DNA of 34,638 nucleotides from Burkholderiales bacterium (lineage in GTDB: Bacteria; Pseudomonadota; Gammaproteobacteria; Burkholderiales; Burkholderiaceae_C): NCBI GenBank assembly GCA_003241965.1, contig QBMB01000049.1:1-34638 (forward strand), read 5' to 3'. The position numbers and the translations under genes were made by a program. The number at the start of each line of letters is the position of its first letter. Within the stretch, counting starts at the first letter, position 1. Shown here one piece after another: positions 1 to 34,638 of the stretch. The notes below the pieces were generated by a model that saw only the letters and a program-made list of their open reading frames with translations, did not search any database and was not told the DNA's origin.

Positions 1-80
1 AAGGGGTTGCGGCGTTCGAAGGTGGCTCCTTTTTCGGCGGTGACTTTCAGGCCGTTGATGAGCATGGACAGGTCGGACAT
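1..80 (-). CDS. Aldehyde dehydrogenase family protein, N-terminal fragment (cut by window edge)
   Basis: Only the first 26 complete codons are inside the window. They read MSDLSMLINGLK, then a short stretch ending GATFERRNP. The pattern 'LI-G--...-G-TFERRNP' is the usual start of NAD(P)-dependent aldehyde dehydrogenases, especially those acting on vanillin, salicylaldehyde or benzaldehyde; the catalytic Cys and Glu lie outside, so the substrate cannot be told. The ATG at 80 is preceded by AAGGAG with good spacing. The gene starts only 19 bp after the livF stop on the same strand, so it is probably the next gene of the transport operon, and would oxidise an aldehyde derived from the imported compound (inference). 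Confidence 0.7.
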   Translation of the reverse strand, partial: MSDLSMLINGLKVTAEKGATFERRNP

Positions 81-99
81 GGGGTTCTCCTTGGGGTTG

Positions 100-918
100 C
101 TAATGCGTTGTTGCCGCGGCCTTGCGGCGTTGCACGGCATCGGCCGCGCTGGTGGTGCCACTGGCGGGGTCTTTGTCGGCGCCGAGGTAGGCCTCGCGGA
201 TCACGGTAGAACGCGCGAGCAGCTTCGCCGGGCCGCTGGCCACCAGCGTGCCGCGTTCCATCACGTACCCACGGTCGGCCACGGCCAGCGCCTTCTTCAC
301 GTTCTGCTCGACCATCAGCACGGTGGTGCCGGCGTCCGCGATGCGCCGCACGATGGTGAGCAGCTCGTCCACCATCTTGGGCGCGAGACCCAGCGAAGGT
401 TCGTCGAGCATCAGCAGGCGCGGCGCACACATCATGGCGCGCGCCACCGCCACCATCTGCTGCTCGCCGCCGCTCATGGTGCCGGCGAGCTGCGTGGCGC
501 GTTCCTTGAGTTTGGGGAAGTCCACAAAAGCCTGGGCCAGGCGCTCGGCGCGTTGCGCCTTGGGCACAAGCCAGCCGCCGAGTTCGAGGTTTTCGGTCAC
601 CGTGAGTTGCGGGAACAGCTGCCGGCCTTCGGGCACCAGGGCCACGCCGGCCTGCACGATCTCGTGCGTCTTCTCGGGCATCTCGGCGCCGTCGAGCAGC
701 ACCGAGCCGCTGCGCGGAATCAGGCCATTGAGCGCTTTGAGCAGCGTGGTCTTGCCCGCGCCGTTGGGGCCGAGCACCACGGTCAGGCCGGGCTGGATGT
801 CCAGCTTCAAATCGCGCAGCACGAGGAAGGCGCCGTAACCGGCCGAGAGGCCGTTCACCTTGAGGCGGGCGCGCGCGCCGCCGCCGAGTTCGAAGGGGGT
901 TGGGCGGTACCACATCAT
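100..918 (-). CDS. livF: Branched-chain-amino-acid-type ABC transporter ATP-binding protein LivF
   Basis: One of the two cytoplasmic ATPases that drive a HAAT-family (Liv/Urt-type) importer. The 272-residue protein has Walker A GPNGAGKTT (about residues 50-58), the ABC signature MSGGEQQ (148-154), Walker B LLMLDEP (168-174) and the VEQN motif that replaces the switch His in LivF proteins. The start was set at 918 because this ATG overlaps the livG stop in an ATGA, a pattern repeated through the operon; longer upstream starts would run through livG. The C-terminus carries a basic tail of about 25 residues beyond the usual LivF end. Family assignment is firm; the transported substrate is not known, and Liv-like systems also carry aromatic acids, amides and urea. 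Confidence 0.93.
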   Translation of the reverse strand: MMWYRPTPFELGGGARARLKVNGLSAGYGAFLVLRDLKLDIQPGLTVVLGPNGAGKTTLLKALNGLIPRSGSVLLDGAEMPEKTHEIVQAGVALVPEGRQLFPQLTVTENLELGGWLVPKAQRAERLAQAFVDFPKLKERATQLAGTMSGGEQQMVAVARAMMCAPRLLMLDEPSLGLAPKMVDELLTIVRRIADAGTTVLMVEQNVKKALAVADRGYVMERGTLVASGPAKLLARSTVIREAYLGADKDPASGTTSAADAVQRRKAAATTH

Positions 919-1715
919 GCGGCGGCTTCCTCTGCGGTCGGCTCGTTCATTTCGTCGCCCAGGTAGGCCTCGATCACCTCGGCGTTGCGCACCACCTCGG
1001 CCGGTGTGCCGTCGGCAATTTTGCGGCCCTGGTGCAGCACGATCACACGCTCCACGTGGCGCAGCAGCGTGGTCACGGCGTGTTCGATCCAGACCACGGT
1101 GAGGTCGAGCTCGTCGCGCAGGCGGCGGATCAGGCGGGCCATTTCCTCCACCTCGTTTTCGGTCAGGCCGGCGGCCACTTCGTCGAGCAGCAGCATGCGA
1201 GGGCGCGTGGCCAGGGCCATGCCGATTTCGAGCAGGCGTTGTTGTGAAGGCGTGATGGCCGAAGCCGGCAGCTCGGCCTGGGCACTCAGACCGATGAGAC
1301 CGAGGATGCTCTCGGGCGTGCGCAGCACCCACGGCACCGAAGCCTCCTCGCCCCAGAAGATGTATTTGCGTGGACGGCGGCCAGCGAACTTGAGGCCGAA
1401 GGCGATGTTGTCGCGCACCCGCATGTCGGCAAAGGTGCGTGGCGTCTGGAAGGTGCGCGCCAGACCGCTGGCGGCAAAGCGGTGCGGCCCTTTGCCGGCC
1501 AGCTCACGCCCCTGCACCGTGAGCGCTCCGCTGGTGGGTTGGGTGACGCCGGAGATGGCGTTGAAGAAGGTGGTCTTGCCCGCGCCGTTGGGGCCGATGA
1601 TGCCGACGAGTTCGCCCGGCATGAAACGGGCGCTGACCGCGTCCACGGCGATGAGGCCACCGAAGCGCACGGTGATGTCGCAGGCGTCGAGAAGGGGCTG
1701 GCGATCAGAAGACAT
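915..1715 (-). CDS. livG: Branched-chain-amino-acid-type ABC transporter ATP-binding protein LivG
   Basis: Second ATPase of the importer, 266 residues. Walker A GPNGAGKTT is at residues 41-49, Walker B reads LLLDEV (about 174-179), followed by AAGL, and the switch region WIEH (His about 211) is intact. The signature loop is atypical: where LivG normally has a Gly-containing LxYGxQ, this protein has ITPSQQ (about 153-158), and the Pro after the Walker B Glu is Val. These look like subfamily traits rather than decay, because every other motif is intact. It overlaps livM by 11 bp and livF by 4 bp, so the ATPases and permease are probably translationally coupled. Confidence 0.92.
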   Translation of the reverse strand: MSSDRQPLLDACDITVRFGGLIAVDAVSARFMPGELVGIIGPNGAGKTTFFNAISGVTQPTSGALTVQGRELAGKGPHRFAASGLARTFQTPRTFADMRVRDNIAFGLKFAGRRPRKYIFWGEEASVPWVLRTPESILGLIGLSAQAELPASAITPSQQRLLEIGMALATRPRMLLLDEVAAGLTENEVEEMARLIRRLRDELDLTVVWIEHAVTTLLRHVERVIVLHQGRKIADGTPAEVVRNAEVIEAYLGDEMNEPTAEEAAA

Positions 1716-2733
1716 CGCGACGCTCCCTCAGACTCTTCTCGAGTTGCTTGCGGCGTTTCGTCTCGCCACTCAGGTCGTCGCGCGTTTCGGTCCACCAGGC
1801 CTTGGCTCCATCGCGCCAGCCCCGGAAGGTCTCGGTGCGCAACGATGCGAGGCCGCCAGGCAAATACAGCACCGAGAGGATGAGCAACAGCCCGAGCGAC
1901 ATCATGTAGATCTGCGGCACCTGCAGGCGCAGGGTTTCGGCCAGCACGCTGAAAACGATGGCAGCGATGAGCGGGCCCCACAGCGTGGCCGCGCCGCCAA
2001 TGAGCGCGATCAGCACGGTCTGGAAACCGATGAAGGGGTTGAACACGGTGTGCGGGTCGATGTAGGTCCAGCGCACCGACATGGCCGCGCCCACAGCACC
2101 CGCCACCGCGGCGGTCAGCGCAAAGCCCGCCACCTTGACCCAGCGCGTGTTCACGCCCAGGGTCTGCGCGCGCTGCTCGTCGGCCCCGATGCCCAGCATG
2201 GCCAGACCAAAGCGCGTGGGCCGGATGGTGATGGACAGCGCCACCGTGATCACGGCCAGCGCGAGAACGGTGAGGTAGATGGTGTCGCGCTCGGGCACCA
2301 CCATGAGCACGCGGCCCACGGTGCCGGTGACGCTTTTCTCGAAGTAGCTGATGGCGTGGCGGATGAGCTCGGTCATGCCGAAGGTGAGCACCGCGAAGTA
2401 GGTGCCGCGCAGGTGCAGCACGGCCGCGCCCATGACCACCGCCACACCAGCGGCGATCAGCGCACCGAGACCGATGGCCTGCGTCCACGACACGTGCTCC
2501 AGCAGGATGGCGCTGGTGTAGGCGCCGATGCCGAAGAAGGCCGAGGTGGCCAGCGACAGGTAACGCGTGGTGCCGCAAAACAGCGCCCAGCTCGACGAGA
2601 GCGCGATGTACATCAGGCAGGTGAGCGCCATGGACACGGCGAATTCGCTGGCGAAGCTGGGCAACGCCAGGGCCCAGCCGGTGAGGCCGAACAGGACCAG
2701 AAGGTCGCGAATGAGGAATTGTCTTGAAGTCAT
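1705..2733 (-). CDS. livM: ABC transporter inner-membrane permease LivM
   Basis: Integral membrane subunit of the importer, 342 residues. It has a string of hydrophobic segments and the LivM/LivH-family stretch around 'GAYTSAILLE', with a conserved cytoplasmic 'LRGTYFAVLTFGMTELIR' loop that contacts the ATPases. A hydrophilic C-terminal tail (about 40 residues, rich in Arg, Lys and Glu) extends past the last membrane segment. The ATG at 2733 overlaps the livH stop by 4 bp (ATGA), which fixes the start. It would pair with LivH to form the translocation pore. Confidence 0.92.
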   Translation of the reverse strand: MTSRQFLIRDLLVLFGLTGWALALPSFASEFAVSMALTCLMYIALSSSWALFCGTTRYLSLATSAFFGIGAYTSAILLEHVSWTQAIGLGALIAAGVAVVMGAAVLHLRGTYFAVLTFGMTELIRHAISYFEKSVTGTVGRVLMVVPERDTIYLTVLALAVITVALSITIRPTRFGLAMLGIGADEQRAQTLGVNTRWVKVAGFALTAAVAGAVGAAMSVRWTYIDPHTVFNPFIGFQTVLIALIGGAATLWGPLIAAIVFSVLAETLRLQVPQIYMMSLGLLLILSVLYLPGGLASLRTETFRGWRDGAKAWWTETRDDLSGETKRRKQLEKSLRERRDVF

Positions 2734-3632
2734 GACTTGCGGCTTTTCCGGGTGAAGAGACCTTCAGGCCGCAACAACAACACGCTGATGAAGACCACGT
2801 AGCTCAACAAGGCCTTGAGCGAGGGGTTGGTGAAGTGCATGCCCAGCGCTTCGATCACACCCAGCAGCAAGCCGCCGGCCAAGGCACCGCCCATGCTGCC
2901 GAAGCCGCCCAGCGTGATGACGATGAGCGCGGTGATGGTGTAGGGCTCGCCCATCGACGGGGAGATGGTGTAGGACATGGAGATCAGGCAACCGGCCACG
3001 CCCGAGAGGCCCAGGCCGATGCCGAACATGAGCGGGTGCAGGCGCTGCGTGTCGATGCCCATGAGCTGCGCGCCGGTGGGCGACTGCATGAGCGCGCGCA
3101 CGCCCTTGCCCAGCAGCGTGGTGCGCATCAGCACGATGAGCGCGCCCGAGAACAGCAGGGCCAGCGCGAACACCAGCAACTTGTTGCCGGCGAACTGGGC
3201 CGTGCCATCGGGCAGCGGGATCTGCACCGGCTCGGTCAGAAAGTCGTAACCGCGCAGGTCACCGCCCCACATCCACGAGGCGAAGTTCTGCACCAGGAAC
3301 ATGAGACCGAAGGCCACCATGAGGCCGCGCGCCTCGAAGATGTCGAGGTTGGGCGAGGTGGCGGTGAGGCGGCGAAAGCACAAGCGGTGGATCACCCAGC
3401 CCAGCACGAACAACATGGCAAACGACACCGGCACCATGAAGAGCGGGTTCAGCCCGAGCGAGGTCTGCGCCATCCAGGTGAGGTAGGCCCCCACCATGAG
3501 GAACTCGCCGTGCGCGATGTTGAGGATGCGCATCAGCCCGTACTGCAGGTTCAGCCCGAGCGCGACGAGCGCGTAGATGCCCCCGGTTATGAGGCCGGAG
3601 GCGAGAAGTTCGAGCCAGGCGGAGAAGGACAT
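2730..3632 (-). CDS. livH: ABC transporter inner-membrane permease LivH
   Basis: First permease of the importer, 300 residues. Diagnostic LivH features are visible: the N-terminal 'SGLITGGIYALVALGLNL' membrane segment, 'NIAHGEFLMVGAY' near residue 40, and 'ALIVITLGGFGSMGG' near the C-terminus. It lies downstream of livK, from which it is separated by 112 bp carrying a GC-rich palindromic repeat; all later genes overlap. That spacing suggests a different expression level for the binding protein than for the membrane and ATPase subunits. Confidence 0.93.
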   Translation of the reverse strand: MSFSAWLELLASGLITGGIYALVALGLNLQYGLMRILNIAHGEFLMVGAYLTWMAQTSLGLNPLFMVPVSFAMLFVLGWVIHRLCFRRLTATSPNLDIFEARGLMVAFGLMFLVQNFASWMWGGDLRGYDFLTEPVQIPLPDGTAQFAGNKLLVFALALLFSGALIVLMRTTLLGKGVRALMQSPTGAQLMGIDTQRLHPLMFGIGLGLSGVAGCLISMSYTISPSMGEPYTITALIVITLGGFGSMGGALAGGLLLGVIEALGMHFTNPSLKALLSYVVFISVLLLRPEGLFTRKSRKS

Positions 3633-3659
3633 GCGAATGAAGGGGAGTTATCCGGGAGC

Positions 3660-3740
3660 GCGGCGGAACCGGCTTTGCCGGGCCGCACGCGCTGCCCCCT
3701 TGAGGGGGTGACGCGCCGCAGGCGCGGCGCGGGGGTGGGT
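3660..3740. repeat. GC-rich palindromic intergenic repeat, copy 1
   Basis: The livK-livH gap holds three nested inverted repeats: CCGGC/GCCGG at the livH side, CCCCCT/AGGGGG-like arms in the middle, and a CGCGCC/GGCGCG pair followed by a G-run ending GGGTGGG. The same ordered layout recurs at 14720-14790 between ptsN and hprK, again directly after a minus-strand stop codon. From memory, similar elements are common between genes in Comamonadaceae (established only loosely). The fold would block 3' exonucleases or act as a weak terminator after livK. Confidence 0.6.
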
Positions 3741-3744
3741 CAAA

Positions 3745-4944
3745 TCACTTCCACGCAGGTTTGTTGGGGTTCAAGGCTGCAGTCGCGATCGTCTTCGGCC
3801 ACACCACCTCGAATTCCCCGTTTTGCCACTGCCCCACCGAGCCGGGCGTGCCCACGTTCTCGCTGCCGGCAAACTTGATGTCGCCGATGATGGTCTTGTG
3901 CGTCGTGCTCGCCACATAGTCGCGGATGGCCTTGCGGTCCAGGCCTTGGGCCTTCACCGCGTTGGTCAGGATCTCCAGGCTGGCCCAGCAGGCGCCACTG
4001 GCCCAGCGGTCGGGTTCCTTGCCAGCGAACTTCTTGGTGTGCGCGTCGAAGTAGGCCTTGGCGCCCGGGCTGGTCTTGCCGTTCCACGAACCCATGCCCA
4101 ACACGCCTTCGGCACCGGCCGGGGTCATCACGTTGCGGTAGAGCTGGAAAGCCGTGCCGACCGACGCGTAGAAAAACTTCGGGTTGAAGCCCACTTCCTT
4201 GGCCTGGCGGCTGGCCAGAATCGTGTCGGGCGGGTAGGTGAAGCCCACGAACGCGTCGGGGTTCTTGTCCTTCATCGAGCGCAGCACGGGCGAGAGATCT
4301 TTCACGCCACCGGGATAGCTCTTGTCCTCCACCAGCGTGATGCCGCTGCCCTGCAGCGCCACCTTGAAGGCGGCGAAGTTCTCCAGACCAAACAGGTCGT
4401 CCACATAGATCAGCGCCACGGTCTTCACGCCGTTGGCCTTGAGCATGTCGACCAGCGCGTTGGTCATGGGCGCGGGCTGCTGCAGCATCAAAAAGAAGTA
4501 CGGCAGCTTCATCTCGACCAGGCGGCGCGAGAGTGCGGTGGGCGCCAGGAACGGGTACTGGAAGCGGTTGGCCAGCGGGGCCACGGCGAAGTTGGCGTTG
4601 GAGCCCCAGGGCGGCAACACCAGGTCAACCTTGTCGCTGCCCATGAGTTTTTCGTAGGTGCGCACCACGGTTTCCGTGTCGCTGCGGTCGTCGCTGCTGA
4701 TGAGCTCGATCTGACGTTTGACGCCTTTCACATCCAGGCCACCCGCCGCGTTCTGCTGCTCGGCCCAAAGCAAATAGTTGGGCTCCTGGCTAACCTGCGC
4801 GCCACCCGTCCAGGGGCCGGTGCGCGACATCGAATACCCGATGCGCACCGGCGCGGATTGCGCCATGAGCTGAGGAGCAAAGGACAGGGCGCCAACCGCA
4901 GCGGCGGCGCTCTTGATGACCAGACGGCGATTGGCTTGAACCAT
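3745..4944 (-). CDS. livK: ABC transporter periplasmic substrate-binding protein LivK-like
   Basis: Receptor of the Liv-type importer, 399 residues, type I periplasmic binding fold (Peripla_BP_6-like). The N-terminus is a signal peptide: an NRR pair followed by LVIK and a hydrophobic Ala/Leu stretch, with likely cleavage after LMAQ (about residue 29). The RR-x-V-I-K pattern is Tat-like, so export may be by Tat rather than Sec (inference). The mature protein opens APVRIGYSMSRTG, typical of the family. The ATG at 4944 was chosen for the AGGAG ribosome binding site and for the signal peptide starting there; the longer reading frame upstream has neither. It is the first gene of the operon and is divergent from an AraC-type regulator. 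Confidence 0.92.
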   Translation of the reverse strand: MVQANRRLVIKSAAAAVGALSFAPQLMAQSAPVRIGYSMSRTGPWTGGAQVSQEPNYLLWAEQQNAAGGLDVKGVKRQIELISSDDRSDTETVVRTYEKLMGSDKVDLVLPPWGSNANFAVAPLANRFQYPFLAPTALSRRLVEMKLPYFFLMLQQPAPMTNALVDMLKANGVKTVALIYVDDLFGLENFAAFKVALQGSGITLVEDKSYPGGVKDLSPVLRSMKDKNPDAFVGFTYPPDTILASRQAKEVGFNPKFFYASVGTAFQLYRNVMTPAGAEGVLGMGSWNGKTSPGAKAYFDAHTKKFAGKEPDRWASGACWASLEILTNAVKAQGLDRKAIRDYVASTTHKTIIGDIKFAGSENVGTPGSVGQWQNGEFEVVWPKTIATAALNPNKPAWK

Positions 4945-5138
4945 GTTGTGTCTCCTGCAGGTGTGGGTTGGCTGAGCACCGGATGGTAGGCAGGATCGCC
5001 ACCGCGCGCTGTGCTGTGGGTGCACTACCTGCTTGCCGGAACGTGCATGACGCCCCGGGAAAACCCTTGACCGAGCGGGCGGCGGGGTTGAGCAGCGCGG
5101 CCGATAATTTGTGCTCCAGACCACCCCCGGAGACCCCC
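4945..5138. promoter_or_regulatory. Divergent livK / araC-type regulator control region
   Basis: This 194-bp gap must hold both promoters. For the regulator, GATAAT at 5103-5108 is a reasonable -10 box, about 30 bp before its ATG, but no good -35 lies at the right distance. Two GTGCA-containing segments (5020-5024 and 5043-5047) are direct repeats 23 bp apart, about two helical turns, as often seen for AraC-family activator sites. Assigning them as the operator is an inference. Confidence 0.4.
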
Positions 5139-6098
5139 ATGGCCGTTGCCTCCGTGATGAGCACCGACAGCGTCGAGCCGATCGAACGGGCCGCCATCTG
5201 GCGCGACTGGATCTGGACGCATTTCGGCGGGCTCGAATCCGACCTGTATGGCGACACCGGTTTTGACGGCCACATGAGCGCGTCCACCGCCGGCGACGTG
5301 GTGCTGACCAAGCTCGAAGCCAACCGCCACCGCGTACTCAAAAGCCCGCAACTCGCGCGCGCGAACGACCGCGCCTACCTGAAGATCGTGGCGCCGTGGC
5401 GGGGCAGCGCGGCGGTGCAGCAGCAGGGGCGCGAGGCCTGGGTGCGGCCCGGCGGCTGGGCCATTTACGACACCACCGGCAGCTACGAGATCGCCAACCC
5501 CGAACGGGTGGAACACCTGATCGTGATGCTGCCCAAGGAGCAACTCACCGAGCGCGGCCTGAAACTGGAGCCGCTGATGGCGCGGCACGTGGGCGGCATG
5601 AGCGGCATCGCCCGCGTGGCGCTGGAGACCATGCGCAGCACCTACCAGGAGCTGCCGCAGATGAGCGAGACAGCCGCGCGCGGTGCAGGCGAACTCATCG
5701 TGGAACTGGTGCGTCTGTCACTGCAGGAACTCGCGGGCCGCGAGAGCAGCGTTACCCAGCTCGAAGCATTTCGCGACCGCATTCGCGAACACATCGGCCA
5801 GCACCTGCGCGATCCCTCACTCTCGCTGGACCACATCGCCCAGGCGCTCAACTGCAGCAAACGCCATCTGCACAACGCCTTCAGCGCCGAGGAAGTCACG
5901 CCGGCCCACTACATCCAGCGCCAGCGCATCCAGGCCTGCATGCGCGAGCTGCGCCAGACCGGCGGCACGCAGCGCACGATCACCGACATCGCCTTCTCCT
6001 GGGGCTTCAACAACACAGCGCATTTCAGCCGCGTGTTTCGGGAGCACACGGGGGTTTCTCCGAGCGATTTCCGTGAGGCTGCATTGCGGTCTTCTTGA
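5139..6098 (+). CDS. AraC-family transcriptional regulator (AraC_binding_2 / FeaR-like)
   Basis: DNA-binding activator of 319 residues. The C-terminal 100 residues form the AraC double helix-turn-helix: the first helix pair around 'SLDHIAQALNCSKRHLHNAF' and the second ending 'GFNNTAHFSRVFREHTGVSP'. The N-terminal domain, with WxxW near residue 20 and 'GWAIYDTTGSYEI' near 110, resembles the effector-binding domain of FeaR and NphR-type regulators of aromatic amine and phenol catabolism. The ATG at 5139 follows CGGAGA with six bases between; the frame is open further upstream but without a ribosome binding site. Being divergent from livK, it most likely controls the transporter and aldehyde dehydrogenase operon. 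Confidence 0.88.
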   Translation: MAVASVMSTDSVEPIERAAIWRDWIWTHFGGLESDLYGDTGFDGHMSASTAGDVVLTKLEANRHRVLKSPQLARANDRAYLKIVAPWRGSAAVQQQGREAWVRPGGWAIYDTTGSYEIANPERVEHLIVMLPKEQLTERGLKLEPLMARHVGGMSGIARVALETMRSTYQELPQMSETAARGAGELIVELVRLSLQELAGRESSVTQLEAFRDRIREHIGQHLRDPSLSLDHIAQALNCSKRHLHNAFSAEEVTPAHYIQRQRIQACMRELRQTGGTQRTITDIAFSWGFNNTAHFSRVFREHTGVSPSDFREAALRSS

Positions 6099-6214
6099 GG
6101 TTTTTTCTTTCGTTGCGTTTCAGGCCTGCACCTCGCGCCAGAACGGTGGCGGTGCCCATGTTTGCACTCAACGGTCGCACCCGACCTCCCACACACGCAG
6201 AAGCGAAACGGCTT

Positions 6215-7267
6215 TTAGCGCAGAGAGCAGGCCAAAGACACCTTCATCGCCATCTGCTGCAACGCCTGCCAGGGATCGGCCGGCCAGCCCGGTGACTTCA
6301 GGCCTTTGACGATGCCGTCCACCGTGTGCGCATCGTCCAGCCACTTCGTGAGGGTGGCCATGGAAAGCAGCGGCAGCGCGCGCTCCATGAGCTTTTCCTT
6401 CACGCCCCACACACGGTTCTCGCGCAGTGCCATGGGCAGCGGGCGACCCGCATCCAGCGCGCTGCGCACGCGGTGCAGCGTTCGGATGTCTTCGGACAGC
6501 GCCCAGTGCACCAGCACCGGCGCTTCGCCCTCGGCCTGCAGGCCATCGAGCATGCGCTGTACACGCACGCTCTGCCCGCCCAGCACCGCTTCGGCGAGCT
6601 TGAAAGCGTCGTAACGCGCCACGTTCAGCACGGCCGACTCCACCTGCTCCAGCGACAGCTCACCCGTTGGGTGCAGCAGCGCGAGCTTCTGAATCTCCTG
6701 GTGTGCAGCCAGCAAGTTGCCCTCAACCCGGTCGGCAAAAAACTGCAGCGTGCGCTGACCTTCTTCGCCGGCCACCACCCGCTGACCCTGCTGCTGCAGT
6801 CGCTGGGCGATCCACTGCGGCAAGGCCTTGCGGTCCACAGGCTCCACGCGAACCACGGCGCCAAAACTGTCCAGCGCGGCAAACCAGGCGCCCTTCTGCG
6901 TGGCCATGTCCAGCCGCGGCAAGATCACCACCGTGACCGTGCTGTCGTTACCTTCGGCCTGCTGCGCGATCTGCTGCAGCACCTGCGAGCCGTCCTTGCC
7001 GGGTTTGCCCGACGGGATGCGGATCTCGATGAGTTGTTTGTCGGAAAACAGGCTCATGGAGCCGCCACTGGCCAGCACCTCGCCCCAATCGAAGTGCGCC
7101 CCAGCCACGGTGTGCACCGTGCGCTCGCTGCAGCCCTGCTCGCGCGCCACGGCGCGGATCGCGTCGGCCGCCTCCTGGATCAGCAGCGGCTCGTCGCCGT
7201 GCAACGTGTAGAGACTTTTGAGGCCGCGTTGCAGCTGGGCGGCGAGTTGGTTGGCTGCGATCTGCAT
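6215..7267 (-). CDS. holA: DNA polymerase III subunit delta
   Basis: The delta subunit opens the beta sliding clamp within the clamp-loader complex. The 350-residue length fits. The N-terminus (MQIAANQLAAQLQRGL, then LYTLHGDEPLLIQEA) matches the HolA nucleotide-binding-like fold that has lost ATPase activity; the central 'EGNLLAAHQEIQKLALL' segment is a HolA hallmark. It is the last gene of a minus-strand run, seven bases after lptE; leuS-lptE-holA is a well-known betaproteobacterial order. The 116-bp gap to the convergent AraC-type gene shows no convincing terminator hairpin. Confidence 0.93.
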   Translation of the reverse strand: MQIAANQLAAQLQRGLKSLYTLHGDEPLLIQEAADAIRAVAREQGCSERTVHTVAGAHFDWGEVLASGGSMSLFSDKQLIEIRIPSGKPGKDGSQVLQQIAQQAEGNDSTVTVVILPRLDMATQKGAWFAALDSFGAVVRVEPVDRKALPQWIAQRLQQQGQRVVAGEEGQRTLQFFADRVEGNLLAAHQEIQKLALLHPTGELSLEQVESAVLNVARYDAFKLAEAVLGGQSVRVQRMLDGLQAEGEAPVLVHWALSEDIRTLHRVRSALDAGRPLPMALRENRVWGVKEKLMERALPLLSMATLTKWLDDAHTVDGIVKGLKSPGWPADPWQALQQMAMKVSLACSLR

Positions 7268-7274
7268 GGAGCGT

Positions 7275-7838
7275 TCAGAGCGATTTCACAGCCGCCAGCC
7301 GCCGCACCACCTGCTGCACGATGTCGCTGCGCATGTCGCGGAAGAGCAGCTGCTCTTCCGCGTCCTTGGCCAGCACCTGGGTCTCGTTGAAGCTGATGTC
7401 GCGCTCCAGCAGCAGCTCCACATCGTCGATCAGGATCTTGTCGTTGGGCGTGCGCAGGCGGAACACGAAGCGGGTGCGCAGCTGCAGCTCGCGCACCTGG
7501 CCCGCAGCCGTCTGGCCCACCACAACGCGCTCGCGCTGGTCCGTCAGCACGGTGAGGACGGCCTGGGCCACGGGGGGCGGCACAGCGGAGGTGACGGGAG
7601 CGCCGGGTGTGGCGGGTGCGGCCGAGGTCAGTACACGAAGGCCGTTGGCCAGCAGTGCGTCGCGCAACTCCCGGCTCACCTGCGTGCCCTCCATGCCCTG
7701 AATGCGCACCGTGTCGAACGCGAAGGTGGGCGCCTTGCGCAGGGCGAATCCGCAGCCCGACAGACCGAGCGCAACGGCGCCCAGGGTCAGTTGCAACAAG
7801 GCGCGGCGGCGCGGGGGCGTAGGGCGTTGGGACTTCAT
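7275..7838 (-). CDS. lptE: LPS-assembly lipoprotein LptE
   Basis: Outer-membrane lipoprotein that plugs the LptD barrel and delivers lipopolysaccharide to the outer leaflet. The 187-residue protein starts with a basic stretch (RRR at 10-12), a hydrophobic segment and the lipobox LSGC with the modified Cys at about residue 29, followed by GFALR as in LptE/RlpB proteins. A Pro/Ala/Val-rich linker sits near residues 75-90. It begins 10 bp after leuS and is followed 7 bp later by holA, so the three are very probably co-transcribed. Confidence 0.9.
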   Translation of the reverse strand: MKSQRPTPPRRRALLQLTLGAVALGLSGCGFALRKAPTFAFDTVRIQGMEGTQVSRELRDALLANGLRVLTSAAPATPGAPVTSAVPPPVAQAVLTVLTDQRERVVVGQTAAGQVRELQLRTRFVFRLRTPNDKILIDDVELLLERDISFNETQVLAKDAEEQLLFRDMRSDIVQQVVRRLAAVKSL

Positions 7839-7848
7839 GCGGGGGCTT

Positions 7849-10530
7849 TCAGATCACCACGTTGACCAGGCGGCCGGGCACGACCACCACTTTTTTCGGC
7901 GGCGCACCGTCGGCCTGCTTCACGAAGGCCTCGCTGGCCAGCGCCGCCGCTTCGATGGCGGCCTTGTCGGCGTTGGCCGGCACCAGCAGGCTGCCGCGCA
8001 GCTTGCCGTTGATCTGCAGCATGAGCTCGATCTCGTCGCGCTGCAGGGCGGCCTCGTCGGGCTGGGGCCAGGGTGCGTCGAGCAACTCGCCGGCATAGCC
8101 CAGCTCGCTCCAGAGTGTGTGTGCGATGTGGGGCGTGGCCGGGTAAATGCAGCGCAGCAGGATGCCGAAGCTCTCGGCCAGCGCGGCGTTGTCGCCGGCC
8201 GAACCATCGGGCTTGAAATCTTCAAGCGCATTGAGCATCTTCATCGCACCCGACACCACCGTGTTGTATTGCATGCGCTGGTAGTCGTAGTCCACCTGCT
8301 TGAGCACGGTGTGCATCTCCAGCCGCAGCGCCTTCGCGCCTTTGGACAGCGATTGCTTCGAGACACCGGCAGCGAGTGCGCCGAGGCCGCTGGTGGCCGA
8401 GAGCTTCAGACCGAAGGCCCACACGCGGCGCAGGAAGCGGTAGCTGCCCTCCACGGCCGCGTCGTTCCACTCCAGCGTGGCCTCGGGCGGCGCGGTGAAC
8501 ATGGTGTACAGGCGCGCGGTGTCGGCGCCGTACTTCTCGATCAGGTCCTGCGGATCGACGCCGTTGTTCTTGGACTTGGACATGGTGCCCACGCCCTCGT
8601 AGTCGATGGGCGTGCCCACGGGCAGCATGCCGTCGCCGCTGGTGGCGGGGTTCTTGAGCTTGGCGCCCACGACCTTGCCGGTCTCATCAAGCAGGTTTTC
8701 CACATCGTGCGGCCAGAAGTAGTCCTTGCCGCCTTTCTCGGTGCGCCGGCTGTAGAGGTGGTTGAGCACCATGCCCTGCGTGAGCAGGTGGGTGAAGGGC
8801 TCGTCGATCTTCACCAGCCCCATGTCGCGCATCACCTTGGTCCAGAAGCGTGCGTAGAGCAGGTGCAGGATGGCGTGTTCGATGCCACCGATGTACTGGT
8901 CCATCGGCATCCAGTAGTCGGCACCGTCGGCCACCATCTTGTCGGTGTTCTTCGGGTCGCAGTAGCGCATGAAGTACCACGACGAATCCACGAAGGTGTC
9001 CATGGTGTCGGTCTCGCGGCGCGCGGGTTGGCCGCACACCGGGCACACCACGCCGGCGTGGAAGCCTTCGTGCTTGTGCAGCGGGTTGCCCGAGCCGTCG
9101 GGAATGCAGTCCTGCGGCAGCACCACCGGCAGATCTTTCTCGGGCACCGGCACCGCGCCGTGCTCGGCGCAATGGATGATGGGGATGGGCGTACCCCAGT
9201 AGCGCTGGCGGCTCACGCCCCAGTCGCGCAGGCGGAAGGTGGTTTTCTTCTCGCCCAGACCCTTGGCCGAAAGCTGGGCCGCCACGGCGTCCACCGCGGC
9301 CTTGTACGGCAAACCGTCGAAGGCTCCGGAGTTCACGCATACCGCGCGCTGCTTGTCGCCGTACCAGTCGGCCCAAGCCTGAAGGTCGAAGCTCTCGCCC
9401 TGCGCCGCCACCACCTGCTGGATCTTCAGGTCGTATTTCTTGGCGAACGCGAAGTCGCGCTCGTCGTGCGCGGGCACGCCCATCACCGCACCGTCGCCGT
9501 AGCTCATGAGCACATAGTTACCCACCCAAACGGCCACTGCCTCGCCGGTGAGCGGATGCATCACCGTCAAGCCCGTGTCCATGCCCTTCTTTTCCTGCGT
9601 GGCCATCTCGGCTTCGGTGGTGCCGCCGGTCTTGCACTCTTCGATGAACGCGGCGAGTGCCGGGTTGCCCACCGCCGCGTGCGCGGCCAGCGGGTGCTCG
9701 GGCGCCACGGCGCAGAAAGTGACGCCCATGATGGTGTCGGCGCGCGTGGTGAACACGTACATCTTCCCGTCACCGATCAAGGCACCGTCCGTGCCCGGGA
9801 TGGTGTGCGGGAACGCAAAGCGCACGCCCTCGCTCTTGCCGATCCAGTTCTCCTGCATCAGGCGCACCTTGTCGGGCCAGCCGTTCAGCGTGGCCTTGGG
9901 GTTGCCGATCTGCACGTGGTCGAGCAGCTCTTCGGCGTAGGAGGTGATGTTGAGGTAGTAGCCCGGGATCTCGCGTTTCTCGACCACCGCACCGGTGCGC
10001 CAGCCCTTGCCGTCGATCACCTGTTCGTTGGCCAGCACCGTCATGTCCACCGGGTCCCAGTTGACAACCTGCGTCTTGCGGTAGGCGATGCCCTTCTCCA
10101 GCATCTTCAAAAACAGCCACTGGTTCCACTTGTAGTAAGTGGGGTCGCAGGTCGCCACTTCGCGCGACCAGTCGATGGCCAGGCCCATGGCCTGCATCTG
10201 CTGCTTCATGTAGGCGATGTTTTCAAACGTCCACTTGGCCGGCGGCACGCCATTTTTCAACGCAGCGTTTTCCGCCGGCAGGCCGAACGCGTCCCAGCCC
10301 ATGGGCATGAGCACGTTGAAGCCCTTCATGCGCAGGTGGCGCGTGAGCATGTCGTTGATGGTGTAGTTGCGCACATGGCCCATGTGCAGCTTGCCGCTGG
10401 GGTAGGGCAGCATGGAGCAAGCGTAAAACTTCGGCTTGCTCTGGTCTTCCGTCACGCGGTAGGCGTCGGAGGCGTTCCAGTGGGCGTGCGCTGCGCGCTC
10501 AACTTCCTTGTGGGCGTATTTGTCTTGCAT
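7849..10530 (-). CDS. leuS: Leucine--tRNA ligase
   Basis: Class Ia aminoacyl-tRNA synthetase that charges tRNA-Leu, 893 residues, the usual bacterial length. The HIGH-type motif is HMGH (residues 49-52) inside '[11 protein letters not shown]', and the KMSKS loop is MSKSK (650-654). Between them lie the CP1 editing domain and '[11 protein letters not shown]'. The start at 10530 ([14 protein letters not shown]) is the usual LeuS N-terminus; the frame stays open for another 74 codons upstream, but that part is unlike LeuS. No strong Shine-Dalgarno is visible. A possible -10 box lies 71-76 bp upstream. Confidence 0.96.
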
Positions 10531-10600
10531 GAACCAGGGTCCGGACCAGCCGGTGACGGTGAGGGGAGAGGCTGCGCGCACAGGCGCGGGGGAATGCCGG

Positions 10601-10606
10601 ATTTTA
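10601..10606 (-). promoter_or_regulatory. Possible -10 box for leuS
   Basis: Read on the minus strand this is TAAAAT, five of six matches to the sigma-70 -10 box, in the 112-bp gap between exbD and leuS. No clear -35 box is at 16-18 bp. The gap breaks an otherwise tight gene chain, so a leuS promoter here is expected. Confidence 0.3.
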
Positions 10607-10642
10607 GGCCTTGGGCCGAGCGCCGCCGGTGAGCTCAGGCGT

Positions 10643-11074
10643 TCAGCGCGACGCAGTGGTGTCGGCCACAAAGCCGATGCGCGAGAGCCCGGCCGATTGC
10701 GCCATACCGATGAGCGTGACCACGCGGCCATACGGCACGCTGGCGTCGGCACGCAACTGCAATTCGGTGGCCGGGTCGCGCTGCGCGGCCTCCAGCAGGC
10801 GCTGGCGCAGGGTGGCGTCGTCGACTTCTTTTCCGTCCCATTGCATGCGCCCCTGGCCGTCGAGAGCCAGCGACACGAAAGGCCCGGGCTGTGCGGGCGT
10901 CGCGGCCTTGGGCAATTCGGCCTTGGGCAGCTGCAGCGCCAGGCGGTCGGCCATGAAGGGCGTGGCGATGATGAAGATCACCAGCAGGACCAGCATCACG
11001 TCCACCAGCGGCGTGACGTTGATCTCGCTCATGGGTTTGTGGCCGGTAGGTCGTTCCAGCCTGCCGAAGCTCAT
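10643..11074 (-). CDS. exbD: ExbD/TolR-family biopolymer transport protein
   Basis: Small inner-membrane protein of 143 residues: a short cytoplasmic N-terminus (with [15 protein letters not shown]), one membrane segment (about 24-43) with the conserved proton-path Asp at about residue 25, and a periplasmic domain. With ExbB it forms the proton-driven stator complex that energises TonB (ExbB/ExbD) or TolA (TolQ/TolR). The sequence alone does not separate ExbD from TolR; no tonB, tolA or tolB is nearby. It overlaps the exbB stop by 4 bp (ATGA). Confidence 0.88.
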
Positions 11075-11739
11075 GGCTTGTGCACCAAAAGTTCACGCAG
11101 GTCGCGCGCAAAACCTTCGAGGTCGGCCTCGATGCGCGCGATCTGGCGGCCCAGCACGTTGTAAGCGAGCACGGCCGGGATCGCCACCACCAGACCGGCA
11201 GCCGTCATGACCAGCGACTCACCCACCGGGCCCGAGACCTGTTCGATGCGAAAACCACCATCGAGCCCGATGCCGGTGAGCGCGTTGTAGATGCCCCAGA
11301 CCGTGCCGAGCAGGCCCACAAAGGGCGCGGTGGAGCCCACGGTGGCGAGCAGCACCTGGCCGTATTGCAGGCGGTGCAAAACGCGGTGCAAGGCGTCGCG
11401 CAGCACGCGGGTGAGCTGCTGCGAGCGATCGCCTGCGGCGGCCAGGGTGTGCGGGAGCGCGTTGCCCAGACCCTGCGCGGCGTGCACCAGCGGCAGCACG
11501 AGTTGCTGTGCATCGAAGGCGCCCAGGCGGCGCTGCGCATCGTCCAGATCGGTCGCCTGCCAGAAGGCGGCGGTGCTCAGCTGCAGATCGCGCGCGGCGC
11601 GGCGCAGCAGCCAGCCTTTCCACACGATGACCACCCAGCTGGACACCGACATGAGCAGCAGCAACAGCGCCACCGCACGGCCCAGCGCATCGGCCTGCGC
11701 CAGCGTCTGCAGAAGACCCTGGCCTGCGCTGTCGGTCAT
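11071..11739 (-). CDS. exbB: MotA/TolQ/ExbB proton-channel family protein
   Basis: Partner of the ExbD-like protein, 222 residues. There are three membrane segments: near residues 18-42, near 125-150 with '[18 protein letters not shown]', and near 165-190 with '[21 protein letters not shown]'. These last two are the most conserved parts of the TolQ/ExbB family and line the proton channel. The ATG at 11739 overlaps the dapB stop by 4 bp, and its own stop overlaps the exbD start by 4 bp, so synthesis is likely coupled in fixed ratio. Confidence 0.9.
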
Positions 11740-12554
11740 TTCAGGCCGAGCACGTCGAACATGTCGTACAGACCGCTGGTCTTGCCCGAGAGGAAGCGCA
11801 CCGCACGCAGGCTGCCCTGCGCGTAGGTGGCGCGGCTGCTCGACTTGTGCGTGATCTCGATGCGCTCGCCGGTGCCGGCGAACAGCACGGTGTGGTCGCC
11901 CACGATGTCGCCACCACGGATGGTGGCAAAACCGATGCTGGAGGGATCGCGCTCGCCTGTCACGCCTTCGCGCGCATAGACCGCGCAGTCCTTCAGGTCG
12001 CGGCCCAGCGCGTCGGCAATCACCTCGCCCATCTTCAGCGCGGTACCGCTGGGCGCGTCCACCTTGTGGCGGTGGTGCGCCTCGATGATCTCGATGTCGT
12101 AGCCGGTGGCCAGCGCCTTGGCCGCCATCTCCAGCAGCTTGAGCGTGACGTTCACGCCCACGCTCATGTTGGGCGCCATCACGATGGCGATCGACTTCGC
12201 GGCCTCGGCAATCTCGGCCTTCTGCTCGTCGCTGAACCCGGTGGTGCCGATGACCGCATTGACGCCGTGCTTCGCGCATTCACGCAGGTGCGCCAGCGTG
12301 CCTTCGGGACGGGTGAAGTCGATCAGCGCCTGGCTGCCGCCCAGACCTTGGGAGAGGTCGGCAGTGATGAGCACACCACTGGCCTGACCGGCAAAACCGG
12401 CGGCGTCATGGCCCAGCATGGGGCTGCCGGCGATGTCGAGTGCGCCGGTGAGTCGGCAGTCACCGCTGCCGCGCACGGCCTCCACCAGCATCTGACCCAT
12501 ACGACCGCTGGCACCGGCCACACAAACACGGTGCAGGCTCACTGCGCCACTCAT
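11736..12554 (-). CDS. dapB: 4-hydroxy-tetrahydrodipicolinate reductase
   Basis: Catalyses the NAD(P)H-dependent step after DapA in the lysine/diaminopimelate pathway, supplying peptidoglycan and lysine. The 272-residue protein has the nucleotide-binding loop GASGRMG (14-20), 'GTTGF' (102-106), and the catalytic segment [13 protein letters not shown] (from about 159) with the acid His and Lys163. Length and motifs are standard. It overlaps bamE upstream and exbB downstream by 4 bp each. Confidence 0.96.
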
Positions 12555-13150
12555 CGAGCGGCCCCGGGTGTCTCCAGCGGTGGGTAGCTCGCGGCAGGGG
12601 CTGGCGCAGGAGCGGTCGGCTCGGCCGGCGCGGTGGTCTTGTTGCGATCGTCGAAGGTCTTGAGCTGGGCCTCGGTGGCCTGCAGCGGCGGCACCTTGCC
12701 GAACTTGCGGCCGGCGTCCAGCGAGGCCACGAATTCGGCCTCGGTAGGCAACTCGTCGGCATCGAATTTTTCAAGCACATCGGCCTTGAAGAATGCCGTC
12801 AGGCGCCGCTGCTGCGGCACTTGTCCTTGACGGCGAAAGGTGAACACATAGTCCCAACGGTCGGCGTGGAACACGCTGGCCAACAGCGGTGAGCCCAGGA
12901 TGTCACGCACCTGGTCGCGGGTCATGCCGGTCTGCAGGGCAGCCGCTTGCTCGCGCGTGACCACGTTGCCCTGAAGGATGTCGATCTTGTACGGACTGAC
13001 CACGCTGGTGATGCCTGGCATGCGGCTGGTCACGCTGGAGCAGGCCGACAGGGCCGCCACTGCAGCGAGCACAAAGACCCAGCGCAGCGTGCGGTTCGGG
13101 CGCTGGTCGGGGGTGGACACGGGAGCGCGATCGGGTGTGTGGTGAAGCAT
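12551..13150 (-). CDS. bamE: Outer-membrane protein assembly factor BamE (SmpA/OmlA lipoprotein)
   Basis: Lipoprotein of the BAM complex that folds beta-barrel proteins into the outer membrane. The 199-residue protein has a hydrophobic signal and the lipobox LSAC with Cys at about residue 37. The BamE core then follows: '[22 protein letters not shown]' region, '[10 protein letters not shown]' and 'RWDYVFTFR'. The C-terminus carries a Pro/Ala-rich tail of about 35 residues beyond the usual end. The start at 13150 is chosen for signal-peptide length; an in-frame ATG at 13186 is an alternative. Its divergent arrangement with fur is common in proteobacteria. Confidence 0.92.
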
Positions 13151-13226
13151 GGAGTCTGATCGTGGAAGGGGCGTGCGCGCAGGCATCGCCGGAGCAGAAA
13201 AGCAGCGTGCGCCAGACGCTGGCGAT

Positions 13227-13244
13227 ATGATCCTTTCATTGTAG
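13227..13244. promoter_or_regulatory. Divergent -10 boxes for fur (+) and bamE (-)
   Basis: TATGAT at 13227-13232 reads toward fur, and TACAAT (minus strand, 13244-13239) reads toward bamE; each has five of six matches to the -10 consensus. The rest of the 161-bp gap is GC-rich. Neither has a textbook -35 at the right distance, so this is a position and composition argument only. Confidence 0.35.
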
Positions 13245-13311
13245 TCTTGGGGCCCGGAGACACTGCAACCACACCCACCCGTCTGATTCAACGCCCTGCG
13301 CGTTCACCGCC

Positions 13312-13752
13312 ATGACCAACATCGAAGAACTCAAGAGCACAGGCCTGAAGGCCACGCTGCCCAGATTGAAGATTCTGGAGGTGTTTCAGAACGCCAAGCA
13401 GCGCCACATGACGGCCGAAGACGTGTTTCGCGTGCTGCTTGAAGACCGCTCCGACATCGGCCTGGCCACGGTCTACCGCGTGCTCATGCAGTTCGAACAA
13501 GCCGGTCTGCTCACGCGCAGCAACTTCGAGTCGGGCAAGGCGGTGTATGAGCTCAACGAAGGCCAGCACCACGACCACCTGGTGTGCCTGGACTGCGGAC
13601 GCGTGGAGGAGTTTTTTGACGCCGAGATCGAGAAGCGCCAGCAGATGGTGGCCAAGACGAGAGGCTTCGTGCTGCAGGAGCATGCACTCTCGCTCTACGC
13701 CAACTGCACCAAAACCGACTGCCCGCACAAAGGTTCAAGCCACCGGGCTTGA
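13312..13752 (+). CDS. fur: Ferric uptake regulator Fur
   Basis: Iron-responsive repressor of 146 residues. The N-terminal winged helix ends in '[19 protein letters not shown]', the DNA-recognition part of Fur. The metal sites are intact: the [11 protein letters not shown] segment gives His ligands and the CxxC pair, and a second Cys pair lies near the C-terminus (NCTKTDC). The usual start [15 protein letters not shown] is at 13312, though no strong ribosome binding site precedes it. It is divergent from bamE and ends five bases before the convergent hprK stop. Confidence 0.96.
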
Positions 13753-13757
13753 AGGGT

Positions 13758-14708
13758 TCACTCTTCCCTGGACATGGCTGCGCGGTGGCGCGACACGAAC
13801 TCCTGATAAGTGTCGATGCCGCGCAGCTGCAGGATGGTGTTGCGAACGGCAGCTTCCACCAGCACGGCGATGTTGCGACCCGCCACCACCTGGATCACCG
13901 CCTTGCGCACCGGCACGCCGAGCACGTCCTGGTACAGCGGCTCGTGGGGCATGCGCTCGTAGTCGCGCTCCATGGTCTCGCGGCGCACCAGGTGCACGAT
14001 GAGTGAGAGGCGCATCTTGCGGCGCACTGCGGTCTCACCAAAGATCGCCTTGATGTCGAGCAGGCCGATGCCGCGCACCTCGAGCAGGTTCTGCAGCAGC
14101 TCGGGGCAGCGGCCTTCGATGCTGGTCTGGTTGATGCGGTAGAGGTCCACCGCGTCGTCGGCCACCAAGCCGTGGCCGCGCGAGATGAGTTCCAGCCCCA
14201 GCTCGCTCTTGCCCAGGCCAGACTCGCCGGTGATCATCACGCCCATGCCCAGGATGTCCATGAAAACGCCGTGCATGGACGCCCGGTCGGCGAAGTGGCG
14301 CGAGAGATAGGCCCGCAGCACGTCGATGACGAACGCGGCCGATTCGTGCGTGGAGAACATCGGGATCTGCGCCCGCTCGCACATGGCGGTCAAGGCATCG
14401 GGTGCGGTCTGACCATCGGCCACCACCAGCACCGGCGGCTCCAGCGTGACGATGCGCGCCACGCGGCGCTTGTTGTCCTCTTCGCTCTGGCTGGTGAGGT
14501 AAGCGACCTCGCGCTCGCCGAACACCTGCACGCGGTAGGGGTGGATGTAGTTGAGATAACCGACGAGATCAGCACCCGAGCGCGCAGCCCGGATGGCGAC
14601 TTCGTCAAACCGCCGCTCGGAAGCCCCGAGCCCGGCGATCCACTGCCACTTCAGGGCATCCCGATGGTCCTCGAAGAGGACATCGGCGCTGACGACGGTG
14701 GGTTTCAA
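13758..14708 (-). CDS. hprK: HPr kinase/phosphorylase
   Basis: Bifunctional enzyme that phosphorylates and dephosphorylates a seryl residue of HPr-like PTS proteins; in betaproteobacteria it belongs with the nitrogen-type PTS. The 316-residue protein has the P-loop GESGLGKSE (about 161-169), the conserved HGVF His just before it (about 146), and the HprK signature '[16 protein letters not shown]'. I place the start at the TTG at 14708 because HprK proteins begin at this (L/M)KPT segment; the in-frame ATG 30 bp further up lies inside the palindromic repeat and gives an Arg/Gly-rich extension unlike the family. Start confidence is moderate. Confidence 0.92.
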
Positions 14709-14717
14709 GAGTAACGA

Positions 14718-14792
14718 CCGGCCGCAGGGCCGCCCCAAGGGCGGTCAGCCCCCTCGGGGGGCAGCGACCCGTGAAACGGTGAGGCTTGGGGG
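14718..14792. repeat. GC-rich palindromic intergenic repeat, copy 2
   Basis: Between the ptsN stop and hprK lies a string of inverted repeats: CCGGCC/GGCCGC-type arms, CCGCCC/GGGCGG around an AAG loop, GCCCCCT/GGGGGGC, and CCG/CGG arms around TGAAA, ending in a G-run GGGGGT. The order and spacing match the element at 3660-3740. It fills almost the whole intergenic gap, directly after a minus-strand stop codon as in copy 1. Confidence 0.65.
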
Positions 14793-14801
14793 TCCAACAC
14801 T

Positions 14802-15272
14802 TCAGGCGGCGGCGTGGGCCGATTGCCAAGAGGTGATTTTTTGGTGCAGTGCTGCCGCGTCGGACGACGTCTTCATCTGTTCGCGCAAACCACTGTCACT
14901 CAACAACTCGGCGATCTCGGAGAGGATCTCCAGGTGCTTTTGCGTGGCCGCCTCGGGCACCAGCAGGAAGATCATCAGCTGCACTGGCAACTCATCCGGT
15001 GCATCGAAGCCGATCGGGCTGGCCAGCTGAAACACCGCCGCGAGCGGCTGTTTCAGGCCCTTGATGCGTCCATGTGGAATGGCCACGCCGTGGCCCAGGC
15101 CGGTGGAGCCGAGCCGTTCGCGTGCGAACAGACTGTCGGTGATGAGCGCGCGGTTGAGTCCGTGCAGGGTCTCGAAGAGCAACCCCGCTTCTTCGAAGGC
15201 GCGTTTTTTGCTGGTGGCGTCCACGCTGACGAGCACTTGCGAGGCGGGCAATATGGCAGATAGTCGATTCAT
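14802..15272 (-). CDS. ptsN: PTS IIA-like nitrogen-regulatory protein PtsN (EIIA-Ntr)
   Basis: Terminal phospho-acceptor of the regulatory nitrogen PTS, 156 residues. The phosphorylated His is in 'GHGVAIPHGR', at residue 67. The rest follows the PTS_EIIA_2 fold, with 'MIFLLVPEAATQKHLEILSEIA' as the second conserved block. The start at 15272 (MNRLSAILP) has AAGAGGG upstream. It sits between hpf and hprK in the standard betaproteobacterial order, but a terminator separates it from hpf and it may have its own promoter. Confidence 0.95.
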   Translation of the reverse strand: MNRLSAILPASQVLVSVDATSKKRAFEEAGLLFETLHGLNRALITDSLFARERLGSTGLGHGVAIPHGRIKGLKQPLAAVFQLASPIGFDAPDELPVQLMIFLLVPEAATQKHLEILSEIAELLSDSGLREQMKTSSDAAALHQKITSWQSAHAAA

Positions 15273-15293
15273 GTGGGCCCTCTTGGAGCGCAA

Positions 15294-15299
15294 ATTATG
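15294..15299 (-). promoter_or_regulatory. Possible -10 box for ptsN
   Basis: CATAAT on the minus strand, five of six consensus matches, about 22 bp before the ptsN ATG and downstream of the hpf terminator. A separate ptsN promoter is needed if that terminator is efficient. No strong -35 was found. Confidence 0.35.
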
Positions 15300-15333
15300 A
15301 CCAGTTGAGCGGGGATGGGTAGGCCGGGGACAC

Positions 15334-15361
15334 AAAAAAGCCGCTTGACTTTACAAGCGGC
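15334..15361 (-). terminator. Rho-independent terminator after hpf
   Basis: On the minus strand an 8-bp perfect stem (GCCGCTTG/CAAGCGGC, loop of 6) is followed at once by six T residues. It lies 54 bp after the hpf stop and 61 bp before the ptsN start, so at least part of the hpf transcript should end here. Confidence 0.85.
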
Positions 15362-15415
15362 CTGCTGCAGCGCAGCATAAGTTTTTACCTCACGGGCCAC
15401 AGCCCGTGACATCCA

Positions 15416-15745
15416 TCACATCAGGCGTTTGACCGTGTCGTGGTGGTGGTCTTGTGCCTTGTCCTTGTAGCGCAGCACCTGGCGGTCAAGTTTGTCGGCC
15501 AGATCGTCCACGGCGGCATACAGGTCGGCATGAGCGCTCTCGGCGAACAGGTCGCGGCCCTTGACATGGATGTTGCATTCCGCTCGCTGCCTCAGGTCTT
15601 TTTCCCTGAGGTTGTCCACCGTCAACAGCACCTTCATGTCGACCACCTGGTCGAAATGTCGGGATATGCGTTCGAGTTTGCTGGTGACGTAACCGCGCAG
15701 GGCGGGTGTGACCTCAAGGTGGTGACCGCTGATCGTCAGGTTCAT
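15416..15745 (-). CDS. hpf: Ribosome hibernation promoting factor HPF
   Basis: Binds the 30S subunit in stationary phase or stress and promotes inactive ribosome dimers. The 109-residue size is the short HPF type. The N-terminus [20 protein letters not shown] and the central '[35 protein letters not shown]' region are typical of the S30AE family. The ATG at 15745 has a strong GGAGG site. In many proteobacteria rpoN lies just upstream; here a divergent patatin-like gene takes that place. Confidence 0.94.
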
Positions 15746-15790
15746 AGAAGAGCCTCCATATGCTCCGGGTTGAGACAAGCCGCCTGGGGC

Positions 15791-15820
15791 AAGACCTCCC
15801 GACGGCCACGGGGATGTCTT
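15791..15820. repeat. Imperfect inverted repeat upstream of hpf
   Basis: AAGACCTCCC (15791-15800) and GGGATGTCTT (15811-15820) pair in 9 of 10 positions around a 10-nt loop. It lies 46 bp before the hpf start and could be a 5' leader hairpin or an operator. No T-tract follows on either strand. Confidence 0.35.
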
Positions 15821-15913
15821 GTACCCACTATGCACACGAAACCTCCCAGGCGCAAGCTGGCAAGGGCAACAAAGCGTGTGATCACGCTGGGGTCGTGAAG
15901 CTTGACATGCTGC

Positions 15914-15944
15914 ACGGGCCCGCTTCGCTCACGTGCGGGCCCGT
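15914..15944. repeat. Perfect 10-bp inverted repeat in the hpf / patatin intergenic region
   Basis: ACGGGCCCGC (15914-15923) and GCGGGCCCGT (15935-15944) form a perfect stem around an 11-nt loop. It lies 59 bp before the patatin-like gene in the divergent control region of 258 bp. It lacks a T-run, so it is either an operator-like palindrome, a leader hairpin or a remnant terminator. Confidence 0.5.
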
Positions 15945-16003
15945 TGTCCTATGCTCGGACCGAAGCACGCGCTGAGGCTGTCTTCTTCCAACCCTGAAGC
16001 TCC

Positions 16004-17251
16004 ATGTCCCTCGACACCATCATCACGCACAACATGCTGGCGCACACCTCGCACGAGGTGGCGCCCGACGCCTGCGCGCTGGTGTTGATGGGCGGTGGCG
16101 CGCGCACGGCTTACCAGGCTGGCGTGCTCAAGGCGCTGGCCGCCATGCAGCCCGCCGGGGCGCAGGCGTTTCCGTTTCAGTGGTTGTTCGGCACCTCGGC
16201 CGGCGCGCTCAACGCGGCCTACCTCGGCAGCATCGCCCAACAAGGTCTTGCGGCACTGCCGGAACTGGCGAAGTTCTGGATGGCTCTGCGCTCGGAGCGG
16301 GTGTACCGGCTGGAGGCACCGGGTTGGGTTCGCGCCAACCGGCTGGTGGCCGGCTGGACGTTGGCTCGACAGGTAAGGCGCCACCACGCACTGCTCGACA
16401 CGCTGCCGCTGGTGGACACCCTGCACCGGGCGATCGACCTGCAAGGGCTCGAGCGCGCGCTCGATCAACGCGCCATCCATGCACTGGGCGTGACCGCTTC
16501 CAGCTACACCAGCGGCGAACACTGGACCTTCTGCCAGACGCGCGCCGCGCACCCGGTGCAGCCTTGGCACCGGCCCGGGCGCCGGTCGGATTTCCAGCCC
16601 ATCACAATCGAGCACCTCATGGCCTCCAGCGCCATTCCCTTCCTGTTTCCCGCAGTGCCACTGTGGGTCGAAGGACACAAGGAATACTTTGGTGACGGCT
16701 CCATGCGCCAGCTATCGCCGCTGTCACCGGCCATCCATTTCGGCGCGCGCCGCGTGCTGGTGATCGGCGTGGGCCAGCCCCAGCGCTCGGGCATGGCGGT
16801 GCGCGCGGCGGGCGACCCCACGGCCGGCACCATCGCCGGCCACGCCATGGCCAGCGTGTTCCATGACACCTTGCAGGCCGATGTGGAACAGGCCCAGCGC
16901 GTGAGCCAGACTCTGTCGCGCCTGCCGCCAGCGCTGGCCGCGGCTCTGCCCTACCGGCCGGTCGATGTGCTGGCCATCCAGCCGAGCTTTTCGCTGGACG
17001 AACTGGCGCGCAAGCACATCGGCGAATTGCCCGCACCCACACGCAACACCCTGGCAGGGCTGGGCGCACTGGACACCGCACGCGGCGCGGCCGGCAGTGC
17101 TGCGTCCTTGGCCAGCTACCTGTTGTTTGAACCGGGTTTTGTGCATGCCCTCATCGAGCTCGGCGAGCACGACGCCTGGCGCCGAAAGGACGAGCTGGTC
17201 CGCTTCATGGCGCCCCATGCGCCGCCTGCGGAATCAATGGCGGTGCCATAA
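16004..17251 (+). CDS. Patatin-like phospholipase family protein
   Basis: Serine lipid acyl hydrolase of 415 residues. The oxyanion-hole loop GGGARTAYQAG is at about residues 30-40, the nucleophile elbow GTSAG has Ser65, and the Asp of the Ser-Asp dyad is in DGSMRQ (Asp about 231). The GSMRQLSPLSPAIHFGA context is typical of proteobacterial patatins. There is no signal peptide, so a cytoplasmic or peripheral membrane location is likely. The C-terminal 130 residues form an alpha-helical extension seen in this subgroup. The ATG at 16004 has only a weak GAAG upstream. Substrate is unknown. Confidence 0.87.
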   Translation: MSLDTIITHNMLAHTSHEVAPDACALVLMGGGARTAYQAGVLKALAAMQPAGAQAFPFQWLFGTSAGALNAAYLGSIAQQGLAALPELAKFWMALRSERVYRLEAPGWVRANRLVAGWTLARQVRRHHALLDTLPLVDTLHRAIDLQGLERALDQRAIHALGVTASSYTSGEHWTFCQTRAAHPVQPWHRPGRRSDFQPITIEHLMASSAIPFLFPAVPLWVEGHKEYFGDGSMRQLSPLSPAIHFGARRVLVIGVGQPQRSGMAVRAAGDPTAGTIAGHAMASVFHDTLQADVEQAQRVSQTLSRLPPALAAALPYRPVDVLAIQPSFSLDELARKHIGELPAPTRNTLAGLGALDTARGAAGSAASLASYLLFEPGFVHALIELGEHDAWRRKDELVRFMAPHAPPAESMAVP

Positions 17252-17252
17252 T
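17247..17252 (+). promoter_or_regulatory. Possible -10 box for the corA leader transcript
   Basis: CATAAT, five of six consensus matches, overlaps the stop codon of the patatin gene. It would start transcription near 17259, about 23 nt before the leader ORF. The matching -35 region is weak. Confidence 0.3.
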
Positions 17253-17281
17253 TCGCCGATCGATCCACCCCGGAGTACCCC

Positions 17282-17335
17282 ATGGACAGCACGCCCCCCA
17301 GTTGCGTGCTTTCAGCCGCCCCCGTCACCGTCTGA
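17282..17335 (+). CDS. Candidate 17-codon leader ORF upstream of corA
   Basis: A short ORF encoding MDSTPPSCVLSAAPVTV. GGAG at 17272-17275 lies six bases before its ATG, as good a site as that of corA itself. The peptide starts with an acidic residue followed by a Pro pair and has a third Pro near the end. Codons 9-12 coincide exactly with one arm of a 12-bp inverted repeat whose other arm is downstream of its stop, so a translating ribosome would disrupt that stem. In enterobacteria, Pro-containing leader ORFs control the Mg2+ transporter genes mgtA and corA (mgtL, corL). That this ORF is translated, or works the same way, is inference. Confidence 0.5.
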   Translation: MDSTPPSCVLSAAPVTV

Positions 17336-17431
17336 TCACTGCGCCCGGCTCGGTGATATGGATCGCACGGTCCGCTGGCTGAAAGCACCCACCCCGCCTT
17401 GGGGCCCGCATGCGCGGCCCCGTCCTTTCAG
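17306..17431 (+). promoter_or_regulatory. corA: Structured corA 5' leader with mutually exclusive stems
   Basis: Arm A GTGCTTTCAGCC (17306-17317) is perfectly complementary to arm B GGCTGAAAGCAC (17377-17388). Inside that loop a second stem pairs 17335-17341 with 17351-17357 (seven pairs, one G-U) around a 9-nt loop. After B comes a stem GGGGCC/GGCCCC (17401-17406 with 17416-17421). Segment C CTTTCAG (17425-17431) can pair with seven bases of B instead of A. A ribosome on the leader ORF would cover A and free B to pair with C. No strong intrinsic terminator is present, so control could be Rho-dependent or translational. Confidence 0.5.
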
Positions 17432-17457
17432 ACAGCAGATTTCGCCGGGAGCGCCCC

Positions 17458-18444
17458 ATGCTCAACGTATTCACCCTGGCCAATGGCCGCCTCTTCCAGG
17501 AAGAGATCGAGTCGCTCGAAGAGCTGGCTCAATTCAAGCCGATCTGGGTCGACCTGGAAGACCCCACCCCCGAAGAACGCCGCTGGGTCAAACAGCACTT
17601 TGGCCTGTCGATCCCCGAAGACGCGATGGACGAGGACATCGAGGAGTCGGCCCGCTTCTTTGAAGAAGACAACGGCGAGCTGCATGTGCGCTCCGACTTT
17701 TTGATCGACGACGAGGAAGACCCGCGCGCGGTGCGGGTGGCCTTCATCCTGAACGAGCACAACGACACCTTGAAGAGCCAGGGTGTGCTGTTCTCCATCC
17801 ACGACGAGGACGTGCCGGTGTTCCGCCTGCTGCGCATGCGCGCGCGGCGCATGCCCGGCCTGATCGAGGACGCCAAGGACGTGCTGCTGATGCTCTTCGA
17901 CGCGGACGCCGAGTACTGCGCCGACACGCTGGAAGACATTTACGACGAGATCGAGACGGTGAGCAAGAAGGTGCTCAACAGCAACGCCTCGGACAACCTG
18001 CTGAGCGAGGCGCTCTCGGCCATTGCGCGGCACGAGGACATGTCGGGTCGCATCCGCCGCAACGTGATGGACACGCGCCGCGCGGTCAGCTTCATGATGC
18101 GCAGCCGCCTGCTGAGTGCCGAGCAGTTCGAAGACGCGCGCCAGATCCTGCGCGACCTGGATTCGCTGGACAGTCACACCGCCTTCCTGTTCGACAAGAT
18201 CAACTTTTTGATGGATGCCACCGTCGGTTTCATCAACATCAACCAGAACAAGATCATCAAGATCTTCTCGGTGGCCAGCGTATCGCTGCTGCCGCCCACG
18301 CTGGTGGCCAGCAGCTACGGCATGAACTTCGCGTTCATGCCCGAGCTGCAATGGCACTACGGCTACCCGCTGGCGCTCGCGCTGATGGTGCTCTCGGCCG
18401 TGGTGCCCATGCTCTATTTCCGCAAACGGGGTTGGTTGCGGTAG
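17458..18444 (+). CDS. corA: Magnesium/cobalt transporter CorA family protein
   Basis: Pentameric inner-membrane channel for Mg2+ (also Co2+/Ni2+), 328 residues. The N-terminal cytoplasmic part is strongly acidic (several runs of Glu and Asp near 70-110), as in CorA sensor domains; a long helical stalk follows. Two membrane segments close the protein, with the selectivity motif YGMNF (Gly-Met-Asn about 288-290) between them and the basic tail RKRGWLR. The ATG at 17458 has GGGAG six bases upstream. The gene is preceded by a leader of about 200 nt with a short ORF and stable stems, and ends five bases before the convergent mtnN stop. Confidence 0.95.
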   Translation: MLNVFTLANGRLFQEEIESLEELAQFKPIWVDLEDPTPEERRWVKQHFGLSIPEDAMDEDIEESARFFEEDNGELHVRSDFLIDDEEDPRAVRVAFILNEHNDTLKSQGVLFSIHDEDVPVFRLLRMRARRMPGLIEDAKDVLLMLFDADAEYCADTLEDIYDEIETVSKKVLNSNASDNLLSEALSAIARHEDMSGRIRRNVMDTRRAVSFMMRSRLLSAEQFEDARQILRDLDSLDSHTAFLFDKINFLMDATVGFININQNKIIKIFSVASVSLLPPTLVASSYGMNFAFMPELQWHYGYPLALALMVLSAVVPMLYFRKRGWLR

Positions 18445-18449
18445 CCCGC

Positions 18450-19205
18450 TCAGGGCTGCATCAAAAGCTCGTCGATGATGGCCGCGCTGTAGCGGCTGGC
18501 CACCTCGCGCAGGAAGCGCGCAAAGTCCACGTGCGCTGCGTCGTCAGCCCGGTCGGAGATGGTGCGCACCACCGCGAGCGGCACGCGGTAGTCGTGGCAC
18601 ACCTGGGCGAAGGCCGCACCTTCCATTTCCACCGCCAGTGCTTGCGGCAGCTCACGGCGAAGCGCTTCGCTTTCGGCCGTCGTCGAGACGAACCGGTCGC
18701 CACTGATCAGCAAGCCTTGGTGGCAAGCGGGGGTGTGCAGGCCGAAGGCACTGCGCACTGCGTCGGGCAGTTGCGCAGGCAGCTCGCTCAACACCTGCCC
18801 GGCCGCCCGCACCAACCGAGCGGTCAAGGCAGCGTCGGCATCGAAAGTGGCGCGGCCATAACCGGGCACCTCATGGCGAGGGAAGATCGGCGAGGCGTCC
18901 ATGTCGTGCTGCAGAAACTGCCGTGCCACCACCACGTCGCCCACTTTGACGCCCTCACCGAGGCCACCGGCCACGCCGGTGAACACAATGCGCTGCACAT
19001 GGAAGCGCTCGATCAGTACGGTAGCGGTGGTGGCTGCGGCCACCTTGCCGATGCCTGAGAGCACGGCCACGACGTCGCAACCGTGCAGGTGTCCGCGCCA
19101 GAAGGTGCGACCACCGACGGATTGTTGGTGTTCATCGGGCATGAGGTGGAGGACGGCTTGCAGTTCCTCATGCAGCGCACTGACGATGGCGGTGGGGCCT
19201 TCCAC
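18450..19205 (-). CDS. mtnN: 5'-methylthioadenosine/S-adenosylhomocysteine nucleosidase
   Basis: Hydrolyses methylthioadenosine and S-adenosylhomocysteine to adenine plus the thioribose or ribosylhomocysteine, clearing by-products of SAM use. The 251-residue protein has the PNP_UDP_1 fold marks: Glu13/14 in ALHEEL, SGIGKVAAA, TGVAGGL, the substrate-binding VEMEGAA and the catalytic Asp in RTISDRAD. It starts at GTG (19205-19203), and the first base of that codon is the last base of the fadD stop (TAGTG), so translation is likely coupled to fadD. It is about 20 residues longer than the E. coli enzyme, mostly in the middle. Confidence 0.92.
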   Translation of the reverse strand: MEGPTAIVSALHEELQAVLHLMPDEHQQSVGGRTFWRGHLHGCDVVAVLSGIGKVAAATTATVLIERFHVQRIVFTGVAGGLGEGVKVGDVVVARQFLQHDMDASPIFPRHEVPGYGRATFDADAALTARLVRAAGQVLSELPAQLPDAVRSAFGLHTPACHQGLLISGDRFVSTTAESEALRRELPQALAVEMEGAAFAQVCHDYRVPLAVVRTISDRADDAAHVDFARFLREVASRYSAAIIDELLMQP

Positions 19206-20893
19206 TATTTCTTGTCGCGCAGCTCGCGCCGCAGGATCTTGCCCACCGGGGTCTTGGGCAACTCGGTACGGAACTCCACCACCTTGGGCTGCTTGTAGCC
19301 GGTGAGGTTGGCCTTGCAGTACTCACGCACCTGGGCTTCTGTCAGGGCCGCGTCTTTTTTCACGATCACGAGCTTGACGGCTTCACCCGACTTGTCGTCA
19401 GGCACACCGACCACCGCACACTCCATGACGCCGGGCAGCTGCGCCACCACGTCTTCCACCTCGTTGGGGTACACGTTGAAGCCGCTGACCAGCACCATGT
19501 CTTTCTTGCGGTCGACGATTTTGAAGTAGCCGCGTTCGTCCATCACACCCACGTCGCCGGTCTTGAAGTAGCCGTCCGGCGTCATGACCTTGGCGGTCTC
19601 GTCGGGCCGCTGCCAATAGCCCGCCATCACCTGCGGGCCCTTGATGGCGATCTCGCCGGGCTGGCCCATCGGCACCTCGTGTCCGTCGTCGTCCAGGCAT
19701 TTCATCCAGGTGTTGGGCAGCGGCAGACCGATGGTGCCGCTGTAGGCGGTGCTGGTGGTGGGGTTGCAGGTGGCCGACGGGCTGGTTTCGGACAGGCCAT
19801 AACCTTCGCAGATCGGGCAGCCGGTCTTCTCCAGCCAGAGCTTGGCCACCGCGCCTTGCACCGCCATGCCGCCGCCCACGGACACCTTGAGGTTGCTCCA
19901 GTTCACGGTGTTGAAGTCGGCGTGATTGGCCAGCCCGTTGAACAGCGTGTTGACCGCGGGGAAGCTGTGGAAGGTGTGTTTGCTCAGCTCTTTGAGCACC
20001 GCCGGCAGGTCACGCGGATTGGGGATCAGGATGTTCATGGCGCCGGTGCGCATGCCCAACATCATGTTCACCGTGAACGCGAAGATGTGGTACAGCGGCA
20101 GGGCGCACACGCTGGTGGGCTGCTCACCCGCGGGCACGCGGCTCATCGCCGGCTCGTTCCAGGCGTCGGACTGCAGCAGGTTGGCGATCACGTTGCGGTG
20201 CAGCAGCACCGCGCCTTTGCTCACGCCGGTGGTGCCACCGGTGTACTGCAGCACCGCCATGTCGTCGGGCTTGATGTCGGGCCGCTTGAGCGTGCCGCGC
20301 GTGCCCTTGGCAATGGCGTCGTTGAAGCGCACGGCCTGGGGCAGGCTGAACGCGGGCACCATCTTCTTGACGCTGCGCACCACGTAGTTCACCAGAGCGC
20401 CCTTGAGCAAGCCGAGCTGGTCGCCCATGGCGGTGAGCACCACGTGTTTCACCGGCGTGTTGGCGATGCATTGCTGCAAGGTGCCGGCGAAGTTCTCGAT
20501 GATCACAATGGCCTTGGCACCCGAGTCCTTGAGCTGGTGCTCCAGCTCGCGCGGCGTGTACAGCGGATTCACATTGACCACCACCAGGCCCGCGCGCAGG
20601 ATGCCCGCCACCGCCACTGGGTACTGCGGCACGTTGGGCATCATGATGGCCACGCGGTCGCCCTTGACCAGACCCAGGCCCTGCAGGTAGGCCGCAAACG
20701 CCAGTGACAGGCTGTCGGTCTGCGCAAACGTGATCTGCTTGCCCATGAAGCTGTAGGCGGGCCGGCTGGCGAACTTGCCAAAGCTCTCTTCCATGAGGTG
20801 CACCAGCGAGCTGTATTGCGCCACGTCGATGTCGGCGGGCACGCCGGGTGAATACGAGCCCAGCCAGGGACGGTCGGCCGTTGATGCGGTCAT
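19205..20893 (-). CDS. fadD: Long-chain fatty-acid--CoA ligase
   Basis: Activates fatty acids to acyl-CoA through an acyl-AMP intermediate, 562 residues. The ANL-superfamily motifs are in order: the P-loop-like YTGGTTGVSKG (217-227), 'EGYGLSETSP' about residue 360, the 'GYFKTGDVG' Asp motif, and 'VSGFNVYPNEVED' before the C-terminal domain with its catalytic Lys near 'GKILRREL'. The ATG at 20893 has GGAG upstream; the longer frame upstream is unsupported. It shares one base with mtnN downstream. Confidence 0.94.
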   Translation of the reverse strand: MTASTADRPWLGSYSPGVPADIDVAQYSSLVHLMEESFGKFASRPAYSFMGKQITFAQTDSLSLAFAAYLQGLGLVKGDRVAIMMPNVPQYPVAVAGILRAGLVVVNVNPLYTPRELEHQLKDSGAKAIVIIENFAGTLQQCIANTPVKHVVLTAMGDQLGLLKGALVNYVVRSVKKMVPAFSLPQAVRFNDAIAKGTRGTLKRPDIKPDDMAVLQYTGGTTGVSKGAVLLHRNVIANLLQSDAWNEPAMSRVPAGEQPTSVCALPLYHIFAFTVNMMLGMRTGAMNILIPNPRDLPAVLKELSKHTFHSFPAVNTLFNGLANHADFNTVNWSNLKVSVGGGMAVQGAVAKLWLEKTGCPICEGYGLSETSPSATCNPTTSTAYSGTIGLPLPNTWMKCLDDDGHEVPMGQPGEIAIKGPQVMAGYWQRPDETAKVMTPDGYFKTGDVGVMDERGYFKIVDRKKDMVLVSGFNVYPNEVEDVVAQLPGVMECAVVGVPDDKSGEAVKLVIVKKDAALTEAQVREYCKANLTGYKQPKVVEFRTELPKTPVGKILRRELRDKK

Positions 20894-20990
20894 TCGGAAT
20901 CTCCAGAACTTGGTATTGAGTGCAATCCGGCATTGTCGGGCTGCGCGTGGCGGCAAGGCCTCGTGTTTTTCCCTTACGACTTTCTGACGA

Positions 20991-21005
20991 CGCCTCACCG
21001 AGGCG
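20991..21005. repeat. Short palindrome upstream of fadD
   Basis: CGCCTC-ACC-GAGGCG is a perfect 6-bp inverted repeat, about 100 bp before the fadD start. It could be an operator or leader hairpin; it does not resemble a known fatty-acid regulator site that I can name. Confidence 0.3.
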
Positions 21006-21029
21006 CACCATCTGAGGGATCGCTGCTAC

Positions 21030-21067
21030 AAAAACCAAGGGGGCGGGTGTAGACACCCGCCCCCTTG
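21030..21067 (-). terminator. Rho-independent terminator of the pnt operon
   Basis: A perfect GC-rich inverted repeat (CAAGGGGGCGGGTGT with its complement, 21036-21067) gives a 14-bp stem with a 4-nt loop. Read on the minus strand it is followed by GG and five T residues. It lies 29 bp after the pntB stop and ends the transhydrogenase transcript before fadD. Confidence 0.88.
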
Positions 21068-21095
21068 AATGGCGATCAGTCCCAACAGAAGTTCA

Positions 21096-22520
21096 CTATT
21101 CGATGGCCTTGGTCATGTCCTCGACGACCTTCTTGGCGTCGCCAAACACCATCATGGTCTTGTCCATGTAGAAGAGTTCGTTGTCCAGCCCCGCGTAACC
21201 CGCGGCCATGCTTCGTTTGTTCACGATCACGGTCTTGGCCTTGTAGGCCTCCAGGATCGGCATGCCGTAAATGGCGCTGCCTTTCTGCAGGGCAGCGGGG
21301 TTCACCACGTCGTTGGCGCCCAGGATGATGGCCACGTCGGCCTGGCCGAATTCACCGTTGATGTCTTCCATCTCGAACACCTGGTCGTACGGCACCTCGG
21401 CTTCGGCCAGCAACACGTTCATGTGCCCCGGCATGCGCCCGGCCACCGGGTGAATGGCGTACTTCACGGTGATGCCCTTCTCGGTGAGCTTGTGCGCCAG
21501 CTCCTTCACCGCGTGCTGCGCGCGCGCCACGGCCAGGCCGTAGCCGGGCACGATCACCACGGTTTCGGCGTTGCCGAGCACGAAGGCCGCGTCGTCCGCG
21601 CTGCCGCTCTTGACTGGCCGCGCTTCGGCCTTGGCACCGCCTGCCGTGGTCGCTTCACCGCCGAAGCCACCCAGGATCACGTTGAAGAACGAGCGGTTCA
21701 TGGCCTTGCACATGATGTAGCTCAGGATCGCACCCGAAGAGCCCACCAGCGAGCCGGCAATGATCAACATGGAGTTGTTCAAGCTGAAGCCGATGCCGGC
21801 GGCCGCCCAGCCGGAGTAGCTGTTGAGCATGGACACCACCACCGGCATGTCGGCGCCGCCGATGGGGATGATGATCAGCACGCCCAGCACGAACGAGAGC
21901 GCGATCATGGCGAAGAAGGCGGGCCAGTTTTCGGTGAACGCGAAGAACACACCCAAGCCGACGGTAGCCAGACCGAGCACCAGGTTGATCATGTGCTGGC
22001 CGGAGAACGTCACCGGTGCTCCCTGGAAAAGGCGGAACTTGTACTTGCCCGACAGCTTGCCGAAGGCAATGACCGAGCCGCTGAAGGTGATCGCGCCGAT
22101 GGCCGCACCCAGGAACAGTTCGATCTTGTTGCCGAAAGGAATCGGCACGCCCTTGGCGACGAGGCCGAACGCATAGGGCTCGGCCACCACCGCCACCGCA
22201 ATGCAGACCGCGGCGAGACCAATCATGCTGTGCATGAAGGCCACCAGCTCGGGCATCTTGGTCATCTCGACCCGATTGGCCATGATGGCGCCCGCGCCAC
22301 CACCGACCACCAGACCCACCAGCACCCAGACCATGCCCTCGGCCTTGCCACCGGACAGCTCGACGATGAGCGCGGCCGTGGTCAGCACGGCGATGGCCAT
22401 GCCCGTCATGCCGAAGACGTTGCCGCGAATGGATGTCGTGGGGTGGCTCAGGCCTTTGAGAGCCTGGATGAAACAGATGCTGGCCACCAGGTACAGCAGG
22501 GTCACCAGATTCATGCTCAT
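21096..22520 (-). CDS. pntB: NAD(P)(+) transhydrogenase beta subunit PntB
   Basis: Beta subunit of the proton-translocating transhydrogenase, which uses the proton gradient to reduce NADP+ with NADH. The 474-residue protein starts with about nine membrane helices (residues 1-270) and ends in the cytosolic NADP(H)-binding domain III, recognisable from VIVPGYGLAVARAQ, the 'HPVAGRMPGHMNVLLAEA' block and 'ILGANDVVNPAA'. The linker around residues 285-300 is Gly/Ala-rich. The ATG at 22520 overlaps the upstream stop by 4 bp (ATGA); an ATG two codons later is also possible. Confidence 0.96.
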   Translation of the reverse strand: MSMNLVTLLYLVASICFIQALKGLSHPTTSIRGNVFGMTGMAIAVLTTAALIVELSGGKAEGMVWVLVGLVVGGGAGAIMANRVEMTKMPELVAFMHSMIGLAAVCIAVAVVAEPYAFGLVAKGVPIPFGNKIELFLGAAIGAITFSGSVIAFGKLSGKYKFRLFQGAPVTFSGQHMINLVLGLATVGLGVFFAFTENWPAFFAMIALSFVLGVLIIIPIGGADMPVVVSMLNSYSGWAAAGIGFSLNNSMLIIAGSLVGSSGAILSYIMCKAMNRSFFNVILGGFGGEATTAGGAKAEARPVKSGSADDAAFVLGNAETVVIVPGYGLAVARAQHAVKELAHKLTEKGITVKYAIHPVAGRMPGHMNVLLAEAEVPYDQVFEMEDINGEFGQADVAIILGANDVVNPAALQKGSAIYGMPILEAYKAKTVIVNKRSMAAGYAGLDNELFYMDKTMMVFGDAKKVVEDMTKAIE

Positions 22521-22843
22521 TTGTGAGCTCCCTCAGCAGCCACCGGCGCCTTGCGCTCTTTTTTCTTGAACATCTCCAGCATTCGCCGTGTCACAAGAAA
22601 TCCACCGAACACATTGACCGCCGCCAGCGCAACGGCCAGAACACCCATGGTCTTGCCCAGGTTGGTCTCGGTCAGCGCGGCGGCCAACATGGCGCCGACG
22701 ATCACGATGGCCGAGATGGCGTTGGTCACGGCCATCAGCGGCGTGTGCAGCGCGGGCGTGACGTTCCACACCACGTGGTAGCCCACGTAGATGGCCAGCA
22801 CGAAGATGATGAGGTTGAGAACGGTGGGGGATACGGCGTCCAT
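22517..22843 (-). CDS. pntAB: NAD(P) transhydrogenase subunit alpha part 2 (membrane part)
   Basis: Membrane portion of the alpha subunit as a separate 108-residue protein. It has three to four hydrophobic helices, including 'FVLAIYVGYHVVWNVTPALHTPLMAVTNAISAI', the conserved block of transhydrogenase domain II, and a Lys-rich C-terminus. The gene is separate from the NAD-binding part, as in Rhodospirillum-type enzymes, whereas E. coli fuses them in PntA. It is 30 bp downstream of the first alpha gene and overlaps pntB. Confidence 0.94.
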   Translation of the reverse strand: MDAVSPTVLNLIIFVLAIYVGYHVVWNVTPALHTPLMAVTNAISAIVIVGAMLAAALTETNLGKTMGVLAVALAAVNVFGGFLVTRRMLEMFKKKERKAPVAAEGAHK

Positions 22844-22873
22844 GGTCTTGTCCTTGGTGTCTCTGCTCTGGGA

Positions 22874-24007
22874 TCAGCTTTTGCGTTTCACTTCGCCACC
22901 CTGCGCCATCAGGCAGGCCGCGACGATGTCGTCTTCCATGTCCACGTGCAGCGCGCCGTCCTTGTTGACGATGAGCTTGAGGAAATCGAGCACGTTGCGC
23001 GCGTACAGCGCCGAGGCATCAGCCCCCACCAGCGCGGCCAGGTTGGTTTCGCCGACGATGGTCACGCCATGCTTGACCACGGTGCGGTCGGTCTCGGTGA
23101 TCGGGCAGTTGCCCCCCACACCATCGGCGCCTTTGCCGGCGGCGATGTCCACGATCACGCTGCCGGGCTTCATGGACTTCACCATGTCTTCGGTGATGAG
23201 CACCGGCGCAGCACGCCCGGGAATCAGAGCGGTGGAGATCACCACGTCGGCCTGCGCCACGCGCTTGGCGACTTCGGCCTTCTGGCGCTCCAGCCAGCTC
23301 GGTGGCATGGGGCGGGCATAACCGCCCACGCCTTCGGCCGCTTCCTTCTCTTCAGCAGTCTCGTAGGGAACGTCGATGAATTTGCCGCCCAGCGACTCGA
23401 CCTGTTCCTTGACGCTTGGGCGCACATCAGACGCTTCGATCACTGCGCCCAGGCGCTTGGCGGTGGCAATGGCCTGCAGGCCCGCCACGCCCACACCCAG
23501 AATCACCACGCGCGCGGCCTTGACCGTACCGGCCGCCGTCATGAGCATGGGGAAAAAGCGCTGGTAGTGGTGAACAGCCAGCATCACAGCCTTGTAGCCG
23601 GCGATGTTGGCTTGGGAAGACAGCACGTCCATGCTTTGCGCGCGGGTGGTGCGCGGTGCGGCTTCCAGCGCGAAGGCGGTGAGGCCGGCCGAGGCCATGC
23701 GTTGCAGGCCGGCGGCATCGAAGGGGTTGAGCATGCCGACCACGGTGGCACCGGGTTTCATCAATGCCAATTCGTTGTCGAACGGCGTGCGCACCTTGAG
23801 CACGAGGTCAGCGCCCAGTGCACCGGCCGCATCGGTGATTTCGGCACCGGCGGCGCTGTAGGCCGCGTCGGTCACGCTGGCGGCCAGGCCCGCCCCCGAT
23901 TGCACGCGAACGGTGTGGCCTTGGGCCACATATTTCTTGGCGGTTTCGGGCGTCACAGCCACCCGCGTTTCGCCCACCGTGGTTTCAGTGGGTACACCCA
24001 TCAACAT
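22874..24007 (-). CDS. pntAA: NAD(P) transhydrogenase subunit alpha part 1 (NAD-binding)
   Basis: Soluble NAD(H)-binding domain I of the transhydrogenase, 377 residues. It opens MGVPTET..ETRVA-TPE, shared with alanine dehydrogenase, and carries the Rossmann loop 'ILGVGVAGLQAIATAKRLGA' with a following acidic 'EASDVRP' segment, plus 'VIVDIAAGKGADGVGGNC'. The start at 24007 has AGGAG seven bases upstream; a second ATG two codons on is a possible alternative. It is the first gene of the operon. A same-strand histidine kinase ends 121 bp upstream. Confidence 0.95.
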   Translation of the reverse strand: MLMGVPTETTVGETRVAVTPETAKKYVAQGHTVRVQSGAGLAASVTDAAYSAAGAEITDAAGALGADLVLKVRTPFDNELALMKPGATVVGMLNPFDAAGLQRMASAGLTAFALEAAPRTTRAQSMDVLSSQANIAGYKAVMLAVHHYQRFFPMLMTAAGTVKAARVVILGVGVAGLQAIATAKRLGAVIEASDVRPSVKEQVESLGGKFIDVPYETAEEKEAAEGVGGYARPMPPSWLERQKAEVAKRVAQADVVISTALIPGRAAPVLITEDMVKSMKPGSVIVDIAAGKGADGVGGNCPITETDRTVVKHGVTIVGETNLAALVGADASALYARNVLDFLKLIVNKDGALHVDMEDDIVAACLMAQGGEVKRKS

Positions 24008-24128
24008 GTCGGTCTCCTCGCTCGGCGGTTGTAACAAGCAGCCGCGAAGCTTAACTGAAAGGCCTGCGCGGACATGCTGCGGTGGGGACAATTCCGCCAC
24101 GGACGTTCGGCGCCCATGCAGGGCCGTG

Positions 24129-26117
24129 TCAGGCAGGGCGAGCGGCCAGGGGCACCAGCAGACTGAAGCAGGTACCCCTTCCGCAGACCGACCGCAGGCT
24201 CAGCCCGATGTCGAGCTGGGCCGCGCAGCGCCGAACAATGTCCAGGCCGAGTCCGAGCCCGCCGTCGCCCGCGCGAGCTGCCGGGCCGCGTACGTGCTCC
24301 TGGAAAATGAGCACCTGGTCGTTTTCCGCGATGCCGGGGCCGGTGTCCCACACCTGGATCAGCAGCCCCGCGCGGCGCTTCCTGCAGCTCAGCAAGACGC
24401 CTCCCTGGGTGGTGTACCGCAAGGCGTTGGCCACCATGTTGCCCACCATGCGCTCCAGCAGCGCGGGGTCGGTAAGCACACGTTCAAGGCACGGCGTGAC
24501 ACGCCACTGCAAGCCTTTTTCCTGAGCCATGGGCGCGAACAGCGCCTCGATCCGTTCCAGCGAGTCCTGCACGGACACCTCCCGCACGTCCGGGCGCAGG
24601 GAGTCGGCATCGAGCTGGACGACCAGCGTGAGGGCAGCGAGGATCTCGTCGGCCGAGCCCACGGCCGAGCGGATCTGCGTCAAGGCCGCCTGTGAGGTTT
24701 CGGGCAGACGCTGGCGCGCCAGGACCTCGGTGGCCAGACCGATCGCATAGAGCGGCTGCTGGATGTCGTGCGCCACCGCGGCCAGAAACCGGGACTTGTC
24801 GACCACCGCCTGCTCGGCAGCGGCTTTCAACGCCTGGTCGCGCTCGCGGCGAATCAGCAGTTCGCGATGCGCCTTGTTGGACTCCCGGACCTTCACGGCC
24901 AGTGCCTGTGCCAGCAGCACCATTTCCAGCGCCGACGCCCAGTAGAAGCTGTCGTAGATCCAGCCGACCTGGGGCAACAGCTGCACCCGCATGAGGATCC
25001 TCAGCAGGATGGCCACCCCGTACAGCGACCACGCCACGGCAAAGTAGATGGCGCCCGCCCGGCGCCAGCGCAGACCGAGCACGGCAGCGGTGATCAGGGC
25101 CAGCAGGGTGAGCCCGGAGAGCAACGGGACCAGCCGCTCAAACCAGGGCGTGGCGGCTGGATGGGCCAGCAGCAGGGGCGCCAACACCCACGAAGCGGCC
25201 AGCACTTTCATGGCCACGCTCACGCGGGGCGCCCCTGCGTCCATATCAAAAAAAGACACGACGAACAACAGACCCGAGACACCCATCAGGCAACCCGCCA
25301 CGGCAATGAAAAGCGGGTTGAGGTGGGCAAAACCCGGCCAGATCACGACGAGGCCCAGGCCGGAGGTTGCCGCCTGGAAGGCGATCAACGACAGGCCTGA
25401 AGCCAGGTAGAGCAGACGCGCCCGGTCCCTGAGCACCCGCCACAACAGGATGTTGAACAGCATCAAGCCCGCGAGCACGCCGAAGTAGACGCCCAGACCG
25501 AGGTTGCGCTGCGCCACTGCGCGCTCGTGAGCCGCCGGCTCCCACAACCGTATGCCGCCCCATGGCGAGACGCGGGTGGCAAGCTTCAGGTACAGGTGGC
25601 CTGACGCACCGGGCGGTACCCGCCATGCCAGCACGGGCGCGGCCCGGGGCTCGACCAGGCCTTGCGCCATCGGCCGCAAGCCGCTCTGAGCGACAGCGCG
25701 CGGCGCCTGCCCCTGGCCGGCCCACAGCATCTCCACCTGCTGCGCATGGCGACTGTCGATCACCACGAGACGATCGAAAGCCTCCCCGGGCGGCACCAGC
25801 ACCGGCACCCGAAGCCACAAGATGGGTCCACCGCTGGCCTGGCGGTTGAAGCGCACCGGGCCGTCCAGGCGGTGCCATTGCGGGTTGTCACTCCAGGGCG
25901 TGGACGCCGACACCCGCCCGCTGTTGTCCACCAGGTATTCGACCGATGCGGTCAGGTCCTGCATGTTCTTGTTGCGGTCGACGGTCACGGGCGCCGCCCC
26001 CGTTGAAGCAAGCAACAGCGCAGGCACCAACAAGAGGCAGCCGCACAAGAACGCGCGTTCAAGGCGACGCCAGCCCTTCATGTGCCGGCGCAGGGCAGCA
26101 AAGAGAACGGTTTTCAT
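24129..26117 (-). CDS. Membrane sensor histidine kinase with 7TM-DISM sensor (copy A)
   Basis: Sensor kinase of 662 residues. After a signal-peptide-like segment comes an all-beta periplasmic domain (7TMR-DISMED2 type, about 35-190), then seven membrane helices (about 195-405) of the 7TM-DISM type, a short coiled coil, the phospho-acceptor domain with HDIQQPL (His about 450) and a C-terminal HATPase with N-box NMVANALRY, DTGPGI and GLGLGLDIV. All catalytic boxes are intact. No receiver domain or adjacent response regulator is present. The ATG at 26117 is the best start before the signal segment; 26081 is an alternative. Its stop lies 121 bp before pntAA on the same strand. Ligand and partner are unknown. 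Confidence 0.88.
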   Translation of the reverse strand: MKTVLFAALRRHMKGWRRLERAFLCGCLLLVPALLLASTGAAPVTVDRNKNMQDLTASVEYLVDNSGRVSASTPWSDNPQWHRLDGPVRFNRQASGGPILWLRVPVLVPPGEAFDRLVVIDSRHAQQVEMLWAGQGQAPRAVAQSGLRPMAQGLVEPRAAPVLAWRVPPGASGHLYLKLATRVSPWGGIRLWEPAAHERAVAQRNLGLGVYFGVLAGLMLFNILLWRVLRDRARLLYLASGLSLIAFQAATSGLGLVVIWPGFAHLNPLFIAVAGCLMGVSGLLFVVSFFDMDAGAPRVSVAMKVLAASWVLAPLLLAHPAATPWFERLVPLLSGLTLLALITAAVLGLRWRRAGAIYFAVAWSLYGVAILLRILMRVQLLPQVGWIYDSFYWASALEMVLLAQALAVKVRESNKAHRELLIRRERDQALKAAAEQAVVDKSRFLAAVAHDIQQPLYAIGLATEVLARQRLPETSQAALTQIRSAVGSADEILAALTLVVQLDADSLRPDVREVSVQDSLERIEALFAPMAQEKGLQWRVTPCLERVLTDPALLERMVGNMVANALRYTTQGGVLLSCRKRRAGLLIQVWDTGPGIAENDQVLIFQEHVRGPAARAGDGGLGLGLDIVRRCAAQLDIGLSLRSVCGRGTCFSLLVPLAARPA

Positions 26118-26196
26118 ACGGTCCAGTTCGGTGATGAAATCATCACTGAACCCGCGCCTGCGCGCAATTGCTCTCAACCCCACCACACACAATTCC

Positions 26197-26715
26197 ATGG
26201 CACACGACCCACCCGCCGAACGCTGGAAACCCAGCGTCACCGTGGCAGCGATCATCGAGCGCGACGGACGCTACCTGCTGATCGAAGAACACACGCCCGA
26301 GGGCCTGCGCCTGAACAACCCCGCTGGCCACCTCGATCCTGGTGAGAGTCCGGCCGACGGCGTGGTGCGGGAAACCCTGGAGGAGACCACCCACCGCTTC
26401 ACACCCACGGCGATCGTGGGTGTGTACCTCGCGCGCTTTCAGCGCACAGGCCAGGGGGGCGCACCCGACGAGGACGTGACCTACCTGCGGTTTGCCTTCT
26501 GCGGGGAATTGGGAGCCGCCGTGCCCGGCAGGAGTCTGGACACCGGCATCGTGAGGACACTGTGGCTGACCCCCGAGGAGATTCGTGCCAGCGCCTCACG
26601 CCACCGCAGTCCGTTGGTGCTGCGCTGCGTGGAAGACCACCTCGCAGGTCAGCGCCATCCGCTGGCGCTGGTTCAGACAGATGCTTCGGTGGGGCTCGGT
26701 GTGGGGCCGGGCTGA
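26197..26715 (+). CDS. nudJ: Nudix hydrolase, NudJ-like
   Basis: Pyrophosphohydrolase of 172 residues resembling E. coli NudJ, which acts on thiamine pyrophosphate precursors and nucleoside tri/diphosphates. The Nudix box spans residues 44-66: G-x5-E-x7-RETLEE is present, but the usual following Gly is Thr (EETTH), a change that does not touch the metal-binding Glu residues. NudJ-like context is seen in 'KPSVTVAAIIE' at the start, NPAGHL before the box, and 'RSPLVLRCVEDHLAGQRHPL' at the end. The C-terminal tail overlaps the convergent kinase gene by 43 bp. No strong ribosome binding site is visible. Confidence 0.9.
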   Translation: MAHDPPAERWKPSVTVAAIIERDGRYLLIEEHTPEGLRLNNPAGHLDPGESPADGVVRETLEETTHRFTPTAIVGVYLARFQRTGQGGAPDEDVTYLRFAFCGELGAAVPGRSLDTGIVRTLWLTPEEIRASASRHRSPLVLRCVEDHLAGQRHPLALVQTDASVGLGVGPG

Positions 26716-28694
26716 GGCGAGGGCTCGAGCGCGAGTTCGGGCGTAGGTTCGCGCAGGGACGTGTGGGCCAGCGGGATGCGCAGCGAGAAACAGGAACCTC
26801 GCCCAGGCACAGAGCGCAGCGCCAAGCCGATGTCCAGCATCGCAGCGCAGTTCTTCACGATGAATAGCCCCAGCCCCACGCCGTTGTCGCTCGCGGTTTC
26901 CGGCTCACCCCTGAAATACTCGGTGAAGATGGCCTCGTGGTCCGCCGGGTCAATGCCCGGGCCCGTGTCCCAGACTTGCAGCAACAGGCAGGGCCCGCTG
27001 CGCCGGCAAGACACCACCACGCCCCCGGTCCGGGTGAACCGAACCGCGTTGGAGACCAGGTTGTTGAGCATGCGCTCCAGCAAGACCGGGTCGCTGTGCA
27101 CGCGAGCGATGCTGGGCGTCAACACCCAGCGCAGGCCCTTCTCCAGCGCCTGGGGCTGAAAGGTCAGGTCGACCCGCTCCACCAGGGACTGCACCGAGAA
27201 GTCGACCCTGTTGGCCCGCAAGGAGCCGGTTTCCAGCCGGGCCATGGTCATGATGGAGTCCAGCAATCCGTTGGCCGACTCCAGCGCAGACTTCATCTGC
27301 TGCACCAGCGGCTCCAGCGCAGGCGCTCGCGCGTGCAGGCTCTGTGCAGTGAGGCTCAGGGCAAACAGGGGCTGGCGCAGGTCGTGGCTGACCGCTGCGA
27401 GGAAGCGGGACTTTTCGATCGACAGGCGCTCGGCCTCCTGCTTTTTCAGTTGCTCGCGCAGGCCCATCGACAGCGCCGACTCCTTGGCGCGCCGCTCGGA
27501 CTTGAAACGGTCTGCAAGCGCGAAGGACAGCAACAACATCTCCAGTGCAGAGCCCAGCATGACCGGGTGGGCCAGCAAGGGGTGGGCGGGAAGCCAGCCG
27601 AGTGACACCATCGCTTCGATGAAGACGCCCAACATCAACATGGACCAGGCCAGCAGGAAGTAACGCGCGCCCGTGCGGCTCGCCCTGAGCCGGTCCACCC
27701 CGGCCATCAACAGCGGCGGTATGGTGAGCAGGGCCAGCCCGATCAGCAAGTGGCCTGCGTACTCAAGACCCATGCCGGGCAGCAAGATGATGTAGGCACC
27801 CCAAACCCACAGCAGCGCGCGCAAGACACGGTCCAACCGCGGCAAATCCAGGCGGCTCTGCAGGAAGCGCCGGGCAAAAAGAATGGCGGTCAGGCCGCAG
27901 GCTGCGTAGCCCAGATTGGACGCCAGGTCGTTCCATTGAGGTCGCTCAGGCCAGACGAACTGGGGGCCAAAGCCGGTGTTCGCCAACTGCGCCAGAGACA
28001 TGGCAGCCACAAATGCGATGTAGTGCAGATACACAGCGTCCTTGATCGCCACATACAGCAGGAAGTTGTAGGCCAGCAAGCCCGCCATCAGCCCGAAGTA
28101 CAAGCTCAGCAGGGAGTACGCCCTGTGGTCCTGGCTCAGGAGCGCCTGCGGCTGCAACAGGGTCACGGGAATCTGCAGGGAGCTGGTGGATCGGATGCGC
28201 AGAACCACGGTGTAGATTCCCGGGCCTCGCAGATTCAGCGGGAACACATGGTGGCGGTGCGGCACGGGGCGCTGCGAAAACGGCAGCGCGTCACCCCCCG
28301 CGGTGCGGCTGAGGGTGTCGCCCGGTCCCACCAGAAAAACCTCGATGCTGTCCAGGCGCGGGTTGGCGATCTGCAGCAACCACAGGGCCGGCGCAGGCGC
28401 CAGAACATCCAGCTCGGCCTTGAGCCACAGGGTGGTGCTGCGGTATCCGAAGTTCGGGATGCGCCCATCGGCGCTCAGGGGAGTGAACAGCTGCGCTTGA
28501 GCGGGCGCCAACACCTCCCGCACCGACGGCGCGTCCGACAGGTCTTCCCGGTAACTGAAATCAAACGAAGACAGCACATGGGTCTGAGCATCCGACACCG
28601 ACAAGGCATGCGCCGGGGCGCAGCCCATCCAGACCAGCGCGAGCGCCATACAAGTGATCCAACCACGCCAGTGCCCACCACAGTGATGTGCCAT
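26673..28694 (-). CDS. Membrane sensor histidine kinase with 7TM-DISM sensor (copy B)
   Basis: Sensor kinase of 673 residues, built like the copy on the other side of nudJ: signal peptide (MAHHCGG then a hydrophobic run ending near APAHA), periplasmic 7TMR-DISMED2-type domain (about 35-185), seven membrane helices (about 190-395), coiled coil, phospho-acceptor HDLRQPL (His about 437), and HATPase with NLVSNAVRF, DTGPGI and GVGLGLFIV. A Pro/Ser-rich tail of about 25 residues follows the kinase fold and is the part that overlaps nudJ. The ATG at 28694 has AAGGGGG upstream. No receiver or adjacent same-strand response regulator is seen. Confidence 0.9.
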   Translation of the reverse strand: MAHHCGGHWRGWITCMALALVWMGCAPAHALSVSDAQTHVLSSFDFSYREDLSDAPSVREVLAPAQAQLFTPLSADGRIPNFGYRSTTLWLKAELDVLAPAPALWLLQIANPRLDSIEVFLVGPGDTLSRTAGGDALPFSQRPVPHRHHVFPLNLRGPGIYTVVLRIRSTSSLQIPVTLLQPQALLSQDHRAYSLLSLYFGLMAGLLAYNFLLYVAIKDAVYLHYIAFVAAMSLAQLANTGFGPQFVWPERPQWNDLASNLGYAACGLTAILFARRFLQSRLDLPRLDRVLRALLWVWGAYIILLPGMGLEYAGHLLIGLALLTIPPLLMAGVDRLRASRTGARYFLLAWSMLMLGVFIEAMVSLGWLPAHPLLAHPVMLGSALEMLLLSFALADRFKSERRAKESALSMGLREQLKKQEAERLSIEKSRFLAAVSHDLRQPLFALSLTAQSLHARAPALEPLVQQMKSALESANGLLDSIMTMARLETGSLRANRVDFSVQSLVERVDLTFQPQALEKGLRWVLTPSIARVHSDPVLLERMLNNLVSNAVRFTRTGGVVVSCRRSGPCLLLQVWDTGPGIDPADHEAIFTEYFRGEPETASDNGVGLGLFIVKNCAAMLDIGLALRSVPGRGSCFSLRIPLAHTSLREPTPELALEPSPQPGPTPSPTEASV

Positions 28695-29235
28695 GAATGC
28701 CCCCTTCCGTTTGTCGATGCGCTGCGGACATCGCACGTGTTGCCATGCGCCGATCAAGGCGAATCGTTGGGCACCGATTGCCCGCCGAGGCGCCGCACGC
28801 ATGAATTCTGGAAAAGGCAATGCACCGAACCAATACCACATCAGCACTATATTGATTGATTCAGTTTGACGAAATCATTTCCCTCAACAACCTGCGAATG
28901 GCAATCAACAAGAGTCAATGCATGAATTCCAATTGATCTTGGTGAAATTGAGCGTTGCCAGATCAAATATCTGAGAAATACCGCACAAAAGAGCACTGCT
29001 CAGAAGAAGGCGGCGGCCAACATCTTCTCGGCGGCTCCAATGCGCGCTGTTTCCAAGGTGCCATTGATTGGCAAAATACTGCTGGCGGAGTATGGGGCGA
29101 TGGTTGCAATCTCCATACGATCCAAAGCTTGATGATCGATTCGTGGCTTTATTCACGCCCCATCGCAAATTCGAATTACCAAGGCCTTCGGGCAATCGAC
29201 CGATTCATCCCACGCCATTTCACTGCGAAACTGCC
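28695..29235. other. AT-rich 541-bp divergent intergenic region
   Basis: The largest gap in the window, between two divergent histidine kinase genes. From about 28840 to 29235 the base composition falls clearly below the surrounding high-GC DNA. I see no gene in it: short frames exist but lack ribosome binding sites and family features. It holds TATAGT (minus, 28851-28846), a possible -10 for copy B kinase, a TGCCA-N5-TGGCA palindrome (29059-29073) and AATTCGAATT (29168-29177). It probably carries both promoters. Confidence 0.6.
28846..28851 (-). promoter_or_regulatory. Possible -10 box for 7TM-DISM kinase copy B
   Basis: TATAGT on the minus strand within an AT-rich stretch, five of six consensus matches; the -35 region is poor. 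It would give a leader of about 145 nt. Confidence 0.25.
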
Positions 29236-31029
29236 ATGCAAGTTCGTTTCAAACTGGTTCGATATTTCGCCACCGCCAGCCTGGTGGCGTTTTGTTGCGC
29301 GGCAGTTGCATTGGCTTTTTTTCAAACCCGCGAATCCCGGCTCATGCAATCGGTGCAGGACGAACAAGCACGCGCGGTGCAGGACATGCAGACCCGCTTG
29401 GTGGAGCGGGCGGAGCAGTCCGCTCACCGCGACCTCCTGAATCTTCACGAGAACAGCAATCTCAATCTCACGCGCCTGCTCGCCAACGCGCTGTGGGACG
29501 ACGCCCTCGCCCCTTTTCTGGCGGCGGCCAGGAGCATCGATTTCAAGCGCTGCACGAACGCGAAGGAGGCCCAGGGCAGCCGAAACGGGCAGGCGCCTGC
29601 GCCTGGCGTCAAGGAATGCCTGGCCCGGCAGGGCGCCGCGGTCCAGGCCTTGCCTGCTTTCACCCACCTCGACACCCGGGTGCGCAATGCCATGCGCGGC
29701 AACACGGTGGTGAAGATCAAGCTCCATGACCTGCAAGGCATCACCCTCTATTCCACCGATCTCGCGCAAATCGGTGAGGACCGCTCCGCACACCCCAACT
29801 GGATCACCGCTGCGCGCCAAGGGAAGGCCAGCAGCGAGATCGCGTTTCAGGAGCGGTTCGACACCCTGCAGGGCACGTTGGAGAAACGCGATCTGATCAC
29901 CAGCTACCTGCCCATCATCGACCCGCGTGCCCAGAGCACCGCGGGGGTGTTCGAGGTTCACGCCGACATCTCCCCCGACCTGAAGCTGATCAAGCAGACC
30001 TCGGCAGGCTTGCGCAAGACGGCCGACACCGACCAGGCGCAGCTGGCCGGGCAATCGCAAGACCAACGCGCCCGGGTGCAAGGCTCTGCGCGCCTGCATC
30101 TCGTGCTGCTGGGCGCACTGCTGGTGCTGCTCTACACCGTGCTGCACGGCATCGTGCGCCGGGCCCAGGGCGTGATCGAACAGCAGGCCCGCGAGAGCGA
30201 CGCCAACCGGCAACGGCTGGCGCAGTCGGAGAAGATGACCTCGCTCGGGCAGATGGTCGCAGGCGTGGCCCATCAACTCAACACACCGCTGGCGTTTTCC
30301 AAGAGCAACGTCTACATGGCGGTCCAGGCGCTGGAAGACCTGGTGCCCGGCATTGAGGACGCACAACGCCTGCTGCAACTCGCAAGCGCTGGCCACGATG
30401 ACACAGTCCATCCTGGGCTGCCCGAGCCACAAGCCGTGCGTTCACAACTGCGCCGTTTCCCCGAAGACATCCGCATGGCGCAGGACATGCTGGGTGATGT
30501 GTTGATGGGCCTGGACCAGATGAACGAGCTGGTGGACAACCTGCGCAGCTTCACCCGGCTGGACCGTTCCCGCACCGCGTCGGTCGACCTCAATGCCACG
30601 CTGTACAGCGTGGTCTACATCGCCCGGGCCGTCATCCCCACCAAGGTGAAGGTGGTGGAACGGTTCTCGGAGCTGCCCAGGCTGAACGGCCATGTTTCAC
30701 AACTCAACCAGGTGTTCCTGAACCTCATCATGAACGCGGCGCAGGCCATCGAAGGGCCGGGCCAGGTGACGGTATCCACCGCCTGCGACGGCCCGCACAT
30801 CCGCATCACCATCGAAGACACCGGTTGCGGCATTCCCGACGAGGTCCTGTCCCGGATCTTCGACCCGTACTTCACCACCAAACCAACGGGCACCGGCACC
30901 GGCCTGGGCCTGTCCATCGCGCGCGACATCGTGACCGCGCACGGTGGGCGAATCCTGGTGAAAACCCGCGTGGGCTCGGGCACCAGCTTCCAGATCGAAT
31001 TGCCCGTTTCAACGAGCCAACCAGCATGA
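29236..31029 (+). CDS. Sensor histidine kinase (two-TM, NtrB-like phospho-acceptor)
   Basis: Sensor kinase of 597 residues. A membrane segment at about 8-28, a periplasmic region of about 250 residues with no family I can name, a second membrane segment (about 286-306), then a coiled coil leading to the phospho-acceptor box VAHQLNTPL (His about 346). About 55 extra residues separate the two DHp helices. The ATPase part is intact: NLIMNAAQA (Asn about 500), DTGCGIPDE, 'FDPYFTTKPTGTGTGLGLS'. The start at 29236 is set by the first membrane segment; no Shine-Dalgarno is obvious. Its stop overlaps the response regulator start (ATGA), so the two form a cognate pair. Confidence 0.9.
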   Translation: MQVRFKLVRYFATASLVAFCCAAVALAFFQTRESRLMQSVQDEQARAVQDMQTRLVERAEQSAHRDLLNLHENSNLNLTRLLANALWDDALAPFLAAARSIDFKRCTNAKEAQGSRNGQAPAPGVKECLARQGAAVQALPAFTHLDTRVRNAMRGNTVVKIKLHDLQGITLYSTDLAQIGEDRSAHPNWITAARQGKASSEIAFQERFDTLQGTLEKRDLITSYLPIIDPRAQSTAGVFEVHADISPDLKLIKQTSAGLRKTADTDQAQLAGQSQDQRARVQGSARLHLVLLGALLVLLYTVLHGIVRRAQGVIEQQARESDANRQRLAQSEKMTSLGQMVAGVAHQLNTPLAFSKSNVYMAVQALEDLVPGIEDAQRLLQLASAGHDDTVHPGLPEPQAVRSQLRRFPEDIRMAQDMLGDVLMGLDQMNELVDNLRSFTRLDRSRTASVDLNATLYSVVYIARAVIPTKVKVVERFSELPRLNGHVSQLNQVFLNLIMNAAQAIEGPGQVTVSTACDGPHIRITIEDTGCGIPDEVLSRIFDPYFTTKPTGTGTGLGLSIARDIVTAHGGRILVKTRVGSGTSFQIELPVSTSQPA

Positions 31030-32057
31030 ACACTCTCAACAAACCCCGGATCCTGTGCGTGGACGACGAGCCCAGCGTGCTGCGCTCGCTCAACTGGCTG
31101 CTGCGCAGCCGATTCGATGTGTCCTCGGCGACCGATGCGCGTGTGGGCCTGGAGCTCATCCGAAACAGGGAGTTTGATGTGGTGATCAGCGACCAGCGCA
31201 TGCCGGGAATGACCGGCACCGAGTTCCTTGAGCAGGTGAAGAAGGCCTCACCCAACACGATGCGCTTGCTGCTCACCGGCTACTCCGAATACCAGGATGT
31301 GCTGCGCTCGGTCAATGAAAGCGAGGTGTTCCGCTTCATCAACAAGCCGTGGGACAACCAGCACCTCATCGACACGGTGACCTACGCGGCCACCGTGGCG
31401 CGCGACGCGCCGCTGCGCTACAGCGCGACCGAAGCCACGATGCCGGACGCCGAGCTGGACAGCCTGCAGGGCAGCTCCACCGAAGCCGTCTTGCTGATGG
31501 ATCCCGACCCAGCCGTGGAGCACCGGTTGCGGGGTGTGCTCGGCGACGAAGTGCTGCTGCTGTGGGCACGCAACCCCGGCGAGGCGGTCAGCCTGCTGCA
31601 CCGCCACAAGGTGGCCGTGCTGCTGGCCGACACCCAATCGGGCAGCCGCTCCACCCTTGACCTGATTCGCGCCGTCAAGCGCAGCAGCCCGAACATCGTC
31701 GCCATGGTCCACACCGCCGAGCGCGACAGCGCCACCATCAGCCGCCTGATCAACGAAGGTCAGATCTTCCGGTTCATCGCCAAGCCGGCCGGGCCGGGTT
31801 ACCTCAACCGCATGATCCGATCGGCGCTGAAGAAACACCGCAGCCTGATGGCTCAACCGGCCAGCATCGCGCGCCATGCCGTGCAACTCTTGCCCGAACC
31901 CGCGTTTGTCCCGGCTTTCGACGCCGGGTCGGGCTGGGACCCCACCGACGCCATGCCACTGACCTCGGCGTTTGATGAACCCGAAGTGCGCGGCTCGGCG
32001 CAGAGCGTTGGCGGCTCGGGGAAAGCCTGGCTCAAACGCCTCTTCAGCAAAGACTGA
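31026..32057 (+). CDS. Response regulator with two receiver domains and no output domain
   Basis: Protein of 343 residues. The first receiver domain (about 8-125) is complete: DDE near the start, phospho-acceptor Asp56 in ISDQRMPG, the Thr of LLLTGYS and the Lys of INKPWDN, a pattern shared with RpfG- and HupR-type receivers. The second (about 155-275) is divergent: the acidic pair reads DPD, the acceptor Asp is kept in LLADT (about 202) and the Lys in IAKPAG. The final 70 residues are low-complexity with a basic end (WLKRLF), with no HTH, HD-GYP or GGDEF domain. It is coupled to the upstream kinase. It may act by protein contact or as a phosphate shuttle. Confidence 0.87.
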   Translation: MNTLNKPRILCVDDEPSVLRSLNWLLRSRFDVSSATDARVGLELIRNREFDVVISDQRMPGMTGTEFLEQVKKASPNTMRLLLTGYSEYQDVLRSVNESEVFRFINKPWDNQHLIDTVTYAATVARDAPLRYSATEATMPDAELDSLQGSSTEAVLLMDPDPAVEHRLRGVLGDEVLLLWARNPGEAVSLLHRHKVAVLLADTQSGSRSTLDLIRAVKRSSPNIVAMVHTAERDSATISRLINEGQIFRFIAKPAGPGYLNRMIRSALKKHRSLMAQPASIARHAVQLLPEPAFVPAFDAGSGWDPTDAMPLTSAFDEPEVRGSAQSVGGSGKAWLKRLFSKD

Positions 32058-32134
32058 AGCACGGGAATCGGGCGCCCGTTGCCCGCTTTGGCATACAGTT
32101 GGTGGCAGCCCCCACCCCAACCGTCCACGCGCCG

Positions 32135-33526
32135 ATGAACATGCCCACGACCAGGCCCACGAACATGTCCACCCAGGCCGAGCGTGCTCCGGCCTGGCAC
32201 GAAGCCTTGCCCCCCGACGACGCGCTGCGCGAGGAGTTGCACAACGAAGTGCACGCGCGGCCCTCGGCACGCATCCGCCTGCCAGCCCTGATCGTGTTCG
32301 TGGCGGTGCTCAACGAGGGGGTGAGCCGCGAGCAGGAATGGGAACACCTTCGCCAGTTGCCCGGCCAGGACGGGCTGGCCCTGGACCAGTTGAAGGGCAA
32401 CTTCCTGCGCCTGCGCCTGAATGAACACACCTTGAAGTGGGAACGCCACACCGAGTTCACGCGCTACTCCATCGTGCAGCACCTGCCCGAGGGCAGCGGT
32501 CTGGGCGCCACCGACCCGGTGCTCCTGGACAAACTGGTCACGCCCGCAGGCTGGCTGCGCGGCATCCCCGGTCGCACGGTGGCCGCCATCAAGCTGGTGA
32601 TGCTGCAGTCCGAACTGCCCGAGCAGACGCCACAGGCCCAGGCCGGGCTCATGGGCTCGGCCCAGCAGTGGTTTGGTGGCCGCACGGTGGTGGCGTCCCA
32701 GATCGGCGGAGGTCACTCCTGGGCACTGACCGATTTCCGCCTGCACCCATCGGGCTTCGAGCGCATGCTGGTCATCACCCCACCCGGCACCACCGACACC
32801 CGCGCCGGGCGCATCTCGCAGCGCCTGCTGGAGATCGAAACCTACCGCCTCATGGCGCTGCGCGGGTTGCCAGTCGCCAAGGCCTTGAGCCCCACGCTGT
32901 CGGCGGCCGAGGCCCAACTGGCGGCCATCACGGCCCAGCTGGAAAACAAGTCCACCTCGGAGCAGGAACTGTTGGACCAGCTGGTCTCGCTGGCCGCTCG
33001 GGTGGAGCGCGCCACGGCCGAGAACACCTACCGCTTTGCCGCCACCCGCGCCTACGACGCCGTGGTCACGCAGCGCATCGCCGAACTGCGTGAGAAGCCG
33101 ATCCCGGGCACGCAGACCATCGGCGAGTTCATGCAGCGCCGGCTCTCGCCGGCCATGGCCACGGTGGCCGCCAGCGCCCAGCGCCTGACCTCGCTGTCCG
33201 AACGTGTCTCACGCACCAGCGCGCTGTTGCGCACGCGGGTCGATATCGTGACCGAGGCGCAAAACCAGGAACTGCTGGCCAAACTCACGCGCGGGCAGGA
33301 ACTGCAGCTGCAGCTGCAGTCCACGGTGGAAGGTCTGTCCATCGCGGCCATCACGTACTACGTGATCAGCCTGTTGCTGTACTTCGCCAAGGGCGCCAAA
33401 GCCGCGGGCCTGCCGATCCAGCCGGAAATAGCGGCGGGCGCAATGGTGCCGCTGGTCTTGTTGGTCGTCTGGCGCGCCACGCGGCGCATTCATGCGCGGT
33501 TGAACACCACCCCCACCAAGCGCTGA
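32135..33526 (+). CDS. DUF3422 family membrane-anchored protein
   Basis: Protein of 463 residues from the uncharacterised DUF3422 family. The N-terminal block 'ELHNEVHARPSARI' is its best mark. A long, Gln/Glu/Ala-rich helical region with coiled-coil character spans about 250-400, followed by two hydrophobic segments near the C-terminus ('IAAITYYVISLLLYFAKG' and 'MVPLVLLVVW') and a basic tail, suggesting an inner-membrane anchor with a large cytoplasmic part. Start is uncertain: ATG at 32135 or at 32165, neither with a clear ribosome binding site. It follows the response regulator by 77 bp on the same strand and ends five bases from the convergent mnmA stop. Function is unknown. Confidence 0.82.
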   Translation: MNMPTTRPTNMSTQAERAPAWHEALPPDDALREELHNEVHARPSARIRLPALIVFVAVLNEGVSREQEWEHLRQLPGQDGLALDQLKGNFLRLRLNEHTLKWERHTEFTRYSIVQHLPEGSGLGATDPVLLDKLVTPAGWLRGIPGRTVAAIKLVMLQSELPEQTPQAQAGLMGSAQQWFGGRTVVASQIGGGHSWALTDFRLHPSGFERMLVITPPGTTDTRAGRISQRLLEIETYRLMALRGLPVAKALSPTLSAAEAQLAAITAQLENKSTSEQELLDQLVSLAARVERATAENTYRFAATRAYDAVVTQRIAELREKPIPGTQTIGEFMQRRLSPAMATVAASAQRLTSLSERVSRTSALLRTRVDIVTEAQNQELLAKLTRGQELQLQLQSTVEGLSIAAITYYVISLLLYFAKGAKAAGLPIQPEIAAGAMVPLVLLVVWRATRRIHARLNTTPTKR

Positions 33527-33531
33527 GTATT

Positions 33532-34638
33532 TCAGGCTGTGGGCCAGACGCTGGCCGCGTCGGTGGTGATCACGCCACCCCCCAGACAGATGTCGCCGTC
33601 GTAGATGACCGCGCTCTGGCCCGGCGTCACCGCCCACTGCGGCTCCCTGAACCGCAGGTCGACGTGGCTGTTGCCCTGAGGCTGCAGAACGCAAGGTGCG
33701 TCGGCCTGCCGGTAACGCGTCTTGGCGCCCACGTCGCCCGCCGCAGGCGCACGGCCCGCCACCCAGCTCACGTCATGCGCGCTCAGCCGCGGCGTGAGCA
33801 GCCACGGGTGGTCGTGCCCCTGCACCACCCACAGCGTGTTGCTCGCCATGTCCTTGCGGGCCACGAACCAGGGTGCGTGATCGTTGCCGCCCTTCTGTGC
33901 GCCCTTGGCTTTGATGCCGCCAATGCCCAACCCCTGGCGCTGCCCCAAGGTGTAGAAACTCAGACCCACATGCTGACCCAGCACCCGGCCTTTTTCGTCC
34001 TTGATCGGGCCGGGCTCCTTGGCGATGTAGCGGTTGAGGAAGTCGCGAAATGGCCGCTCGCCGATGAAACAAATGCCGGTGCTGTCTTTCTTTTTCGCGT
34101 TGGGCAGTTTGATCTCGGCGGCGATGCGGCGCACCTCGGTCTTGGGCAGTTCGCCCACCGGGAACAGCGTTTTGCTCAGCTGCGCCTGGCTCAGCCGGTG
34201 CAGGAAATAGCTCTGGTCCTTGAGCGGGTCTTTGCCCTTGAGCAACTCGAACGAGGCGTTGCGCTCGCGCACCCGGGCGTAGTGGCCGGTAGCGATCTTC
34301 TCGGCGCCCAGGCGCATGGCGTGGTCCAGGAAGGCCTTGAACTTGATCTCGGCGTTGCACAGGATGTCGGGGTTGGGCGTGCGCCCGGCCTGGTATTCGC
34401 GCAGGAACTCCGCAAACACGCGGTCCTTGTACTCGGCGGCGAAATTCACGTGTTCGATCTCGATGCCCAGCACGTCGGCCACACTGGCGGCGTCCACGAA
34501 GTCGATGTTGGACGAGCAGTATTCGCTGCTGTCGTCGTCCTCCCAGTTCTTCATGAAGATGCCGATGACCTCATGCCCCTGCTGCTTGAGCAGGTACGCA
34601 CTCACCGCAGAGTCCACGCCGCCGCTCAACCCCACCAC
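33532..34638 (-). CDS. mnmA: tRNA 2-thiouridine(34) synthase MnmA (5' end outside window)
   Basis: Thiolates U34 of tRNA-Lys, -Glu and -Gln using sulfur relayed from cysteine desulfurase. The visible 368 residues start inside the PP-loop ([14 protein letters not shown]), so only the first few codons are missing; the GTG at the very edge is an internal Val, not the start. Both catalytic cysteines are present, in NPDILCN and STGICFIGE, along with 'TGHYAR', 'KDQSYFL' and '[10 protein letters not shown]'. An Ala/Gly/Asp-rich insertion lies near 'KGAQKGGND'. It is convergent with the DUF3422 gene. In E. coli nudJ lies directly upstream of mnmA, whereas here the nudJ-like gene is 6.8 kb away on the opposite strand. 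Confidence 0.95.

Follow-up and report, generated by a model that had tools for sequence, protein, structure and literature searches.

What does the stretch between corA and its upstream gene do in the window (the whole 34,638-nucleotide stretch of DNA that was analysed), and to which signal could it respond? The initial annotation described it as a candidate attenuator that senses Mg2+ or translation. Based on the comparison of corA leaders from relatives, the conservation of this leader is far beyond chance, and we regard it as about evenly probable that it acts as an RNA switch with two states, gated by translation, which governs how accessible the corA ribosome-binding site (RBS) is, with low Mg2+ as the likely signal. 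The topology of the proposed switch is supported by covariation; its signal and sign are what we infer. Mg2+ sensing is a plausible candidate role for the leader, which may tune magnesium uptake.

The leader in the window

The features of the leader, all on the + strand, are as follows.

17244..17252, +, extended -10 promoter element TGC-CATAAT, overlapping the stop codon of the upstream gene
17272..17275, +, Shine-Dalgarno (SD) GGAG of the upstream open reading frame (uORF), from the sequence
17282..17335, +, uORF of 17 codons encoding MDSTPPSCVLSAAPVTV and a stop, from its start codon, acidic codon 2, proline and synonymous excess
17285..17294, +, segment 1, the 5' arm of H1 in uORF codons 2-5, with one C-U mismatch in the window
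17304..17313, +, 3' arm of H1, overlapping segment 2, from co-adaptation and covariation
17306..17317, +, segment 2, the 5' arm of H2 inside uORF codons 9-12, from covariation
17317..17324, +, CGCCCCCG, weak H4 strand complementary to the corA SD region 17446-17453 with one mismatch
17330..17335, +, GUCUGA at the uORF stop, pairing with UCAGAC 17428-17433 (candidate H5)
17335..17357, +, inner hairpin within the H2 loop, from folding and co-adaptation
17377..17388, +, segment 3, the 3' arm of H2, from sequence and covariation
17389..17412, +, C-rich stretch, pairing in H3 with the bases that immediately precede segment 3; also rut-like
17401..17421, +, GC hairpin, not terminator-like
17428..17433, +, UCAGAC, pairing with the region of the uORF stop; part of the CTTTCAG competitor
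17447..17451, +, corA SD GGGAG, the H4 target in relatives
17458..18444, +, corA, magnesium/cobalt transporter of 328 aa (TIGR00383)

The CorA protein scored 241.4 bits against the NCBIfam model TIGR00383 (cutoff 200.75). The 17-codon ORF that was initially annotated was confirmed (ATG at 17282, TGA at 17333-17335, GGAG at a spacing of 6 nt), as was the inverted repeat, in which 12/12 bp are Watson-Crick; its first arm, GTGCTTTCAGCC (17306-17317), corresponds to codons 9-12 of the ORF, and its second arm, GGCTGAAAGCAC (17377-17388), begins 42 nt past the end of the uORF stop. The inner hairpin and the GC hairpin, which had also been described, were present. Additionally, the first arm pairs with uORF codons 2-5 (H1, 17285-17294 with 17304-17313), a stem that was absent from the earlier description.

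The fold energy of the window leader was unremarkable (z -0.61), with 49 of 200 shuffles folding at least as well; the significance of the leader is comparative. A strict sigma-70 scan found no promoter at the window leader, and NRTAAT was present in 84 of the 87 non-redundant leaders and preceded by TGn in 79, compared to 5% of shuffled stretches. A known Rfam element was rejected, with 0 matches above the gathering score in the window and six relatives; one chance-level snoRNA match reached 16.4 bits (gathering score 35). An intrinsic-terminator attenuator was likewise rejected, with 0 terminator-like sites in 17200-17500.

Distribution of the leader

The covariance model R1, which was built from relatives, matched upstream of corA in 105 of the 110 loci that were fetched by CorA similarity, the named relatives without a sense match being L013, L019, L042, L069 and L073. 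In all, 139 loci matched R1, 34 of which had originally been fetched with it. The loci of the named relatives came from the best 80 of 593 relatives, and the leader finder gave none in 5 of 143 loci and a false leader in L013, which was removed. R1 matches were found in 175 of the 399 genomes of the window's family, one per genome, with the family and genus of further genomes assigned by inference from the named relatives; corA adjoined 30/30 and 5/5 further model matches. In the window's own genome, the next match (E 0.27) was the antisense of the same place and the rest had an E of at least 0.42.

Other families of the order gave four weak model matches (E 2.7e-4 to 6.8e-3), and the stretches fetched for them carried no corA. 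Inspection by eye of 26 loci with corA-like genes, likewise from other families in the order, revealed no leader of this kind. A class sample of 229 genomes that was searched with the leader model returned family members only. The R2 model gave 0/200 matches in an order sample, a draw that had no positive control and so shows little. The confinement to the family in the 26 loci and the class sample fits the earlier suggestion of an analogous but independently built switch that couples leader translation to corA.

Conservation of the uORF and its peptide

Across the leaders, the uORF ranged from 7 to 20 codons, and in 58 of the 127 type I leaders it had seven codons (e.g., METYPSW and a stop), its stop abutting segment 2. 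A start codon (ATG, GTG or TTG) was present at 126/126 distinct model-placed leaders, codon 2 was acidic in 122 of these type I uORFs and not in the other four, and every one of the 126 had a proline at codon 5 or 6; this set is less biased than the leader finders, yet 65 of its sequences built the model. The finder-based counts of start codons, prolines and type II codon 2 arise partly by construction, since the finders required these features. The start codon was also present in the 33 loci that were found by the model alone (L112-L141, L149, L151 and L153). GGAG, AGGA or GAGG served as the uORF SD in 68 of 87 leaders compared to 49 of 770 background windows.

The uORF frame showed an excess of synonymous differences. 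The coding-frame signal of the short form rests on the proline codon, without which it was 0.19 versus 0.27 in frame +1. A GAA/GAC exchange at codon 2 breaks an H1 pair and keeps the acidic residue. Asp at codon 4 (D4) was found in just 6 of 88 short type I uORFs. The window peptide, with one acidic residue and Pro-Pro, is a weaker match to the MgtL-type destabilising sequence than the type II peptide MDSDHPR. The initial annotation had named a conserved mini-ORF and a covarying stem as its check, and both were seen (start codon 126/126; H2 covariation).

Three rival partners of segment 2

Segment 2 has three rival partners: uORF codons 2-5 (H1), segment 3 (H2) and, in the commonest class, the corA RBS (H4). 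H2 is the 12-bp stem of the initial annotation and excludes both H1 and H4. The commonest class is class S, and the window belongs to class H. Alignment A2 comprised 65 of 99 leaders (L064 was dropped because its segment 3 was misaligned), A3 the shorter 30 of the 41 representatives of class S, and A4 every one of the 32 representatives of class H; co-adaptation was tested on 87 non-redundant leaders of 127.

Over the 65 leaders, H2 was 87.1% paired, with two-sided changes at 7/12 pairs and in 80 cells; its pair types were not in excess over shuffles (16 vs 16.3). H4 in class S was 72.6% paired compared to 36-51% when slid, with 49 cells changed on both sides compared to 23.7 in shuffles; the pairs with double changes (7) were not above shuffles (mean 7.2). 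H1 in class H was paired in 93.8% of cells, and its nine cells with two-sided changes all fell at a single pair; it showed no covariation in class S. Mutually exclusive stems, one of which would sequester a downstream RBS, were found: segment 2 is common to H2 and H4, each of which covaries in class S.

By the swap test, H1, H2 and H3 were co-adapted within class H and within class S (0/60), as was H4 within class S (0/60). H4 was not co-adapted in class H (16/60), the class of the window, or in class V (17/60), nor was H1 within class V (60/60, n=10). In a scan of 798 window pairs, the first 13 included H2, H1, the inner stem, H3 and H4. The inner hairpin was co-adapted at the window pair (2,+18)-(3,-22) in 70 leaders, and candidate H5 (the uORF stop region with UCAGAC) was weakly co-adapted in class H (z about -2.4). 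In class S, complementarity to the corA RBS peaked 8-12 nt past the uORF stop (z -7.6 and -8.1). In the window, the H4 duplex was -12.1 kcal/mol and H3 -15.7 kcal/mol. The competitor CTTTCAG (17425-17431) that was initially proposed is indeed complementary to CTGAAAG of the second arm, but its general importance was not supported: by eye it occurs in some Hydrogenophaga leaders only, and the competitor that is supported for class S is the corA RBS.

A second leader type

A second type of leader (type II), mostly encoding MDSDHPR and a stop, was found before corA in 99 further genomes of the 399. Its arms differ from those of type I and its layout is the same. Most of the 32 parsed type II leaders had a seven-codon uORF, and 22 encoded MDSDHPR, the finder having required D, E, N or Q at codon 2; one type II uORF (L201/L210, one genome) had no proline. 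Complementarity to the RBS again peaked 8-12 nt past the uORF stop, in a sequence other than that of class S (z -4.5 and -3.6), and was co-adapted. D2 and D4 of MDSDHPR lie at the positions of Glu2 and Asp4 of MgtL, on which the P site of a ribosome arrested by an EttA mutant was at codon 3 (PMC11282234). We tentatively propose, at somewhat less than an even chance, that the heptapeptide uORF is the conserved sensor of a Mg2+-sensing, ribosome-gated switch that arose in the family independently of the enterobacterial ones, in which the arms were wholly replaced between types I and II and the distance from the uORF stop to the anti-corA-RBS strand was kept.

Proposed mechanism and folding models

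In the proposed switch, the OFF state would consist of H1 and H4, helped by H3, with the corA RBS hidden, and the ON state of H2, with the RBS free. A ribosome pausing while its P site is at codons 1-3 (1-4 in class H), or one that loads and soon drops off, would hold H1 open and leave segment 2 free, so that H2 would form and release the corA RBS. A ribosome that runs on would cover segment 2, and meanwhile segment 3 could be tied up in H3; once it leaves, H1 and H4 would close. The likely signal would be low Mg2+, which destabilises ribosomes at acidic/proline starts, and corA would therefore rise when Mg2+ is short. In class H, the uORF would have been lengthened and the anti-RBS pairing weakened or shifted downstream.

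The ON and OFF states were close in predicted energy, with medians of -0.2 (S), -0.9 (V) and -2.0 (H) kcal/mol; the median for type II was -4.9 kcal/mol, from the 29 of 32 leaders in which segment 3 could be recognised. With one mismatch among its eight positions, H4 is predicted to be weak in the window itself, where H2 is favoured by 7.2 kcal/mol. Placing the P site of a model ribosome at codon 1, 2 or 3 raised the H2 probability from 0.41 to 0.80-0.82 in class H, from 0.44 to 0.65-0.72 in class S and from 0.34 to 0.44-0.47 in class V. With the P site at codon 4 it dropped to 0.12 (S) and 0.01 (V); at codon 5 it was 0 in these two classes and 0.23 in H. Ribosomes stalled at the conserved proline would thus not promote H2, and the ON range is narrow in this folding model. 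Predicted SD accessibility was nearly unchanged by a ribosome on codons 1-3 (0.16 to 0.17-0.18 in H, 0.18 to 0.21-0.22 in S, 0.13 to 0.16 in V). It peaked with the P site at codon 7 (0.25 in S, 0.24 in V), a maximum that favours the sign opposite to the proposed one. As a prediction under model ribosomes, SD accessibility gained little, as did fold energy alone.

Alternative explanations

An opposite sign or another signal, in which uORF translation opens the corA RBS by coupling and reports general translation or the supply of particular tRNAs instead of low Mg2+, is rather unlikely. In class S and type II, the anti-RBS strand lies 8-22 nt past the uORF stop and would be partly covered by a ribosome terminating there. 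Masking this strand made the SD more accessible in the predictions (class V, 0.07 to 0.25; class S, 0.19 to 0.27; class H, 0.16 to 0.20), and the P site at codon 7 gave similar values in S and V. The acidic codon 2 and early proline argue against it, being kept even across the GAA/GAC exchange that breaks an H1 pair, as do the precedents on Mg2+ transporter genes, which show the inverse sign. The term attenuator itself was not supported: there is no terminator-like site, and the covarying target is the corA RBS, which makes translation control the first reading with Rho as a possibility. We consider it unlikely that Rho-dependent termination is the output, with the uORF and alternative stems deciding the exposure of a C-rich rut site after segment 3. 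From segment 3 to the corA SD, C is 0.46-0.54 and G 0.14-0.21, with a C/G ratio of 2.4-3.9 across three classes, and in E. coli Rho regulates corA, while translation of corL runs opposite to the expression of corA (PMC11552253). This C-richness is, however, also predicted by the CUCCC/GGGAG and H3 pairings, and in class S the element that covaries with segment 2 is the corA RBS. RBS occlusion and Rho outputs may coexist.

A riboswitch that binds the metal directly, with the uORF incidental, appears very improbable, even though gammaproteobacterial corA leaders were proposed as riboswitch candidates (PMC6429828): the conserved parts here are the uORF and the competing arms, two types with different arm sequences share the uORF plan and there was no Rfam match. 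The ordinary fold energy of the window leader would suit a chance ORF and repeat with no function, a reading that the comparative results, covariation included, contradict and that we consider practically negligible.

Comparison with known systems

The mgtA and corA leaders of Salmonella carry short ORFs (mgtL and corL). The accounts that we found of corA control by leader translation concern enterobacteria, and the corA leader of the present family was not found in the open-access literature of one library. The published "corA motif" is gammaproteobacterial only (PMC6429828); a word search of PMC11109978 gave no corA and one passage that concerns an mgtE motif, and a word search of PMC8632094 gave nothing.

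The mgtQ leader of Salmonella mgtB (PMC8092293) resembles the switch proposed here in its very short uORF (8 codons there; 7 here in 58 of 127 type I leaders and in most parsed type II leaders) with an acidic codon 2, in alternative stems of which one set occludes the downstream RBS and the other frees it, and in the Mg2+ importer downstream. It differs in gene, bacterial group and sequence and in its location between operon genes; moreover, unlike mgtQ, segment 2 of the corA leader carries the anti-RBS strand itself. The mgtQ switch was experimentally studied (PMC8092293), and the present leader is described from sequence comparison and folding predictions. The corL-corA leader of E. coli and Salmonella likewise has a uORF and two mutually exclusive folds upstream of corA (PMC11552253), but there the uORF lies within a three-way junction and Rho termination is the output, while here there are a three-partner segment and a covarying RBS. 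MgtL of mgtA shares the acidic/proline start of the leader peptide (PMC11282234, PMC11552253); its Glu2/Asp4 are also matched by E2/D4 of a few type I uORFs (EPDP, ETDP and EIDP), and the other type I uORFs, including that of the window, have no acidic residue at codon 4, unlike MgtL. In the cited account of Salmonella, the MgtL leader acts on transcription through Rho.

Covariation of H2 and H4 pinpoints the bases for testing, and types I and II, with one peptide plan and different RNA arms, form a natural experiment in which what the nascent peptide does could be told apart from what the RNA does. If the family has indeed arrived separately at the logic of the enterobacterial leaders, this would suggest that ribosome-based Mg2+ sensing is a recurrent design.

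Conservation and distribution of the corA leader

The same leader as that of the window, about 200 nt in length upstream of corA, was found before related corA genes, both in named genomes (the top 80 among 593 relatives) and at 30 loci that were fetched from 60 genomes of the window's genus. The closest named relatives of the window's CorA belong to Hydrogenophaga, with a top identity of 98%. The upstream open reading frame (uORF), both stems (12-bp and inner), the competing segment and the third hairpin of the initial annotation were each located in the sequence:

17244-17252, corA promoter, extended -10 element TGC-CATAAT, a box common to the relatives
17282..17335 (+), uORF of 17 codons; codons 2-5 are segment 1
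17306..17317, segment 2 (uORF codons 9-12)
17335-17357, inner stem
17377..17388, segment 3
17401-17421, third (GC) hairpin
17425-17431, competing segment CTTTCAG
17458-18444, corA, TIGR00383 match
18450-19205, strand opposite corA, flanking methylthioadenosine/adenosylhomocysteine nucleosidase gene

A -10-type box was present in 84 of the 87 non-redundant leaders and TGn in 79/87 (shuffles: 5%). The element at 17244-17252 overlaps the TAA stop (17249-17251) of the upstream ORF 16004-17251, which we take to be patatin-like from its motif; the lipase matches of this gene were weak and below the cutoff.

A covariance model of this leader type (R1, type I), which was built from 65 leaders upstream of related corA genes, matched the sense strand at 75/80 named loci (again the top 80 among 593) and at all 30 genus loci, i.e., at 105/110 together, a count that leaves out 34 additional loci fetched by R1 itself. 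In the window's family, R1 was found in 175/399 genomes and 69/141 genera with a single match per genome, and corA adjoined 30/30 and 5/5 further matches; the window's own genome held no second R1 copy, the leader being single-copy there. Among 300 genomes of the order, 11 matched at E 0.01, of which seven belonged to the window's family and four to other families, the latter matches being weak with corA not nearby. All three matches in the class sample (229 genomes) came from the window's family, and inspection by eye of 26 corA-like loci from other families of the order revealed no such leader. A corA leader of this build has so far been seen in the window's family only.

At three loci before corA the leader looked decayed by eye: L049 (uORF start kept, segment 2 hardly recognisable, weak model match at E 1e-4), L069 (no model match) and L189 (a type I remnant). 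These are possible cases of lost control.

Coding signal of the uORF and leader classes

According to the in-frame codon that opens segment 2, 127 leaders (false hit L013 removed) were divided into class S (stop TAG, 58), the Hydrogenophaga-like class H (GTG, 43), to which the window belongs, the Variovorax-like class V (CAG, 22) and four others. In class S, the uORF has seven codons, e.g., METYPSW*, with a stop that directly adjoins segment 2; outside this class the length is 13-20 codons. In the class S leaders L024, L051, L052 and L077, GGAG and CUCC surround a 4-nt loop directly 5' of the uORF start. The resulting mini-hairpin may occlude the Shine-Dalgarno (SD) sequence of the uORF itself in several leaders of this class. 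By eye, L053 (labelled Rhodoferax) and L054 have a GGGGTCAGATNCCAATT-like sequence in the arms masking the start of corA; it resembles a dispersed repeat that was taken up by the switch.

Among 126 distinct model-placed leaders, the start codon was ATG in 65, GTG in 29 and TTG in 32, and codon 2 was acidic in 122. Proline stood at codon 5 in 87/87 short-form leaders and at codon 6 in 39/39 with the Hydrogenophaga extra codon. Proline at codon 5 was spelled CCT (16), CCC (38) or CCG (34), and serine at codon 6 AGT (64) or TCT (17). The synonymous share of differing codon pairs, computed on 87 leaders and then on the model-placed set, was in the latter 0.34 in the uORF frame vs 0.24 and 0.04 for the short form, and 0.58 vs 0.12 and 0.12 for the Hydrogenophaga form. 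After removal of the proline codons these values became 0.19 vs 0.27 and 0.05, and 0.48 vs 0.16 and 0.15, respectively; thus, the signal depends on the proline codon in the short form but not in the Hydrogenophaga form. Moreover, an SD-like motif preceded the uORF in 68/87 leaders compared with 49/770 background windows.

Rival pairings of segment 2

The 12-bp stem of the initial annotation, H2 (segment 2:segment 3), proved to be conserved with compensatory changes: across 65 leaders, 87.1% of the cells were paired vs 31-47% when slid, and both sides had changed at 7/12 pairs in 80 cells, while further pair types (16) showed no excess over shuffles. Within classes S and H, pairing was 94.4% and 96.4%. 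The outer seven pairs of H1 (segment 1:segment 2) were paired in 80.9% of the cells vs 25-52% slid in the 65 leaders; its double changes were confined to a single pair (18 cells) and were matched by 38/500 shuffles. In class H, H1 was 93.8% paired with nine double-changed cells at one pair, which no shuffle reached; in class S (83.7% paired), covariation was not found. H4, which joins the 3' half of segment 2 to the corA SD region, was 72.6% paired in class S vs 36-51% slid, with 49 double-changed cells vs 23.7 shuffled and a covariation score of 0.407 vs 0.201, neither of which was reached in 500 shuffles; double-changed pairs were no more numerous in class S (7/10) than in shuffles. The flanking pair 38/124 lies outside GGGAG; there, G-C, A-U, U-A and C-G were each seen in class S. 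In the window, one pair of H1 is a C-U mismatch, and one of the eight H4 pairs is mismatched.

Own and swapped partners were compared in 87 leaders over 798 anchored window pairs; in this co-adaptation scan, H2, H1, the inner stem, H3 (sequences before and after segment 3) and H4 came within the first 13. Swaps within classes gave 0/60 for H1, H2 and H3 in classes H and S and for H4 in class S; H4 was unsupported in class H (16/60), and none of the four was supported in class V (n=10). One of eight control pairs (pre-segment 3:RBS) showed a small overall effect (-0.5 kcal/mol, 0/60), and the segment 1:RBS control gave 5/60. In class H, a weakly supported candidate pairing of GUCUGA at the uORF stop with UCAGAC upstream of the SD (z about -2.4) may stand in for H4.

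A second leader type

Of the family genomes that R1 did not match, the first 20 listed were examined. corA was present in 19; by eye, 12 of these had another leader, one a type I relict and six no visible leader. This type II leader, observed at L192-L203 and L204-L233 in family genomes without type I, has other arms in the same layout (CCGUCCACUCC/GGAGUGAGACGG, unlike those of type I). Its uORF has six or seven codons, MDSDHPR* in 22/32 parsed, the remainder being MDSTPSR*, MDKPPSR*, MDPSHPW*, MQPDPR* and similar. The finder demanded proline and D/E/N/Q at codon 2, and the count leaves out MDSDHSR* (one genome, L201/L210) and the unparsed L225/L226. MDSTPSR* with type II arms may be a link between both peptides. 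A model that was built from ten type II sequences (R2) matched 99/399 family genomes and 39/141 genera, and corA adjoined 30/30 fetched matches. The two types never share a genome; therefore, 274/399 family genomes carry one of them. Complementarity to the corA RBS peaked 8-12 nt past the uORF stop in type II (24 leaders; z -4.5, -3.6) and at that same place in type I class S (z -7.6, -8.1).

Proposed mechanism

Because segment 2 is used by all three, H2 excludes H1 and H4. The most likely mechanism, which we hold to be about as probable as not, is a ribosome-gated switch, in which H1 and H4 (with H3) would hide the corA RBS (OFF), H2 would free it (ON), and ribosome pausing or drop-off in the first uORF codons would favour ON. 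Mg2+ is the likely signal, since CorA imports Mg2+ and the peptide starts with acidic and proline residues. Forced-H2 and segment-3-masked folds, compared as ON and OFF, were close in energy with a wide spread (medians -0.2, -0.9 and -2.0 kcal/mol in classes S, V and H; -4.9 in type II). Placing the P site of a modelled ribosome at any of codons 1-3 raised the probability of H2 in classes S, V and H, and at codon 4 it did so in class H only; beyond codon 4, segment 2 was covered and H2 lost.

Several results count against this gating. The predicted accessibility of the corA SD barely increased where H2 was favoured, a stall at the conserved proline would itself cover segment 2, H1 was unsupported in class V, and in the window H2 was favoured by 7.2 kcal/mol while H1 and H4 carry the mismatches given above. 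In classes S and V, the SD was most accessible with the modelled ribosome at codon 7, a maximum that would suit regulation of the opposite sign, which we consider rather improbable. A recheck with the modelled ribosomes slightly lowered our confidence in the gated switch and slightly raised it for the opposite sign. Rho-dependent termination as the output is in our view unlikely; a C-rich, G-poor stretch in the leader (C/G 2.4-3.9) speaks for it.

Comparison with known systems

No Rfam family matched at its gathering score. A 'corA motif' has been published for gammaproteobacterial genomes (PMC6429828). Searches of open-access literature, among them word searches in two motif surveys, brought up no account of such a leader for the window's family. 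The logic that we infer for the ribosome-gated switch is the same as that demonstrated for Salmonella mgtQ (PMC8092293), and its sign agrees with that of E. coli corL/corA (PMC11552253). Glu2 and Asp4 of MgtL correspond to D2 and D4 of the type II peptide MDSDHPR, and in the MgtL toeprint with an EttA mutant the P site was occupied by codon 3 (PMC11282234). We judge the enterobacterial Mg2+ leaders and the leader described here to be alike in purpose and logic but different in construction.
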